From Patescibacteria group bacterium (GTDB lineage Bacteria; Patescibacteriota; Gracilibacteria; Absconditabacterales; Absconditicoccaceae), in contig JAGOPC010000001.1 of the NCBI GenBank assembly GCA_017992195.1, forward strand, positions 48,143 to 112,142: 64,000 bases of DNA, given 5' to 3'. Shown here in pieces: positions 1-64,000 of the stretch (its first letter is position 1; every line of letters starts with the position of its first letter). The notes beneath the pieces were generated by a model. The model had not been told where the DNA came from. It did not search any database and saw only the letters and a program-made list of their open reading frames with translations. A program made the position numbers and the translations under genes.

Positions 1-1572
1 GAGCTTACAGCAGACATCAAGTCTACAGCTCCAGCTGGATCTCTTAGATTTGGACCTCTCTCACTCGCAAGCTTTGACACTAAGGAATATCAGAACAACC
101 AGAACACAATCTCTGGATCTGCTTCTGTTGGTTCTATTGACGGAGCTACAGTAACAGTGGTTTCATCTAAGCTTAATGTAACAAGAACTGATGGTATCTC
201 TTCTAAGACTATTGTAAATGGAGCCCAGGATCAACTTCTCTATGGTGCTACATTCTCAACAGCTCAGGCTAATGCTATCAGAGTTAATCAAATGACATTC
301 TCTGGAAATTCTTCTACAGGTGTTGTTCCGGTAAGTGCATTCAACAGCAATCTCACTGCAACTCTCTACGACGCGCAAGGAAATGCTGTTAAGACTGCTA
401 CATACCTCAACGGACAGGTAACATTCTTCGGTCTTAACATCAATGTTACTAACGGAGCTCCAGTAGGATGGACTGTAAGAGGTAACTTCACTGCTGGTGC
501 AACTGGTACGTTGAAGCTCGTTCTTACAAGCGTTGATGCAGTAGACACAGTAACATCTAATACAGTAACTGTTGCTGATGTTGCAGGTGGTGCCCTCACT
601 ATTGATGGTTCTGCTACTGTTGAAATTGCAGCTAACTCATCACTTCAGTCTCAACTTCTTCACGGAGGTCAGCAAAATGTAACCCTCGCTCAGTTCAACC
701 TTCAAGGTAAGAACGATGCGGTAGATGTAACAGATCTCTACCTTGCGACTTCAGGATACATTGGGTCTGCTCTTTCTAACAAGATCAATAACGTAACACT
801 TACTGACGGTACTAACTCATGGTTCGGTACTATCAGAAACGGTGGTATTGCATTCGAAGGTATGACAAACAATAGTCTTTCATTATCACAGACTAAGACA
901 TACTCTCTTAAGGCAGACGTTAATGACGTACTCAACACATCTGACACAACAGGAAGCTTCTTGTTCCTCTTCGATACTGGTACTGTGATCACTGATCAAG
1001 TAGCTGGTGCGACAAGTGGAGTTAGAGCTATCTCTAAGTCAAATGGTCAGCTTGTAACTGCTGTAACTAATCCTTCTACTCCATTGTCTCAAGCAACAAG
1101 AGTTGTAAGAGGTGCTATCACTGTCTCTAAGACAAATATCACTCCTACATCTTCTGAGTTCGCTAGATTCGATATAGCAGCTAAGGGTAACAGAGTACAG
1201 GTTACAGGATTCACAATGAGTCTTACTAATGTAACTGGTGGTAACACAGGTAACATCATCAACATCTACAAGAACGGTCTTGGTGGTGACCTCGTTTACT
1301 CAGGTATCGTTGGTACAGGTGACGCGGTTCCGGGTGCAGTAGTATTCAATCAGAATCCTTACTATGTTGAAATCACAGCAGGAAGCTCTGTAACGTTCTC
1401 AGTGAAGGTAGTAAATCCAATCGCTACACTCAATGGAACTACGGCTAATCCTATGGGAATCAACCTCACGGCAATCTCATACCTCGACAAGCTTGATAAT
1501 GGTGACTCTCGCATCGTTGATGCAGCATCATACAAGAATGTTGGTGCTTTCCCTTTCACATGGTCTCAATAG
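1..1572 (+). CDS. Secreted or surface beta-rich repeat protein, 5' truncated
   Basis: Reading frame 1 is open from the first base to a TAG at the end, so at least 523 residues are present and the N-terminus lies outside the window. The composition is typical of extracellular beta-sandwich proteins: rich in Thr, Ser, Asn, Val and Gly, almost no Cys, few charged residues. Similar blocks of about 130 residues recur, each with an N-Q-V/V-T-hydrophobic beginning and a segment of the type LTDGTNSWFGT, suggesting tandem Ig-like or S-layer-like domains. The C-terminus is short and aromatic (FPFTWSQ). No catalytic motif is visible. No in-frame TGA was seen. An intrinsic terminator follows. A surface layer or adhesin role is inference from composition only. 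Confidence 0.75.
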   Translation, partial: ELTADIKSTAPAGSLRFGPLSLASFDTKEYQNNQNTISGSASVGSIDGATVTVVSSKLNVTRTDGISSKTIVNGAQDQLLYGATFSTAQANAIRVNQMTFSGNSSTGVVPVSAFNSNLTATLYDAQGNAVKTATYLNGQVTFFGLNINVTNGAPVGWTVRGNFTAGATGTLKLVLTSVDAVDTVTSNTVTVADVAGGALTIDGSATVEIAANSSLQSQLLHGGQQNVTLAQFNLQGKNDAVDVTDLYLATSGYIGSALSNKINNVTLTDGTNSWFGTIRNGGIAFEGMTNNSLSLSQTKTYSLKADVNDVLNTSDTTGSFLFLFDTGTVITDQVAGATSGVRAISKSNGQLVTAVTNPSTPLSQATRVVRGAITVSKTNITPTSSEFARFDIAAKGNRVQVTGFTMSLTNVTGGNTGNIINIYKNGLGGDLVYSGIVGTGDAVPGAVVFNQNPYYVEITAGSSVTFSVKVVNPIATLNGTTANPMGINLTAISYLDKLDNGDSRIVDAASYKNVGAFPFTWSQ

Positions 1573-1597
1573 TCCATTAGAAAGTTAAGCTAAGAAA

Positions 1598-1627
1598 GAT
1601 CCTTACTTCGGTAGGGGTCTTTTTTTA
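1598..1627 (+). terminator. Intrinsic terminator with UUCG loop
   Basis: A 9-bp stem (1598-1606 with 1611-1619, including G-U pairs) closed by a TTCG tetraloop is followed by a run of T. It lies 26 bp after the stop of the surface-protein gene. Confidence 0.85.
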
Positions 1628-1696
1628 TATGAGAAAAGAAAGAGATGAAAAAGAAGGACGAAATAGTATAGTAGGTTATTTATTGTTCAAAGTCCT

Positions 1697-2524
1697 ATGC
1701 CAAGTTATCTCTGACAAAATTTTTTAAAAGATATCTCCTATATTAATTTTATAGTGGAAAAAATTGCTAAGTATTCTGATGAATATGGAATCGATACGAT
1801 CATCGAAATCGGTCCGGGAAAGTGTGCGCTGACAAGGAAACTCATACAGCTCGGAAAGAAGGTGATTCTTTTTGAAAAAGATCTCGACCTTTGTGATCTC
1901 ATCGAATCTGTTGTCGAGGAGAGTGGTACAGATATTATCCGGGGAGATGTGCTTGAGCAGGAGCCGATAGCATTGCTGAAAAAGAGTGGACTCGAACCAG
2001 GTAAAACTATTGTGGCTGGGAATCTTCCCTACTATATTACATCGCCTATTTTGACGAAATTTTTTGGAGGAGAGAGTCCGGCCTTTGATGTTGGAATATT
2101 TATGGTGCAGAAAGAGGTGGCTGATAAAATAAAACATGACGCAGAGAAAAAATCTTTCTTATGGCGATTATTGAACTACAATTTCGATGTTTTGTACCTA
2201 AAAACGGTCCCCGCGAAGGCGTTTTCGCCGAGACCTAAGGTGCAGTCGTCAATAATTTCGCTTATACGCAAAAAACAGACCCCAGGGTGCTCCTACCCTC
2301 AGATGAGGACGCTTTTAGAGAGAATTTCGATGTATAAGCGTAAAACCCTGTCGAAGAGCCGAAAGATGGCTCAAAAAGACCGATTATTGAAGCCGGAAAG
2401 TGTCTCTAAGGACCAATTGATGCTAGGCGATTATTCGTACACACTTCCTGAAGAGTTGAAGAAAAAGAGGATAGAAGAGGTGAGTTGGGAAGAGATGGAT
2501 TTGATATGTAGAGCCAAACTATAA
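1697..2524 (+). CDS. rsmA: 16S rRNA (adenine1518-N6/adenine1519-N6)-dimethyltransferase RsmA (KsgA)
   Basis: 275 residues. The enzyme dimethylates the two adenines in the helix 45 loop of 16S rRNA using S-adenosylmethionine. The start is the ATG at 1697, because only from there does the family motif LGQNFL appear at residues 5-10, and its Gly6 is encoded by TGA (1712-1714). The SAM-binding motif is EIGPGKCALT, and the catalytic NLPYY motif is present as GNLPYYITSPIL. Basic C-terminal helices complete the usual length. A standard-code reading would start at a GTG (1754) and lose the RNA-binding N-terminus. The GGAA loop it should modify is present in the 16S gene of this window. Confidence 0.95.
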
Positions 2525-2540
2525 GGATAAACAAAATAGA

Positions 2541-2568
2541 AAATAAAAAAGGCTCCCGATACGGGAGC
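2541..2568 (-). terminator. Intrinsic terminator abutting a UGA codon
   Basis: On the minus strand the stem GCTCCCG/CGGGAGC with a 3-nt loop (2552-2568) is followed by a T-rich run (2541-2550). The first stem base directly follows the TGA of the minus-strand gene at 2569. It lies just past the convergent rsmA stop and could also limit transcription from that side, although the plus side has no T run. Confidence 0.75.
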
Positions 2569-2940
2569 TCAATTGTTTATTAAAAGATTATTTATGGTCG
2601 TTACGTTAGGCGCTAGGAACGCTAGCTTTTCTTTATCAAGCATGTAATGTTCTTGTTTTCTTATTTCCGTATTGTTACGGTTCCATCTTTGTATACTGAT
2701 TCCATCGCTGGAAAGCTTTTCAATGAGCTCGTCAACTAGCGTCGACGGATCAAAGAATGACCCTACCAGTGGTGCCGCAACGACTTTTCCTCTTATGCCG
2801 TTCGGGAAGTTCCATGGATTGATAAGATCGTAATTGCATTCATACTTTATTTTGTTTGCTTCTTCGGGATCTATAGATATCCTGAATTTTATACCAATTT
2901 TGGCAAAAGCTTGGGCGAGTGTGAGATATGTGTGATTCAT
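2569..2940 (-). CDS. Hypothetical protein whose frame ends at UGA next to a terminator
   Basis: 123 residues up to the TGA at 2569-2571. I do not recognise the family. The protein is mixed charged and hydrophobic (NHTYLTLAQAFAKIG at the N-terminus), with no signal peptide or membrane segment. It is a single-gene unit: a consensus promoter lies about 20 bp upstream and an intrinsic hairpin starts immediately after the TGA. Since UGA is Gly elsewhere in this window, the frame should continue for 46 codons through the hairpin to a TAA at 2431, into the antisense of rsmA. That extension lies beyond the predicted RNA end. No internal TGA occurs. Either UGA stops here, or the gene was recently acquired, or the mRNA is non-stop. 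Confidence 0.6.
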   Translation of the reverse strand: MNHTYLTLAQAFAKIGIKFRISIDPEEANKIKYECNYDLINPWNFPNGIRGKVVAAPLVGSFFDPSTLVDELIEKLSSDGISIQRWNRNNTEIRKQEHYMLDKEKLAFLAPNVTTINNLLINN

Positions 2941-2960
2941 ATGTGTTTTTCGTTTTTTGT

Positions 2961-2988
2961 ATTATAGAAATATGCCGACATATGTCAA
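2961..2988 (-). promoter_or_regulatory. Sigma70-type promoter, 16-bp spacer
   Basis: Minus-strand TTGACA (2988-2983), 16 bp, then TATAAT (2966-2961): both hexamers are perfect. The -35 box overlaps a palindrome, GACATATGTC. The predicted start site leaves a leader of only about 14 nt before the ATG at 2940. Confidence 0.85.
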
Positions 2989-3000
2989 CATGTTGTGCTG

Positions 3001-4296
3001 CTATTGTATAAGTAACTTAAAACTCTTCTTCCCCTTCCTCAGCAAAGCGACTTTCCCATTGATAAGGTCGTCTTTTGTTATCTCGCGATCTATTGCTTCT
3101 ATTTTTTGCTCGTTAAGATAGATAGATCCCGCTTCTACCGCTGTCTTCGCATTTCATTTTGATGATTCGAGTTGTGTTGCTATGATAGCATCTACAATGC
3201 TCATTGGAACTGTTTCAAGCTGAATTCCTCCCGTCTCATGCTTCAAAGCTTCGATCTCGCCTTCGTTCATATTCTTAATAAGCTCTAACTTGTTCTCACT
3301 ACCAAACAACACTTCAGTTATTTTCTCAGCCGCCTCGACAGCCTTCTTTCCAAAAATCGTCTGTACCACATAGTGGGCGAGTTGGCGCTGACCAAATCTT
3401 GCGGCGGCATCTTTATTGTGCTCAGCTACGATAGTCGCTATCTCATCGAGACTTAGCAATGTGAATAGCTTCAAAAATCTTTCTACGTCCTCGTCGCTCG
3501 TATTCATAAAGTATTGGTAAACGTAGTATGGCGAATTCTTCTTAGCGCTAAGCCAAATTGCGTTTCCTTCTGACTTTCCGAATTTCTTTCCTGTGGAGTC
3601 TAGGATCAATGGTCAAGTCATACCAAATACCTCATCGCCACATTTCTTTCCAGTCAATTCGACTCCTGTAACGATATTTCCCCGCTGGTCAGAGCTGGCG
3701 ATCTGTAAATTAACTCCTTTGTGCGTGTGCAGCCAGTAGAAATCATACCCCTGGAGGAGCATGTAACTAAACTCAGTGAAGGAGATCGACTGTTCAGGGT
3801 CTTCGATTCTCTTCTTGACTGTCTCCTTTGACATCATCTGATTGACAGTTATGTACTTGCCAACCTCTCTGAGAAATGTTGAGAACGACATATCTTTATA
3901 GAACTCCTGATTATTCACTACCTCAAAGCTAAAATCTTCCCCTGAAAGTTCTTTCAGATTGCCTAAAATAAATCCCACCTGTTCGGTAATCTTTGAAACA
4001 TTATACTCGAGCGTCTCTTGTGAGAGGAGCTGTCTTTCGCTGTTCTTTCCGCCCGGATCTCCGATCATACCAGTCTCACCACCTACGATAAGCACGAGAT
4101 GATTTCCGCGCTTCATAAAATTTACCGTATTCATGATCGCGGTAAAATTCCCGAGATGAAGGCTGTCAGCGGTTGGGTCGCAGCCTAGATACAATGATTG
4201 CCCGCCTCACTCATACAGATCAAATAACTTATCGCTCGTAAACTGGTACAAAAACCCACGTTTCTCAAGCTCGTCGCGCAAATGCATCGTTCTCAT
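3001..4296 (-). CDS. tyrS: Tyrosyl-tRNA synthetase
   Basis: 431 residues. Class I synthetase that charges tRNA-Tyr. The HIGH-like motif is DSLHLGN (residues 45-50) and the KMSKS-like loop is KKFGKSEGN. A C-terminal S4-like RNA-binding segment follows (NAKTAVEAGSIYLNEQKI). The frame crosses three TGA codons, near residue 30, at 3610-3612 (GMT-G-PLIL) and at 3154-3156 (SSK-G-NAK), and ends at TAG. The start is the ATG at 4296, which gives the expected N-terminal helix before the YLGCDPT strand. Length matches the TyrS family. It lies 52 bp downstream of the hypothetical gene ending at 4349, on the same strand. Confidence 0.95.
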
Positions 4297-4348
4297 ATTA
4301 TTGTTAAAGTACCTCTACAAATACGGAATTAGCGGATGAAAACAAGCT

Positions 4349-5122
4349 TTAGTCGATCATCCGTTTATTGATCATTTCGATTCTATCCGGACCGATATAA
4401 AATCTGTGTGATACCTCGCTCTCGTGGTCTATGGCTTTTTTAATATTATAGGTGAAGTGTGACGTTTGAGTGAGATACCGGATAATAAACTCAGCAACGA
4501 CACCCTTGTCGTACGCAGCATAATCCAAGCCATCTTTTTTCGATAGATTATCCCTTATACTCATAGCTTTCAAAAGTTGCTTCACATCATTGTCGTCACT
4601 CTTTGCCTCAAAAAGTTCATCATGAGAGATAAGGCTCTCAGGGCTAAGATATATGCGCGATCCCTCGAGGGTAAGATTATTGTTAATGGTACGAAGCATG
4701 CGTGAAAGGAAACTTTTGAGATCTTGTCTGGACCGCTGCAGCAAGGGATAGAGATAGTCGTTAATGAGATCGACGAGGTCTTCATTCGCAAGAAAGCAGT
4801 AGCTTTCAGTCGCGTATAAAAGCTGCTTAATATATTTTGTATCACTGTAAGGAGTATTGAGAGCAAGAAGTTTCTTCAGCCGGCGATAATAATAAGATCT
4901 ATATACCCCTTGCTCTATTCTGTCGTCGTTCCTTTTTACTGACAGTCTTCGCTCTTTTTCCTTGTCGCGAAAAGTTTTAAATGTCTGCTTGAACTCTCTC
5001 AGTCTTTCTGGATCTGCTTGTAGCACCTCTAAAATATCTGCGCTTATGGCGAGCTTACAGCGCTTTCATTCAGTATCGATATAAGAAATAGGTTTTTCTA
5101 AGAAGCGAGGGGAGTTTTTCAT
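4349..5122 (-). CDS. Hypothetical soluble alpha-helical protein
   Basis: 257 residues. Not recognised. The start is the ATG at 5122. The frame crosses one TGA (DTE-G-KRC) before the stretch that would begin at a GTG under the standard code. The protein is rich in Arg, Lys, Asp, Leu and Tyr, predicted mainly helical, with a Tyr/Arg-rich patch (YRSYYYRRLKKLL) and no membrane segment or signal. It ends in TAA. It lies 52 bp upstream of tyrS on the same strand and is probably co-transcribed. Divergent from trmD. Confidence 0.7.
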
Positions 5123-5148
5123 AAGAGGGTTATAATGAGTTTGATTCC

Positions 5149-5176
5149 TTGATTTAAGAGGATTATTCGCTATAGT
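5149..5176 (+). promoter_or_regulatory. Promoter for trmD
   Basis: TTGATT (5149-5154), 16 bp, TATAGT (5171-5176). It lies 36 bp before the trmD start codon. Confidence 0.6.
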
Positions 5177-5211
5177 CTATAGTATATTTACTTTACGAAA
5201 GATAGCAATAG

Positions 5212-5907
5212 ATGCGTTTTCACATCGTCTCGCTCTTCCCGGAAATATACGACTCTTTTCTCAAAACATCTTTAATGAACAAGGCGATCGAGGGCAGCTT
5301 AATCTCCTTCTCTTTTACCAATCCACGCACATTTTGTCCAGATAAACACCAACAGGTTGACGACGAGATCTACGGCGGAGGAGCGTGAATGCTCATGAAA
5401 GCAAAACCACTCATTGACGCGGTAGAATCAATTATTGAAAATAAAAAATTAACAATTAAAAATTCTGCATGGAGAATTGTATTTATGAGTCCGTCGGAAA
5501 AAATATTCAACCAGGGGGTTGCCTACCAGTATGCCGGTGATCTACAGAATATTATTTTTGTGTGTGGGCGTTATGAGGGCATTGATTATAGGTTTGAACA
5601 ATATATGCAGGATAAATATGGAGATTACTTTGAAAAAATGTCGCTGGGCCAGTTTGTTACATTAGGAGGCGAATTGCCATCGATGGTGGTCATAGAGGCT
5701 GTCGCAAGGCTCGTTCCATGAGTGATCAAAGAGGAAGCCAGCCACCTTCTGGAAAGCTACGATCCGGCCCAGAACATGAGCAACCTCGAATATCCGCAAT
5801 ATACTAGACCGGAGGAGGTCTACGGATTGAAGGTGCCGGAGGTTTTGCTGAGTGGTCACCATGCAGAGATTGAGAAATGGAGGAAGGGGCAGACGAAGAG
5901 CTTGTAA
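5212..5907 (+). CDS. trmD: tRNA (guanine37-N1)-methyltransferase TrmD
   Basis: 231 residues. SPOUT-class enzyme that methylates G37 of tRNAs reading CNN codons, preventing frameshifts. The start [16 protein letters not shown] is typical. The conserved YGGGxGM motif is at residues 54-60 with Gly59 encoded by TGA (5386-5388). The knot region shows CGRYEGID and [20 protein letters not shown], whose last Gly is a second TGA, and the C-terminus has QYTRP and LLSGHH. Length is close to the family norm. Ends in TAA and is followed 48 bp later by a separate gene with its own promoter, which overlaps the trmD stop codon. Confidence 0.95.
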
Positions 5908-5929
5908 TAGCGCTTACAAAGCGTAATAT
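5902..5929 (+). promoter_or_regulatory. Promoter overlapping the trmD stop
   Basis: TTGTAA (5902-5907), 16 bp, TAATAT (5924-5929), about 27 bp before the ATG of the Cys-rich gene. The -35 box overlaps the trmD TAA. Confidence 0.55.
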
Positions 5930-5955
5930 TGCAATGTAAACAAAATATTCTAGAT

Positions 5956-6321
5956 ATGTGTAAATCCACTCTTTTTGAAGTTGACGACCTGCCGCAGAGT
6001 GCGTTGGCAGCTGGAACAGTATTGAAAAGGTGTGATTGCGGCTGGTTTTCCCAGGGCGCATTTCCTAAACATACTGTTGAGCATGATGGCAGAGTTTATA
6101 TGCAATGTGAACAATGCGGCGGTATCCTTTCGTGCGAAGGTTGCAATGGCCCCATTGAAGATGCCGACAATTGTGGCCGTTTTTGCGCCCGACATGCGGA
6201 GGACGGTGATCCCCTAACCGTTACTTGCACTTGTTGTCATAGGTGTAGGGGCAATTGCATAGCAAGTATTACGGAGAATCCCCTTGTTTGTACGGATTCA
6301 GAAGGAAATGTCGTCGTGTGA
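5956..6321 (+). CDS. Small Cys-rich, probably metal-binding protein ending at UGA
   Basis: 121 residues from the ATG at 5956 to the TGA at 6319-6321. It contains about 16 Cys, largely as CxC or CxxC pairs (CDCG, CEQCGG, CEGCNG, CTCCHRC), plus His, consistent with several zinc sites. The family is not recognised and there is no signal peptide or membrane helix. No internal TGA occurs. An intrinsic terminator starts 30 bp after the TGA. If the TGA is read as Gly the frame stays open through the terminator and far into the antisense of the next gene, which is implausible. Single-gene unit with its own promoter. An upstream in-frame TTG (5929) is a less likely start. Confidence 0.65.
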   Translation: MCKSTLFEVDDLPQSALAAGTVLKRCDCGWFSQGAFPKHTVEHDGRVYMQCEQCGGILSCEGCNGPIEDADNCGRFCARHAEDGDPLTVTCTCCHRCRGNCIASITENPLVCTDSEGNVVV

Positions 6322-6350
6322 AATTGCTCTAACGAATTTGAAAAGTTTTT

Positions 6351-6378
6351 CTCTCTGACATGTGCAGAGAGTTTTTTT
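6351..6378 (+). terminator. Intrinsic terminator
   Basis: Stem CTCTCTG (6351-6357) with CAGAGAG (6365-6371), 7-nt loop, then seven T (6372-6378). The stop codon of the convergent reductase gene lies in the T run. Confidence 0.85.
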
Positions 6379-7099
6379 AATATTTCTCATATTTCATCTG
6401 TTCCTTTGTGAGTCATCTTTCGACAAGCATCTGTCTGACGTCGTCAACCATGAGAGGGGATCAGCAGATGAAGACAATGATGGACGATTTGTCGCCGAGG
6501 AATTCGAGGGCCTCGTCGAGTGCCAGCTGGACATGTCCTTGTCTGTAGCCGTCATGTTCGTCCTGTGAGAGAAACAGAATATTTTTTGTCGTGTCGTTAT
6601 GGTCAGAGAATATTTTTTCGACTGATGGCAAGACGTGACGATGATATCTTTCGCCGAAGATGTTGACGAGCTTGTGGTCAGGGTTGTCCACTAATTTTGA
6701 ATAGAGGCTGACCATCGGTGAGACACCACTACCGGTTGAGACGAGTAGATAGTTATTATTCATTCCATCCTTGTCTGTCATGTGTCCGAGTGGTCATGTC
6801 AGGACAGCTTCGTCGCCAACGGCGATTTCTGATGTTAAATATTCAGACATGAAACCGTCCATTGTCTTTTTGACAACGACGCCGATCGTTCCTTGTGTCT
6901 GAAGTTCGTCCATCGTTGTTGCGATGCTATATGGCTTCTTGAGTGGCTTTCCAAGGTCCTTGTGGTTGAATGTCGATTCGATCATGACAAACTGTCCCTC
7001 TGCAAAGTCGAACTTTTCTTCGGGTGTAAATCTGACAAATGTCACTTCGCGTGAGGGAGAGTATTCGATATGTGATACAACTGCTTTCGTAGTAAGCAT
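6377..7099 (-). CDS. FAD/NAD(P)-binding oxidoreductase (ferredoxin-NADP reductase family)
   Basis: 240 residues. Two-domain flavin reductase: an FAD-binding barrel with KKPYSIATT, then a NAD(P)-binding domain with VSTGSGVSPMVSL. The C-terminal motif FICGSPLMVDDVRQ followed by EKY at the very end is diagnostic of ferredoxin/flavodoxin reductases. It is reached only by reading TGA at 6461-6463 as Gly. Other TGA codons fall near residues 102 (LTGPLGHM) and 228. It would move electrons between NAD(P)H and a flavodoxin or ferredoxin; the partner is not visible here. Last gene of a minus-strand cluster (ASCH, NUDIX, reductase) with 9 bp to the preceding gene. Confidence 0.88.
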
Positions 7100-7108
7100 T
7101 AGTTATAG

Positions 7109-7537
7109 TTATGCAATTTTGTAAAAAAGTTTAATGCATGTGTCTTCGTCGGGAATAAGATCGTATGTGAGAGCCTCGTGAGGTGTTGCCCGTAAGTGGG
7201 TGAGGTGTTCATCAGGATTTATTTGAATAGGATTTGATGCGTCAAATGGAGCAGAGAACATATGATAGATGAACTCATAGTTGTCGTGTTTAACGAACAT
7301 ATTTGTGAAGTAGGTTAATTCGTTCACCTCCGCGCCTATCTCTTCGCTGATCTCTCTCTTTATAGCCTCTTCGAGTGTCTCTCCTTCGTCGACCTTGCCG
7401 GCAGGCACGCCGTAGGTTCCGGGCTGAGGCTTGTGTAGTTGTCTCTGGAGGAGGAGAATCTTGCCATCATGTTCCAGAAAACAACTCACTACTTCGAACT
7501 TTGGAGAAAAGCCTTCTCGCTTGTGTTGTGAGATCAT
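7109..7537 (-). CDS. NUDIX hydrolase
   Basis: 142 residues. The NUDIX box is complete: G-x5-E-x7-REISEEIG (start GKVDEGETLEEAIK). These enzymes hydrolyse nucleoside diphosphates linked to other groups; the substrate cannot be told from sequence alone. MutT-like N-terminal strands (FEVVSCFLEHDGKILLLQR) precede the box. No in-frame TGA; ends in TAA. It lies between the ASCH gene (28 bp upstream) and the reductase (9 bp downstream), so the three are likely one transcript. Confidence 0.9.
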   Translation of the reverse strand: MISQHKREGFSPKFEVVSCFLEHDGKILLLQRQLHKPQPGTYGVPAGKVDEGETLEEAIKREISEEIGAEVNELTYFTNMFVKHDNYEFIYHMFSAPFDASNPIQINPDEHLTHLRATPHEALTYDLIPDEDTCIKLFYKIA

Positions 7538-7565
7538 TGTGGCTTATAGGGAGAGATAAAGTATT

Positions 7566-7916
7566 TTATGCATTATTGTGCAGAAGCTCTATTTTTATGG
7601 CTATCGTTCCGTATGTGGTTTCCTGTTCGGCCGCGTAACGCTTGAGCATTGAATCCTTTAACTCTTCTTGGCTAAACTCTGAGAAGTACTTTTGATGCAA
7701 ATCTTCAAACATTTCGTTGAACCTAGGGTAGTAGAGTAGTCATGTAACTTTTGTAGAGAGCTGTTCTTTCGGATTCTCTGTGTTTGTAAACATAATATGA
7801 TCTCCAATTGCGATCTTTCTTCTTTTCTCGTCAAACAACCTTACTTCGACTCTTTTAATTCCGCTTTTCATGCGATAAAATCCATTATCATGGAGCTTCA
7901 TTTCGTGGACAATCAT
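7566..7916 (-). CDS. ASCH-domain protein
   Basis: 116 residues. The opening MKLHDNGFYRMKSGIKRVEVRL, then DEKRRKIAIGDHIMFTN, is the usual first half of an ASCH (ASC-1 homology) domain: a short loop with a K-T/R-x-E-x-R motif followed by a beta barrel, a PUA-like fold associated with RNA or nucleotide handling. One TGA lies mid-gene (KVT-G-LLYYP). The start is the ATG at 7916. First gene of the ASCH-NUDIX-reductase cluster. The function of this member is unknown. Confidence 0.75.
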
Positions 7917-8011
7917 AGTTCAGGAAGAGGTGGTAAATTATTTTACCATGTTTACTGAATTGCCTAAAAAAATCCATCTCATGTGGAAGGATAACTTCTA
8001 CTACTTTCGGC

Positions 8012-8039
8012 TTGCAATCTCGTGGGAGATTGATATAAA
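8012..8039 (+). promoter_or_regulatory. Promoter with dyad in the spacer
   Basis: TTGCAA (8012-8017), 16 bp, TATAAA (8034-8039). The spacer and -35 edge form an inverted repeat AATCTC-gtgg-GAGATT (8016-8031). Fourteen spacer bases are identical to those of the promoter at 21013. Confidence 0.65.
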
Positions 8040-8045
8040 TGTCGA

Positions 8046-8190
8046 ACGAGCTGAACTCCAAAAGGTCGGTTATCGGTATATCGGGTGTTGAGAAATGCCA
8101 GGTAGAAACTCATGAAAGTAAATGTGTAGGGTAAAAGCTATCAGTATGATAACTCACTGCTCCTACGTGTCATTTACACTGTTTTTTTTT
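8046..8190 (+). ncRNA. Candidate structured small RNA
   Basis: No convincing protein fits this stretch. It runs from the predicted start site of the promoter at 8012 to a nine-T run (8182-8190). The 3' half folds: AAATG (8120-8124) with CATTT (8171-8175), GTAGG (8126-8130) with CCTAC (8162-8166), and an inner hairpin TATCA-GTA-TGATA (8139-8151). A short GTGT/ACAC hairpin precedes the T run. I found no hallmark of SRP RNA, RNase P RNA, tmRNA or 6S RNA. It could instead be a leader of the tRNA-tuf unit downstream. Confidence 0.4.
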
Positions 8191-8218
8191 GTCATTTGAC
8201 AAATACAGATACACATAA

Positions 8219-8293
8219 GCCGGGGTAGCTCAGTGGTAGAGCAGGGGCCTGAAAAGCCCTGTGTCGGCAGTTCGATTCTGCCCCCCGGCACCA
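8219..8293 (+). tRNA. tRNA-Phe(GAA)
   Basis: Complete cloverleaf: acceptor GCCGGGG with CCCCGGC, D arm GCTC/GAGC, anticodon loop CTGAAAA (anticodon GAA), T arm GGCAG-TTCGATT-CTGCC, discriminator A and an encoded CCA end. Confidence 0.95.
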
Positions 8294-8344
8294 CGATAAC
8301 ATTGAAACATCAAAGTCAAAGTTATGACATTGCAAAAGCATTGA

Positions 8345-8418
8345 CGGGGATTAGCTCAGATGGCTAGAGCGCTTGGTTTGGGACCAAGAGGCCGCGAGTT
8401 CGAGTCCCGCATCCCCGA
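8345..8418 (+). tRNA. tRNA-Pro(TGG)
   Basis: Acceptor CGGGGAT with ATCCCCG, anticodon stem CTTGG/CCAAG around loop TTTGGGA (anticodon TGG), TTCGAGT T loop. The CCA end is not encoded (GAT follows the discriminator A). Confidence 0.93.
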
Positions 8419-8436
8419 GATTGCTTAATTACTGAT

Positions 8437-8513
8437 GGGCATATAGCTCAGTTGGTTAGAGCGCGTCTCTGATAAGGACGAGGTCGATGGTTCGAGTCCA
8501 TCTATGCCCACCA
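8437..8513 (+). tRNA. tRNA-Ile(GAT)
   Basis: Acceptor GGGCATA with TATGCCC, anticodon loop CTGATAA (anticodon GAT), TTCGAGT T loop, CCA encoded. 55 bp before tuf. Confidence 0.95.
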
Positions 8514-8568
8514 CTTACTACTTAGAAAATTAAAAAAGTTATTTATCTTTTATACCTATACGACCAAC

Positions 8569-9741
8569 ATGTCTAAAATCCACGTTAACGTAGGTACCAT
8601 CGGTCACGTAGATCATGGTAAAACAACATTGACGGCTGCTATCACAACAGTAGCTGCAACAAAGGGTTTTGCTAAGGCGCAAAACTACGGTGATATCGAT
8701 AATGCCCCTGAAGAGAAGGCAAGAGGTATTACTATTAATACAAGACACGTAGAGTACGAAACTGAAACTCGTCACTACGCGCACATCGACTGTCCAGGAC
8801 ATGCCGACTATGTGAAAAACATGATCGTTGGTGCTGCTCAGATGGATGGTGCTATTCTCGTGGTAGCTGCAACTGATGGACCTATGCCTCAGACAAGAGA
8901 GCACGTGCTTCTCGCTAAGCAGGTTAACGTTCCATACGTAGTAGTATTCCTCAACAAGTGTGATATGGTTGAAGATGCTGACATGATCGACCTCGTAGAG
9001 GAAGAAGTAAGAGATCTTCTTACAAAGAACGGATTTGACGGTGCTAGTGCTCCTATCATTAGAGGTTCTGCTCTTAAGGCGGTTGAAAACTCAACTGACG
9101 AGGCGGGTGCTGCTAAGTGTGTGTGGGATCTTCTCGCTGCGCTTGATAGTTATATCCCTGATCCAGTTCGTGATACAGCTAAGCCTTTCCTTATGCCAGT
9201 GGAAGATGTATTCTCTATTAAGGGTAGAGGTACTGTAATTACTGGTAGAATTGAGAGAGGAGTTATCGGTATCAATGAGGCGGTAGAAATTGTTGGTCTT
9301 CAAGACGAGCCTACGGCAACTGTAGTAACTGGTATTGAAATGTTCCACAAACAGCATGAGAAGGCAGAGGCTGGTATGAATGTTGGTCTTCTTATTAGAG
9401 GTATTGAAAAAGATCAGGTAGAGAGAGGACAAGTTCTCGCTAAGCCAGGTTCAGTAAAACCTCATAGCAAGTTCGAGGCTGAGATCTATGTATTGAAGAA
9501 AGAAGAAGGTGGAAGACATACTCCATTCATGGCTGGTTACAAGCCTCAGTTCTTCGTAAGAACAACTGACGTTACTGGAACTGTTTCTATGGAAGGAAGA
9601 GAGATGATTATGCCTGGTGACAACGCTAAGATTACTGTAGAGCTTATCTACAAGATCGCTATGGAAGAAGGTCTTAGATTTGCTATCCGTGAGGGTGGTA
9701 GAACAGTAGGTGCCGGAGTTATTACTAAGATTCTTGGATAA
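8569..9741 (+). CDS. tuf: Elongation factor Tu
   Basis: 390 residues. GTPase that brings aminoacyl-tRNA to the ribosome. The P-loop GHVDHGKT is at residues 12-19, the switch II motif is [12 protein letters not shown], and the guanine-specificity motif is NKCD. Three-domain length matches the family. All Gly are GGN and there is no TGA. The upstream region is A/T-rich with no Shine-Dalgarno sequence. The gene follows three tRNA genes and precedes the S10 operon, whereas in many bacteria tuf lies behind fusA in the str operon. Confidence 0.98.
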
Positions 9742-9859
9742 TTTACATACGAGCAATCAGAGGTTAGATGTTAGAGATTGGTAATTCGTTGCTATGATCT
9801 AGCATCTATAGTCTGCTGCTACATTAATATATTTAGTTTTCCTCACAACAACGACTGGT

Positions 9860-10180
9860 ATGGCAGAAGCAAAATCTCCAAAGCTTAGAATCAAGCTCAA
9901 GAGTTATGATGTAAAGATGCTCGAAAGCTCTGCAAGTAAGATCATTGGTCTTCTTGTAAAGTCTTGAGCAACGATGAAGGGACCTATCCCACTTCCGAAG
10001 CAGAGAAAGCTCTATACGGTGATGAGATCAAACTTTGTGTATAAAAACGCAAGAGAACAGTTTGAGAGAACAACGTACGCAAGACTGATCGACGTGGTGG
10101 AGACGGGGCCTAAAACGATAGAATATCTGCAAAACCTTTCAATACCTGTTGGTGTCTCTGTGGAGGTGAAGGTGTTCTAA
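9860..10180 (+). CDS. rpsJ: 30S ribosomal protein uS10
   Basis: 106 residues. First gene of the S10-spc operon. The ATG at 9860 gives a short extra N-terminus (MAEAKSPK) before LRIKLKSYD. The conserved G-x-x-x-x-GPIPLP segment appears as KSGATMKGPIPLP with the first Gly encoded by TGA (9965-9967). The C-terminus ends with the usual VSVEVKVF. No Shine-Dalgarno sequence. Confidence 0.97.
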
Positions 10181-10244
10181 ATCATACGATAGACATTAAT
10201 AGTGCAACGATAATATTTTTACTCTCAATATCTCGCTAATTGTA

Positions 10245-10850
10245 ATGGGTAGCAAAAGATGACTAGTTGTCAGAAAGAAGGAAATGACAAAACTTTGGAT
10301 TGGAGATGCGCATACGGCCGTAACGCTTTTGCAAATCGTTCCACAGGAAGTAGTCAGATATAAGACACAGGAAAAAGATGGCTACGAAGCCGTCGTTCTT
10401 GCTGGAGGAAAAAAAGAACTCCAGAAGACTAAAGGTCAGAAAATTCAATATGACCGGATGAAAGAGTTTCCTGCGGACGAGACCTTCAAAGAAAAGTTCG
10501 CTGCAGGCGCTCCTGTTGATATATCGTTACTCGAAGGGGTAGAGAAAGTATCGCTTACAGGCACATCAAAAGGTAAAGGTTTCCAGGGTGCGGTGAAAAG
10601 ATTTCACCTCGCTGGAGGTCCAAAGACGCACGGTTCGAAGTTTCATAGACATGTTGGTTCGCTTGGTAATAGAAAGCCAAGAAGAGTGCAGAAGGGGCAT
10701 CCACACGCTGGTCATATGGGTACCGATACAGTAACGCTTCATAATAGACCTGTTGCTGAAATCCTTACGGTTGGTGAAGACAAGTTCATCGCTGTGAAGG
10801 GGGCGGTTCCTGGTGCGTACAATACGCTTCTTTCATTATACATCTCGTAA
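10245..10850 (+). CDS. rplC: 50S ribosomal protein uL3
   Basis: 201 residues. Begins MGSKRGLVVRKKEMTKLW, where Gly6 is TGA. Contains TGTSKGKGFQGAVKR and the loop HVGSLGNRKPRRVQKGHPHAGHMG that approaches the peptidyl transferase centre. Second gene of the operon, 64 bp after rpsJ. Confidence 0.97.
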
Positions 10851-10886
10851 TTGCTCTCACATTTAATCATTTGTTCACCGTAGGTT

Positions 10887-11522
10887 ATGACATATACGAT
10901 ACAAGTCTACAATAAAGATGGAAAGGCCACAGGGAAACTTTCGCTCAATGAAGCTCTCTTCAACGACGAAAGAATCAATGATGATCTTATTCACGAGTTC
11001 TTCCTATTGCAACAGGCGAACGCTCGTCATCCTATCGCTCATGTGAAAACAAGGGCAGAGGTGGCGGGTTCTGGGAAAAAGCTCTTCAGACAGAAGGGTA
11101 CTGGTAATGCGAGAGCCGGATCAAGCCGTTCTCCTATCAGGAAACACGGAGGTGTTGCTTTTGGTCCAAGAAACGACGTCAATCACTCTAAGGCTATGAC
11201 AAAGAAGATGAAGAAACTTGCGCTCTGCGGTATCTTCACCATCAAAGCGAAGAACGAGCAACTGCTTGGTCTTGAAGCTAATCCACTCAAGGAGATCAAA
11301 ACAAAGACGGCGGTAACGCTTCTTGGTAAGATCGGACTTGGTGCGAAGAAGACGCTTATCATTATGTCTGAGAAGGACGACGTCGTTGCTAAATCATTCA
11401 ACAATATCCCTCGTACGAAATCAATACTCGCTGATTATATCAATCCTGTTGATCTCTTACAGTACGACAAAGTAGTCTTGCTCGAAGGATCTATGGAAAA
11501 GATTGAAAAAATCGTAGGATAA
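10887..11522 (+). CDS. rplD: 50S ribosomal protein uL4
   Basis: 211 residues. The signature RQKGTGNARAGSSRSPIRKHGGVAFGP is followed by a globular part ending IEKIVG. Starts with ATG at 10887 and ends in TAA. The leader before it (TTTAATCATTTG) resembles the one before rplW, which may be an initiation element. Confidence 0.97.
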   Translation: MTYTIQVYNKDGKATGKLSLNEALFNDERINDDLIHEFFLLQQANARHPIAHVKTRAEVAGSGKKLFRQKGTGNARAGSSRSPIRKHGGVAFGPRNDVNHSKAMTKKMKKLALCGIFTIKAKNEQLLGLEANPLKEIKTKTAVTLLGKIGLGAKKTLIIMSEKDDVVAKSFNNIPRTKSILADYINPVDLLQYDKVVLLEGSMEKIEKIVG

Positions 11523-11562
11523 CAAATACTATTCATCATATTTAATCATTTGATCAACCAGA

Positions 11563-11910
11563 ATGACATTTACACAAATACTCAGACAGAGAGCAAAAAA
11601 ATCGTCTTCTGCGAAGGCGTTGCAAAAACTGAGTCCTTATCAGATTATTCTTGCTCCTATCGTAACAGAGAAGGCATACAAGGGTAGTGAATCAGATGGG
11701 GCTCATAAGTACTCATTCAAAGTACATGCAGACGCTAACAAGATCGACGTAAAACAGGCTGTTCAGATCGTTTATAACGTTACGCCTGAGGCTATTAATG
11801 TCTCGTGGGTAAAGGAAAAAGGTAGATCAAACAGATCTCTTGTAAGACGCTCATATAAGAAGGCGGTAGTCTCTCTGAAGAAAGGAGACAAAATCGTGCT
11901 CGCTGACTAA
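11563..11910 (+). CDS. rplW: 50S ribosomal protein uL23
   Basis: 115 residues. Carries an unusual N-terminal extension of about 25 residues (MTFTQILRQRAKKSSSAK) before the core LAPIVTEKAY and the VNVSW-type strand (AINVSWVKEKGR). This protein forms part of the exit-tunnel docking site. Confidence 0.95.
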   Translation: MTFTQILRQRAKKSSSAKALQKLSPYQIILAPIVTEKAYKGSESDGAHKYSFKVHADANKIDVKQAVQIVYNVTPEAINVSWVKEKGRSNRSLVRRSYKKAVVSLKKGDKIVLAD

Positions 11911-11945
11911 TATTCTTTATCTTTCATCAACGGATTCTCGCAACA

Positions 11946-12791
11946 ATGGCTGTGAAAAAATATAAAGCATACACTCCGTCAAGACGTTCTATGGTAGGAT
12001 ATGACTTTTCTGATATCACGAAGACGAAACCAGAAAAATCACTTACAGTAACGCTTGGTTCGACTGCAGGAAGAAATCAGTACGGAAGAGTGACGTCAAG
12101 ATTTATGGGTGGAGGGCATAAGAGACTCTATCGTATCGTAGACTTCAGAGGATATGACAAGCTTAATATCCCCGCAAAAGTTGCTGATATCGAATACGAT
12201 CCTTACAGAACAGTAAGAATCGCCCTTGTAAACTTTGCAGACGGAGAGAAGAGATACGTGCTTGCATGGAAGGGAGTAAAAGTTGGAGATGTATTCATGA
12301 CGGGAGATCAGGCAACTCTTGGTACCGGTAACAGAAAACAGCTCAAAGATATTCCTGAAGGATTCCAGATCTTCAATCTCGAATTTACTCCTATGACGAA
12401 GGGAAAGATCATCAAGTCGGCTGGTTCGTACGGAGAGATCGCGGGTAAAGATGAGGCGCTTAAGGTTGTATTTGTTAAGTTGCCATCTGGAGAAGTGAGA
12501 AAGTTTGATGAAAAATGTTTTGCTACTATCGGTCAACTTGGTAACGAAGATCACAAAAATGTGGTTATCGGAAAAGCAGGAAGACAAAGATGGATGGGTG
12601 TGAAGCCGCACGTACTTGGTAAGTCGATGAATCCGGTTGACCATCCGCACGGAGGTGGAGAAGGACATGCAGAAATTGGTTTGAGATTCCCGAAGACGTT
12701 TACGGGACGTCCAGTGCCTGCAGGAAAGAAGACAAGAAGTACGAAGAAGTGGTCAAACAAGTTTATCGTGTCAAAGAGAACAAAGAACTAA
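11946..12791 (+). CDS. rplB: 50S ribosomal protein uL2
   Basis: 281 residues. KKYKAYTPSRR at the N-terminus, GRNQYGRVTSRFMGGGHKR, and the C-terminal MNPVDHPHGGGEGHAEIG motif that contacts the peptidyl transferase centre. Full length, ends in TAA. Confidence 0.98.
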   Translation: MAVKKYKAYTPSRRSMVGYDFSDITKTKPEKSLTVTLGSTAGRNQYGRVTSRFMGGGHKRLYRIVDFRGYDKLNIPAKVADIEYDPYRTVRIALVNFADGEKRYVLAWKGVKVGDVFMTGDQATLGTGNRKQLKDIPEGFQIFNLEFTPMTKGKIIKSAGSYGEIAGKDEALKVVFVKLPSGEVRKFDEKCFATIGQLGNEDHKNVVIGKAGRQRWMGVKPHVLGKSMNPVDHPHGGGEGHAEIGLRFPKTFTGRPVPAGKKTRSTKKWSNKFIVSKRTKN

Positions 12792-12842
12792 TCATACTAT
12801 TAAATTCATTCATTCAACATTTAACCTTATCGTTTATAAGTA

Positions 12843-13100
12843 ATGACAAGATCGCTAAAGAAAGGATTCTACGTCAACGACAAGCTCTTCGCAAAAGTGG
12901 AGAAGATGAATGCGAGCGGTGACAAGAAGGTTGTGAAAGTTTGGGACAGAGCATGTCAGATCGTTCCTGAGTTTGTAGGCTTCACATTTGCTGTTCATAA
13001 TGGAAAGCAATTCGTCAGTGTCTATGTAAATGAAGAAATGATTGGGCACAGACTCGGAGAGTTCGTCCTAACAAGAACGTTTAAGGGACATCCTTTCTAA
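12843..13100 (+). CDS. rpsS: 30S ribosomal protein uS19
   Basis: 85 residues. Begins [15 protein letters not shown], has [24 protein letters not shown] and ends [14 protein letters not shown]. Small-subunit head protein. Confidence 0.97.
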
Positions 13101-13147
13101 TAGATTAGATTACCATTTGTTTTATCGACTCAATTACTCGTGTAACC

Positions 13148-13486
13148 ATGAATAAAAGTCTTACAGCAACACTTAAATATGCGCTTACATCTTATAAGAA
13201 GATGCAGCTTTTGGCAAAGCTTGTCCAGGGAAAACAAGTGGACGATGCGCTCAATATCCTTGAGCACACACCAAAGGCGGCAGCAAAGATGCTTTGGAAA
13301 ACAGTAAGATCTGCACAGTCAAATGCGGTAACAAATGCAGGACAGAATGCGCAGGCGCTCTATATCTCCCATATCAATGTTGGACGTGGTCCAAAGATTG
13401 CAAGAAGTAGATTTGTGGGAAGATCAAGAATACACGGATATGTGAAACATAGAGCATTTGTGAGAGTGGTTTTAGATACTAAATAA
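13148..13486 (+). CDS. rplV: 50S ribosomal protein uL22
   Basis: 112 residues. Contains KMQLLAKLVQGKQVDDALNIL and the C-terminal loop GRGPKIARSRFVGRSRIHGYVKHRA that lines the exit tunnel. Only 12 bp separate it from rpsC. Confidence 0.96.
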   Translation: MNKSLTATLKYALTSYKKMQLLAKLVQGKQVDDALNILEHTPKAAAKMLWKTVRSAQSNAVTNAGQNAQALYISHINVGRGPKIARSRFVGRSRIHGYVKHRAFVRVVLDTK

Positions 13487-13498
13487 CATCTATAGTTC

Positions 13499-14203
13499 AT
13501 GGGACAAAAAGTAGATCCAAGAGGGTTTAGAGCAGGTATCACGAAAGCGTGGTCGTCAGAGTGGTTTGCTAAGACAAAATCACAAAGTGCTCAATTCTTC
13601 GTAGAGGATATCAAAGTCAGATTGCTCGTTGAGGAAACATTCAAGAGGGCGGGTATCGCAAAGACCGTTATCAGAAAAACTGATAAGGAGTGTGAAGTTA
13701 TTATCTTCACTGCGAAGCCAGCACTTATCCTTGGAAAAGACGGCGCAAAGTTGGACGAGTTTACGAAGCTCTTGCAAAAGAAGTTCGGACGCGAGTTCAA
13801 GGTCGCGCTGAAGGATGTAAGACTTCCGGAACTCTCTGCAAAGATCATGGGCGAGTTTGCTGCTCAACAGATCGAGGCTCGTATGCCATTCAGACGTGTT
13901 GCAAAAAGTCTCCTCCAGAAAGTTATGGAGAAAGGCGCAACAGGTATCAAAGTTCAGGTATCAGGACGTCTTGGTGGTGTTGATCTCTCGAGAACAGAGA
14001 AGTTCTCAGAGGGTAGAGTATCGCTCCAGACGCTGAGATCAGATATTGACTACCACTACACAACCGCTTTGACTAAATACGGTATCATCGGAATCAAAGT
14101 GTGGATTTCGAAAGGAGACATCCTCGTGAAAGCGGCAGCAAAAAATGGCGCTGAAGTACAGGAGGTCAGAAAGCAGGCGGCTATGAACAAGATCATGAAC
14201 TAA
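13499..14203 (+). CDS. rpsC: 30S ribosomal protein uS3
   Basis: 234 residues. MGQKVDPRGFRAGI at the N-terminus, a KH domain (LILGKDGAKLDEFTKLLQ) and the C-terminal GIKVWISKGDIL. Full length, ends in TAA, no internal TGA. Confidence 0.97.
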   Translation: MGQKVDPRGFRAGITKAWSSEWFAKTKSQSAQFFVEDIKVRLLVEETFKRAGIAKTVIRKTDKECEVIIFTAKPALILGKDGAKLDEFTKLLQKKFGREFKVALKDVRLPELSAKIMGEFAAQQIEARMPFRRVAKSLLQKVMEKGATGIKVQVSGRLGGVDLSRTEKFSEGRVSLQTLRSDIDYHYTTALTKYGIIGIKVWISKGDILVKAAAKNGAEVQEVRKQAAMNKIMN

Positions 14204-14263
14204 AAAATATATTCAAACTACTTATTCCCATATCCATTTAGCTTATATTTAACGAGAAAAAAG

Positions 14264-14686
14264 ATGTCTATCTTAACACCCAAGAGATGGAAATATAGGA
14301 AGCAGATGAGAGGTCGTATTACCGGTGTTGCAACAAGAGCAAACAAAGTTGCATTCGGTGATTATGGTCTCAAGGCAACCGTGAGTTCATACGTTACTAA
14401 CAGACAGCTTGAAGCTGCCAGAAAAGTAATCGTAAGATACACAAGAAAGGTTGGTAAAATCTGGTTCAGAGTGTTTCCAGACGTTCCATACACGAAGAAA
14501 GGTCTCGAGATGCCGATGGGTTCGGGAAAAGGTGATGTGGATTTCTATCAGGCGAGAATCAAGAAGGGGTGTATCCTTTTTGAGCTTAGCGGACTCAATA
14601 GAGAGGAAGCTGAAGAGGCATTCAAGATGGCATCATATAAGCTTCCGGTAACTACAAGACTGGTAGTAAAAGGAGAAGTAAGATAA
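14264..14686 (+). CDS. rplP: 50S ribosomal protein uL16
   Basis: 140 residues. Has KRWKYRKQMRG, FGDYGLKA, GKIWFRVFPDVPYTKKGLEMPMGSGKG. No Shine-Dalgarno sequence, although the leader is purine-rich (GAGAAAAAAG). Confidence 0.97.
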   Translation: MSILTPKRWKYRKQMRGRITGVATRANKVAFGDYGLKATVSSYVTNRQLEAARKVIVRYTRKVGKIWFRVFPDVPYTKKGLEMPMGSGKGDVDFYQARIKKGCILFELSGLNREEAEEAFKMASYKLPVTTRLVVKGEVR

Positions 14687-14723
14687 TCAAATACGCATTT
14701 TATCGTCTATAGTATCTACGTAC

Positions 14724-14936
14724 ATGGCAAAAGCAGCACAACTCATAGCAAGTGAGCTGACAGGAAAATCATTCAAGGATCTTGTCGCTTTGCGTAACGA
14801 CCTCAGAAAAGAACTCTTTGGTCTGCAGATGAAGAACCACGCAAAAGCGCTCAAGGAAACGCATCAGATTCGCAATGTGAGAAGAAATATCGCAAGAGTG
14901 AATACTGTTTTATCTTCTAAGTCGCTCGTTAAATAA
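14724..14936 (+). CDS. rpmC: 50S ribosomal protein uL29
   Basis: 70 residues. Two-helix protein with [39 protein letters not shown]. Its TAA overlaps the rpsQ ATG by one base (TAATG), implying translational coupling. Confidence 0.95.
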
Positions 14937-15199
14937 TGACTATTATCGGAGGAAAAAGTATCAAGGAGCTCACGGGAACAGTTGTAAGCGACAAGATGGA
15001 TAAGACTATCGTTGTTGTTACTAAGACCGTTTCTCAGCACCCTTTGTATAAAAAAAGATTCACCGTGAGAAAGAAATATTACGCTCACGATGAAAACAAT
15101 GCTGCAAAGATCGGTGATACAGTAACGATCAGACAGCACAACCCCGTCAGCAAAACAAAGAGACGGGCGCTTGTAGAAGTAACTGCTCACGCAGCCTAA
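14936..15199 (+). CDS. rpsQ: 30S ribosomal protein uS17
   Basis: 87 residues. Contains [36 protein letters not shown] and the [19 protein letters not shown] segment. The start overlaps the rpmC stop by one base. Confidence 0.96.
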
Positions 15200-15229
15200 C
15201 CATTTATTCAATCTTATATCATACTCACC

Positions 15230-15598
15230 ATGTTACAAACAGAATCTGGAGTTATCATCGCAGATAACAGCGGAGCAAAGACAGCACAAGTTATCGCCGT
15301 TCTCAAATGATCGAGCGGTAGAAAAGCCGGTATCGGAGACAGAGTAAAGGTCGCTATCAAAAGCGCTTTGCCTAGTTCAACGATCAATAAAGGTGATGTT
15401 GCTGATGCAGTTATTGTAAGACTCAAGAAAGAGGTGAGAAGAAAAGACGGTACTTACCTGAGACTTGATGACAACGCGGTTGCTCTGATCAACAAGGACG
15501 GTGAACCGATCGGAAAAAGAATTTTCTGACCGGTGTTCAGAGAGTTGAGAGAGAAGGGGTTTAAGGATGTTGCGTCTCTCGCAGAAGAGGTAATCTAG
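15230..15598 (+). CDS. rplN: 50S ribosomal protein uL14
   Basis: 122 residues. Complete only when two TGA codons are read as Gly: VIAVLK-G-SSGRKAGIGD and the near-invariant RIF-G-PVFRELR. This is among the clearest proofs of the code in the window. Start MLQTESGVIIADNSGAK is standard; ends in TAG. Confidence 0.97.
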
Positions 15599-15653
15599 TC
15601 CAATGAATAATTATAAAATAATAATGTAAAAATTTAGTTTATATATACCCCCA

Positions 15654-15944
15654 ATGAGAAAAATTCAAACAGGAGATACAGTTATCGTTACAGCCGGCAA
15701 GTTTAAGGGCAAGACCTCTACAGTAGAGTCAGTGCAGGGAGACAAGGTTGTTGTGAAAGGTGTTAATGTGATGAAAAAATCGGTAAAATGAAAAGGGTTT
15801 ATCGACAAGATTCATCCTATTCATATATCAAATGTCTCAGTCTACGACGAGAAAGCAAAAAAGGCTTCAAGAGTCGGTATTACCACTGATAAACAAGGGA
15901 ATAAAACGAGAACCTTGAAGGCAAGCAAAGAAGCTGTTAAGTAA
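15654..15944 (+). CDS. rplX: 50S ribosomal protein uL24
   Basis: 96 residues. KOW motif near the start (IQTGDTVIVTAGKFKGK), then VVVKGVNVMKKSVK-G-KGF with the Gly encoded by TGA, and IHPIHISNVSVYD. Too short on either side of the TGA to be found under the standard code. Confidence 0.94.
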
Positions 15945-16002
15945 TTGCTCCTCACAGATCTTATTAATTGAAAATATATTTAATTTATAGTCTACTGCTC
16001 AG

Positions 16003-16548
16003 ATGAGTATCTATCAACAATATAAGACAAAGACCAGATCGGCGCTACAGAAAGATCTGAAAAAGAAGAATATTCACCAGGCTCCTTCTCTTGATAAGGT
16101 GGTGGTAAGTGTGGGTATCGGGTCTCTCGCAACAAGAAAAGGTGTGAAGGACTTTAGCGATATCGAAAAAAACCTTGCTGCCATCACCGGACAGAAGCCA
16201 GTGACTATGAAATCGAAAAAAGCGATTTCGAACTTCAAGCTCAGAGAGAACATGCCGGTTATGCTCAAAGTAACGCTCAGAAGAGAAAAGGCGTATGAGT
16301 TTCTCGACAAGCTAACTAAGGTCGTGATGCCTCGTGTAAGAGACTTCGTTGGTCTGAGTGCGAAAAGCTTTGATCCCAACAACAACTATAATATAGGTCT
16401 TACATCACAAGCCATCTTCCCTGAGATCCTCGGAGATGATGCGAATGCGATGATGGGTATCCAGGTAAATATCGTCACTAATGCTGCTACGAAAGAAGAC
16501 GCAATAGCGATGATGAAGGCACTTGGGTTTATATTCCTCGAGAAATAA
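16003..16548 (+). CDS. rplE: 50S ribosomal protein uL5
   Basis: 181 residues. Contains KVVVSVGIGS, TGQKPVTMKSKKAISNFKLRE, VMLRREKAYEFLDKL-type helix, and PRVRDFVGLSAKSFD. Binds 5S rRNA. Ends in TAA. Confidence 0.97.
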   Translation: MSIYQQYKTKTRSALQKDLKKKNIHQAPSLDKVVVSVGIGSLATRKGVKDFSDIEKNLAAITGQKPVTMKSKKAISNFKLRENMPVMLKVTLRREKAYEFLDKLTKVVMPRVRDFVGLSAKSFDPNNNYNIGLTSQAIFPEILGDDANAMMGIQVNIVTNAATKEDAIAMMKALGFIFLEK

Positions 16549-16592
16549 TATATCGTAAATAATCTTTAGTAACCTCTATCTATTCCATATCC

Positions 16593-16817
16593 ATGGCAAG
16601 AAATGCACTGAAAGTAAAACAAGCCAAACTTACTGTACAGAGATTAAAGGCTCTTGCAGAAGGCAAGAAGATGAAAAACTCTACAAAGTACTACAACAGA
16701 TGTCAACTCTGTGGTAGAGCTGGTAGTTATCTCAGAGAACTCGGTGTTTGCAGAGTGTGCCTTAGAAAATACGCAAGAGAGGGGCTCATCGTTGGTCTCA
16801 AGAAAGCAAGTTGGTAA
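16593..16817 (+). CDS. rpsN: 30S ribosomal protein uS14, zinc-binding form
   Basis: 74 residues. Two Cys pairs, CQLC and CRVC, make the zinc-ribbon (C+) form, and the C-terminus is GLKKASW. Longer at the N-terminus than the usual 61-residue zinc form ([24 protein letters not shown]). Confidence 0.95.
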
Positions 16818-16853
16818 TATACTTTTCTTTATATTTTTCTGTTAACTATTTCC

Positions 16854-17258
16854 ATGAGTTTTGTAAATGCTCCTATACATGATCTCCTGATTAGAATAAA
16901 GAATGCGTACATGGCAAGAAGAACCCATGTAGACGGCATCGTTTATTCTAATTTTAAGGTAAAAACTCTCGATCTGCTCAAGCAGTATGGGTTTATCCTT
17001 GGATATGATGTGACGACTGAGGGTAATAAAAAGTCGATCAATGTATCGCTTAAAGAGGTAGAGGATGAGATCAACGATATTCCGGTGATCAAGTTCTACT
17101 CAAGACCTTCAAGACGCTGGTATATATCATACAAGGAAATTAAGCCGGTTGCTGCAGGACGTGGAATTGGTATCATCTCTACATCAGAGGGGCTTTTGCC
17201 AAGCCATGTTGCGAAGCAGAAGAAGATAGGAGGTGAACTTATAGCAGAGATCTACTAA
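16854..17258 (+). CDS. rpsH: 30S ribosomal protein uS8
   Basis: 134 residues. Begins with PIHDLLIRIKNAYMAR, and the C-terminus carries GIGIISTSE-G and GGELIAEIY. Binds the central domain of 16S rRNA. Confidence 0.97.
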   Translation: MSFVNAPIHDLLIRIKNAYMARRTHVDGIVYSNFKVKTLDLLKQYGFILGYDVTTEGNKKSINVSLKEVEDEINDIPVIKFYSRPSRRWYISYKEIKPVAAGRGIGIISTSEGLLPSHVAKQKKIGGELIAEIY

Positions 17259-17285
17259 TATTTTATTAATCTACTTTGGTATACA

Positions 17286-17831
17286 ATGTCAAAAATAGGT
17301 AAGAAAAGTATCGCCATCCCATCAGGTATTGAAGTGACTATTAATGGTCAGACAGTATCAGTAAAGGGAACAAAGGGTACGCTTTCATATACATTACTTC
17401 AAGGTGTAAGCGCTGTCATCGCTGACGGAGAGATAACTGTCTCTATTGATCATGATGACAAGAAGAACCTCTGGGGTCTTTCAAGAACACTCATCGCAAA
17501 CATGATTGAGGGTCTCCACAAAGGCTACGAGAAAAAACTTCAGGTGCTCGGAGTGGGTTACACTGCAAAAATGCAGGGTACAAACCTTCAGCTTGCGCTT
17601 GGATTCTCTCATCCTATCGTATTTAACGTACCAAAGGTGGTGACTGCATCTACAGAGAAAGATCCTAAGGGTAACGACATCATAACGCTCGTAAGTATCG
17701 ACAAGGAAGTTATTGGCGAGACGGCAGCAAAGATCAGAGCACTCAAGGCGCCAGAGCCGTACAAAGGAAAGGGTATCAGATATATTGACGAAGTGATCAA
17801 ACTCAAGGCTGGTAAGGCTGCGAAGAAATAA
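17286..17831 (+). CDS. rplF: 50S ribosomal protein uL6
   Basis: 181 residues. MSKIGKKSIAIPSGIEV at the N-terminus, GYEKKLQVLGVGYTAKM in the middle, and the C-terminal PEPYKGKGIRYIDE motif. Two L6 folds in tandem as usual. Confidence 0.97.
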   Translation: MSKIGKKSIAIPSGIEVTINGQTVSVKGTKGTLSYTLLQGVSAVIADGEITVSIDHDDKKNLWGLSRTLIANMIEGLHKGYEKKLQVLGVGYTAKMQGTNLQLALGFSHPIVFNVPKVVTASTEKDPKGNDIITLVSIDKEVIGETAAKIRALKAPEPYKGKGIRYIDEVIKLKAGKAAKK

Positions 17832-17879
17832 TAAAAACTCCATAATAATCTTTTAACCATTGTTATCGGTCTACTACAC

Positions 17880-18239
17880 ATGAAAAATTTAGCACGCGCA
17901 TTGCAGGCAAAAGCTGTCAGACAGACGAGAAGAAAACATAGAGTTAACACGTCTATCAAATCGACAGCGTCACTTCCAAGACTTATCATCAGTAAGTCTA
18001 ATTTGTACATCTATGCACAAATTGTCGACCTTTCTGGTAAAGTAGTAGCTGCTGCTGATGACAGAGACCTTAAAAAAGGTACCAAGACTGAAAGAGCGAT
18101 GGAGGTGGGAAAGGCTATTGCAAAGAAGTCGATAGAAAAAGGTGTTACTAATGTGGTATTTGATAGAAATGGATACAGATTTCACGGAAGAGTGAAGGGT
18201 GTGTCTGTTGGAGCAAATGAAGCTGGACTGAAGAACTAA
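17880..18239 (+). CDS. rplR: 50S ribosomal protein uL18
   Basis: 119 residues. RRKHRVNTSIKSTASLPRLIISKSN, then VVFDRNGYRFHGRVKGV near the end. 5S rRNA-binding protein. Confidence 0.96.
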   Translation: MKNLARALQAKAVRQTRRKHRVNTSIKSTASLPRLIISKSNLYIYAQIVDLSGKVVAAADDRDLKKGTKTERAMEVGKAIAKKSIEKGVTNVVFDRNGYRFHGRVKGVSVGANEAGLKN

Positions 18240-18275
18240 TACTCATATATTTTACAAATTATCATTATAGTTATT

Positions 18276-19094
18276 ATGACTATGACAGAAGAAAACGTAG
18301 AGACACCAGAGAGCGCAAAAACTGAAGAGGTGATGGCAGTTGCTGAGCCGGTAGCAGAAGAGAAAGCTGCTGCTGAGACTACTAGTGCAAGTGCGGACGC
18401 TGCTGCAAAGCGCGGAAGATCTGACAGACCCGACAGAGGCGACAGAAGAGACAAGCCAAAGAAGGAGTTTGAGGAGGTGCTTCTCGAGGTAAGAAGAGTA
18501 ACCAGAGTAAATACTGGTTGACGTCAACTTTCATTTAGAGCGATCATCCTTGTTGGTAACAAGAAAGGAAAGATTGGTCTTGGTATCTCAAAAGGCGCAG
18601 ACGTATCTATCGCTGTAAGAAAGGCAACTCACGAAGCATATAAGAACATCAAGGTGACTCCTATCACACAGTCAGGATCTGTTCCATACCCAGTTTCATA
18701 CAAGTATAAGTCAGCGATGATCAAACTCATCCCTGCTGCTCCTGGTACGGGTCTTAAGGCTGGTTCTGCTCTCCGTTCGGTGGCTGAACTTGCGGGATAT
18801 ACAAACATCCTGTCAAAGATCATGGGAACTAATAATAAACTCAATAATGCGCTCGCAACTATCATGGCGCTCAGCTCATATAAAGTAGACAGATCAAAAC
18901 TTCCAACTCACGATACGCAACAAATGATGCAGACTCGCAAAGAGGAGAAGATCCAGGAAGATCAGGCAAAGAGAGCACCAAGAAGACCAAATGGTGGTGG
19001 TGATCGTAAGCCATCTGCTGGAGCAGGAAGAGGCAATAACTCAGCAAGAGGAGGATCTCAAGGAGGAGGACACAGACCAGCACCAAAGAAATAG
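18276..19094 (+). CDS. rpsE: 30S ribosomal protein uS5 with long extensions
   Basis: 272 residues, against about 165 for most bacteria. The core is [30 protein letters not shown]; the second Gly of the conserved GG is TGA (18519-18521). It continues with AAPGTGLKAGSALRSV. Residues 1-60 form an added segment rich in Glu and Ala followed by Arg-Asp-Gly repeats. The C-terminal 60 residues are a Gly/Arg/Pro-rich tail. Both tails look disordered and may be lineage-specific rRNA contacts. The next gene is rplO, so rpmD (uL30) is missing here. Confidence 0.95.
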
Positions 19095-19135
19095 TTCATA
19101 TATAATATATTTTTACCGATACAACACTTACAGCA

Positions 19136-19582
19136 ATGTTCGGATATACACTTACAAGAAGCAAAGGTATCAAAAAACCTAGGATCCAAAGAGGAAGAGG
19201 TGATAGCTCTGGAAGAGGTAATACTTCTGGAAGAGGTAACAAAGGTGAAGGCCAGAGAGCTGGAGCTGGTATGCCTGCGTGGTTTGAAGGAGGTCAGACT
19301 CCGCTTACTCAGAGACTTCCTAAAACAAGAGGTTTCAAGAAACCATTCAAACTTATCCATAAGTTCACTCCTGTAAATCTTTCTACGCTCGAAGCTCATG
19401 CTGAGATCACAGGAGAGGTAACAAAGGACTCTCTTATCGCTGCAGGACTCCTCAATAAAGGAGAAAAAGTAAAGATCCTTGGTAATGGTGAGTTTTCAAA
19501 GAAACTTACCTTCACGGGTATGGACGCTATCTCAAAATCTGCTCAGGAAAAGATTGAAAAAGCAGGAGGGAAAGTTAACTAA
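19136..19582 (+). CDS. rplO: 50S ribosomal protein uL15
   Basis: 148 residues. Gly/Arg-rich N-terminus (RGRGDSSGRGNTSGRGNKGEGQRAGAG), then FEGGQTPLTQRLPKTRGFK and the folded C-terminal part ending in AGGKVN. Confidence 0.96.
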   Translation: MFGYTLTRSKGIKKPRIQRGRGDSSGRGNTSGRGNKGEGQRAGAGMPAWFEGGQTPLTQRLPKTRGFKKPFKLIHKFTPVNLSTLEAHAEITGEVTKDSLIAAGLLNKGEKVKILGNGEFSKKLTFTGMDAISKSAQEKIEKAGGKVN

Positions 19583-19630
19583 TTCTTAGCCCCCTTGATT
19601 ACGCACTTTAATCTTACATAATATTGGACC

Positions 19631-20956
19631 ATGGCAAATATACTGACATCAGTAGGCGACGCATTTCGCAGCAAGACCATCAGGACAAAAATCCTCTGGA
19701 CGTTGGCGTTTTTGGCGCTGTACAGATTGCTCGTATTTATGCCGGTTCCCTTTGTAGATGTTGGTAATTTGATCAGTCAGACATCACTTGGTAGCGCAGG
19801 TGGTTTAGAATATTTTGCTATGCTTCTGGGAGGATCGCTCGACCAATTTTCAATCATCGCCGTCTGACTTGGTGCATATATTAATGCATCGATCATCATG
19901 CAGCTTCTTACCGCTATCGTTCCAGCTCTCGAAGAGCTTCAGGAACAAGGTGAGCAGGGTAGCATGAAGATCCAGCAGTACACAAGATGGATCGCATTCC
20001 CTTTGGCATTGCTTCAGGGTATCGGAATGACCTACTTCATGAACTATCTTCTCGGAGGACAGCTCATCGATACAAGTAATTTCCTTCTCGTGTGTATGTC
20101 AGCATTCGTTCTCGCAGTAGGAGCAGTTATGCTTATGTATCTTGGTGAGCGTATCACAGAAAAGGGTATCAGCAATGGTATCTCTCTCATCATCTTCGCA
20201 TCTATCGTCTCAGGTATCGTCTCAAAAGTCTATACTGACGTGTCTGCCGCAGGAAGTGATCGGATAAGCGTTGTACTATTCATGCTTATCATCGTTCTCG
20301 GTCTGATCATTCTTTCGATCTTCCTTCTCAAAACCATCAAGGAGATACCTATCGTCTACGCGAAACAGGGCAAGGTTCAGGAAAGCTCATCTCTTCCTAT
20401 CCCACTCAATCCGGTTGGAATGATCCCTATCATCTTCGCTATCGCGTTTGCAACATTTCCATATCTGCTTTCACAACTGGTGACTAAGTTCGGTACACAA
20501 AACCAAACTATCCAGCAGGCAGCAAGTCGGATCGAAAAAAACTTCAACATATACAACCAACAACCTTCACTTCTCGCTATTGCTATCTATTTCTTACTCA
20601 TAGTGGCATTCACATTCTTCTATACGATGATCGTGTTTAACCCAGAGAAGATCGCAGATAACATCCAAAAGAGAGGAGGTTTCACCCCTGGTATCAGACC
20701 AGGTGCTGAGACAGCAAAATACATCAACAGAGTACTCGGACATCTCTGCCTCCGGGGAGGAATCGGACTCGGTCTCGTTGGTATCTACTCATACGTTCTT
20801 ACATACATCCCATTCATCCAACAGCTTACACAATCTCTCGGAACTCTTCCAGTGATCGTAACCGGCTCAGGAGTGATCATCATTGTGGGTGTAGTCCAGG
20901 AGATCATGAACAAAGCCAGCTCAGAGTTATTGATGCACAAGTATGATAGAGTGTAA
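19631..20956 (+). CDS. secY: Protein translocase subunit SecY
   Basis: 441 residues, about ten membrane segments. Channel-forming subunit of the Sec translocon. FRSKTIRTKILWTLAFLALYRLLVFMPVP is cut here after 20 residues by family comparison; next AV-G-LGAYINASIIMQLL has its Gly as TGA (19865-19867). ERITEKGISNGISLIIF and the C-terminal PGAETAKYINRVL region are recognisable. Last gene of the operon: an intrinsic terminator follows, and adk, map, infA, rpsM, rpsK and rpoA are not next to it. Confidence 0.96.
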
Positions 20957-20979
20957 GCTCATTTCACATAAACACCTAA

Positions 20980-21005
20980 AATCCCGGCTTCGGCTGGGAT
21001 TTTTT
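20980..21005 (+). terminator. Intrinsic terminator of the S10-spc operon
   Basis: Stem AATCCCGGC (20980-20988) with GCTGGGATT (20993-21001), TTCG loop, followed by a T run. 24 bp after secY. Confidence 0.9.
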
Positions 21006-21012
21006 GTAATCG

Positions 21013-21040
21013 TTGACTCCTCGTGGGAGATTGGTATAAT
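21013..21040 (+). promoter_or_regulatory. Promoter for dcd, shares spacer with the promoter at 8012
   Basis: TTGACT (21013-21018), 16 bp, TATAAT (21035-21040). The spacer contains CTCGTGGGAGATTG, identical to the spacer at 8019-8032, with an inverted repeat CTCC-tcgtg-GGAG. Confidence 0.85.
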
Positions 21041-21064
21041 CTAAGCACAACAAAAATAGGAACT

Positions 21065-21646
21065 ATGATATTATCAGACTCTCGGATTTTAGAAGAAATT
21101 AAAAAAGGCACTATTGTTATTAAGCCTTTCCACAAAGAATGTATGGGTTCGAACTCATATGACGTACACTTAGGTCAATGGTTGGCTGAATATATTACTC
21201 CGTCAGATGGTATATTGGATGCCAAAAAACCTTTGGAAATAAGTTATATGAAAATTCCCAAAGACGGATTCGTGTTGTTGCCTAATAACTTTTATCTGGG
21301 TATTACACACGAATATACAGAAACTCATGCGCCCTATGTGCCCTTTTTAGAGGGAAAATCATCCACCGGTAGGTTAAGTATTAAAATTCACGATACTGCC
21401 GGTAAGGGAGATGTAGGCTTTTGTAATACCTGGACGCTGGAAATTACCGTTACAAAAGCGGTGCGCGTCTATAAGGGTATGCCAATTGGCCAGCTCATCT
21501 ATCAGGTGGTAGAAGGTGAGGTGATTAATACCTACGACAAAAAGAAGGGCCAAAAGTACAATGCAACATCGTACAACGAAAGAAACCGAAAACCGGTGGA
21601 AAGTAGGATGTATAAGAACTTTGGTAAAGATCCCGTATGGAAGTAG
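21065..21646 (+). CDS. dcd: dCTP deaminase / dUTPase-fold protein
   Basis: 193 residues. The opening MILSDSRILEEIKKGTIVIKPF, then SNSYDVHLG, EGKSSTGRLSI and TAGKGDVGFCNTWTLEI match the Dcd family, which deaminates dCTP to dUTP (some members also hydrolyse dUTP). The C-terminal half keeps GMPIGQLIYQVVEGEV. The start is the ATG at 21065, inside the longer frame, because it gives the canonical MILSD start and lies about 18 nt after the predicted start site. No TGA; ends in TAG. Single-gene unit with promoter and terminator. Confidence 0.9.
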   Translation: MILSDSRILEEIKKGTIVIKPFHKECMGSNSYDVHLGQWLAEYITPSDGILDAKKPLEISYMKIPKDGFVLLPNNFYLGITHEYTETHAPYVPFLEGKSSTGRLSIKIHDTAGKGDVGFCNTWTLEITVTKAVRVYKGMPIGQLIYQVVEGEVINTYDKKKGQKYNATSYNERNRKPVESRMYKNFGKDPVWK

Positions 21647-21671
21647 TCCGAGCTTCCGCCGTAAATTGCCT

Positions 21672-21705
21672 ACTTATTGGTTGCATGCAGCCAGTAAGTT
21701 TTTTT
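21672..21705 (+). terminator. Intrinsic terminator of dcd
   Basis: A near-perfect 12-bp stem (ACTTATTGGTTG with CAGCCAGTAAGT, two G-U pairs) around CATG, then six T. Confidence 0.88.
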
Positions 21706-21711
21706 AACAAC

Positions 21712-21740
21712 AAAAAAAGGGCAGTAGAAGACTGGCCCTT
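21712..21740 (-). terminator. Intrinsic terminator, minus strand
   Basis: Minus-strand stem AAGGGC(c)AGT with ACTGCCCTT (21717-21740) and a seven-T run (21718-21712). Serves the small gene ending at 21750. Confidence 0.8.
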
Positions 21741-21749
21741 GGGCAATGT

Positions 21750-21974
21750 TTAACCAAAAGATACTATGTATATCCCAGAGTGCAACAGAAGGAATGGTTC
21801 ATCTTCACTAGCTGCATATAGCCTTTTCATCATGGCCACCCAATCGTGGCGCGCTACGCCGATAACATATATCGAGATATGCTGGAACGTAGAGTTAGAG
21901 GCCCCTGTAAATGGCGAGTTTTTCCCAATCGCTATCACCGCTCCTTCCTGTCTTGTAAGGTAGAGAGATTTCAA
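21750..21974 (-). CDS. Small protein with faint CsrA-like pattern
   Basis: 74 residues, no TGA, ends in TAA just before a terminator. The N-terminus SLYLTRQEGAVIAIGK is reminiscent of CsrA (LxLTRxxGExIxIG), and ISIYVIGVARHDW could match its second strand, but key residues are not convincingly conserved and the spacing is long. If real it would be a small RNA-binding regulator. I treat the identity as a guess and the gene as likely, given length, terminator and isolation. Confidence 0.45.
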   Translation of the reverse strand: MKSLYLTRQEGAVIAIGKNSPFTGASNSTFQHISIYVIGVARHDWVAMMKRLYAASEDEPFLLLHSGIYIVSFG

Positions 21975-22071
21975 TGTCGATCTCGCTTACAGCGCGAAGT
22001 TGGTAAGGGAATAATTATTCATTGCCATACTTAATATACTCTTTCATAATATTAAGTCAAGAATAGGAAAT

Positions 22072-22839
22072 TTATCCCAGAAACACACTCTTTCCCCAGA
22101 TGCTGCAGCTATTTCTGCTTTTCTTTTTCAGTGGGGTTCTTTCGCCTTCAGAGGTCAGGTAGAACTGCTCGATATCACCGAAGCCGGCCGATTTGCCGAT
22201 CTTTTCAAGCTCGGGGAGGGTGAAAATATGATAGTATCTGTAGTAGACCTTATGGCGGGCGTCGCTTCTTCGTGGGAGAAAGAGGTCGCGGGCTCTATAG
22301 ATTCAGAGGGAAAATATGGTCTTGAGCCGGGCTACGAGAATGCTGCCACGAAATCTTTCGCGAAATCGTTGGCTGTCAGACCGATTGGTCATAAAGCAGG
22401 CTCATTCGTATGCCAGCGCTCTGTACATGTGGTTCGCAGTCGTTGTCCTGACGCGATACGACGGAAGGTGATGGAAACTTGCTATGGCTATGATAATATC
22501 GTAGGTTTCCTGATTTTTCACCTTCTGCAGAAATTCAGTCATGTTAGCTACTTTCCAGGTCGCGTCAGGATGCTCTTTTTTAGCGATCTCAACGAGCTTG
22601 GCTGAGATATCGATGCCTGTATAGTCAAACTCCTTATCCGGCAATGCTTTGCTCAGATAGCCATAGAGTCTGCCGCTTCAGCATCCTAATTCCAGTACAC
22701 GCAACTTTTTCTTGCCGGCGAAACGCTTTGTAATCTCCTCGGTAAGCACATCGAACTCGGGCCAGTGACGTTGGCGTGTTCCGTGAAATTTCTCTGCTTC
22801 GTTGTTGTAATAGTCAGCCAGGCTTTCTAGAAAATTCAT
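22072..22839 (-). CDS. Class I SAM-dependent methyltransferase
   Basis: 255 residues. The SAM motif VLELGC-G-SGRLYGYL has its Gly as TGA, followed by DYTGIDIS (motif II) and DIIIAIASFHHLP (motif IV). The C-terminal part (VYYRYYHIFTLPELEKIGKSAGF) resembles Trm9/ALKBH8-like tRNA uridine methyltransferases, where the family has YRYYHLF-type sequence, so a tRNA substrate is possible but unproven. Three TGA codons; ends in TAA. The start is the ATG at 22839. Confidence 0.85.
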
Positions 22840-22910
22840 TCGATAGGGGTGGACGATAAAATGGATAATCTTAATAATTGTTCTTTATGGTTTGTGAAAT
22901 GTGAATTACG

Positions 22911-23912
22911 TTACGCAAACATCGACTGTTGCTGTGAAACCTCTTTGAGGTTTTCTCACTTCTGGATACGACTGAGGTTAAGGAGCATCGACTCGTCGAA
23001 GCTGACATCTTCGCCGCCTTCGCCCGAGAGCTTCTTGTACTTTTGGAAGTAGAGGAAGATGAGATGGGTCATGCTGACGTCGTTTTTGCAGTATTTTTTG
23101 AACTGTGTAAATGCCTTCTCATCTCATTCATCTTTGTATTTTTTCCGGAGGGCGACTCCTTCCAGTCCTGACTCGAGGGTCTTCTTTGCACCAACGAGGG
23201 CAGCACCAAGCTTATTCAGGCTCATTCTTCTTTGGAGTAGATGTCGGACGAAGAGGAACAGATCTATGCTCTTATTATTCAGCGTGTCGATCTCTGGCTG
23301 ACTGTAGCCGCAATTATATGCCGTTACAATGTTGTCGTATCCGATGCTGTTGAAACCGATGATGTAGCCGTCGAATTCGAGCATGAAGTCCATGAACTTT
23401 TTCATGTTCGCCTCGGTGATAAGCTTGTACTCTCATGATTCTGAGAAGAGCACATATGCGATAGTGAATTTGTGTGTTGCCAGATTCGTACTTGTTACGT
23501 TTTCTGTTTCGATATCGTAAACGATATATGGCTTGCCATTGATAGTTCTCAGTTCGTTGTTTTTAAATTCCTCCTCGAGGATATCCTTGATACTTAGGTT
23601 GTTCTTTATGTTTTTAGAGAGAGTTTTTTCGGCTTTGAGGAGGTTATGCAGTTGACTGATCTCATCTGGCCCCGCATGCAGCTCGATCTTTTCGGTTTCG
23701 TCCGCAAAGATGATGCAATCATCGCTTTTTTTGCTCATCCTAAAATAGGCCATTCCTTCCCTGAAATAGTAGATATCATCGCCATCCTTAAAAGCGATCT
23801 TCAGATACTCTTTCAGCATCTGGCATCTTTCCCTTTTGTAGAGTGACTGGAGGTGATCAAAAAATCCTGTATGTAATTTGCTGAGTTCGGTCAATGAGAG
23901 CTTTTTATACAT
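22911..23912 (-). CDS. Predicted 3'-5' exonuclease of the PolB exonuclease family
   Basis: 333 residues reconstructed across three TGA codons. An N-terminal helical region of about 130 residues is followed by an RNase H-like exonuclease: Exo I YIVYDIETE, Exo II IIGFNSIGYDN, Exo III YCKNDVSMTHLIF. These carry the expected acidic residues (D and E, D, D). This resembles the stand-alone exonucleases related to the proofreading domain of DNA polymerase B (WlaX-like, Pfam DNA_pol_B_exo2). Role in repair or RNA processing not determined. Ends in TAA. Confidence 0.75.
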
Positions 23913-23984
23913 TTTCCTGTTGCCGGGTTACCAAATAGTTACATCTCAGGGTATCGAAACCTTCATAAAAAACAATACATCATA

Positions 23985-24008
23985 TAAAAAAACCCTCCCG
24001 AAGGAGGG
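23985..24008 (-). terminator. Intrinsic terminator, minus strand
   Basis: CCCTCC-CGAA-GGAGGG stem (23993-24008) with eight T on the minus strand (23992-23985). It follows the large membrane-anchored gene. Confidence 0.88.
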
Positions 24009-24037
24009 ATCACCGGCGGTGACATACTTTACTTTCT

Positions 24038-26332
24038 TTATTTTTTCATTGAATCTTGGAGAATGTTGTAAGTCTCCACGTCGACCTTCTTGATATATGC
24101 CCATGGATCTGACTTGAACTGGTTGATCTCAGTGAACGAGATATTCGTAAGATTGAGCGAGAGGTTGTTGATCCTTGTTATCTTTTCTCCGATCTTTACA
24201 GCAATAGGAAACATCTTATAGTTGTTTTCCATATCAACAGCCGCAACGAATTTAGTCTCGCCCAGTCTGAATTCGACGATATACTTGCCGTCGCTTAGTG
24301 TGATCTTTTCGGGGCTTACTGCCAGAAATTCTTTGAATTTACTGAGAATAGTAAACTGGTTTGGATCAACCGTGCTTCCGGTTCCGATCTCATCCTTTGG
24401 CTTTTCCGGATAGACGATCTTCATGATGCTCTGCAGAGTGCTTGCAATGTTGCTTTGCGTTGTGATCACACCTTCAAGACTTGTGCGTATCTTTTCTGTT
24501 AGTGCGTCATCATTTGTTGAGACACCACCGATCTGGTATCCGTTGAATTTAACGAGGATGCGAGTCGTTCCGTCATCAAAGAGAACGCCAGCCGTTGAAC
24601 ACTGCTTCGGAGAAAGCTTGACAGAGATGAGTTCGCAGATAGTAAGCTTTGCTCACGCGTTGCTGTTGTTCTTGATGAACTCGTAGACGAATGGGATGTC
24701 GATGGTGATGGTGATGGTATTCTGTGCTATCAGATTATTCATCGCTACTTCAAGTTCCGGAGCTTGCGGAAAGGTTGCGTGTGTCAGGAGGAAGTTATCG
24801 TCACGGAATAAGTATGTTCCGCCAAAGAGTACCTTTTTATTGTCGTTATCATTGAGGGTAAAGTATCCTTCAACTTCTGCTGTGAGTGTTTCGTTGTCTA
24901 CTTTCTGTGTCGTGACAACAAAGTTGTCAAATGTGGTGAACTTGCTTGTGAAAAGATCCTGGAAAGTCACAAGGTTCGTTTGCGCTGTTGACGACGCTTG
25001 CGAGTTGCTTACGTACGCAAGAATTGCAGGATTGAGAATGGCCCTCTGTAATTGTATAGTTCCTTCGTTGATGTCTTTCACTACGTCGGTGAGTCTCAGC
25101 ATCGCCTTCGTGTTATTATTCAGAATGGCAATCTGTGTAAGAGCAGACTGGAGATATGTGTTGTTGTACAGGTAGATCATATCTTTATAGAGCTGTTCGA
25201 TGTTCGATCTCTTCGTAAGCAATCCCTGAGTAAATGCGAGGTAGACTTCTATCGTTCCTACATCGTAGTTTTTCTGTAACGTGTTCTGATAAATTTTCTG
25301 TTGTAGGGAGAGGAGTTTAAAAATATTGATATCGTTGTCGCTATAGAGCTTTTCGTTGGAGATTCCCTGAAGCTCATAGTTCACTGTAGCGAAATCTACA
25401 ATCCTATGATACGAGTGTACGTACTCTGGACCACAGAGAGAGAAGATAGTCTCCCATACTCTGTTGGCTTCTGCGCTTTTGCTGAATGCAAATTGCAGGT
25501 TGTCACAAGCGGGCTTAGCGTATGGCGTGTTGTTGATGTCTGCCATAAGTCATGCGAGCTCATCGAGTTTGTTGCTAAATGACAGGTACGGTATACGAGA
25601 GATAAACTGTGCAGCGTTTTTATAACAGAAGAAATCCGTAAGGTTGAAACTACCAAGACACTGGAGTCCGAACATTTCTCTGAGTGATGTTCCTTTCGGG
25701 ATAACATTTGAGTTGTCGCTTGGGAGAGTCCCTGCTCTTATTCCGATTCACAGCCCGAGAGAGTTTGCCGCTATAGCGTTTTCTTCAAGAGATTTCTGCT
25801 TATATTGGAAAAGAGTGTTCTGAATGTTTTTCACCGGATAGGTGAGGACGGTGTTTTTTATGAATGTATCCAATGCTGCGGGGTCATAGGTGGTTGATGA
25901 AAAGTACTCCTTTGTGAAGTTGTCGTCATGTACAGTGAGATTGATAGAAATAGGAAGTATAATACCACTATGTTGTGCAAGTGCACCATATCCCATCTGT
26001 GCCTCCGGAGAGACGTTGATAAAACCCTGGAGGATGTCGATATCGATCGGGGCAGTGTTGATTTCCGGATTGATGATCACGCCTTTTGCGATATAGGTCT
26101 CACCGGAATGAATCATCGTCGGCACTTTTGAAAATTGTCATTTGACTGCTGTGAGATCTTTGCCGCTGGCGAACGATTGCGTATGGAGAGAGAGAACGAT
26201 AACAAAACTAAGAATTCCGAGCACAATAAAAGCACCATATCTGAAGATGATGTTATAAATCTTCTGGTAGGTTATGATTATCTTTTGTGTTTCCATGTCG
26301 ATGTTGTCGACGCCCGGCATTATCGCTTCCAT
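24038..26332 (-). CDS. Large membrane-anchored extracytoplasmic protein
   Basis: 764 residues once four TGA codons (near 26135, 25745, 25547 and 24650) are read as Gly; all pieces share one frame and end in TAA. One transmembrane helix near the N-terminus (about residues 32-50, FIVLGILSFVIVLSL) is preceded by a short cytoplasmic tail. The rest is a Gln/Asn/Thr-rich extracytoplasmic region with helical and beta stretches. No catalytic motif or known family is recognised. The architecture resembles the partial protein at the right edge of the window. A cell-surface or secretion-apparatus role is plausible but inferred. Confidence 0.85.
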
Positions 26333-26406
26333 TTTTTGTTTCTAGGTGCGCTAAATAGTGATATATTTAGTATATCCACCGGGGTCGTTTTTTGCAAAAA
26401 ATCCGC

Positions 26407-27903
26407 ATGTTTATGTTGTTTTTCCTTGAGGCTTCCCTATACACGCATTATTCTTTTGTTTCTGCGGTTTTTCTCATGCCTTATCTACTCCTTTTGGTGG
26501 TCTTATTGGAGGGATTCACCACCCTTGCTATGCAATTAGTGGCTTTAAGGAGCGCTATTCCACTCGTAGGCTCAAGTATTGTCTTGACATCTGTCGTGAT
26601 TGGTGTGATCTTGCTGGCTCTGGCAGTAGGGTACCGATCGGGCGGTAAGCTGACGGCTCGTCTTTCCGAGTCGAAGATCGCTTCTTGGCTTTCATGGCTG
26701 CTGCTCGGGGCAGGATTGTACTATATTTTGCTCGTTTTCCCGCTCCAGCACGATCTGCTACTAAAATTCGTCCAGACTTTCAGCTACATTCCGGCTCTTT
26801 TCGTCTTTTCGCTGCTGTTTTTCTTCTTACCGGTCGCAGCTGCATCCCATACGATGCCCATGATCACGCAGCTCACCAGCGGTAATAAGTGATTTGCCGC
26901 CGGCAAGATTCTTTTCGTCTCGACTCTTTGATCATTTCTGGGGAGCGTGCTGACCGCCACGGTTCTTTTTCCGGCTTTGGGGGTGGCGCAGACCGGGTAT
27001 CTGACGGCCGGAGTGCTGGTCCTGTGTCACATCATCCTTATGATCTCGCAGAAACGTATGCCGTGGCTCGGGATCGGCATGCTGATTGTCTCGGCCGTCT
27101 TACTATTCTCTTCCCGCAATACGCAGGCGATCTATACTCACGATAGCCCTTATCAGCATATTGAGATCCGCGAACAAACATATAACAACCAGCCAGTTCG
27201 CACGATGATTCTCGATGGTGGATTTGCAAGCTCTTGGGATCCGATAGGCCAAAGAAGTGTTTTTGGCTACATTCGCTACTCGGTCGAAACCGCCGACCTT
27301 CGAAACAAACTCTCTGCGGTAGCCGGCCAGAAAAAACTTCTCGTCATTGGCGCGGCATGATTCACCTATCCGGAGGAGATGGCAAGCAGAGCAGAAGTGG
27401 TACAGGTCGACACAGTCGATGTTGATCCTGCAGTGAAACCGATCGCAGAAAAATATTTCTTACAAAAAAATCTCAATCAAAAAATACACTTCATCCCGCA
27501 ATCCGCGAGAGGCTTTCTCAAAGAGGCAATCACGCAGGACTCATTTTACGATAGTGTTCTCGTAGATGCATATATCGGCACATCCATGCCTGAAGAGCTT
27601 TTAACCTACGAGTTCTTCTCTGATCTGACAAAGGTCTCATCGTACATCATGCTCAATATGATCATGGATACAGCTCTTACGAGCGAGCTTAGCCAGCACA
27701 CATTTGCCACACTCCGCGCAGCGCGAGGCGATATCCGATATAAAAACGTTTCTCTTTCGCCTGGCCCGCAATCCAATTTTCTTATCGCCTCACGTCCCTT
27801 CAGCGGAGCGGTTCACTATACCGAAAAAAACACCACCGCTATCTACACAGACAACAAACAGTCTGTAGAGATTGATAAGGCGGCGATGTTGTATGGAAGA
27901 TAA
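26407..27903 (+). CDS. Membrane protein fused to a spermidine-synthase-like domain
   Basis: About 498 residues. The N-terminal half has seven or so membrane segments (first: LLLLVVLLEGFTTLAMQLV, a pattern common in fused spermidine synthases). The C-terminal half is a Rossmann methyltransferase-like domain: LDGGFASSWD, YIRY, LLVIGAA-G-FTYPEE (Gly is TGA, 27358-27360), VDVDP and DSFYDSVLVDAY. Such fusions are widespread; whether they make polyamines is uncertain. Three TGA codons. Start uncertain: ATG at 26407, 26413 or 26476; the last gives a clean first helix. Divergent from the large membrane-anchored gene. Confidence 0.8.
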
Positions 27904-27964
27904 TATTTCTGATTATGTAGCTGGCATGCTGAATGTTGGTGTTTTGAATGTGTATAGCATCTGA

Positions 27965-28357
27965 CTACTTAGCTGTCGGATCGTTATGCATGATGCCGAA
28001 AATATTAGTCTCCGTATCGATAAGATATGCTAACCACCCCATGCCCGGGATAGGCATTTTCGGCAGAGCAACTTTCGCTCCAAGCGCAACAGCGCTCTCC
28101 AATGTCTCATCAACATTTTCCACCTGCACAGTACATACGTAGCCTTTCACGGCGCTCTCCTTTGTTGGGTTCGCTCCCATACGCTTTACCAGTCCGCCAT
28201 TGATACCAACCGTTCCTTCTTCTCCGGTGATGATCATCCTATACTCTACATCGCTTCACTCCCGCTTCTTAAAGTTCCATCAAAAAAGTTCTCCATAAAA
28301 CTTTTCACAACGATCCATATCTTCTGCGTGAATTTCAAAGTGTACTGGTCTGTTCAT
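27965..28357 (-). CDS. VOC (glyoxalase/bleomycin-resistance) family protein
   Basis: 130 residues. The pattern PVHFEIHAEDMDRCEKFYGELF-GWNF (cut here by TGA = Gly in the invariant FGW) and a C-terminal half with ALGAKV and FGIMHNDP match single-domain VOC proteins. These bind a metal and small molecules; the substrate is unknown. Two TGA codons. The start is the ATG at 28357, ends in TAG. Confidence 0.85.
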
Positions 28358-28381
28358 GATGATCTAGGTTACTAATAAATA

Positions 28382-29191
28382 TTATATCTCATACAATGAG
28401 CGTACATTTTCTCTCACGTTTTCCGAGAACTCTTCAATAGATTTTCCAAGTAATTCCGCACAGTACTCATAGATATACTTTACATTTGCGGGTTCATTCT
28501 TTTCTCATCTGACTTTCTGCGGCGAGAGCCACGGCGCATCTGTCTCAAACACCACATTCTGCGTATCACACGCGAGGAGTGCGTCGCGGAGTGGCTGCGC
28601 TTTCGGATAGGTCACATTGCCACAAAACCCAAACCAGATCTTTGGAAAGCACTCCTGCAATTTCTTAACCTCATCCACGCAATATCCAAAACAATGAAAA
28701 TATATTTTCTCATCTTTCAACTCCTGTATCACTTCGAACGTGCTATCAAAATCATTGCGTGAGTGAATCACGATCGGTAATCTAAATTCTTTCGCCAGTT
28801 CACACTGTCTCCTGAAAAGCTCTTGCTGCAGCTCAATGTGTTTTTCTCATTCGTAATGAGTATCTATGCCACACTCTCCGATGGCTACAATGTGTTCTTT
28901 ATTGTTCTCATATAATTTTCTTAGGGCTAGTATTTTCTCATCAAGATTTTCTTTGGTGATCTTTTCGAAGCATGCTTCGCTGGGGTGATATCCTATGGTT
29001 GCTTTCACCACACATTCTATTTCTTCATCTTTCACGGCGCGAGCAATCTCGATTGCTCTTTTATTCCACTCTTCATCAACTCATATATTTATTAAACCTT
29101 TTCATCCAACACTAATAAAATTATTGAGATGTTTTCTTCGATCCTTATATAACTCTTCTTCATTTAAATGGGTATGGGTGTCATAATACAT
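28382..29191 (-). CDS. tatD: TatD family metal-dependent hydrolase
   Basis: 269 residues. Metal ligands are visible in order: DTHTHLN at the N-terminus, IGYHP, IGECGID, VIHSRN, YFHCFGY and ETDAPWLSP. Members are 3'-5' DNases or RNases and some act on D-aminoacyl-tRNA. Four TGA codons cross the gene, one in SVG-G-KGLINI. Ends in TAA. Located between the VOC gene (24 bp) and the divergent rseP. Confidence 0.92.
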
Positions 29192-29226
29192 ATAACATTC
29201 ATACGGATTCCTGCGATTGATTCAAC

Positions 29227-30480
29227 ATGGTGTTTCCATATAGTGATTCTACATTTATTAATTTGACACATCCTATGGTAGTAGCAATTATAGCGTTCAT
29301 TATATTATTAGTTGTTCTCGTAGTGATTCACGAGTTTGGTCACTTTATAGCAGCTCGTAGAGCAGGCGTCAACGTGCATGAGTTTGCCGTAGGTATGGGA
29401 CCGAAAATAATTTCTTTCGGTAAGGATAAAAAGGGGACCGAGTTTACGTTACGCCTTTTGCCGCTCGGTGGGTTCGTGCGTATCAAAGGAGAAGGCCCGC
29501 ACGATGAGGGAGCATTCACGGAGAAAGATAGTTTTTTAAAAGCAACCTTTTGGAATAAAGTAGTTATCCTGCTCGGAGGAATTATTATGAATATTCTCGC
29601 GGCATGGATCATTTTCACTATAGGATTTTGGCATGGTGTGCAGCCAATTCAGGTTATCCCGGATAATTTTATAGCAGGAAATTCGGAAAGTCTGCTCATG
29701 CCGACCTACGGCTATCTTGAAAGTCAGGGGTTCATCTCAGGTGATGTGGTGACGGGAAGTGCGCATATCGTAGGAGTGATCAGTGGGCAACTTGCGAGTC
29801 AGGCAGGGCTCGCCTCAGGAGACACGATCGTGTCGATCGATGGCACGGCAGTTACAAATCAGAATATCGGCGCAGTATTAAAACAGAAAATAGGGAAAAA
29901 TATAGTGATTGATTATATGAGGGCAGGCGTGAAGAGCTCGGTGAATGTGGATTGTCCGCTCAGTTCATGTGTGCTCGGAATTTTTATGGAAGATAATTCA
30001 CACCAGGAGTTATTGCCGATCAAATATCCGCTAGGAAAGGCTATGGGTATGGCGGCGCACGAGATCTATGCGCAGGCGAAACTCACGTTTCCTGCGCTTG
30101 GAGGGATCGTCAGAAGCCTTCTTTCATCGCATAAGAACGACAGACAACAGGCGCTGCAAAACTTGTCAGGCCCGGTCGGTGCTGCTCGCGTGTGAGAGTT
30201 TATCATAGAAAGCGGAGGACGGATACAGTTCCTGATGTTCGGTGGACTTATCTCGCTGGCGCTCGCATTCTTCAATCTGCTGCCGATCCCAGCGCTCGAT
30301 GGAGGCAGACTCTTAGGGGTAATCATCCAGAAGTGATTGGGATTGCGTCCGGAAAAATACTATGCGATCGAAGGTGTCATCAACTTAGTCTTCTTCGTCC
30401 TACTGATGATCCTGGGAGTTTATATCATAGGCTTGGATCTGGTCAGGGCTTGGGGAGTGAGTATCCCGGGGATAGGGTAG
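29227..30480 (+). CDS. rseP: Site-2 membrane zinc protease RseP
   Basis: 417 residues. The zinc site HEFGH is at residues 35-39 inside the first membrane helix. A PDZ domain follows ([24 protein letters not shown], cut here). The last membrane region carries [14 protein letters not shown]. Two TGA codons (30193, 30334) are read as Gly. These proteases cut membrane-embedded anti-sigma factors or signal peptides. No sigma/anti-sigma pair is seen in the window. Ends in TAG. Confidence 0.93.
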
Positions 30481-30527
30481 TAATTCAGAATAAAGAATTG
30501 AGAAAAATATATCGAATAGCCATTGTC

Positions 30528-30555
30528 TTGACAACGGCTGTTTTGTTTTTATAAT
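30528..30555 (+). promoter_or_regulatory. Consensus promoter
   Basis: TTGACA (30528-30533), 16 bp, TATAAT (30550-30555). Drives the 588-residue membrane protein gene at 30623. Confidence 0.88.
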
Positions 30556-30561
30556 TTCTCT

Positions 30562-30577
30562 ATTCCAATTTTGGAAT
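30562..30577 (+). repeat. Palindrome at the transcription start
   Basis: ATTCCAA-TT-TTGGAAT lies at the predicted start site of the promoter at 30528. A nearly identical palindrome (15 of 16 bases over TTCCAANTTTGGAATG) occurs at 53107. Could be an operator. Confidence 0.6.
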
Positions 30578-30622
30578 GACTCAAAACTAAATCAATCACA
30601 AACACATTCAAAAACACTATTT

Positions 30623-32389
30623 ATGAACAGATCATTAACAACACTCGCAATTATTTGGACCATAGTATGGTTCGCGCTAGGCTATCTTGTTTTTATGCCT
30701 ACACTCTCCTTTACCTTCGGTCCAGGGATATACCTTTTTATTATTGTATACCTCATAGTGCTGGGATTATGCTTTATAAGACGCGATGAAGGCGTTGGTG
30801 CTACCTCGAAAACTTCGTGGTGGGCTGCTGGCATATTGTTTGCATTATTATTCTTTGGCGGCTGTGGAAGTAGCTGGTCCCTGTTTCATGCTACCGAGTA
30901 CAGAAATCTTATTGGAACAGTAGAGGCTTCAGAGTTCACTTCGGATGTCGCTGCCGTGGATCCCGATCAGATGATTACGGTAGATGAGCAGATCGCAGAA
31001 CGAATAGGAGGAAAAGTGCTAGGAGAACAACCAGGCTTAGGTAGTAGAGCAGAACTTGGCGATTTTACTTTACAGGCAGTAAATGGCAAACTTTACTGGA
31101 TATCTCCGTTAGTTCATAGCGGCCTCTTTAAATGGTGGAACTTCAGCGACGAAGGAACGCCGGGCTATGTTGTAGTTTCAGCAACAAACCAGGAGGAGTA
31201 TCGCCTTGTTACTAAAACAAATGGACAGGATATACACATTAAGTATCAGCCGGATTCTTACTTTGGAGAAGATTTAGGTAGGCACATCTACCTGAATGGC
31301 TATGTTTCACGGGGATATACCGATTACAACTTTGAAGTAGATGATAATTGGAATCCTTACTGGACAGTAACTTTGTATGATTCTAAAGTGGGATTTGAAG
31401 GCGATGACGCTACAGGAGTTTTGATTGTTAACCCCGCAACGGGAGAAATAAAACAACATTCTTTAAAAGAGTTGCCGACCTGGGTAGATAGAGTACAACC
31501 TATGTCTTTTGTTAAGACGCAGGCCGACGATTGGGGCGAATACATACATGGCTGGTGGAATCCTTCTGATAAGGATGAACTCTCTGCAAATGATGAGTGT
31601 TCAATAGTTCTTGCTAATGATGGATCCGTATGCTACTACATTGGGCTTCAATCGAAAGGTAGTGAAAACTCCACGGTTGGTTTCATGATGGTAAACTCCA
31701 GAACAAAGCACGTTAAATGGTACCGTCAGGCAGGCGCTACAGAAGATGCAGCAAAGCAGTCGGCAGAAGGTAAGGTACAACAGATGGGCTACACAGGCTC
31801 AGATGGAATAACTTACAACATTGACGGTAGGGCTACATATGAGTTTCTTCTAAAAGATAAAGGAGGGCTTATGAAACAGATTGCGCTTGTTTCGGTGCAT
31901 GATCACAATATCGTCGGCGTGGGTGAAAACCGTCAGCAAGCAATTCGTAGCTATCGTACAGAGCTCGCATCTCACGGAAATGCTGTGTCTGTCGGTCCCA
32001 GCGATATGCAAAAAGTAACACTCACTTCTATTGTAGAGCGCATTGCTGCTGATGTAAGTGGGACTAGTACTGATTACTACATGATTTTGGCTGAGCGCAA
32101 GCATACTATCTTTGCCGGCAATACCAGTGTGTCAGTGCAGATAACACTTACAAAGCCAGGAGATAAGGTGAAGATTGTGTTTATCGAAAACGATCGCCAT
32201 GAAATTGAAGTGATGTCGTTTGAGAATATGACTCTTAACCTGAAGCCAGACAGCATGCAGATTGTTCAGGAAGCGGCAATAGATACAGTACGGAATGCCC
32301 ACAGAGAGGACAAAGAAAATAAAATTATGGACAACAAATGGGAAAATCTATCTGCTGAGGAAAAACGCAAGCTAATGAACAAGAAATAG
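30623..32389 (+). CDS. Multi-membrane-segment protein with large extracytoplasmic domain, no UGA codons
   Basis: 588 residues. Three membrane segments near the N-terminus (residues about 5-27, 32-52 and 66-86), then a large soluble domain. A stretch TWVDRVQP...DDWGEYIHGWWNP and later GSENSTVGFMMVNSRTK, GATEDAAKQSAEGKVQQMGY reminds me of a family of unknown function found in many other phyla; this is from memory and unverified. The short C-terminal tail (ENLSAEEKRKLMNKK) is separate. Despite several dozen Gly, none is UGA, unlike accessory neighbours. Ends in TAG. Single-gene unit with promoter and terminator. Possible recent transfer from a standard-code organism. Confidence 0.8.
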   Translation: MNRSLTTLAIIWTIVWFALGYLVFMPTLSFTFGPGIYLFIIVYLIVLGLCFIRRDEGVGATSKTSWWAAGILFALLFFGGCGSSWSLFHATEYRNLIGTVEASEFTSDVAAVDPDQMITVDEQIAERIGGKVLGEQPGLGSRAELGDFTLQAVNGKLYWISPLVHSGLFKWWNFSDEGTPGYVVVSATNQEEYRLVTKTNGQDIHIKYQPDSYFGEDLGRHIYLNGYVSRGYTDYNFEVDDNWNPYWTVTLYDSKVGFEGDDATGVLIVNPATGEIKQHSLKELPTWVDRVQPMSFVKTQADDWGEYIHGWWNPSDKDELSANDECSIVLANDGSVCYYIGLQSKGSENSTVGFMMVNSRTKHVKWYRQAGATEDAAKQSAEGKVQQMGYTGSDGITYNIDGRATYEFLLKDKGGLMKQIALVSVHDHNIVGVGENRQQAIRSYRTELASHGNAVSVGPSDMQKVTLTSIVERIAADVSGTSTDYYMILAERKHTIFAGNTSVSVQITLTKPGDKVKIVFIENDRHEIEVMSFENMTLNLKPDSMQIVQEAAIDTVRNAHREDKENKIMDNKWENLSAEEKRKLMNKK

Positions 32390-32412
32390 TAAGAATTCAA
32401 CAAATTTTATGT

Positions 32413-32443
32413 AAAACCGGCTAGGATTCTGGCCGGTTTTTCT
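32413..32443 (+). terminator. Intrinsic terminator
   Basis: Stem AAAACCGGC (32413-32421) with GCCGGTTTT (32432-32440), 10-nt loop, T-rich run after. Confidence 0.85.
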
Positions 32444-32454
32444 TATTGCTTTTT

Positions 32455-32483
32455 TTGCTTTTCACCGCTAATTAGGCTATAAT
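32455..32483 (+). promoter_or_regulatory. Promoter for the DUF1003 gene
   Basis: TTGCTT (32455-32460), 17 bp, TATAAT (32478-32483), 31 bp before the ATG. Confidence 0.6.
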
Positions 32484-32514
32484 AAACTATTCATCAATAT
32501 TACATTACGCATCC

Positions 32515-33063
32515 ATGGATCTTCAAAATGTAGAGCGCAACCAGTCAGAGTATATAAAAAACATCCTCAATGCCGATAAGGCAGATCTGGAGGACATTTT
32601 GGTGAGTATCAAAGAAAAAGAGCTCCTGTCACAGAATATTAACGATGACTATGATGAGACGCTGACGTTCGGTCAGCGCCTTGCAGATAAGATAGCTTCG
32701 TTTGGCGGTAGTTGGACGTTTATTATCTCGTTTCTCGTCGTTCTCGGTCTATGGATGGGTCTCAATATTGTTCTTTGACCAAAAGCATGGGATACATATC
32801 CGTTTATCTTGCTCAATCTCGTTCTTTCGTCGCTTGCCGCGCTTCAGGCGCCCGTTATTATGATGAGTCAGAACAGACAGGCTCAGAGAGACCGTCTTCG
32901 TGCAGAGAACGACTATAAGGTAAACCTGAAAGCGGAGATTGAAATTCGTACCCTTCACGAGAAGCTCGACCATCTTCTTATGAAGAAGCGGCAGACGCTT
33001 ATGGAGATCCAGCAAATCCAGCTCGATATCTTACAAAAGGGACCTTCAGAGGACAACACATAG
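32515..33063 (+). CDS. DUF1003 family inner-membrane protein
   Basis: 182 residues. Two membrane helices separated by a short loop, then the family signature WDTYPFILLNLVLSSLAALQAPVIMMSQNRQ (cut: NLVLSS, AAXQAPVIMMSQNRQ), with a charged C-terminal coiled segment (DYKVNLKAEIEIRTLHEKLDHLL). One TGA at 32776-32778 (NIVL-G-PKAWD). Function of DUF1003 unknown. Ends in TAG; terminator follows. Confidence 0.9.
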
Positions 33064-33084
33064 TACCATTTCTCTAAACTATTG

Positions 33085-33113
33085 AAAGGCGCGTCATCGG
33101 ATGCGCCTTTTTT
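33085..33113 (+). terminator. Intrinsic terminator
   Basis: Stem AAAGGCGC (33085-33092) with GCGCCTTT (33103-33110), then T run. Confidence 0.88.
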
Positions 33114-33136
33114 GATTACCGACGCGGCACTTTCCC

Positions 33137-33164
33137 TTGAAATCACTAGCCGAAATCATATAGT
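33137..33164 (+). promoter_or_regulatory. Promoter for rpsL
   Basis: TTGAAA (33137-33142), 16 bp, TATAGT (33159-33164). Confidence 0.6.
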
Positions 33165-33221
33165 TGCCAAAAGACGCTCGTCAAGAGCATGTTTTTTATT
33201 CTATTTTTGGCCAATTAGAGA

Positions 33222-33641
33222 ATGCCTACTATTAACCAGCTTATTAAACACGGAAGAGAGAAGAAAAAATATAAGTCGAAAGCGCCTGCGCTACAATTTG
33301 GAGTTAATAAATTACAATCAAATAAAAAAGTGCATATCCCTGCGCCTTTCAAGAGAGGAGTGTGTCTTAAGGTGACGGTAACAAAACCTAAGAAACCGAA
33401 CTCGGCTCAACGTAAGATCGCAAAGGTAAGACTTTCAAACGGACTTGAAGTGATCGCATATATACCAGGAGAAAAGCATACTCTTCAGGAGCATAGTGTG
33501 GTTCTCGTTCGCGGAGGAAGAGTAAAAGACCTCCCGGGTGTGAAGTATCATATCATCCGTGGTGTATACGATTCGAACCCAGTAGAAGCGAGAAGACAGA
33601 GTAGATCATTGTACGGTAACAAGAGACCAAAGCAAAAATAA
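33222..33641 (+). CDS. rpsL: 30S ribosomal protein uS12
   Basis: 139 residues. [13 protein letters not shown] at the start, [18 protein letters not shown], and [12 protein letters not shown] near the end. The Lys residues that are streptomycin-resistance sites are in KPNSA and VKDLPG as usual. Start of a second ribosomal unit (rpsL, rpsG); fusA is not adjacent. Confidence 0.97.
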
Positions 33642-33754
33642 TCTAAAAAATATTCATACGATTTGGAGAATACTAACATATTTCAAAAGGGTTCTTGGAG
33701 TGGATGTGGCTGTCCACAAAACAGTTTTAATTACTTTATCAGACGCTATAACGC

Positions 33755-34225
33755 ATGGGTAAAAAATACGAAAAGCCAGCATATCTTGGGCTTCCAACAA
33801 GCGATCAGAAAGCACAGAAATTCATAAACTATATTATGAAAGAAGGAAAGAGGACTGTTGCACTTAAAATCTACAATGACACTATGTCAGAGATCAAGTC
33901 TAATGGTCACCTCAATCCAAATGCTGTCCTTGATGCAGCGCTTGAAAACGCAGCGCCAGATATCATGGTAAAATCAAAAAGAATCGGAGGTGCCGTCTAT
34001 CAGGTACCACTCGAAGTAAAACCATACAAGAAGCTTTTCTTCGCATCTAAGTGGCTTCTTGAAGCTGCAAGATCTAAGAAGGGTAGACCAATGTACAAGA
34101 AGCTCGCTGAAGAACTTATGGCGGCTTACTCAGGACAGGGTCCGGCTATCAAGAGAAAAGAAGAGGTACACAAGATGGCAGAAGCTAACAAGGCGTTCTC
34201 ATATCTTGCGAAGTACGTTAAATAA
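33755..34225 (+). CDS. rpsG: 30S ribosomal protein uS7
   Basis: 156 residues. KFINYIMKEGKRTVALKIY, KRIGGAVYQVPLEV, and the C-terminal KEEVHKMAEANKAFSYLA. 113 bp after rpsL. Confidence 0.97.
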   Translation: MGKKYEKPAYLGLPTSDQKAQKFINYIMKEGKRTVALKIYNDTMSEIKSNGHLNPNAVLDAALENAAPDIMVKSKRIGGAVYQVPLEVKPYKKLFFASKWLLEAARSKKGRPMYKKLAEELMAAYSGQGPAIKRKEEVHKMAEANKAFSYLAKYVK

Positions 34226-34297
34226 CAAACGATCAAACGTGAAAACGTCTAAACGATTCATCGTTTTATCGCTTTATCATTGTATCTGCATTCAAAA

Positions 34298-34549
34298 ATG
34301 CCTAAATGTAATAAATCGAACTTCAACCACGCCTTATATAACCTCAACAGAACAAGAGGAAAGTCTGGTGAAAAAAACAAGAAAGCTGTCGATCATAAGA
34401 TTTCTCTTATGAAAAGAGTAGAGAAAGAAGGTGAGACAAAGTGGCTTAAAAACGCACTTATGAAAGTAAACGCAAAACTCAAAGCTATGGGTATCAGCGA
34501 TACTATGGTGCAAAATACTATATCGAAGAAAGCAATTTTATCTAAGTAA
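34298..34549 (+). CDS. Small basic protein, possibly ribosome-associated
   Basis: 83 residues from the ATG at 34298, very rich in Lys and Asn (MPKCNKSNFNHALYNLNRTR at the start). No recognised family, no TGA, ends in TAA. It sits between rpsG and rplS with short spacers. Composition and location suggest a lineage-specific or highly diverged ribosomal protein. A longer start at 34280 is possible but lacks support. Confidence 0.65.
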   Translation: MPKCNKSNFNHALYNLNRTRGKSGEKNKKAVDHKISLMKRVEKEGETKWLKNALMKVNAKLKAMGISDTMVQNTISKKAILSK

Positions 34550-34564
34550 TTACAATTCTCCGTT

Positions 34565-34723
34565 ATGAGACTCAGAACAAACGCTAAGAAAAAGCTCAAC
34601 AAGGCACTCGTGAGAGTAGAGAAGGTGGTAATTATGGACACAAGAAAAAACCTTGAGCAGCAAAAGAAATGGAAGGCAAAGGTAATGAACTCAAAAGCAA
34701 GAGCTCAATCTTCAGCACTCTAG
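34565..34723 (+). CDS. Small basic helical protein, possibly ribosome-associated
   Basis: 52 residues (MRLRTNAKKKLNKALVRVEK at the start), ends in TAG. Highly basic, likely one or two helices. It begins 15 bp after the preceding small gene and ends 33 bp before rplS, so it probably shares their transcript. Not recognised. Confidence 0.55.
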   Translation: MRLRTNAKKKLNKALVRVEKVVIMDTRKNLEQQKKWKAKVMNSKARAQSSAL

Positions 34724-34756
34724 ATCTCTATTTACTTATTACAATTGGTAACTACC

Positions 34757-35128
34757 ATGGATTTCCAAAGACTAAAAAGCATATATGAAGCAAAGTGATA
34801 TAAGATCGCTGATATTAAGGTGGGTCAACATCTCGAGATACACGAGAAGCTTGGTGACAGAATCCGGAGATTCAAAGGACTTGTCATAAAAGTATGGAAG
34901 CCTTCTCATCCAGATGGTACATTCACTATCAGAGGAACGGTTGCAGGACATACTATCGAAAAGATATATCCATTATCATTTCCAAAATTTGAAAAAATTA
35001 TTCTTCTTGATGAGTATAAGGTAAGAAGAAGTAAACTCTACTATATTAGAGATAAGGTAGGTAAGGATGCGAAATTTAAGAGCAAGATCACTACAAACAA
35101 GAAAGACAAGAATCTTATTGCACAATAA
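34757..35128 (+). CDS. rplS: 50S ribosomal protein bL19
   Basis: 123 residues. VGQHLEIHEKLGDRIRRFKGLVIK, then TFTIRG and the C-terminal KVRRSKLYYIRDKVGK. One TGA near residue 13 (EAK-G-YKI). The start is the ATG at 34757. Confidence 0.95.
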
Positions 35129-35155
35129 TTTTATATTTGGTTACGATCCTAAGAA

Positions 35156-35821
35156 ATGGAACTTACAGTACAGAAACGTACATTGACAGGAAAGAAAGTG
35201 CTTACACTTAGAAAACAGAATATCATTCCAGGTGTTGTGTATGGTAAACATCTTTCTGCGCCTTCAACAGTACAGTTTGATAAAAATAGCTTTCTAAGAG
35301 CGTATAAACATGCCGGAGAATCAACGCCAGTTGATATTATCGGTGACGAGACTCATCTCGTGCTTATCCACCAGATCGACGTAAATCCTATTACTGATGC
35401 GGTAGTTCACGTGGACTTCCTCGCGGTAAAAGCAGATGAAAAGGTGGAAGCATCGGTTTCTATCGTTCTCGTTGGAACATCTCCTGCAGAGAAAGACAGT
35501 ATCGGTAGAGTGCAGTTGGTAAAAGACCACGTAAGAGTAGAAGCTCTTCCAAGAGACCTTCCTCATGATATCAAAGTTGATGTCTCAGGACTCGCAACAT
35601 TGCAAGATGGTATCTTCGTAAGAGACCTTCAGGTGTCTGATAAGGTAGAAATTCTTGATGATGCAGACCTTCCTATCGTGTCGGTTGTTGCTCTTGAGGA
35701 CGAAGTAGAAGAAGTAGCAACTGCAGCAGACAATGCAGCAGCAGCATCTGGTACAGCCGGAGCAGACGCAGCAGCAGAAGGTGATGCAGCAGCGGACAAA
35801 GACGACAAGAAAGACAAATAA
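35156..35821 (+). CDS. rplY: 50S ribosomal protein bL25 (Ctc form)
   Basis: 221 residues. N-terminal L25 domain (RTLTGKKVLTLRKQNIIPGVVYGKH, cut: IPGVVYGK) plus the C-terminal Ctc beta domain (VEALPRDLPHDIKVDVSGL). The last 45 residues are an Ala/Asp/Glu-rich low-complexity tail ending in DKKDK. Binds 5S rRNA. Confidence 0.93.
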   Translation: MELTVQKRTLTGKKVLTLRKQNIIPGVVYGKHLSAPSTVQFDKNSFLRAYKHAGESTPVDIIGDETHLVLIHQIDVNPITDAVVHVDFLAVKADEKVEASVSIVLVGTSPAEKDSIGRVQLVKDHVRVEALPRDLPHDIKVDVSGLATLQDGIFVRDLQVSDKVEILDDADLPIVSVVALEDEVEEVATAADNAAAASGTAGADAAAEGDAAADKDDKKDK

Positions 35822-35848
35822 TTTTATTCCTCGTATGATACTATAAGG

Positions 35849-36037
35849 ATGGCAAGAGTATGTCAAATATCAGGTAAGAAGACGACTTTCGGAAACAATA
35901 GATCTCATTCGATGAGAGCTACTGCGAGAACCTTCAAACCAAATCTTATCACAAAGATGGTTGATCTTGGTGATGGAATGAAAGTGAAAATCAAGATGTC
36001 TACAAAGATGTACAAGAAATATAAAGCTGAGCTCTAA
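35849..36037 (+). CDS. rpmB: 50S ribosomal protein bL28
   Basis: 62 residues. [21 protein letters not shown], then [12 protein letters not shown]. One zinc-type Cys only (VCQISGKK), so not the CxxC form. Ends in TAA. Confidence 0.95.
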
Positions 36038-36094
36038 GAGACCACATTCATAATAAGGGGTGTTAAGCTCCATGGACTGCTCCGGCAGTACTAT

Positions 36095-36166
36095 GGGCTG
36101 GTAGCTCAGTGGTAGAGCAATGGCCTTTTAAGCCACTGGTCGAGGGTTCGATCCCCTCCCAGCCCA
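36095..36166 (+). tRNA. tRNA-Lys(TTT)
   Basis: Acceptor GGGCTGG with CCAGCCC, anticodon loop CTTTTAA (anticodon TTT), T arm GAGGG-TTCGATC-CCCTC. CCA not encoded. Confidence 0.94.
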
Positions 36167-36240
36167 AAAAAGTAACAGCAGCAATGTTGTTATTTTTTTA
36201 TTGCATTGAATCGTGAAGCAAGAACAATAATCTCAGATAT

Positions 36241-37029
36241 ATGAAAATAATAGTCCAAAACCTCAATGGTATGAGGTCTGCCTATGGCAAATGACTTATC
36301 AACCGACTGGGAAAGCACAGCCCAGATGTTTTTTGTATGCAGGAGATCAGAATCTCGGAAGACCAGATACCAAGTGATTTTACTGCAAATGGAAACTTGC
36401 TGCAAAGCCCTCTGGTGAGAGATTATCATAAATATCGGAATCATGGTGTCGTCCCAGGATATGCATGAACAGCGGTCTTTTCTAAGATTCCAGCTTTGAA
36501 TGCCACCTATGAGATATGAATTCCCGACTTAGATAAGCAGGGGAGGATTGTTGTTCTAGAGTACGAAGAGTTTATTCTTATCAATACCTATATACCAAAT
36601 GGCGGTCCGGCAAATGCGAAAGTCGGAATCAAACTTGATTACCTTCATAAAATATTTGAGCTGGTCTCGGGGCTTATGAAGAAAAAAGAGGTGATCTTCT
36701 GCGGAGACTTTAATATAGCTCATACGCCAAATGACCTTGCACAGCCAAAACAAAATGCGAGGAGAACCGGCTTCTTACCTGAAGAAAGAGTGATGATAGA
36801 CAAGCTTATCGCTATGGGTTTCGCCGACGTTCTGAGGATTTTCCATCCGGAAGCGCCCATCTATAGCTGGTATTCGTACCGCAGTAAGAACACATGAGTC
36901 GAAATAGGCTGGAGGTTCGACTATATTTTTGTCACTCCTGGACTGATCAGCAAGATAAACTCCTTTGAGATTCCTAAATTTCTAGACCACTCTGACCACT
37001 GTCCGATGTTTATGGAAATCGATATCTAA
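36241..37029 (+). CDS. xth: Exodeoxyribonuclease III / AP endonuclease
   Basis: 262 residues reconstructed across four TGA codons. EEP-fold nuclease: VQNLNGMRSAY, PDVFCMQEIRIS, FCGDFNIAHTPNDLAQPKQN, SWYSYRS then GWRFDYIFVTPGL, and LDHSDHCPMFMEI at the end carry the metal-binding and catalytic Asn, Glu, Asp and His. It repairs abasic sites and removes blocked 3' ends. The start MKIIVQNLNG is canonical. Lies 74 bp after tRNA-Lys; ends in TAA. Confidence 0.95.
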
Positions 37030-37110
37030 AAAACACTTTCTCTTGAACTTTTCCGGCATAAGGGTAGCTTTCTGATAAGCAAATACTTTTATTTTTTGTC
37101 TGTGTAATCT

Positions 37111-37260
37111 ATGTTATACGCTATTGCCGGGATTCTCATTATTATTTGGCTTTTAGGGTTGTTGCTTAATTTTGGAGGTGCAATTATCCACGTATTGCTC
37201 GTTATCGCTGTTATCGTTATCTTAGTAAGAGTAATTAAGGGGAAAAAGCCTATTGGATAG
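37111..37260 (+). CDS. Lmo0937-type small membrane protein
   Basis: 49 residues with two membrane helices (LYAIAGILIIIWLLGLLL and IIHVLLVIAVIVILVRVI), typical of the Lmo0937/DUF5670 family of very short stress-associated membrane proteins. No TGA; ends in TAG. A terminator hairpin follows. Confidence 0.8.
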   Translation: MLYAIAGILIIIWLLGLLLNFGGAIIHVLLVIAVIVILVRVIKGKKPIG

Positions 37261-37328
37261 GCCAGGTAGGTCCCACTATCATATTTCATAAAAGAAACGC
37301 TAATAATGCTATTATAAGTACGAAAAAA

Positions 37329-37352
37329 GACCCGCCAGGCGGGTCTTTTTTT
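37329..37352 (+). terminator. Intrinsic terminator
   Basis: GACCCGC-CAG-GCGGGTC (37329-37345) followed by seven T; an A run on the other side makes it potentially bidirectional. Confidence 0.9.
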
Positions 37353-37361
37353 ATATAAAAA

Positions 37362-37400
37362 AATGATACATTGAGCTTCTAGACGGCTGTATGTATCATT
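37362..37400. repeat. Ten-base inverted repeat with 19-nt loop
   Basis: AATGATACAT (37362-37371) and ATGTATCATT (37391-37400), perfect complement, flanked by A on the left and T on the right. Located between a plus-strand terminator and a convergent minus gene. May be a second, bidirectional terminator or a protein-binding site. Confidence 0.6.
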
Positions 37401-37489
37401 CTTTTGAGTGTTTTTTATGGAATGTTAAGCGGGGATGTTTAGATCCGCTCTATAGAGTAATACGATCCACTAAAGGGTTTGTGACAAGA

Positions 37490-37960
37490 TTATAATTTTA
37501 GTTTTCTGATGAGCTTTTCCGTGAAAGAGTAGGTAGGAGCGTCAGTAAGAGGAAGATATTGTGAGAGTTCGTTGGTAAACGCGTCTACGTTTGTTTTTGC
37601 GTCGTCCAGCGTAAAGATAAGTTTGTCTCCTTTGGTGATAATGATGAGGTTTCTTCGCTCTCCGGTGTGGGCATCGATTTCAACGCTTCGGCCAGCTAAT
37701 TGCAACCATGACACCACCTTTTCACCCATTCCGAGCCCCTGGTCTGTCGTGCGTAGCGTGATCTTCTTATTTCTCATCAAAGCAAATAAAATATAACCTC
37801 ATACGAGAAAAAAGAGAACTATCGCTCCGAAAAAGTTTTCGAAAAGAATTGATGCAACGATCAGCACGACGAGCACCAATGAAAACACAATATATCGGGT
37901 TTTCCCTCTTTCAAAATACTCTCCGTTATGGACTACAACGCTTGCCATGTACACATGCAT
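37490..37960 (-). CDS. Hypothetical protein with two membrane helices and a soluble C-terminal domain
   Basis: 156 residues (152 if the start is the ATG at 37948). Helices around residues 22-38 (IVFSLVLVVLIVASILF) and 43-59 (AIVLFFLV-GGYILFA, with TGA as Gly). The C-terminal domain of about 95 residues is alpha/beta, possibly a PH-like or DUF-type fold; not recognised. Ends in TAA. Confidence 0.75.
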
Positions 37961-37986
37961 AATGTAAAACTATCTCATAGATACCT

Positions 37987-39414
37987 TTATGTTGAAGCTT
38001 TTGCAAGCAGATTTCCGATATGGAAGAGTTTATCTTCACGTCGCTGTGGTGCCATAAGCTGTACGCCGGTTGCAAATGTTTCTCCGTTTTTTTCTACCAG
38101 TCCGCTTGGCACATTTATAGCGGGGAAGCCTCCCAAACTTGCAGGCACCGTGTAGATGTCGGCTAGGTAGTTCTTGATCGGATTGTCGATTCTCTCATTG
38201 ATCGTCCATGCGAGCTCCGGACTTGTCGGACCCAGAATTACATCATAGCTCTCAAACAGCTTGTCGAAAGCCATCTTAATCTTCTTTCTGATCTGCTGCG
38301 CCCTGCGATAGTACGCATCATAATAACCGGCCGACAACACATATGTTCCCACTAAGATCCTTCTTTTTACTTCGTCGCCAAATCATTTATCTCTCACAGC
38401 AGAGTAGTAGTCGTGAATAGACGCAAATGCACTTGGATCGTCCTGCAATCCATATCTTATTCCATCAAACCTTGCAAGATTCGTCGACACCTCTGCTGGT
38501 GTCAAAATATAGTAGGTTGGAACTACATACTCAAGCAGCGGGAAGTCCATATATTCTACCTTTGCACCCAGTGACTCTGCTTTCGCTATCATCTCACGAG
38601 TCTGCTTTTCTATCAACGGATCAATTCCTTCTCCAAAAAATTCATTCAATACTGCTATTTTTATTCACTGTAGATCTTTCTTTTTCAGCGCATCAAACCA
38701 CGCGCTGTGATCATCCTTCCCGACGCTTGTTGAATCATGTGAGTCATGTCATGCGATGACGTCTAACATGATAGCCGCATCTTCAACTGTCTTTGTGAGA
38801 ACGCCGATGTGATCAAATGACGATGCTTGCGCCTGTACTCCGTGTCTGCTCACTCTTCCATATGTTGGCTTGAGGCCAACGATATGACACATAAATGCAG
38901 GCTGCCTTACTGATCATCAGGTATCTGTGCCAAGCGCCGCAAGGCAGAGGTCAGCCGCAACTGAGATCGCCGGACCGCCTGAGGTTCCTCCAGTGATCTT
39001 ATTGTTTCCATAGATATTTACTGCCGGTCCGTACGCGGAGTACTCATTTGAACTGCCGATAGCGAACTCATCCATATTCCCTTTTGCGATAAGCAGAGCT
39101 CCTGCATCTTCCAGGCGTTGCCGGCAGGTGGCCGTATATGGAGCTACATAATCTTCAAGCATCTTTGAACCACACGTGGTGCGAACTCCGGCAACTAACA
39201 TATTATCTTTGATGACAATAGGTGCGCCGTGCAGTTTTTTATCATACGATTCTTTTTCGCGATCTTGCGAATACTCATCGGTAGTAGTGATGATCGCATT
39301 CGTTCCTTTCCCTACATGCTCTTTAACTTTTTCACGATATGACGAAATAACGCTCTTCGCATCAAGCGTTCCGTTTGTTACTCATTCTATATACTCTTTA
39401 AGTGTTAGTGACAT
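37987..39414 (-). CDS. gatA: Glutamyl-tRNA(Gln)/aspartyl-tRNA(Asn) amidotransferase subunit A
   Basis: 475 residues across six TGA codons. The amidase signature is intact: catalytic Lys in VIKDNML, then [32 protein letters not shown], where the two Gly of the GTDTGGS motif are consecutive TGA codons (38914-38919). With GatB and GatC it converts misacylated Glu-tRNA-Gln to Gln-tRNA-Gln; gatB and gatC are not in the window. Start [11 protein letters not shown]. Ends in TAA. Confidence 0.95.
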
Positions 39415-39486
39415 GATGAAAGTGGGGTCAAAATTGATAGGTTTCTATGTGGTATAGAAAAACATGAGATGAATGATGTTAGTTTA

Positions 39487-39777
39487 TTATTGGATGAGAC
39501 TGTTCACAAAGTCCTGCGTCTGTGCCTTTTCTTCGGCTGTCAGCTGGCCTGTTATAGCTACTTCGCCAGTTGTCGTCATACTTTCGCCGGTCGTAATAGG
39601 GATGGCGCTTACGGTATTGCCGCTCATCATGTTTCCTGTTGTCGTGCTGATCGACTGCTTCGTAAACCGACTTTGGATGACCATCTTAGGCGATGAATGA
39701 TTCTTTGCTGCGACTATAAGCACAAAAACCAAAAAGAGTACGATAAGTATCATAAGTCGGAAAAGAACTTTTCTCAT
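39487..39777 (-). CDS. Small single-pass membrane or secreted protein
   Basis: 96 residues. One N-terminal membrane helix (FRLMILIVLFLVFVLIVAA) then a Ser/Thr/Met-rich region with a TTTG repeat (ISTTTG, SMTTTGE) and a short charged C-terminus. No TGA. Unknown function. Lies 62 bp downstream of murF (same strand) and before gatA. Confidence 0.65.
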   Translation of the reverse strand: MRKVLFRLMILIVLFLVFVLIVAAKNHSSPKMVIQSRFTKQSISTTTGNMMSGNTVSAIPITTGESMTTTGEVAITGQLTAEEKAQTQDFVNSLIQ

Positions 39778-39839
39778 TAGTATAAAACATAAGTTAAATA
39801 TTACGGGTGATAATACCTATTTGATGTGAGGTTGCAAGA

Positions 39840-41213
39840 TTATTGAAGCCCAGCTTCTTGCATGACGCGCTCTTTTTTTGCCATTCGTCGTGCTCATTGT
39901 CTGGTGAGTTTTTTTTCGTCCTCTTTATTCTGCAGGAGATATTTGACTGACTCTTCGAGAAAAATAGTGTTTTGACTTCACTTGAAGAGGATGAGGAAGT
40001 TTTGGTCAGGATTTTTTATCACAAGCTCTTTGACCGCTTTGCCTATGTCATCGTAGTGTAAGTAGTGTTGAACATTGCTCATGTCGTATCAGATCTTTTT
40101 AAGCTCGTCCATCGTATATTTACCGGGCGCCGCTCCTAGTAAGAATAGTGTGTCGCCGTATTGTGAAAGATAGCCAGCAAGTTCACGATGATGTTTCTCT
40201 TCTCGCTCGCCAAGCTCGCGCATTTCGCCGAGAACGAGCAGGACCTTATAGTCTGGCAAGACGTCGTGCTGTATGCGATGCACATCATTGATGGCAGCTT
40301 GCATACTGAGAGGAGAGCCGTTGTACGAGCTGTCGATAAGAATGCTGCCATTGATTCATTCGAATACGGTGAGCCTTCATGGTTGGAGATGAAGATCGAG
40401 AAAGAGTTCGCCACTTTTCTGGACACATTCTGTTCCATGAAATTTATAGTGCGCAATGTCTGCGATGGCGAGACCCGTCGCGATGTAGCCATGGTTGTGT
40501 TTGCCGAGAATATTTGTGGTGAGATGAATATTTTTAGAACCTAGAGTAATGGTAGATGTTGAGCCAATAGTTTTGTCGTGTTTTGTAAGAGAGTACTTGT
40601 CGTAGCGGATGGCGATGTTTGTCGCGCTGCACTCGTTAGTGTCGTATCGAAGTGTGTCAACGTCAATGTGGTCGCGAAGCGAACGTCCATAGCTGTCGTC
40701 GTAGTTGATGATGCAAGTTTCGAGAGTTCCTCTTTGCAATTTCGTCTCCTCTTTAGCGATCTCCTGTGGATTGCCGAACTGCAGTGAGTGGACGGCGTCG
40801 ATCTTTGTCAGGACGCTGATGTGAGGCTTGACGATAGACAAAAGAAATGACATCTCGCCGGGGGTGTCGATACCGTATTCGAGCACTGTCACATCGTATG
40901 GTTTGCGCGATGAGAAAAATGTCAGACAAAAAGTTTTTCGCAAAACCGAAATCATAGCCGGAAGCGATGCGCCCCGCGACTCTATTTTGAAAATAGCTAG
41001 CGACATGCCAAGTTCACCGTTGAAATTTTTTGGCGAAGTGTACACGCTATCGTGTGGCAGATATTTTTTCAGCACATCGGTGATGATCATCCTGCAGGAT
41101 GTTTTGCCGACGCTACCGTTGATACCAATAACAAGCGGCTTTCGCTTTTTGACGTAGCGATGGGCCAGAGAGCCGAGGAGAGTGTAGAATATCTTAAGAA
41201 GTTTTTCTTTCAT
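39840..41213 (-). CDS. murF: MurF-like Mur ligase
   Basis: 457 residues across five TGA codons. ATP site GINGSVGKTS near residue 32, then the Mur-type EYGID and a C-terminal domain starting PGRLTVFEGINGSILIDSSYNGSPLSM (cut: ILIDSSYNGSP), with LGEMRELGE and FKGSQNTIFLEE near the end. MurF adds D-Ala-D-Ala to the peptidoglycan precursor. The ligase could also be a related Mur family member. Ends in TAA. Confidence 0.85.
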
Positions 41214-41399
41214 GGATAAACCGCGAATAAATGCTCATAGTCTACCAATACAAGGTTGATTTTTCAATCTGAATAATTCATCTTAAATGATTTATCATCT
41301 TTTGCTATTATAGCATCAAGTTTTAAAGAATTGTTTGCTTATGCGGATGTTATAGCTAGAATTTATAGTATGAAATTTACTTCTATATAGTCTTAAGAT

Positions 41400-42284
41400 A
41401 TGTTCGACTCAGATCTTTTAACTCCTGCCGATACCAGCAGTATATTTGATGGCATGGAAATTAGAAAGGATTGGCATCAAAACCAGCGATATTTTTCTAT
41501 TACCGATACTATCAAAGCGCTTGTATGAGATGCAAGGCCTAAACAGTACCGGACCGATCTCAAAACCCAATTGAAAAGAGAAGGAAATGAGTTGTACGGG
41601 AAAATCGTACAACTGAAAATCACTGCTTCAGACGGGAAAAGATACTTAACAGATACATGCAACACAGAAACACTATTGCGCATTATTCAGTCTATACCAT
41701 CGCCTAAAGCAGAGCCGTTTAAGCAATGGCTCGCGTCTTTATGAAATGCAAATATAGAAGAATTTAACGACCCCGAACTATGAATACATAGGGCTAAAGT
41801 GAGAGCAATCCAGGCTTATAGAGCTAAAGGATTTCCCGATAAGGATATACAATCTAGAATGCAAGGCATTGAAGTAAGACGAGATTTTACCAAAGAACTT
41901 CACGATAGATGAATAGAATGAAAATGATATGGCATATTAACAAATATAGCTTCTTATTGATGGGCGGGTAAGAATGCATCAGAATATAAAAACTTTAAAT
42001 GACTATCACCTACAGATAATCTAAGAGATCATATGACAAGGCCTGAACATTTGCTGACTGCATTAGCCGAAGAAACAACAACTCAGATCGTAAAAAATAA
42101 AGACTTAAAGGGATTCGATAAAATACAGAGCGCCGCTTTTGAATGAGCCAAGGTCGCACAAAAAGCTAAGGAAGAGTTTGAAAAGACTACTGGCGGGAAA
42201 GTGGTTTCTGATAACAACCGTCTTACGGAAAGACAAAAAAAGCTCAGAGAAAAGAAAACAATTAAGGACAAAGGAAAGTTCTAG
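41400..42284 (+). CDS. BRO-N domain protein, UGA-rich
   Basis: 294 residues with nine in-frame TGA codons, the densest UGA use seen here together with the membrane genes. N-terminal BRO-N pattern: RYFSITDTIKALV-GDARPKQYRTDLKTQL and LLRIIQSIPSPKAEPFKQWLASLG (cut), typical of DinD and phage/virus BRO proteins. The C-terminal half (GIEVRRDFTKELHDRG, then RDHMTRPEHLLTALAEETT) resembles DinD-type proteins. BRO-N is a DNA-binding domain, so a regulator of the adjacent retroelement is possible. Ends in TAG, 63 bp before the promoter of the target gene. Confidence 0.75.
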
Positions 42285-42346
42285 AAGTGGTCATTTTACT
42301 GAGCGAAACTACACTTTCATAGCGAGGAAAGTTGTTCATGGTCTAC

Positions 42347-42374
42347 TTGACAAATAGCATTATTTGTCTATTAT
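42347..42374 (+). promoter_or_regulatory. Promoter of the DGR target gene, with operator-like dyad
   Basis: TTGACA (42347-42352), 16 bp, TATTAT (42369-42374). A perfect inverted repeat GACAAATA-gcat-TATTTGTC (42349-42368) spans the -35 edge and the whole spacer. ATG is 39 bp downstream. Confidence 0.8.
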
Positions 42375-42412
42375 TAAGCAATAATATTTACCTTATCCTT
42401 TCTCGCATTACT

Positions 42413-43171
42413 ATGGCACCAATTAACTGAAACTTTTCTCCAAGTGGTCATTCATTATCGATCGATATAGATACTCCTGAAAAAGTAGACAAGGCGTTTT
42501 CTACTATTACAGACGTAGAAGCTCAACTCATAGAGACTTTTATCGCTAAAAGAAAAGCGACTAAAGCTCCTGCTGTTGAAGTAGTAACCGATCTCACTCA
42601 GAGAAGAACTGATATCCTGAACCGGAATAAGCAAAACTACGATAAGGTATGCGAGGAAACAATGCAGCTTGTACAGACATGTGAGGAGACAGACGAGTAT
42701 ATAAAGCTCGGCAAATTAAAGCTTCGCAAAAAGCCGCTTACTATCAATGTAAATCATCCAAAAAATAAGGATAAAGATGTATTTACCTATGAGTGGGATA
42801 ATTACTCTGGTGGTAAAGATACGATGGTAGGTATCAGACAGAAAGTATTGAACGATGACAAAAACTCTATGCACGATGTGGTAGAGGATGAAATAAAGGC
42901 GCAGGACGGATATAGACAAGCAACTAAGGCAGACTTTGATAGTATGCTTTCAGAGTTGCCTTGAAAAAACGAAGAAGAAAAGCTCCTCGCCCTACAGATA
43001 GTAACAGGTTGGTTTGGTTGGGGAATGCTTGACGCAGTAGATACAAAGAAGGGTAAAGTCCTGTCTCGTTCTTTTGTTAGGTTGCATAGCGACGACAGTA
43101 GCAGGGACTTCAACACTAACGATCATCAGATTAATACTGGTTCTGTTTTCCTCGTCCAGGACTGCGAATAA
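42413..43171 (+). CDS. DGR target (variable) protein
   Basis: 252 residues, two TGA codons (near residue 6 and at 42962-42964). The last 36 residues are encoded by the variable repeat. The C-terminal half (GYRQATKADFDSMLSELP, then TGWFGWGMLDAVDTKKGKVLSRSFV and the ending TGSVFLVQDCE, cut here) fits the C-type lectin/FGE-like fold used by DGR targets. Ten residues differ from the template: Arg223, His225, Ser226, Asp227, Ser229, Ser230, Asp232, His238, Ile240 and Thr242. No signal peptide or membrane helix, so probably cytoplasmic. Unrecognised N-terminal part. Strong promoter upstream, terminator downstream. Confidence 0.88.
43057..43165 (+). repeat. DGR variable repeat (VR)
   Basis: 109 bp at the 3' end of the target gene, stopping six bases before its stop codon ends. 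Aligns without gaps to the TR 377 bp downstream. Twelve mismatches: six A-to-G, four A-to-C, one A-to-T, all read as template adenine changes, and one C-to-G near the 3' end in the initiation-of-mutagenic-homing region (43160). Confidence 0.95.
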
Positions 43172-43247
43172 ATTCGGTACTTTTTCTCTTTCGGCGTCTC
43201 GCTGGATGCAATGAAGTAAAAAAAATGACTGGGACAATATCGACGCA

Positions 43248-43284
43248 GACACACTTTTCAAGGAAAAGTGTGTCTCTTTTTTTA
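43248..43284 (+). terminator. Strong hairpin after the target gene (terminator, or DGR cruciform)
   Basis: Stem GACACACTTTT (43248-43258) with AAAAGTGTGTC (43264-43274), 5-nt loop, followed by T-rich TCTTTTTTT. It should end target transcription. DGRs of Bordetella phage type also need a DNA hairpin just downstream of the VR; this one lies 82 bp after the VR and might serve that role. Confidence 0.8.
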
Positions 43285-43351
43285 TAATGGGAACGCCAGC
43301 GTCTTATATTCTATGGACTATAAGAGAGAGCATATGCAGTCCAGTCATTCA

Positions 43352-43408
43352 CTGACCTGCTAAAGCAGGTTAGTAGTAAAAGATCATAGCATCGGTTACG
43401 ATACTATG
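43352..43408 (+). ncRNA. Structured leader of the template-repeat RNA
   Basis: Two adjacent hairpins precede the TR: CTGACCTGC-TAAA-GCAGGTTAG (43352-43373) and CATAGCATCG-GTTA-CGATACTATG (43385-43408, one mismatch). Structured RNA flanking the TR is needed for cDNA synthesis in studied DGRs, so these are likely part of the functional TR transcript. Its ends are not known. Confidence 0.55.
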
Positions 43409-43433
43409 ACAAACTATCAGCAATGACTTTAGT

Positions 43434-43542
43434 AGTCCTGTCTCGTTCTTTTGTTAAATTGAATAGAAACGACAATAACAGGAACTTCAACACTAACGAT
43501 AATCAGAATAATAATGGTTCTGTTTTCCTCGTCCAGCACTGC
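43434..43542 (+). repeat. DGR template repeat (TR)
   Basis: 109 bp, 377 bp downstream of and in the same orientation as the VR. Read in the VR frame it holds 11 Asn codons (AAY), the usual design that yields many amino acids on adenine mutagenesis without creating stops. The 3' end matches the VR except for C at 43537. It lies upstream of the reverse transcriptase. Confidence 0.95.
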
Positions 43543-43596
43543 ACAGGAGGTCGGTCTTACATGATCGGCTTCTTTCTTATTTTCACGCTCTATACC

Positions 43597-44766
43597 ATGA
43601 ATGATATATTACTCTATGATCTCTTTGCCGCCTATTATGAAGCAAGAAAAAATAAGAGAAACACTCATAGTCAGCTTGAATTCGAGCTAGAGTTCGAATC
43701 ATCTCTTTTTCAGCTCTCAGAGGAATTATTCCATTGAACATATGCCATAAGTAAGAGCATTTGCTTCGTTATCTCCGACCCTATCAAAAGGGAAATCTTT
43801 GCCAGCGGTTTTCGTGACAGAGTAGTGCATCATCTTATCTATAATTATATTTATCGATACTTTGATAGCCATTTTATCCACGACAGCTATAGCTGCAGGA
43901 TAGGGAAAGGGACTCACTATGGGATCAAAAGAGTAAACCGCTTTATTCGTTCTTGTTCAAAAAATTATAGCCATGATTGTTATATACTGAAACTTGATAT
44001 AAAGGGCTTTTTTATGGCTATTGATAAAGAGAAACTAAAAAATCTGCTCACGAAGAGTATTGCTTCAGAAGATTTTGCAAATAGTAATCCTGCCGTAGAT
44101 ATAAACTGGCTGTTGCCTCTGATATATCAGGTCATCAATCACGACCCTACGAAAGACTATCAATTTAAGTGAGACAGAAGCGCTTATGAGGGATTGCCTT
44201 TGGATAAAAGTCTGTTTTACTGATGAGGAAGCAAAGGACTGCCTATAGGCAATCTTACAAGCCAGCTCTTCGCGAATGTCTATCTTGATCCGCTTGATAA
44301 GCGAATGAAATATACGCTCGGGACAAAATATTATGGGAGATACGTTGATGATTTTATAATAATTCATGAAAGCAAAGAGTTCCTGGTAGATCTTATTCCT
44401 CAGATCAAAGTATTTCTTGAAACAGAGTTGTGATTAACGCTCCATCCAAAGAAGATATATCTTCAACATTATACGAAGGGAGTGAAATTCCTTGGGGCAT
44501 ATATCAAACCTTACAGAACCTATATTCACCGCAGGACAATAGGCAATTTTAAAGCAAAGCTCATAAATCAAAAAACATATGATAATGATCTGCAAAAACT
44601 AAGGGCGGTGGTCAACTCTTATCTTGGCATGATGAGCCATCGAAGGACTTATAAGCAAAGAAAAAAGTTATGCACTTTGCTTGATAAAGCATTTATATCT
44701 ACTCCTGATTTTACCAAAGTTACATTAATCCCTCATGGTGCTCGCAGAATATCTCCCGGTCTATAA
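43597..44766 (+). CDS. DGR-type reverse transcriptase
   Basis: 389 residues, five TGA codons. All RT motifs are present: REIFASGFRDRVVHHL (motif 1-2), KLDIKGFF with catalytic Asp134, LPIGNLTSQ at residues 216-223, YVDD at 249-252, LHPKKIYLQHYTKG and VKFLGAY. The GNLTSQ form (SQ where group II introns and retrons have SP) marks DGR enzymes. The start is the ATG at 43597, giving LLYDLFAAYYEARKNKR as in other DGR RTs; the frame is open upstream across the TR, but that part is not protein-like. It copies TR RNA with adenine errors. Confidence 0.93.
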
Positions 44767-45082
44767 AGCAAGTTATGACATGACGCTCGCATTATTTCAT
44801 GTCATCAAAAAATATCCCAAAGAATTTAAGTATACGCTCGGCGAACAGATGAAAAAAGATTCGTTGGCGCTTATAGCAACCATCTATAAAGCCAATTCAA
44901 TTCTTGAGAGAAAAACGATCATTATAGAAGCAAGAGGGCACTTAGAAAGTGTAAGAGTACTACTTCGTCTTTCTAAGGATTTACATACGATCCCGTTAGA
45001 TAAGTTTGTCGACATTAATGGCTCGTTAGAAACCATCTCGAAACAACTTACCGCGCGGAATAGAAGCATTAAGTCTATGTAA
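44735..45082 (+). CDS. avd: Avd-like accessory protein of the DGR
   Basis: 115 residues, no TGA. Four-helix bundle of the Avd / S23 ribosomal intervening-sequence family: LPVYKASYDMTLALFHVIKKYPKEFKY (cut), GEQMKKDSLALIATIYKAN, ARGHLESVRVLLRLSKDL and GSLETISKQLTARNR. Avd forms a basic pentamer that binds the RT and template RNA. The start overlaps the RT end by 32 bp, so the two are translated from one mRNA. It lies after the RT, whereas in Bordetella phage it lies before the TR. Its stop overlaps the convergent gene by 8 bp. Confidence 0.85.
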   Translation: MVLAEYLPVYKASYDMTLALFHVIKKYPKEFKYTLGEQMKKDSLALIATIYKANSILERKTIIIEARGHLESVRVLLRLSKDLHTIPLDKFVDINGSLETISKQLTARNRSIKSM

Positions 45083-45983
45083 ACTCTGCGATCAACTGAT
45101 ACGCAACCAACAGGAACAAGAAGATTGTCAAACAGATGAAGAAAATAGTGATGATGATTGACTTTGCGTCTTTGACTTTTGCTTCGTCACCCTGCGCTGT
45201 GATATATCTGACTCCTCATCGGATGAGTGCGAGCACCATTCCCGCGCCGAGTACATACGCAGCGATTCTTGCAGTATTCACCAAGAACTCCTGCATTCTT
45301 GAACCGAAGTTCTGCTGTTGCGCGATAAAGAAGATGAAGTCGATGATCTTGATAAGCACCAGTGCGACGATCACATTGATGATGCCCGTTTTTGCCGCTT
45401 TGATCTTTGATTCTTCTTCGAGCGCCCTCATAAACTGAAATCCATAGTAGAGGAACATGATGATCGCATAGAAAAATGCAAATCACTTCATAAATGACAG
45501 AACCTGAAAGAGCAGGTTATTTTGCAAATTACTTAAAAGTCCTTGCGTCCCCTGTACGGTTCCTATTTTCAAGGCTGTTCCCAGTATTCGCGTTACACCC
45601 CATACTAAAAATCCACCAAATAATATATAGAGAAAGCTTCTTCTCACTTTCTTCTGTGCAGCCTCATCTCCTGACTTTTGCATCATATCGATACCTATCT
45701 GCGCGAGATAGAGAACAAGTATCCCTGTCATCACGACCCTGAGAGCTCTTCGGATGATTGCGTTATCATTGAGAGGAGAGAACATATTGTAGACATTGTC
45801 TTTGAGCGAGCTATTTGCGCTGATACCAAATGTGCCCGGTGAGATCAGCGTCTCTCCCGACCCTGTATCGTCTTTCAGCAGAGGATTGACTATCTGGCCG
45901 TCAAAAGTAGGCGGTACAGCGAAGGCAACATTAAGCCCAAGAATCGCACCGAGTGATAATGTAAGTACTATTTTTTTCCACAT
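45075..45983 (-). CDS. Membrane protein with VirB2/TrbC-like pilin modules
   Basis: 302 residues across two TGA codons. Signal peptide (LTLSLGAILGLNVAFA), then two pairs of hydrophobic helices. The second pair, AAYVLGAGMVLALIR-GGVRYITAQGDEAKVKDAKSIIITIFF (cut; G is TGA), has the GDEAKVKDAK linker typical of VirB2/TrbC-like conjugal pilins in these phyla. The first pair has SGDEAAQKKVRRSFLYILFGG, a similar linker. So it looks like two fused pilin modules. Probably envelope-spanning or part of a secretion or pilus apparatus. Ends in TAG, overlapping avd by 8 bp. Confidence 0.75.
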
Positions 45984-46032
45984 AGATAAACCTCTTTAAT
46001 ATAAATACAAATATCCTATTATTACATGAGAC

Positions 46033-46506
46033 CTACGACAGCACCGACGACATGATCGCAAGAAAAATTCTGACGATCAAAGCAAATCCTGTCAGTATGG
46101 CTACACCGATAGCGACATTCTTTAGCTTTCCAAGCGTCTTCTTGATATCTTCCCCCGTCAGCGCGCCGCTCATCAGCATGATGCCATAGTAGACCAGCAA
46201 CACCGTCGCCATACCAAGACCGATATAGAATGTCCGCTGCAGATACGGTCAGATCTTCTTTCTCAGGCTATCAAGCGTATTGGCTATCTTATACTCTGAT
46301 GCATAATCTCACTGAGTCGCGCTCACGCCATCAAGTGCCGTATCCTGGATCTTATAGTCTACGTTCGCCTGGCCAGCGATCGAATCCAAAATTTCAGTCG
46401 GTGTCGTTCCTTTGTCTCACCAACTTTTATTCGTCGTCGTCTCAGCATTGGTAACACCAACGAGGAGGGTTCCTACTAACAGGATCGAAAAAAGAATTTT
46501 CTTCAT
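46033..46506 (-). CDS. VirB2/TrbC-like pilin protein
   Basis: 157 residues across three TGA codons. Signal peptide MKKILFSILLVGTLLVGVTNA, a hydrophilic stretch of about 65 residues, then two hydrophobic helices (YIGLGMATVLLVYYGIMLMSGA and NVAIGVAILTGFALIVRIFL, each under 21 residues as cut) separated by GEDIKKTLGKLK. This matches conjugal-pilin-like proteins. 49 bp before the larger gene on the same strand, probably one operon. Ends in TAG. Confidence 0.7.
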
Positions 46507-46568
46507 CGCAAAAAACAAGATATAATACTCTTTATATAGTGAGATCGCACCCCAAATGCAACAGCGCG

Positions 46569-46808
46569 CTACGCAGCGACATTATAACTCAAAACTTCCA
46601 TGATGTTTCCAATAACTCTCACCACGATAGTTCCATACTTCTTATCCTTGTAGGTGCGCTCAGCTCCCTCTTCTGTATCCACGCCATGTAATAGATGGTA
46701 CAAACTTTTACACTCATCTAAATTTGGCGCATAGTCATTCGGCATAGCCGGAATCTCTATCTTATAGCCTACCGTAGCATTATCGTCTATCGTAGCATTG
46801 TTTTCCAT
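46569..46808 (-). CDS. Hypothetical small acidic protein
   Basis: 79 residues from the ATG at 46808 (a GTG at 46814 is also in frame). Acidic N-terminus (MENNATIDDNATVGYKIEIP), then a Cys (DECKSLYHLLHG) and a strand-rich end. No TGA, no membrane segment, ends in TAG. Not recognised. Confidence 0.6.
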   Translation of the reverse strand: MENNATIDDNATVGYKIEIPAMPNDYAPNLDECKSLYHLLHGVDTEEGAERTYKDKKYGTIVVRVIGNIMEVLSYNVAA

Positions 46809-46870
46809 ACTCACACAAATGAGATGATAAAATACCCACTAGATATCCCAATGGCCGGGAAAAATCAAGC

Positions 46871-47968
46871 CTAACCGAAAAACTTTCTCTGCGCCTTTTC
46901 TGATATGTTCTTTCTATCAAACCTCATACTTACAAATTTCTCAAATCATTCATTTAACGTCTTATCATCTTTCTCGCTTACTACATATCCATTACTCTCG
47001 TCAACAAAGTATTCGGTCGCTCATCACTTGTAGCCAAAGACCGGCACGCCGCAGCAGAGGGCTTCCGCGGTTCCTATACCAAATGATTCCTTTGCGAGAT
47101 TGATATACCCGCGCGCGTGCTGCAGTAACTTCTTCTTCTCTTCCACATCATCCACGCGTCCGGTAAACACTACGGTCGGTCCTGCGATCGTCTGTGCATA
47201 TCCCATATCCGGTCCATCACCCACGATAATAATATGTTGCTTCACCGCATTAAACAAACGGATGATCTTATCTATCTCTCTCACGTATTTTACTATTCTT
47301 CACACAAACAAAAAGTACCCGTGAATCTCGTCGGTGATCATACTTCCATTGAACGCCTTATCAACGGGCGGATACCATACCTCTCATTTCAATCCATACA
47401 TTTTTTCTCAAAGCTTCTGCGTATACTCACTATTGAAAAAAACTTTATTGTAGGTTCTTTTCTTTTTATCCCGCGGACGTAAAAACTGCGCAGCGAACAT
47501 ATAGAGTTGTTTGATTGGAAATCACACCTTCTGGATGTTCTCCTTGTAGTTCTCTCGTATATACTGCATGGGAGAGTGTAAATAGAGCGTTGTTGGAGCA
47601 ATATGTGTGTTGATGTTTTTGACCGCCGCAAAAGAAGAAATAATAATGTTAGATGGATTATATTTTTTTATTTTGCGAGAAAGTCTTCGCGTGAGAAGCG
47701 GAAATCGAAACATTAAGTTTCTGTATTCGAAAAGTGTGGAGAGCAAAAAAAACTTTCTGGTGTTACAGATGATGAACCACTTGTTGAGCCGGCGGGGTAG
47801 AGCAGTAACGATGCGATAGGTCTTGTCGTCCACGCGCCGCCGAGTCTGTTTACTATAATATGAAAAGATCGCTCACTCATCGTGAGTATCTCTGCGAATC
47901 AGCTCTCTTAGCACAGCTTCAGCGCCTCCCTCGTGTGCTATTCGGTCGTGTACGAATGCGGTTTTCAT
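46871..47968 (-). CDS. Glycosyltransferase family 4
   Basis: 365 residues with eight TGA codons, including a consecutive pair (FGYK-GG-ATEYF). GT-B fold: N-terminal AFVHDRIAHEGGAEAV, a central YFLFVG-R-motif, and the donor-binding EX7E region AKESFGIGTAEALCCGVPVFGYKGG (cut). It transfers a sugar onto an acceptor such as a lipid carrier or surface glycan. Without UGA = Gly it falls into five fragments. Ends in TAG. Confidence 0.92.
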
Positions 47969-48275
47969 TGCGCACACATTACGGAGTGAGTCTGAAATTG
48001 CAAATTAAAAATTGAAAACAGTAAAAATAAAAACATGAAATGAAAAAGTTTGAGAAAATAATATCAAAAATGGTAGATGAAGAGCAGAAACTCTCAACAT
48101 TCTTTTCACAATAACATGGTCAGAACCCGAACGGCGAGGTAGTACGTATGCTTACGCTGTATGTAAAAAGTATAAAATGCACTTGCATTCATGGGTAACT
48201 TTCGTATCTTTTCCTTTACTGCTTCAGGCAGAAAGTGGAACATTAACAGATGGACATATCATATTTTTAAGAGAC
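47969..48275 (+). promoter_or_regulatory. Upstream region of the rRNA genes
   Basis: No convincing protein of normal length. A TATAAA at 48172-48177 with a poor -35 (TGCTTA, 16 bp upstream) is a possible rRNA promoter. A 25-codon frame from the ATG at 48046 (MKKFEKIISKMV) could be noise. The last bases (TTTTAAGAGACGACAAG) pair with the sequence after the 23S gene, forming a processing stem. Confidence 0.35.
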
Positions 48276-51229
<2,954 letters not shown>

Positions 51230-51278
51230 TTTTAAAAATATGATATGTTTATCTGGAGATGAAACGCTTCACCTACCA

Positions 51279-51397
<119 letters not shown>

Positions 51398-51496
51398 TTG
51401 GTAGGTACGGCCCTACCACGAACAAATGTCAGGTTATTGTATCTGACATGAACATTCACAGCTAATAGCATAGCAAAGAGAGTAAGTCAGGATCTT

Positions 51497-52988
<1,492 letters not shown>

Positions 52989-53037
52989 ACAGAACAATGG
53001 AGATATAACCATTCAAAAAAATTATCATTACCAACGA

Positions 53038-53052
53038 GTAGAATCATTCTAC
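53038..53052 (+). other. Short hairpin after 16S
   Basis: GTAGAA-TCA-TTCTAC, 50 bp after the 16S end. Possibly an rRNA processing or termination element; no T run. Confidence 0.4.
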
Positions 53053-53106
53053 GACATAATGCCGATTCTGGCTTACCTCTTTGCTATACTATTGCTGAAT
53101 GTTCAT

Positions 53107-53120
53107 TTCCAACTTTGGAA
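53107..53120 (+). repeat. Palindrome TTCCAA-CT-TTGGAA
   Basis: Shared with the palindrome at 30562 (15 of 16 bases including the following TG). A TATACT at 53085-53090 lies upstream, without a good -35. Confidence 0.5.
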
Positions 53121-53128
53121 TGGATAAG

Positions 53129-53154
53129 ACCTGCTATCAACTGGCAGGTTTTTT
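53129..53154 (+). terminator. Intrinsic terminator
   Basis: Stem ACCTGC (53129-53134) with GCAGGT (53144-53149), 9-nt loop, then six T in a row. It may end the rRNA transcript or a short RNA starting near 53097. Confidence 0.8.
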
Positions 53155-53178
53155 CTGTATACAAAAAACACAGATCAT

Positions 53179-53206
53179 TTGACAAGTATTTTATTATCTT
53201 TATAAT
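53179..53206 (+). promoter_or_regulatory. Consensus promoter for the lipoprotein gene
   Basis: TTGACA (53179-53184), 16 bp, TATAAT (53201-53206), 37 bp before the ATG. Confidence 0.85.
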
Positions 53207-53242
53207 ATAGATATATATTTATTTATCCTTCGTGCCACCACT

Positions 53243-53758
53243 ATGAATATTATGCAAAGTATCAAAAAGGCAGGTGAAAAGGTTATTTCTACAGCAAAAA
53301 AGCCTATTCTTGTGGCTGGTACAGTACTTGCGTTGTCAGGTTCGCTGCAATCATGTGACAATCTCAGTCCCGAAGGGCAGTATTCATGAACGGAAGAGGA
53401 CAAGATAGCACTTATAAAAACAAAGAATAAATTTGACTCTTCCTTTCAGAGAATTATGACTTTGCCCTGAAATGACTACAGTAAGGGAATCGCTATACAA
53501 TGAGAAAAGAATGAACTTACAAATGAAACATTTACGATTACAAAAGACCCAAACTCTCTTGCGGGTGTGTTCATCTCTGAGAATCTTAACGGTCAAAAAA
53601 CAGTAACATACTATGTAGTGTGTGGAAGGGTAGAGAAACTTCTATATCCTAATGGTCATGAACAAATTCTTTGAAACGCTAAGGAGGCGCAGAAAATATA
53701 TGGTCATCTCAATCGGGCAATTCACAGTACTTTAGATAGTACAGATGCTTCTCACTAA
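53243..53758 (+). CDS. Predicted lipoprotein
   Basis: 171 residues across four TGA codons. The N-terminus is basic (MQSIKKAGEKVISTAKKP), then a hydrophobic stretch ILVAGTVLALSG and a lipobox-like LQS-C at about residue 40, so it is exported and probably lipid-anchored; the n-region is unusually long. The mature part is charged and small and not recognised. Ends in TAA. Single-gene unit with promoter and terminator, just after the rRNA genes. Confidence 0.75.
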
Positions 53759-53780
53759 GAGATAGAAATTACTTTACAAG

Positions 53781-53804
53781 AACCTGCTGAAATGCAGGTT
53801 TTTT
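53781..53804 (+). terminator. Intrinsic terminator
   Basis: AACCTGC-TGAAAT-GCAGGTT (53781-53800) followed by TTTT. Its stem resembles hairpins at 43352 and 53129. Confidence 0.8.
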
Positions 53805-53811
53805 GGTATAT

Positions 53812-53842
53812 AAAAAACTGATCCCATACATAATGGGGATCA
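53812..53842 (-). terminator. Intrinsic terminator whose stem includes a UGA codon
   Basis: Minus-strand TGATCCC (53842-53836) pairs with GGGATCA (53825-53819), followed by G and six T (53817-53812). The first three stem bases are the TGA that ends the frame of the gene at 53840. Confidence 0.82.
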
Positions 53843-54190
53843 GGCTGCAAAATGTAATTGGGCTACGGTCAGATGTTGTTGATATGCTTCCATACTGGCG
53901 TGAAGCGCTTTGTATTCTTCAGCAGTAGCTTTCTCTTCATCAAATTCCATTATCCATTTCTTTAAATCGTCGTCCCATTTAGTAATCTCAATGAGAAAGA
54001 CAATGGTGTGGAAATAACCGCGATCAATAGTGTAGTAGTTGAGATTACCTTTCAGAAATCCTTTGGTCTCTTCGAGGATCTTTACTATGTACTTTTTAAA
54101 GGCAGTATCGCCTTTAGATATTTTTTGGAGCCAGAGCATTACAAAGCTCAGTTCCTTTTGCATTTCATTTTGTTGTGCCATTATGCTCAT
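53840..54190 (-). CDS. Hypothetical helical protein ending at UGA
   Basis: 116 residues from the ATG at 54190 (or 54181) to TGA at 53840-53842. Helical, rich in Lys, Glu, Gln and aromatic residues, two short helices of amphipathic type (MQKELSFVMLWLQKISKG), no membrane segment. Family not recognised. No internal TGA. The TGA is the start of the terminator stem. Read as Gly, the frame would go on to a TAA about 60 bp later, beyond the T run. Single-gene unit with its own promoter. Confidence 0.62.
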   Translation of the reverse strand: MSIMAQQNEMQKELSFVMLWLQKISKGDTAFKKYIVKILEETKGFLKGNLNYYTIDRGYFHTIVFLIEITKWDDDLKKWIMEFDEEKATAEEYKALHASMEAYQQHLTVAQLHFAA

Positions 54191-54217
54191 ACGGGGCTTC
54201 GCTTTTGATGTACGAAA

Positions 54218-54245
54218 ATTTTAGTGAAGCGTTAGATTAAATCAA
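54218..54245 (-). promoter_or_regulatory. Promoter, minus strand
   Basis: TTGATT (54245-54240), 16 bp, TAAAAT (54223-54218), 28 bp before the ATG at 54190. Confidence 0.55.
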
Positions 54246-54280
54246 TAAGATCGTCTCTGTAATGCTGACCACAAAAGCAA

Positions 54281-54308
54281 TTGACATACTCTGTTTGGTA
54301 GATATAAT
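54281..54308 (+). promoter_or_regulatory. Consensus promoter for the MaoC-like gene
   Basis: TTGACA (54281-54286), 16 bp, TATAAT (54303-54308), 28 bp before the ATG. Confidence 0.85.
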
Positions 54309-54336
54309 GAGCGTCTAACAAAAAAACTTGGACTAT

Positions 54337-55083
54337 ATGGAACACATATCTCAGTACATCCCGTTTATTGCTATTCTTCTGATCTTTGCCCTCATTATCG
54401 CCGTTATGATTAAGGTGGCTAAGCCTCCTGACATAATGTTCGATACCTATGAGGATGTATCAAAGCTGGAGATAGGTGCCGTCTATACCCTTAAACAGAA
54501 GCGCGCAAGATATTGGTGGACATTGCTCTTTGGGATAACTACAGGTGATCTCAATCCGATGCACATCAATTACTTTGGCGCTAAGCGCTATAAGTCACAT
54601 TTAGGAGGACTGGCTCGTCATGGAGTCTCAATGCTTGCCGACTGTGAAGCGCAGGTGTTTAAAATCTTTGGCATAACAGCTCCCACCGAGATCATTGCTC
54701 TGGGCTATGATAACATACGTTATTTTGCTCCATGCAACATAGGTACTCGATTTACTTACACTTATACCTTAGAGGAGTCCATTCTCAAAAATAATAAGGT
54801 TCGAGTGAAATGGCTCTTACAAGCCAAGGATAGTAAGGGAGTATTACTTATGGAAGGACACTGGAAGATCATGTATGCGCCAGTAGAAGTAAATGAAAAC
54901 TATGGCAGGTTATTGAATCGTATCGGTAATATATTCCTTGTGGCGGTAGGAATATACGTACTTCTTGCCACTGCCGCATGGATATTTGCCATGATATACA
55001 ACCTCATAGCTCCTCACGCTGGTTGGCCATTGATCCATTTTTTTGACAACTTGGGTGATTCAGAGATCGGTGTAAGTTGTTGA
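54337..55083 (+). CDS. MaoC-like dehydratase-domain membrane protein ending at UGA
   Basis: 248 residues to a TGA at 55081-55083. N-terminal membrane helix (YIPFIAILLIFALIIAVMI), then a hot-dog domain with the hydratase motif TGDLNPMHINYFGAKRY (Asp and His of R-specific enoyl hydratases) and GGLARHGV, and a last membrane helix region (FLVAVGIYVLLATAAWIFA). The MaoC fold hydrates enoyl-CoA; two flanking helices are unusual and the CoA context is absent here. About 18 Gly, none UGA. A terminator follows 20 bp after the TGA. An earlier in-frame TTG at 54328 is unlikely. Confidence 0.75.
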   Translation: MEHISQYIPFIAILLIFALIIAVMIKVAKPPDIMFDTYEDVSKLEIGAVYTLKQKRARYWWTLLFGITTGDLNPMHINYFGAKRYKSHLGGLARHGVSMLADCEAQVFKIFGITAPTEIIALGYDNIRYFAPCNIGTRFTYTYTLEESILKNNKVRVKWLLQAKDSKGVLLMEGHWKIMYAPVEVNENYGRLLNRIGNIFLVAVGIYVLLATAAWIFAMIYNLIAPHAGWPLIHFFDNLGDSEIGVSC

Positions 55084-55102
55084 GGAAGATGTTCACGAGT
55101 AC

Positions 55103-55130
55103 GTCAGTTGGGTTTCCGACTGATTTTTTT
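55103..55130 (+). terminator. Intrinsic terminator
   Basis: Stem TCAGTTGG (55103-55110) with TCCGACTGA-type partner (one G-U pair, loop GTTT), followed by seven T. The stop codon of the convergent PrsW-like gene sits in the T run. Confidence 0.72.
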
Positions 55131-55947
55131 ATTTCTTCAAATACAATCTATCAGACTTGTACAAAAAATAACTTAATACAAAATAACCAATAACTATTAA
55201 AACCGCGGTGATGATTGGGTTTTGGTAGCTTATAAAGGCATTATATGCTCGGTGTAATCCCATTCAGATGAGGAACGCCAGGAAATATCGGATGGCGCTT
55301 TTTTCGCCACGTTTCATGATCAGATAGGCGATCGTGCCGGTGAATATGATGTGCATAATGACGGTGGTAAGATTTCTGGAGATCGCTAAGCCGATAGAAG
55401 GATCGCGGAATAGGTAGACGATATTTTCAATAAGGGCAAATCAGACTGCCGAAAGGATCGCGAAGAGGAGGAGGTCTTTGGGACTGAGTTTGTATTGAGC
55501 AAAAAAGCTTTGTCCAACGCTGAGTTTGAGGAACTCTTCGGCGCCGGCGATACAGAGGAAGTAGAGCAACGCTCAGACAGGAAGCGTGATAACGCCGGCG
55601 ACGACACAGGCTGCGAGCGCGATGAAGACGATACTTCGCACAAATAACTTATGTCAGAGCGAAATCTTTCTACCGAAGAACGCGAGCAGCAGACCGATAG
55701 CTCCGACGTAACAGACGAGAAGCGTGATCGCTTGTCGTGAAAGAGAACGAAAACTAAATCATCAAAAATTACTATAGTCCAGGATCGTAGGATACAAGAG
55801 CATTCCGAGGCTACTAATCCCTCACATTACAGCTACGAGAATGAATATGACCCACTTGTTGCGCTTTCGGTGAAACATGTTCTGGAAGAGCCAGAGCCGA
55901 AAATTTAAAGCGAGGAGATTAATCAAAATTGCAATGATGTAATTCAT
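55129..55947 (-). CDS. PrsW-like intramembrane metalloprotease
   Basis: 272 residues with seven TGA codons. About eight membrane segments. The family motifs are visible: GAEEFLKLSVG (EExxK), FALIENIVYL (conserved E-N), VIMHIIFTG and MGLHRAYNAF (conserved His). PrsW proteases cleave membrane proteins such as anti-sigma factors; here the substrate is unknown. The start is the ATG at 55947. Ends in TAA inside the T run of the opposing terminator. Confidence 0.85.
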
Positions 55948-56012
55948 ACGAGAATATCTTTGAGTTATGATCTATGAGTTGTTAATTATTGGTATATGTA
56001 TATATATAAGAA

Positions 56013-56522
56013 ATGGAAATCAAAGTCTATACAGATGGAAGTAGTTTGGGAAATCCGGGGCAAGGTGGTCGGGGAGCGATAATTATGGTTGATGGAAAAA
56101 AGAAAGCGCTTTCAGGTGGTGAACCGTTGACGACTAATAATAGGATGGAGCTTTTGGCGGTGATCGAAGTGCTCAAATATTTTCTTATTAAGAATGCGCC
56201 GAAGGACAATATTCACTTCTATGTGGATAGTAAATATGTAAAAGATGGCGTGGAAAGGTTGAAGGGATGGGTGCAGAGAGGACGAAGACTGATGAATAAA
56301 AAGCCAGTCGCAAACAGGGATCTTCGAGAGGAGATGTATGTGCTGTTGCCAAGTTTCACATTGCAGCGACATCGGGTGAAAGGGCACGCGCAGGATGAGA
56401 TTAACAATAAGGTGGATAAACTGGCGCGTAGTGCTGCTGAGAAACAACCTATTATTGCCATGCCGGTGAAGGAGAAACATGTGATAGAAAAAGTGCGCGG
56501 GCAGATGGGATTGTTTGGATAA
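56013..56522 (+). CDS. rnhA: Ribonuclease HI
   Basis: 169 residues. Catalytic residues are visible: YTDGSSLGNPG (Asp), NNRMELLAVIE (Glu), YVDSKYV (Asp) and VKGHAQDEINNKVDKLAR (His, Asp). It degrades RNA in RNA-DNA hybrids. A C-terminal tail of about 30 residues is added. No TGA; ends in TAA. Confidence 0.95.
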   Translation: MEIKVYTDGSSLGNPGQGGRGAIIMVDGKKKALSGGEPLTTNNRMELLAVIEVLKYFLIKNAPKDNIHFYVDSKYVKDGVERLKGWVQRGRRLMNKKPVANRDLREEMYVLLPSFTLQRHRVKGHAQDEINNKVDKLARSAAEKQPIIAMPVKEKHVIEKVRGQMGLFG

Positions 56523-56593
56523 AAGGGTAAGTATGGTTGGGAAACATGAGATGAAGAGGTTGTTATTTGAAATATAATTTGTAGAGTGGAGGT

Positions 56594-57064
56594 ATGGTTA
56601 CAATAAGTTATATCGGACGAATAATCGGGTTTATTGTTTTTATTCTTTTTCTTGCGCTGATCATGAAAAATAGATTTACGTTACTTAAGTTTTACCTGAC
56701 TGTTGTGTCGCTTGTTGGAGTGATAGGATTGGCAGTTGGTTATGGTGTTGGTATTTATAATGGTGTGCAGGCTGCAGTGATCTCTGATGAAGAGTATATT
56801 GCGGGGCAGGGCAGATATACGCTTGATGTGTGCAAGCAGCCAAATTATTCGACTGTGAAGCCAAATGAGCAACCTGTGCCTCCGACTGATGAGCAGATCG
56901 CGAAGTGTGAGACAGAGACAAGAGAGTCTCTGATCGTCCAAAGAAACTATACGATGAAGCAAAATGTGATCGGTGGTCTTGTATGGGGAACGCTCGCTTT
57001 GATCCTGTTCGTAGTTCACTATCCGATGTTGATCAAGAAGAGTAGAGAGGAACTTAATGACTAA
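56594..57064 (+). CDS. Hypothetical membrane protein
   Basis: 156 residues. Three membrane helices: IGFIVFILFLALIM, FYLTVVSLVGVIGLAVGYGVG and VIGGLVWGTLALILFVVHY, with an extracytoplasmic loop of about 55 residues containing a Cys pair (DVCKQP, AKCETE). No TGA, ends in TAA. Not recognised. Located 71 bp after rnhA and followed by a terminator. Confidence 0.75.
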   Translation: MVTISYIGRIIGFIVFILFLALIMKNRFTLLKFYLTVVSLVGVIGLAVGYGVGIYNGVQAAVISDEEYIAGQGRYTLDVCKQPNYSTVKPNEQPVPPTDEQIAKCETETRESLIVQRNYTMKQNVIGGLVWGTLALILFVVHYPMLIKKSREELND

Positions 57065-57084
57065 TTATTAATTACCAAAAAGAA

Positions 57085-57114
57085 AAACTCCCTAATAATG
57101 CTGGGAGTTTTTTT
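57085..57114 (+). terminator. Intrinsic terminator, possibly bidirectional
   Basis: AAACTCCC (57085-57092) with GGGAGTTT (57103-57110), 10-nt loop, T run after and A run before. Confidence 0.88.
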
Positions 57115-57122
57115 AGTATCAT

Positions 57123-57734
57123 CTACGCAGCTTTCTTCTTCGCTTTTGGTCTTTCGGTGATAATCTTGTCGATGATGCCGTATTCAAGGGCTTCTTCGGC
57201 CACCATCCGATAATCTCTGTCGGTATCTTTCACAACTTTTTCGAAAGGTTGTCCGGTGTGTTTAGCGATAATATAATTAAGTCTTTCTTTCGTCTTAGTC
57301 ATCTGCTTCGCGATGAGTTCGATCTCAGTTGCCTGTCCGCCGACACCTCCCTGGATGAGTGGCTGGTGGATGAGAACTTCGCCGTTTGGCAAGATAGCTC
57401 TCTTTCATGGCGCTCCGGCCATAAGGAGGAGACTCCCCATACTTGCAGCCATACCAACACAGACGGTTTGTACGTCGCAGTTGATGAATTGCATAGTATC
57501 GTAGATAGCCATACCTGCGGTGATGCTTCCACCAGGTGAGTTGATATACATGATGATATCTTTATCCGGATCTTTTTTTTCAAGGTAGAGGAGCTGTGCG
57601 ATGACAGTACTTGAAAGCCCGTCGGTAATAGGCTCGCAGACAAAAATAATTCTGTCCTCAAGCAGACGAGAGAAAATATCATATGCTCTTTCTCCCTGAG
57701 GAGTCTTGTCGATAATTGTAGGTATGAGTGTCAT
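57123..57734 (-). CDS. clpP: ATP-dependent Clp protease proteolytic subunit
   Basis: 203 residues. Catalytic Ser98 in GMAASMG, His123 in [21 protein letters not shown] has its Gly as TGA (57402-57404). The start is the ATG at 57734, giving [30 protein letters not shown] (cut); the frame is open upstream but not protein-like. The tail is Lys/Ala-rich (RPKAKKKAA). Forms the two-ring protease with ClpX or ClpA/C. Ends in TAG. Confidence 0.96.
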
Positions 57735-57816
57735 ATGTCGCGCGAAAAGTGCTAAATATGCCCTACTTATAGTAAAATTTGCTTGCAATTACAAGAGCGA
57801 TTGCGCATAAGTGGAT

Positions 57817-58992
57817 ATGAAAAAGAAAGCGTTTACGATAGCTGAGATGGTACTAGCACTAGTTGTTTTTGGTATTCTTTTTTCGGCAGTCATGACCATC
57901 TATGTAAGGATGATCAATGTGAAAAGAGAATTTGATGCGAGAAATTATCTTCTTAGCACGACCTATACGATGCTTGAGAAGATGAATATTCTTCTTAAAG
58001 ACTACACCATCGACTATGAAGAGTATTTCAACAGGAGGATGTATGGGTGTTCGGCGGCCGGGCTGATGACAGGCTGGAATCAGTGAACCACCTGATATTG
58101 TTCTCTGTTTGATGGCTATGGTAACATGAATCCGACGACAACCCTGTCCTCTCGGTGAGCGACTGTGACCGATACAGGCCGGCATTTGCTCTACAACTGC
58201 TCGAGTGTGGCGGCATACATAGACGATGCTAATTACTCATACGTAAGTAATGTCTGAGATGTGCTGACGGGCGATGGCTGTATGGCCATCAGTGAGCCAC
58301 AGTCATTTGGTGAGTACAGGCAGCAGTTCATCGATGTAAAAGATAATGCGGATGAGTCTCCTTCAACGATAGGCGATGATGACGATACTGATCTGGGAAA
58401 GGGGCCGGTTGCGATCCCTGACAATGAAAATATTCCCGAGCTCTATCTGATCTCGAAAGATAAAAAATCGAGACTGTTCCTGAGAAGAAAACTCGTGCAG
58501 GAGGTTGATAGCGATGGTAACGGTACGTTCGATCCATACGATAGGCTTTATATCGTGCAGATGTTACAACTCAGAGGATTCGACGCCGGTGTCAAACACA
58601 CCTTTGATGCTACTGATCCTGAAAATCAGCACATGTATGATGGACAGATCGATGCACGAGCGTGCGACTATGAAAAATGATTTCTCTGTCACGGTACGGG
58701 AGTCAACGATGCTATCTACAGTGGCTATCATCTTCCGGCAGACGCAGAGGACGGGCGGGTAAATCTTTTCGGCAGCGACATTACTGTCGGTAAGCGAAAT
58801 CTCCAGATCTACCCAGCAAAAGATCCTGTCTATGCCTGGGCTGAAAATGATCAACAGATCAATCCCTACATAAGAATTTTCCTTTCTACCTATCTTTACG
58901 CGCCGGCGCGGATAACGAAGATTGATATCAAAACGTTCAAAGATATTTTCTATGATCTTCAAACGACATTTAATATTAAAACTAATTATTAA
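57817..58992 (+). CDS. Prepilin-like protein
   Basis: 391 residues across four TGA codons. A type IV pilin-like N-terminus MKKKAFTIAEMVLALVVFGI followed by ILFSAVMTIYVRM: a cleavage site before a Phe-x-x-x-Glu helix start (F-T-I-A-E), where the usual preceding Gly is replaced by Ala (KKKA-FTIAE). The rest is a long extracytoplasmic domain with Asp-rich patches (STIGDDDDTDLG; DSDGNGTFDPYD, a calcium-loop-like repeat) and several Cys. Minor pilin or adhesin is plausible. The start may also be GTG at 57811. Ends in TAA 2 bp before the next gene. Confidence 0.78.
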
Positions 58993-58994
58993 TA

Positions 58995-60017
58995 ATGAAA
59001 TACTTCCGCGGTAGCTTATACTTTTCCGCTATCTGCTTGGTAACGGCATTTGTGCTCGGATTCATGCAGGATGGTTGGATGACGTGATGGGCAACATTAT
59101 TTATTGTTTTTGTGTTGTGAATATTAGAAATATCTCTTTCGTTTGATAACGCTGTTGTCAATGTTTCGACGCTTAAAACAATGACTCCTGTGCGAAGAAA
59201 AAGGTTTCTTACACGAGGAATTCTTATAGCAGTGGTGGGTATGAGAATTATTTTCCCCGTACTTATCGTGGCTATTTTTGGAAATATCTCTCCGTGGGAG
59301 GCAGTCTCTCTGGTGCTGAATGATCATGCTCGCTATGGTGAGATACTAGCTTCGTCGCATGTGGCTATTGCGTGATTTGGCGGAGCGTTCCTTATGATGG
59401 TCGGACTTGCATTTTTTCTCAATAAGGAAAAAGAGCATCATCGGCTGCGTCGTCTTGAAAAAAGCTTGACGAAGCTTGGAAAAATAGAGGCGGTAGAAGC
59501 CGCGTGTGTGCTTATTATGCTGGAGCTTTTCAGTTACCTGCTTCCTGCATGATCGGCTCATCAGTTCTTCATAAGCGGAGTGCGAGGAGTGGTCACCTAT
59601 ATTATAGTCAATGGGTTAAGCTCTATGATAGGAATATCATGAGAATCAACAACTAATGCTGTCGTCAAATCGGGGCTTGTTTCCTTCTTGTATTTAGAGC
59701 TTCTTGATGCTTCGTTCTCACTCGATGGTGTGATATGAGCGTTCGCGCTTTCTCAAAACATTTTTGTGATTGCTCTTGGTCTTGGTATTGGAGCATATTT
59801 CGTGCGTAGTATCACCATATATTTGTACGAAAAGTGAACGATCTCTCAGTATCGTTATCTTGAGCATGGCGCATTTTATGCGATCATCGCACTTGCTGTC
59901 ATGATGTATATCAGTGCTATTCATCATGTTTCTGAGGTCGTTACATGACTTATCGGAGCAGTGTTGATCGTTCTTTCAGTGTGGAGTTCGATAAGAGCAG
60001 AGAAGAAAGGTAAATAA
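58995..60017 (+). CDS. DUF475 / TerC superfamily membrane protein
   Basis: 340 residues with eight TGA codons. About nine membrane segments; the signature LEISLSFDNAVVN then RRKRFLTRGILIAVVGMRIIFPVLI (cut) and a second FSLDGVIGAFALS match DUF475, a family related to TerC (tellurium resistance, metal efflux). Acidic residues in the helices could bind metal. Ends in TAA. Begins 2 bp after the prepilin-like gene, so they are probably co-transcribed. Confidence 0.85.
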
Positions 60018-60048
60018 TTAAAAAGTAAAAATATAAAATTGAAAATTA

Positions 60049-61542
60049 TTAGTTGAGAAATTTATTCTTGATAGTATTTCACACAACTTTTCCGACAGAA
60101 AACCCATATCTTTCTCGTTTTAATATTGCATACTTATTTTTTGTCGTGATCGTAGCATCTGTATCAAGGTCATATCCGTCGCTATATCTCTGACACTCTT
60201 TTGCCGTGAGCTGAATAGTATTCTTGTTTGCTAAACTACCCAGCATCGTACCCAATCCATGGAGCGGATGTAGCTCCGTATCATTGTGTCGCTTTAGTAC
60301 CGGCACACCGATCTTTTCAACGTAGAGGAGTTCATGAATGCTCATATAGTGTGGAGATACTAAGTACACCTGCTTGCTTGTTGATGCAAAGAAATGTTTT
60401 GCTGGATCGACACTGATTCCATAGTCCTCAAGCAACATCTTTGCGATCTTTTTTTGTAAGTTGTCGGAGATGTCAAAATTATTTGTTCTCTGGGAATCTT
60501 TTTTTAGTTTTTTTCTGTGCTGATTTTTCCCTGTTGTATTTGTATCGGTTGTGCTGCTTTCATGAGATGAAAGCTTTCTGATCTTTGCGATGAAAAATCA
60601 GCCCGTATGCTGACGATGAGGCCAGAAGCGCGCGACTTTTTCAGCGTCGGATCTGCTCAATAGCCCCTCATTGTCCCATTGTGTTAGTCCTGCTGATTTG
60701 CTGGTAATTTCAACCGGTTCAAGCTCTATGGCGCCGCCATATTCTTGTAGTACTTTCGTGATCACTCATTCGTTCTCTCGCGGATTGAGTGTACAGGTTG
60801 CATAGACGATCGTTCCTCATGGCTTACATGTGTTTATCGCTGAGACCAGAAGCAAGTATTGGAGTCTCGCTATCTTTTGTACATCTTCTTCTCTCCGCCA
60901 TCTTGTTGCGGCGTCAGATTTAAATCACGTTCACTCTCCCGAACATGGGGCATCAAGCAACACCTTATCAAAAAAATCAGGCAACAGATTTCAAAACTCT
61001 ATTCCGTCCAATTGCGTGATGGCTGTGTTATAACAGCCTGTCCTATTGAGATTACTTTGCAGAGCTATGATTCTCGATCAGCTGACCTCATTGCTGACGA
61101 CCAGTCAAGGATGACTTATATCGTTCGTATGTGGGATATGTGACGTAAGAAGTTTATCGGCTATCTGTGTCGACTTTCCGCCAGGAGCGGCGCACATGTC
61201 GAGAATTGTATCTCAGGCCTGCACATTAAGACTACCTACAGCAAGCGATGCTGCGACCTCCTGGATGTAGAAAAACCCCGCAGTATGCAGCCAATGTTTA
61301 CCCAATGCAAGCGAGTCATTGGATCTGCTGATGTACCGACTGTCATTGTCTCTAGTGAATGGCGGAGGCGTAAGCGTCCGGCCTTCTCATTTCGTATACT
61401 CAGTAAATGCCTCCACGCTGATCGCATGTTCGATGATCTTGATACTCTTTGGCAGAAATTCACGATAACAAGAAAAAAACGCTTCACGTTCCGTAGCGTC
61501 CGGCAGGAGTTTCTCTATAAGCTGTTTGTAGTTATCGTGCAT
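60049..61542 (-). CDS. RsmF/RsmB-like RNA (cytosine-C5)-methyltransferase
   Basis: 497 residues with about eleven TGA codons. NOL1/NOP2/Sun catalytic domain: LDMCAAPGGKSTQIA (SAM), LLDAPCSGEGTGF (catalytic Cys and PC motif, two Gly as TGA), VYATCTLNPRENE (second Cys). The C-terminal region (from about residue 370) resembles the PUA-like end of RsmF, with a HPLHG-type segment. It methylates a cytosine of 16S rRNA or a tRNA; exact site unknown. The start is the ATG at 61542. Ends in TAA. Confidence 0.9.
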
Positions 61543-61634
61543 AGGGAGAGTATAAAAAACCACACTTCTAAAACAATTCTATTCGTAAAATTGACTTTCC
61601 CGCTAAGAGGAATATACTTAAAACAAGAATTTAT

Positions 61635-62003
61635 ATGCCCGAATATCACATGAAGAAATTTATGAAGTCGTGCAAATATGCCCTCGTTGGTATAAAGAAA
61701 GCATATCGCGAGCAAAGAAACCTTAAGATCATGGCGGTAGTTTCTGTAGTTACGCTTGTTTTGTGTATCATCTTGCCGGTTTCCTATCTTGATATAGCGC
61801 TGATTCTCATATGTAACGCAGCGTGTCACTCGGTAGAGCTTATTAACACAAGTGTCGAACATCTCTGTAACCATATTCACGATGGCTACCATGAGCGCAT
61901 CGGTGTGGTGAAAGATATCGCCGCAGGCGCGACGTTAGTTGTAGTGGTGGTGTCTGGTATCGTGGGATGTATTGTGTTTGTCCATTCGCTGCTGCTGCAA
62001 TAG
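61635..62003 (+). CDS. dgkA: Diacylglycerol/undecaprenol kinase family protein
   Basis: 122 residues. The signature EQRNLKIMAVVSVVTLVLCI, then ELINTSVEHLCNHI and IGVVKDIAAGATLVVVV matches small integral DgkA/undecaprenol kinases (E..N motif and KDxAAGAV). Three membrane helices. It phosphorylates a lipid alcohol in the membrane. Start ATG 61635 or 61650; no TGA; ends in TAG. Confidence 0.9.
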   Translation: MPEYHMKKFMKSCKYALVGIKKAYREQRNLKIMAVVSVVTLVLCIILPVSYLDIALILICNAACHSVELINTSVEHLCNHIHDGYHERIGVVKDIAAGATLVVVVVSGIVGCIVFVHSLLLQ

Positions 62004-62112
62004 TTGTTTTCTTGGTGGAAAAAGGAACGTAAATATGTATCATAGCATTGACTAAACGAGCAAGCGCGGAAGCGTTTCGGCGTTGTATCACTTTATCGAT
62101 TTTTCGTGAGTT

Positions 62113-62553
62113 ATGGCAAGCTGTAAAGATTATGCACTCAAATATATTCATCACTACCCGAAAACCGAGCAGGAGCTTAAGGTGAAGCTTTTGACGAAGC
62201 ATTACGATGAGGATGAGGTGGATGAGACGATGGCGTGGCTCAAAAAAATGAATCGGGTTGATGACAAACAGTTTACCCGCTTATATTTTCAGTCGGAGTC
62301 GGTGAAAAAGGGAAAGCCGCCCTATCTGGTAAAGCAAAAATTGCTGCAGAAGGGGGTCGATAAGAAACTTGTAGAGAAGATATTCGGCGAACTGGAGAGC
62401 GAAATTGACGAGGGGATCATCGAGCGCATCAAGAAAGAGGTGGAGAAACTGAAGAAAAAAGGGCTTGATGGCTTCGATATCGTTACGAAGATCTCCCAAA
62501 AATGATATAGGGTCGGGGATATCAAGAGAGCGTTGAAAACGAAAGAGGAATAA
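62113..62553 (+). CDS. recX: RecX-like regulatory protein
   Basis: 146 residues, one TGA near the end (SQK-G-YRVGDIK). Tandem three-helix repeats: YALKYIHHYPKTEQELKVKLLTKHYDEDEVDETMAWLKK (cut) and DDKQFTRLYFQSESVKKGKPPYLVKQKLLQKGV (cut), the usual RecX core. RecX binds RecA and limits recombination. RecA is not in this window. Ends in TAA within a terminator stem. Confidence 0.85.
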
Positions 62554-62565
62554 TCCTCTTTTTTA
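62542..62565 (+). terminator. Intrinsic terminator of recX
   Basis: AAAGAGGA (62542-62549) with TCCTCTTT (62554-62561), loop ATAA containing the stop codon, then T run. Confidence 0.85.
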
Positions 62566-62682
62566 TTTATTAGGAATATTTTATAGAATTTGTCTAGCGG
62601 AAAACCGGATCGAACTGCGGAGGGACGGGTAAAATTTGTGGAATTGCAAAGAGCTCGGTATTATTAAGTTTGTAATCTTTAT

Positions 62683-64000
62683 ATGCTGAGTTACATCAGA
62701 ATGCCTGAAAATGCACAAAACACAAACCAAAATCCTGTAGACGGTAGCGGAGGAGATCTTCTCGATAACCTTTCTGCTATGGCTCCGGACGCAAGATCGT
62801 CAAGCGCACTTCTTGCGAACTCAGATGGGGCGGCGGCCCAGGCGAAATCAGCAGACGGACCTGTCGACCCAAAAGCGAAGCAGTCGTCAGCGCCGCTTGA
62901 TCTTTCAGGTTTGGAAGCAACCGTAGATTCGTTTGCGACGACAAAAAGCCAAGAGTCGGCGAGGATAGATTTCAACGTGGCAAAAGGTTCGAACAAAAAG
63001 GACAAGGCCATGGAAGAGGCTATGTTTGAAAGAACGTTTTTCAATAAACTCACCAAGGCGATCATGTTTTTCCTCGTCTTTGCTGTGCTTCTGGCATTCG
63101 GATATATTTTCCAGCAATACATGCGTTTCATGCAGGGACAGCCCGTAGGAAATACTATTTCCTACTATATGCCATCGATCCATAAGACCTATTTGTCTAT
63201 CAGCAAGCTGATGGGGAGAACTCCTAATAAGTATGGCGTTGAAAGTCTCACAACCAAGATGGCTCAGCAAAATCTCAATACCATGATCACTGACGCATCA
63301 CTTGATTATATCGTCAAAAAAGAGGTGCTTACAAAAACAGTTTCCCAACTCATCAGCAGCACTACAACACAATATACGAGACTTGATGAGATCAAGCAAG
63401 ATATCGGAAGTTACGGATTCTTTCCTAAGGACGTGCAGGTCTTTGCGGCATCAACATTCGTTGATAACTCGCTACAGAAATCTCTCGTGGCTGTAGAGGC
63501 GATCAGATTTTCGACAGCGATGACCTTCTTCAGTAATCTTGACACATTCCTTCAGCAGTTCAGCAGCTTTGTCTCACTCAGTCCTGAGCAAGTTGCGGCG
63601 CTTATCGATGTCTATAAGAGTAGAGGTGAGAAGGATATTCAAAATTATCTCACGACATGTTACTTCAATCCATATGTTAATGCAGACAACTGTGCTATGC
63701 CGCAGGGCAACGACTTCGCAAACTACTATACGTACGTAGATACGAAGGCGTCTATCGAAAAGAGAATCTTCCCGATCCTGATGAGTTATCTCGATGCGAA
63801 GCTTGAAAACAGCGACTTCCCAAGTCTTGAGATAGATATCAAGAACTTTGATCCGTTGCAAAACAATATTTCGTTTGAAATTAATCTTAATACCTTCCAG
63901 GAGGACGAACTTCAACTCTTAAATAAAGGAATTCTTAACCCTCACATCTATCTTGCGACAAAGATCATTAATCTTCTCAGAGAAAGTAAGTTTATCGTCG
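62683..64000 (+). CDS. Large membrane-anchored protein, 3' truncated
   Basis: At least 439 residues; the frame runs past the right edge with no stop and no TGA in view. A hydrophilic cytoplasmic N-terminus of about 120 residues rich in Ala, Ser, Asn and Asp is followed by one membrane helix (AIMFFLVFAVLLAFGYIF, about residues 128-145), then an extracytoplasmic domain. The topology (single helix, large outside region with helical and Asn/Gln-rich parts) resembles the 764-residue protein at 24038, but I see no clear sequence repeat. Start ATG 62683 or 62701. Function unknown. Confidence 0.8.
   Translation, partial: MLSYIRMPENAQNTNQNPVDGSGGDLLDNLSAMAPDARSSSALLANSDGAAAQAKSADGPVDPKAKQSSAPLDLSGLEATVDSFATTKSQESARIDFNVAKGSNKKDKAMEEAMFERTFFNKLTKAIMFFLVFAVLLAFGYIFQQYMRFMQGQPVGNTISYYMPSIHKTYLSISKLMGRTPNKYGVESLTTKMAQQNLNTMITDASLDYIVKKEVLTKTVSQLISSTTTQYTRLDEIKQDIGSYGFFPKDVQVFAASTFVDNSLQKSLVAVEAIRFSTAMTFFSNLDTFLQQFSSFVSLSPEQVAALIDVYKSRGEKDIQNYLTTCYFNPYVNADNCAMPQGNDFANYYTYVDTKASIEKRIFPILMSYLDAKLENSDFPSLEIDIKNFDPLQNNISFEINLNTFQEDELQLLNKGILNPHIYLATKIINLLRESKFIV

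What the first reader, a model, noticed from the sequence alone, without database searches (positions are those of the whole stretch)
42347..45082. Complete diversity-generating retroelement in a UGA = Gly genome
Seen: target gene with VR at its 3' end, TR 377 bp downstream, a reverse transcriptase with the DGR-specific GNLTSQ motif and YVDD, and an Avd-like protein overlapping the RT end. Known: DGRs mutate a target by copying a TR with errors at adenines, and they occur in CPR lineages. Inference: the organism hyperdiversifies this protein, probably a ligand-binding protein. The order target-TR-RT-Avd, with Avd last, is not the Bordetella phage order.
Basis: partly seen in the sequence, partly recalled or inferred. 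Interest (0 to 1): 0.93.

Follow-up and report, generated by a model that had tools for sequence, protein, structure and literature searches.

The report
Gene-mutating cassette with structured RNA leader
A small bacterium that very likely reads the stop codon UGA as glycine carries a complete cassette predicted to rewrite the end of one of its own genes at random; a second public copy of that protein differs, apart from two places apparently translated by another code, only at sites where such rewriting would strike, and the cassette's template follows a conserved RNA predicted to fold and likely to guide the copying enzyme.

Summary
Window 42413-45082 is a complete diversity-generating retroelement (DGR): target with VR, TR 377 bp downstream, DGR-type reverse transcriptase, Avd. 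All 11 VR/TR mismatches in the 102-nt core lie at TR adenines (p 1.6e-6). A second public protein (P0001) equals the target outside the VR except at two TGA codons (Trp there); in the VR it differs at 12 residues, all in TR codons with adenine (p 5e-16). So the element has very likely diversified in nature.

Beyond the finding: a predicted three-way-junction RNA ends 6 nt before the TR. Nineteen of 20 pairs show compensatory change over 24 sequences; Rfam 15 has no match. Of 36 non-duplicate hits checked, 36 lie upstream of the RT on its strand; BPP-1 has none. The RT starts 54 nt after the TR, against 144 nt in BPP-1, and a terminator-like hairpin lies between. One relative has a second cassette (target, leader, TR, terminator) without its own RT, suggesting action in trans. 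Avd last is real and uncommon (11 of 71). Some relatives' templates contain sense UGA, but code-specific relaxation of TR codons is not shown. A new variant of a known kind.

The parts
42347..42374 (+). promoter-like site (TTGACA-16-TATTAT) before the target; prediction only
   Evidence: 11 of 12 positions; the scan finds 14 sites against 12.3 expected, so by itself weak
42413..43171 (+). target gene, 252 aa under code 25 (two TGA codons), VR at its 3' end
43057..43165 (+). variable repeat (VR), ending in the IMH-like GGACTGC
43247..43275 (+). perfect 13-bp hairpin plus T run, 81 nt after the VR: terminator of the target and/or VR-side stem-loop
43338..43430 (+). structured RNA leader (predicted three-way junction). 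P1 43344-43349 with 43422-43427; P2 43351-43357 with 43368-43374; P3 43388-43394 with 43399-43405; conserved AGTAAAAGAT at 43375-43384
43434..43542 (+). template repeat (TR), ending in the IMH*-like GCACTGC
43545..43574 (+). hairpin (12 pairs) with T-rich tail directly after the TR, terminator-like
   Evidence: z -3.6
43597..44766 (+). DGR reverse transcriptase, 389 aa, five TGA codons
44735..45082 (+). Avd, 115 aa, overlapping the RT end by 32 nt

Best explanation
This is a complete diversity-generating retroelement in an Absconditabacteria (SR1) relative: its reverse transcriptase, with Avd, is predicted to copy a template RNA likely made of a folded leader, the TR and a terminator-like hairpin, to miscopy adenines, and to have the cDNA replace the VR at the end of the target gene. 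Shown from sequence: adenine-restricted TR/VR differences, a second natural VR on a target otherwise equal but for two TGA codons, a leader with strong base-pair covariation that abuts the TR, and a G/C difference at the 3' end (VR GGACTGC, TR GCACTGC). Inferred: the leader recruits RT-Avd and its closing helix P1 stops reverse transcription at the 5' edge of the TR; the 3' hairpin ends the template RNA; the G/C difference keeps copying one-way, as IMH/IMH* do in BPP-1. Inferred from one relative (G048): the template RNA can serve in trans, because that genome has a second cassette of target, leader, TR and terminator without an RT of its own. The ligand and benefit are unknown; my guess is a variable binding surface on a small protein in which I see no signal peptide by eye.
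For: A-specificity: 11 of 11 core mismatches at TR adenines, p 1.6e-6. Natural diversification: P0001 and the window target differ at 14 of 252 residues; two are TGA codons here (Gly by code 25, Trp in that record) and 12 lie in the VR, all 12 in the 19 TR codons with A (p 4.8e-16); 34 of 34 VR residues of P0001 are reachable from the TR by A->N. RT and Avd. Leader: RNAalifold on 8 sequences, 17 of 20 pairs compensated; 91.9% of cells paired against 33-56% when slid, 0 of 500 shuffles as high; a MAFFT alignment of 24 of the 31 best hits, not fitted to the structure, 19 of 20 pairs compensated; the window copy alone folds the same way, z -5.6. Place: 36 of 36 non-duplicate hits checked (weak ones up to E 0.73 included) lie on the RT strand, 28-1149 nt upstream of the RT; P1 ends 2-11 nt before the detected TR in 11 of 15 loci. 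Genome-wide: one hit in the own genome; 17 of 353 class genomes, all 17 among the 66 with a DGR RT. Hairpin after the TR in 9 of the 9 SR1 loci where a TR was located (in four the TR end was set by eye). RT-less cassette: 17 of 17 mismatches at TR adenines, p 2.5e-8; G048 has one RT match at E up to 1e-20, on another contig.
Against: No activity was measured. The leader was not found in 3 of 11 SR1 loci (L066, L072, L075), in BPP-1 or two phage DGRs, in nine IMG/VR loci with a related RT, or in most Bacteroidetes, Chlorobi and proteobacterial relatives, so it is not universal even among RTs about 50% alike. In three of 15 loci 57-80 nt, and in one 378 nt, lie between P1 and the detected TR (TRs with an indel are cut short by my finder). 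Outside SR1 the hairpin after the TR is patchy: z below -2 in 4 of 9 f14/f22 loci and 8 of 32 others. Recruitment and RT stop are inference. The window Avd shows no BLASTP similarity to the BPP-1 Avd. G048 is a binned genome; contig C123 could be misbinned.
Confidence: 0.9

Rival explanations
1. An ordinary DGR in which the upstream RNA is only a regulator of transcription (attenuator or riboswitch-like leader) and template priming works from a short 3' spacer as in BPP-1.
For: A terminator-like hairpin follows the TR and a T-run hairpin precedes the leader; a leader that ends at the TR could control read-through into the RT.
Against: P1 ends within 2-11 nt of the TR in 11 of 15 loci, and the leader is kept in a cassette that has no RT downstream to regulate. 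The distance from TR to RT is 26-156 nt in the leader-bearing loci measured except L118 (431, where Avd lies between), against 144 nt in BPP-1; so most, not all, are shorter.
Confidence: 0.25
2. A decaying DGR: once active, VR now frozen.
For: The two paralogs of the target in the genome have no TR match; two VR residues that differ from the TR (R223, H225) are shared by both known VRs; 123 of 147 relatives have no RT match.
Against: RT, Avd, TR, leader and target are all intact, and two VRs on otherwise nearly identical targets differ at 12 residues.
Confidence: 0.06
3. The VR/TR pair is a plain duplication with chance adenine bias, and RT/Avd are unrelated neighbours.
For: Only 11 core mismatches in the window itself.
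Against: p 1.6e-6; the same anatomy with many adenine mismatches in relatives (46 loci counted); P0001.
Confidence: 0.01

Closest known systems
BPP-1 DGR of Bordetella phage (mtd-avd-TR-brt), the type system
   Same: DGR RT (27% identity), an Avd-family protein, TR/VR with adenine-only differences, IMH-type 3' marker, VR at the 3' end of the target
   Different: There avd lies 5' of the TR and a 144-nt spacer separates TR from brt, which folds to recruit RT-Avd (PMC12875486, passages). Here Avd is last, TR to RT is 54 nt, and the conserved structure lies 5' of the TR; the leader model does not match BPP-1 with filters off
DGRs of Patescibacteria/CPR in the global survey of Roux et al. 2021 (PMC8144416, passages)
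   Same: cellular DGRs in CPR genomes; CPR-restricted and mixed RT clades described there
   Different: The main text has no hit for 'Avd', 'genetic code', 'stop codon' or 'Gracilibacteria' (supplements not seen); this RT sits with UGA=Gly RTs inside a mixed CPR/Bacteroidetes lineage
Thiohalocapsa PB-PSB1 DGRs (Dore et al. 2024, PMC10907252, passages)
   Same: targets probably served in trans by a TR and RT elsewhere; incomplete DGR loci
   Different: In the passages seen, the trans cases are VRs matching a TR of another locus; the G048 cassette has its own leader, TR and terminator and lacks RT and Avd

Membership tests
Diversity-generating retroelement | DGR-clade reverse transcriptase | tested here: met
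   SQ in motif 4 (IGNLTSQ) is a recalled DGR mark. A tree with non-DGR RTs was not built
Diversity-generating retroelement | near-identical TR and VR whose differences lie at TR adenines | tested here: met
   11 of 11 in the core
Diversity-generating retroelement | VR at the 3' end of a protein-coding target | tested here: met
   one codon lies between the VR end and the stop codon
Diversity-generating retroelement | Avd or another accessory protein | tested here: met
   sequence similarity to BPP-1 Avd itself not detectable
Diversity-generating retroelement | IMH/IMH* difference at the 3' ends | tested here: met
   G/C at 43160/43537; the same G/C swap in L067, L068 and L275, not in L069 (G/A) or L070
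Diversity-generating retroelement | natural VR diversity with constant rest of gene | tested here: met
   one other natural allele; TR constancy not seen because P0001's DNA is not held
Diversity-generating retroelement | C-type-lectin-like or Ig-like target fold | tested here: inconclusive
   no Pfam/PDB match, AlphaFold pLDDT 39
Diversity-generating retroelement | mutagenic retrohoming shown by experiment | not testable with these tools
   -
BPP-1-type cassette | avd 5' of TR | tested here: not met
   Avd after RT
BPP-1-type cassette | long structured spacer between TR and RT | tested here: not met
   54 nt here against 144 nt in BPP-1; only a 12-pair hairpin
any Rfam 15 family | covariance-model match of the leader | tested here: not met
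   no match up to E 1 in 42300-45100
UGA=Gly code (table 25) | in-frame TGA at Gly positions and a UCA-anticodon tRNA | tested here: met
   2 of the 5 RT TGA columns have a Gly majority in 40 standard-code RTs; tRNA identity judged by anticodon only

The most novel reading that the evidence does not exclude
A lineage of DGRs shared by UGA=Gly bacteria, other CPR and some Bacteroidetes uses a self-contained template RNA whose RT-Avd platform lies upstream of the template, the mirror image of BPP-1. Bounded by this leader and a terminator, the RNA works in trans, so a genome can carry extra RT-less cassettes that borrow one enzyme, and reassigned UGA lets glycine codons sit inside the mutated template.
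Probability: 0.45. Interest if true: 0.78.

Novelty: new variant of a known kind. Interest (0 to 1): 0.62.

Why it matters
DGRs are among the few natural systems of targeted hypermutation, and the mechanism I could find described in detail is that of one phage element, BPP-1 (PMC12875486, passages). A conserved, compact 5' leader gives a tag by which template RNAs, including RT-less ones, can be found from sequence, and a handle for testing trans-acting mutagenesis in laboratory strains. The second allele is natural evidence that a DGR of an uncultured UGA=Gly lineage has been active, and the host code sets up a test of how a changed genetic code reshapes hypermutation, since A->N cannot make a UGA stop there.

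Tried and rejected
Code effect on TR codons: TRs with an AGA or TGA codon are 8 of 23 in families f1, f14 and f22 (taken as UGA=Gly by family) against 1 of 23 in others (Fisher p 0.022), but AAA/AAG codons, which still yield stops in both codes, are also commoner (17 of 23 against 8 of 23), so base composition can explain it; related TRs are not independent, and L113, L133 (G150) and L105 show 0-1 TGA in the RT. Rows dropped before that count: L112, L148 and L157 (frame doubtful) and second pairs of a locus. L148 has one AGA in its doubtful frame.

Target fold: AlphaFold from three sequences failed, so no fold search was run. Target homologues: only P0001 and P0002 in 5.8 billion proteins.

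Phage origin: best-ranked phage RT 43%, IMG/VR 49%, no target relative in IMG/VR; the flanks look like housekeeping genes (EF-Tu, ribosomal proteins, GatA-like; names recalled from reading, no search run). I regard it as chromosomal.

Paper searches. No listing showed me a structured leader 5' of a DGR TR, but I saw only listings and passages; Paul et al. 2017 is not held, and Wu et al. 2018, seen only as a cited reference, was not looked up. So 'not in print' is not claimed.

Full report
What is there. The window holds target 42413-43171, VR 43057-43165, leader 43338-43430, TR 43434-43542, hairpin 43545-43574, RT 43597-44766 and Avd 44735-45082, all on +. In the 102-nt core all 11 mismatches are at TR adenines, p 1.6e-6. 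One non-adenine difference, G in VR against C in TR, marks the 3' end (GGACTGC/GCACTGC). The same swap is in L067 and L068 and L275; L070 does not show it and L069 has G against A there.

Proteins. The RT matches RVT_1 and the PHROG RT at 1.5e-98. In the PDB it scores 108 bits with 8ub7 against 39 for the next, named a maturase reverse transcriptase; 8ub7 matches BPP-1 brt over its whole length. Avd matches bAvd, DivGenRetAVD (below cut-off) and the PHROG Avd. The target has no Pfam or PDB match, and only weak rows (E 0.04-0.06) in NCBIfam and PHROGs.

Host and code. Neighbours look like housekeeping genes. Close RTs belong to records named Absconditabacteria or SR1 (L171 and L190; the RTs there are identical to those of the same-family genomes G035 and G013). 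TGA is sense in many frames; a 74-nt tRNA with anticodon UCA is present.

Natural variation. The only near relative of the target in the protein collection, P0001, is on a 3910-bp contig (the window's contig has 112142 bases; the cluster has 4 members). Of 252 residues 238 agree. Two differences are TGA codons here and Trp in that record, very likely another translation table; its DNA was not seen. The other 12 lie in the VR, all in TR codons with A (p 4.8e-16), and 34 of 34 VR residues of P0001 can be reached from the TR by changing adenines only. I read this as recent mutagenic homing in a sister lineage. The TR of that lineage was not seen.

The leader RNA. Aligning the space between VR and TR of five SR1 loci showed conservation next to the TR. 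Eight sequences gave a three-way junction without prompting: 20 pairs, 17 with compensatory change; 48 cells changed on both sides against 16.4 in shuffles, 0 of 500 as high; slid versions pair 33-56% of cells against 91.9%. Model R1 matched 21 rows in 81 sources and 24 rows in 80 sources at E up to 1. After removal of the window, seven duplicates (L171, L172, L185, L190, L213, L226, L230) and one further L204 row, 36 of 36 lie on the RT strand upstream of the RT; nine of these are weak (E above 0.005). A second alignment by MAFFT, not fitted to the model, used 24 of the 31 hits and gave 19 of 20 pairs with compensatory change; left out were L120, L127, L178, L189, L206, L210 and L217, which have long loops, no aligned P3, or a broken 3' half. 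The window copy alone folds to this structure, z -5.6. Rfam 15 has no match. Controls: nothing else in 161 kb of own-genome loci and window; none in BPP-1 and two phage DGRs; nothing better than E 0.76 in 0.78 Mb of viral loci, 80 of 89 of them holding the motif. Class-wide, with stricter filters, 17 of 353 genomes have it, in families f1, f14 and f22, all 17 with a DGR RT; 17 of 18 hits are on a contig with an RT match. It also occurs, with weaker scores (25-44 bits), in records named Staskawiczbacteria, Falkowbacteria, Moranbacteria, Elusimicrobia, Bacteroidales and Neomarinimicrobiota. It was not found in L066, L072 and L075 of 11 SR1 loci.

Anatomy around the TR. In the window 6 nt lie between P1 and the TR; in 11 of 15 other loci it is 2-11 nt. 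In the nine SR1 loci where a TR was located (of 11; not in L071, L073) a stable hairpin follows it (z -2.3 to -6.6; TR end by eye in L066, L072, L075, L076). Elsewhere it is patchy: z below -2 in 4 of 9 f14/f22 loci and 8 of 32 others. The RT starts 54 nt after the TR here, about 32-82 nt in the nine SR1 loci, against 144 nt in BPP-1.

An RT-less cassette. G048 has a second leader on contig C123. It has its own target (254 aa), VR and TR (17 of 17 mismatches at TR adenines, p 2.5e-8) and a terminator-like hairpin. No RT or Avd match beyond chance lies in the 11 kb fetched, and the only RT match in G048 is on C84. Its TR holds two AGA and one in-frame TGA codon, the TGA kept in its VR: UGA, very likely glycine, inside a diversified stretch. 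L115, L118 and L132 also have TGA codons in the TR.

Order and history. Of 122 distinct RT loci (open frame of 280 aa or more), Avd is before the RT in 60, after it in 11, on the other strand in 10, not found in 41 (sought with the window Avd in the fetched stretch). 'After' are WIN, L066-L070 and L075 (SR1), L115, L120, and two far ones at 25-27% identity (L126, L136). Three SR1 loci differ: L071 and L073 have it before, L072 has none found. On a quick tree of 102 RTs, 15 RTs (nine SR1, four f14 Gracilibacteria, one f22, and L208, itself with five TGA codons) form a group (SH-aLRT 94, not starred) inside standard-code lineages; other UGA=Gly RTs fall elsewhere, 7 changes at the least, 4 forced by starred branches. 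I infer several entries of DGRs into UGA=Gly genomes. TGA-rich RT genes could not leave for standard-code hosts intact.

How it most likely works. RT-Avd binds the leader, starts near the TR 3' end, copies the TR with errors at adenines, stops at P1, and the cDNA replaces the VR, with the G/C difference giving direction. Copying, recruitment, stop and trans action are inferred; the sequence facts above are shown. Confidence in the DGR is 0.9; in the leader as RT-Avd platform and RT stop about 0.5.

Noticed in passing
L066 (UBA5124, G019:C9), oriented about 2830-3175: The target seems to read straight into the TR place (C-type marker, hairpin, then RT) and no leader is found: a VR-by-TR recombination deletion or an assembly collapse.
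   Followed up: partly
G000:C25:6291-6665 and G000:C41:16066-16254 (L034, L035): Two paralogs of the target (40% and 38%) in the same genome; the C25 one has a similar C-terminal end. No DNA match to the TR and no RT match in the stretches fetched.
   Followed up: partly
window 41400-42284: BRO-N gene, phrog_15286 (1.9e-69), weakly like DinD/DdrC, just upstream of the DGR; relatives in only two other DGR loci searched (L242, L189).
   Followed up: partly
L068 oriented 3287-6355: A DGR target of 1022 aa with weak, sub-cut-off AAA-type ATPase matches and the VR at its C-terminus.
   Followed up: no
L208: A contig of a MAG named Rickettsiales has an RT with five TGA codons and the leader, inside the UGA=Gly RT group: misbinned, or another recoded host.
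   Followed up: no
L072 (G008:C13:18493-18592): A TR-like stretch whose peptide resembles the window's TR peptide, in another genus, without a detectable leader; the genome search gave no good second copy.
   Followed up: partly
L076 (G019:C3): Leader whose 3' half looks replaced, followed by a TR-like stretch with an in-frame TGA and a hairpin.
   Followed up: no
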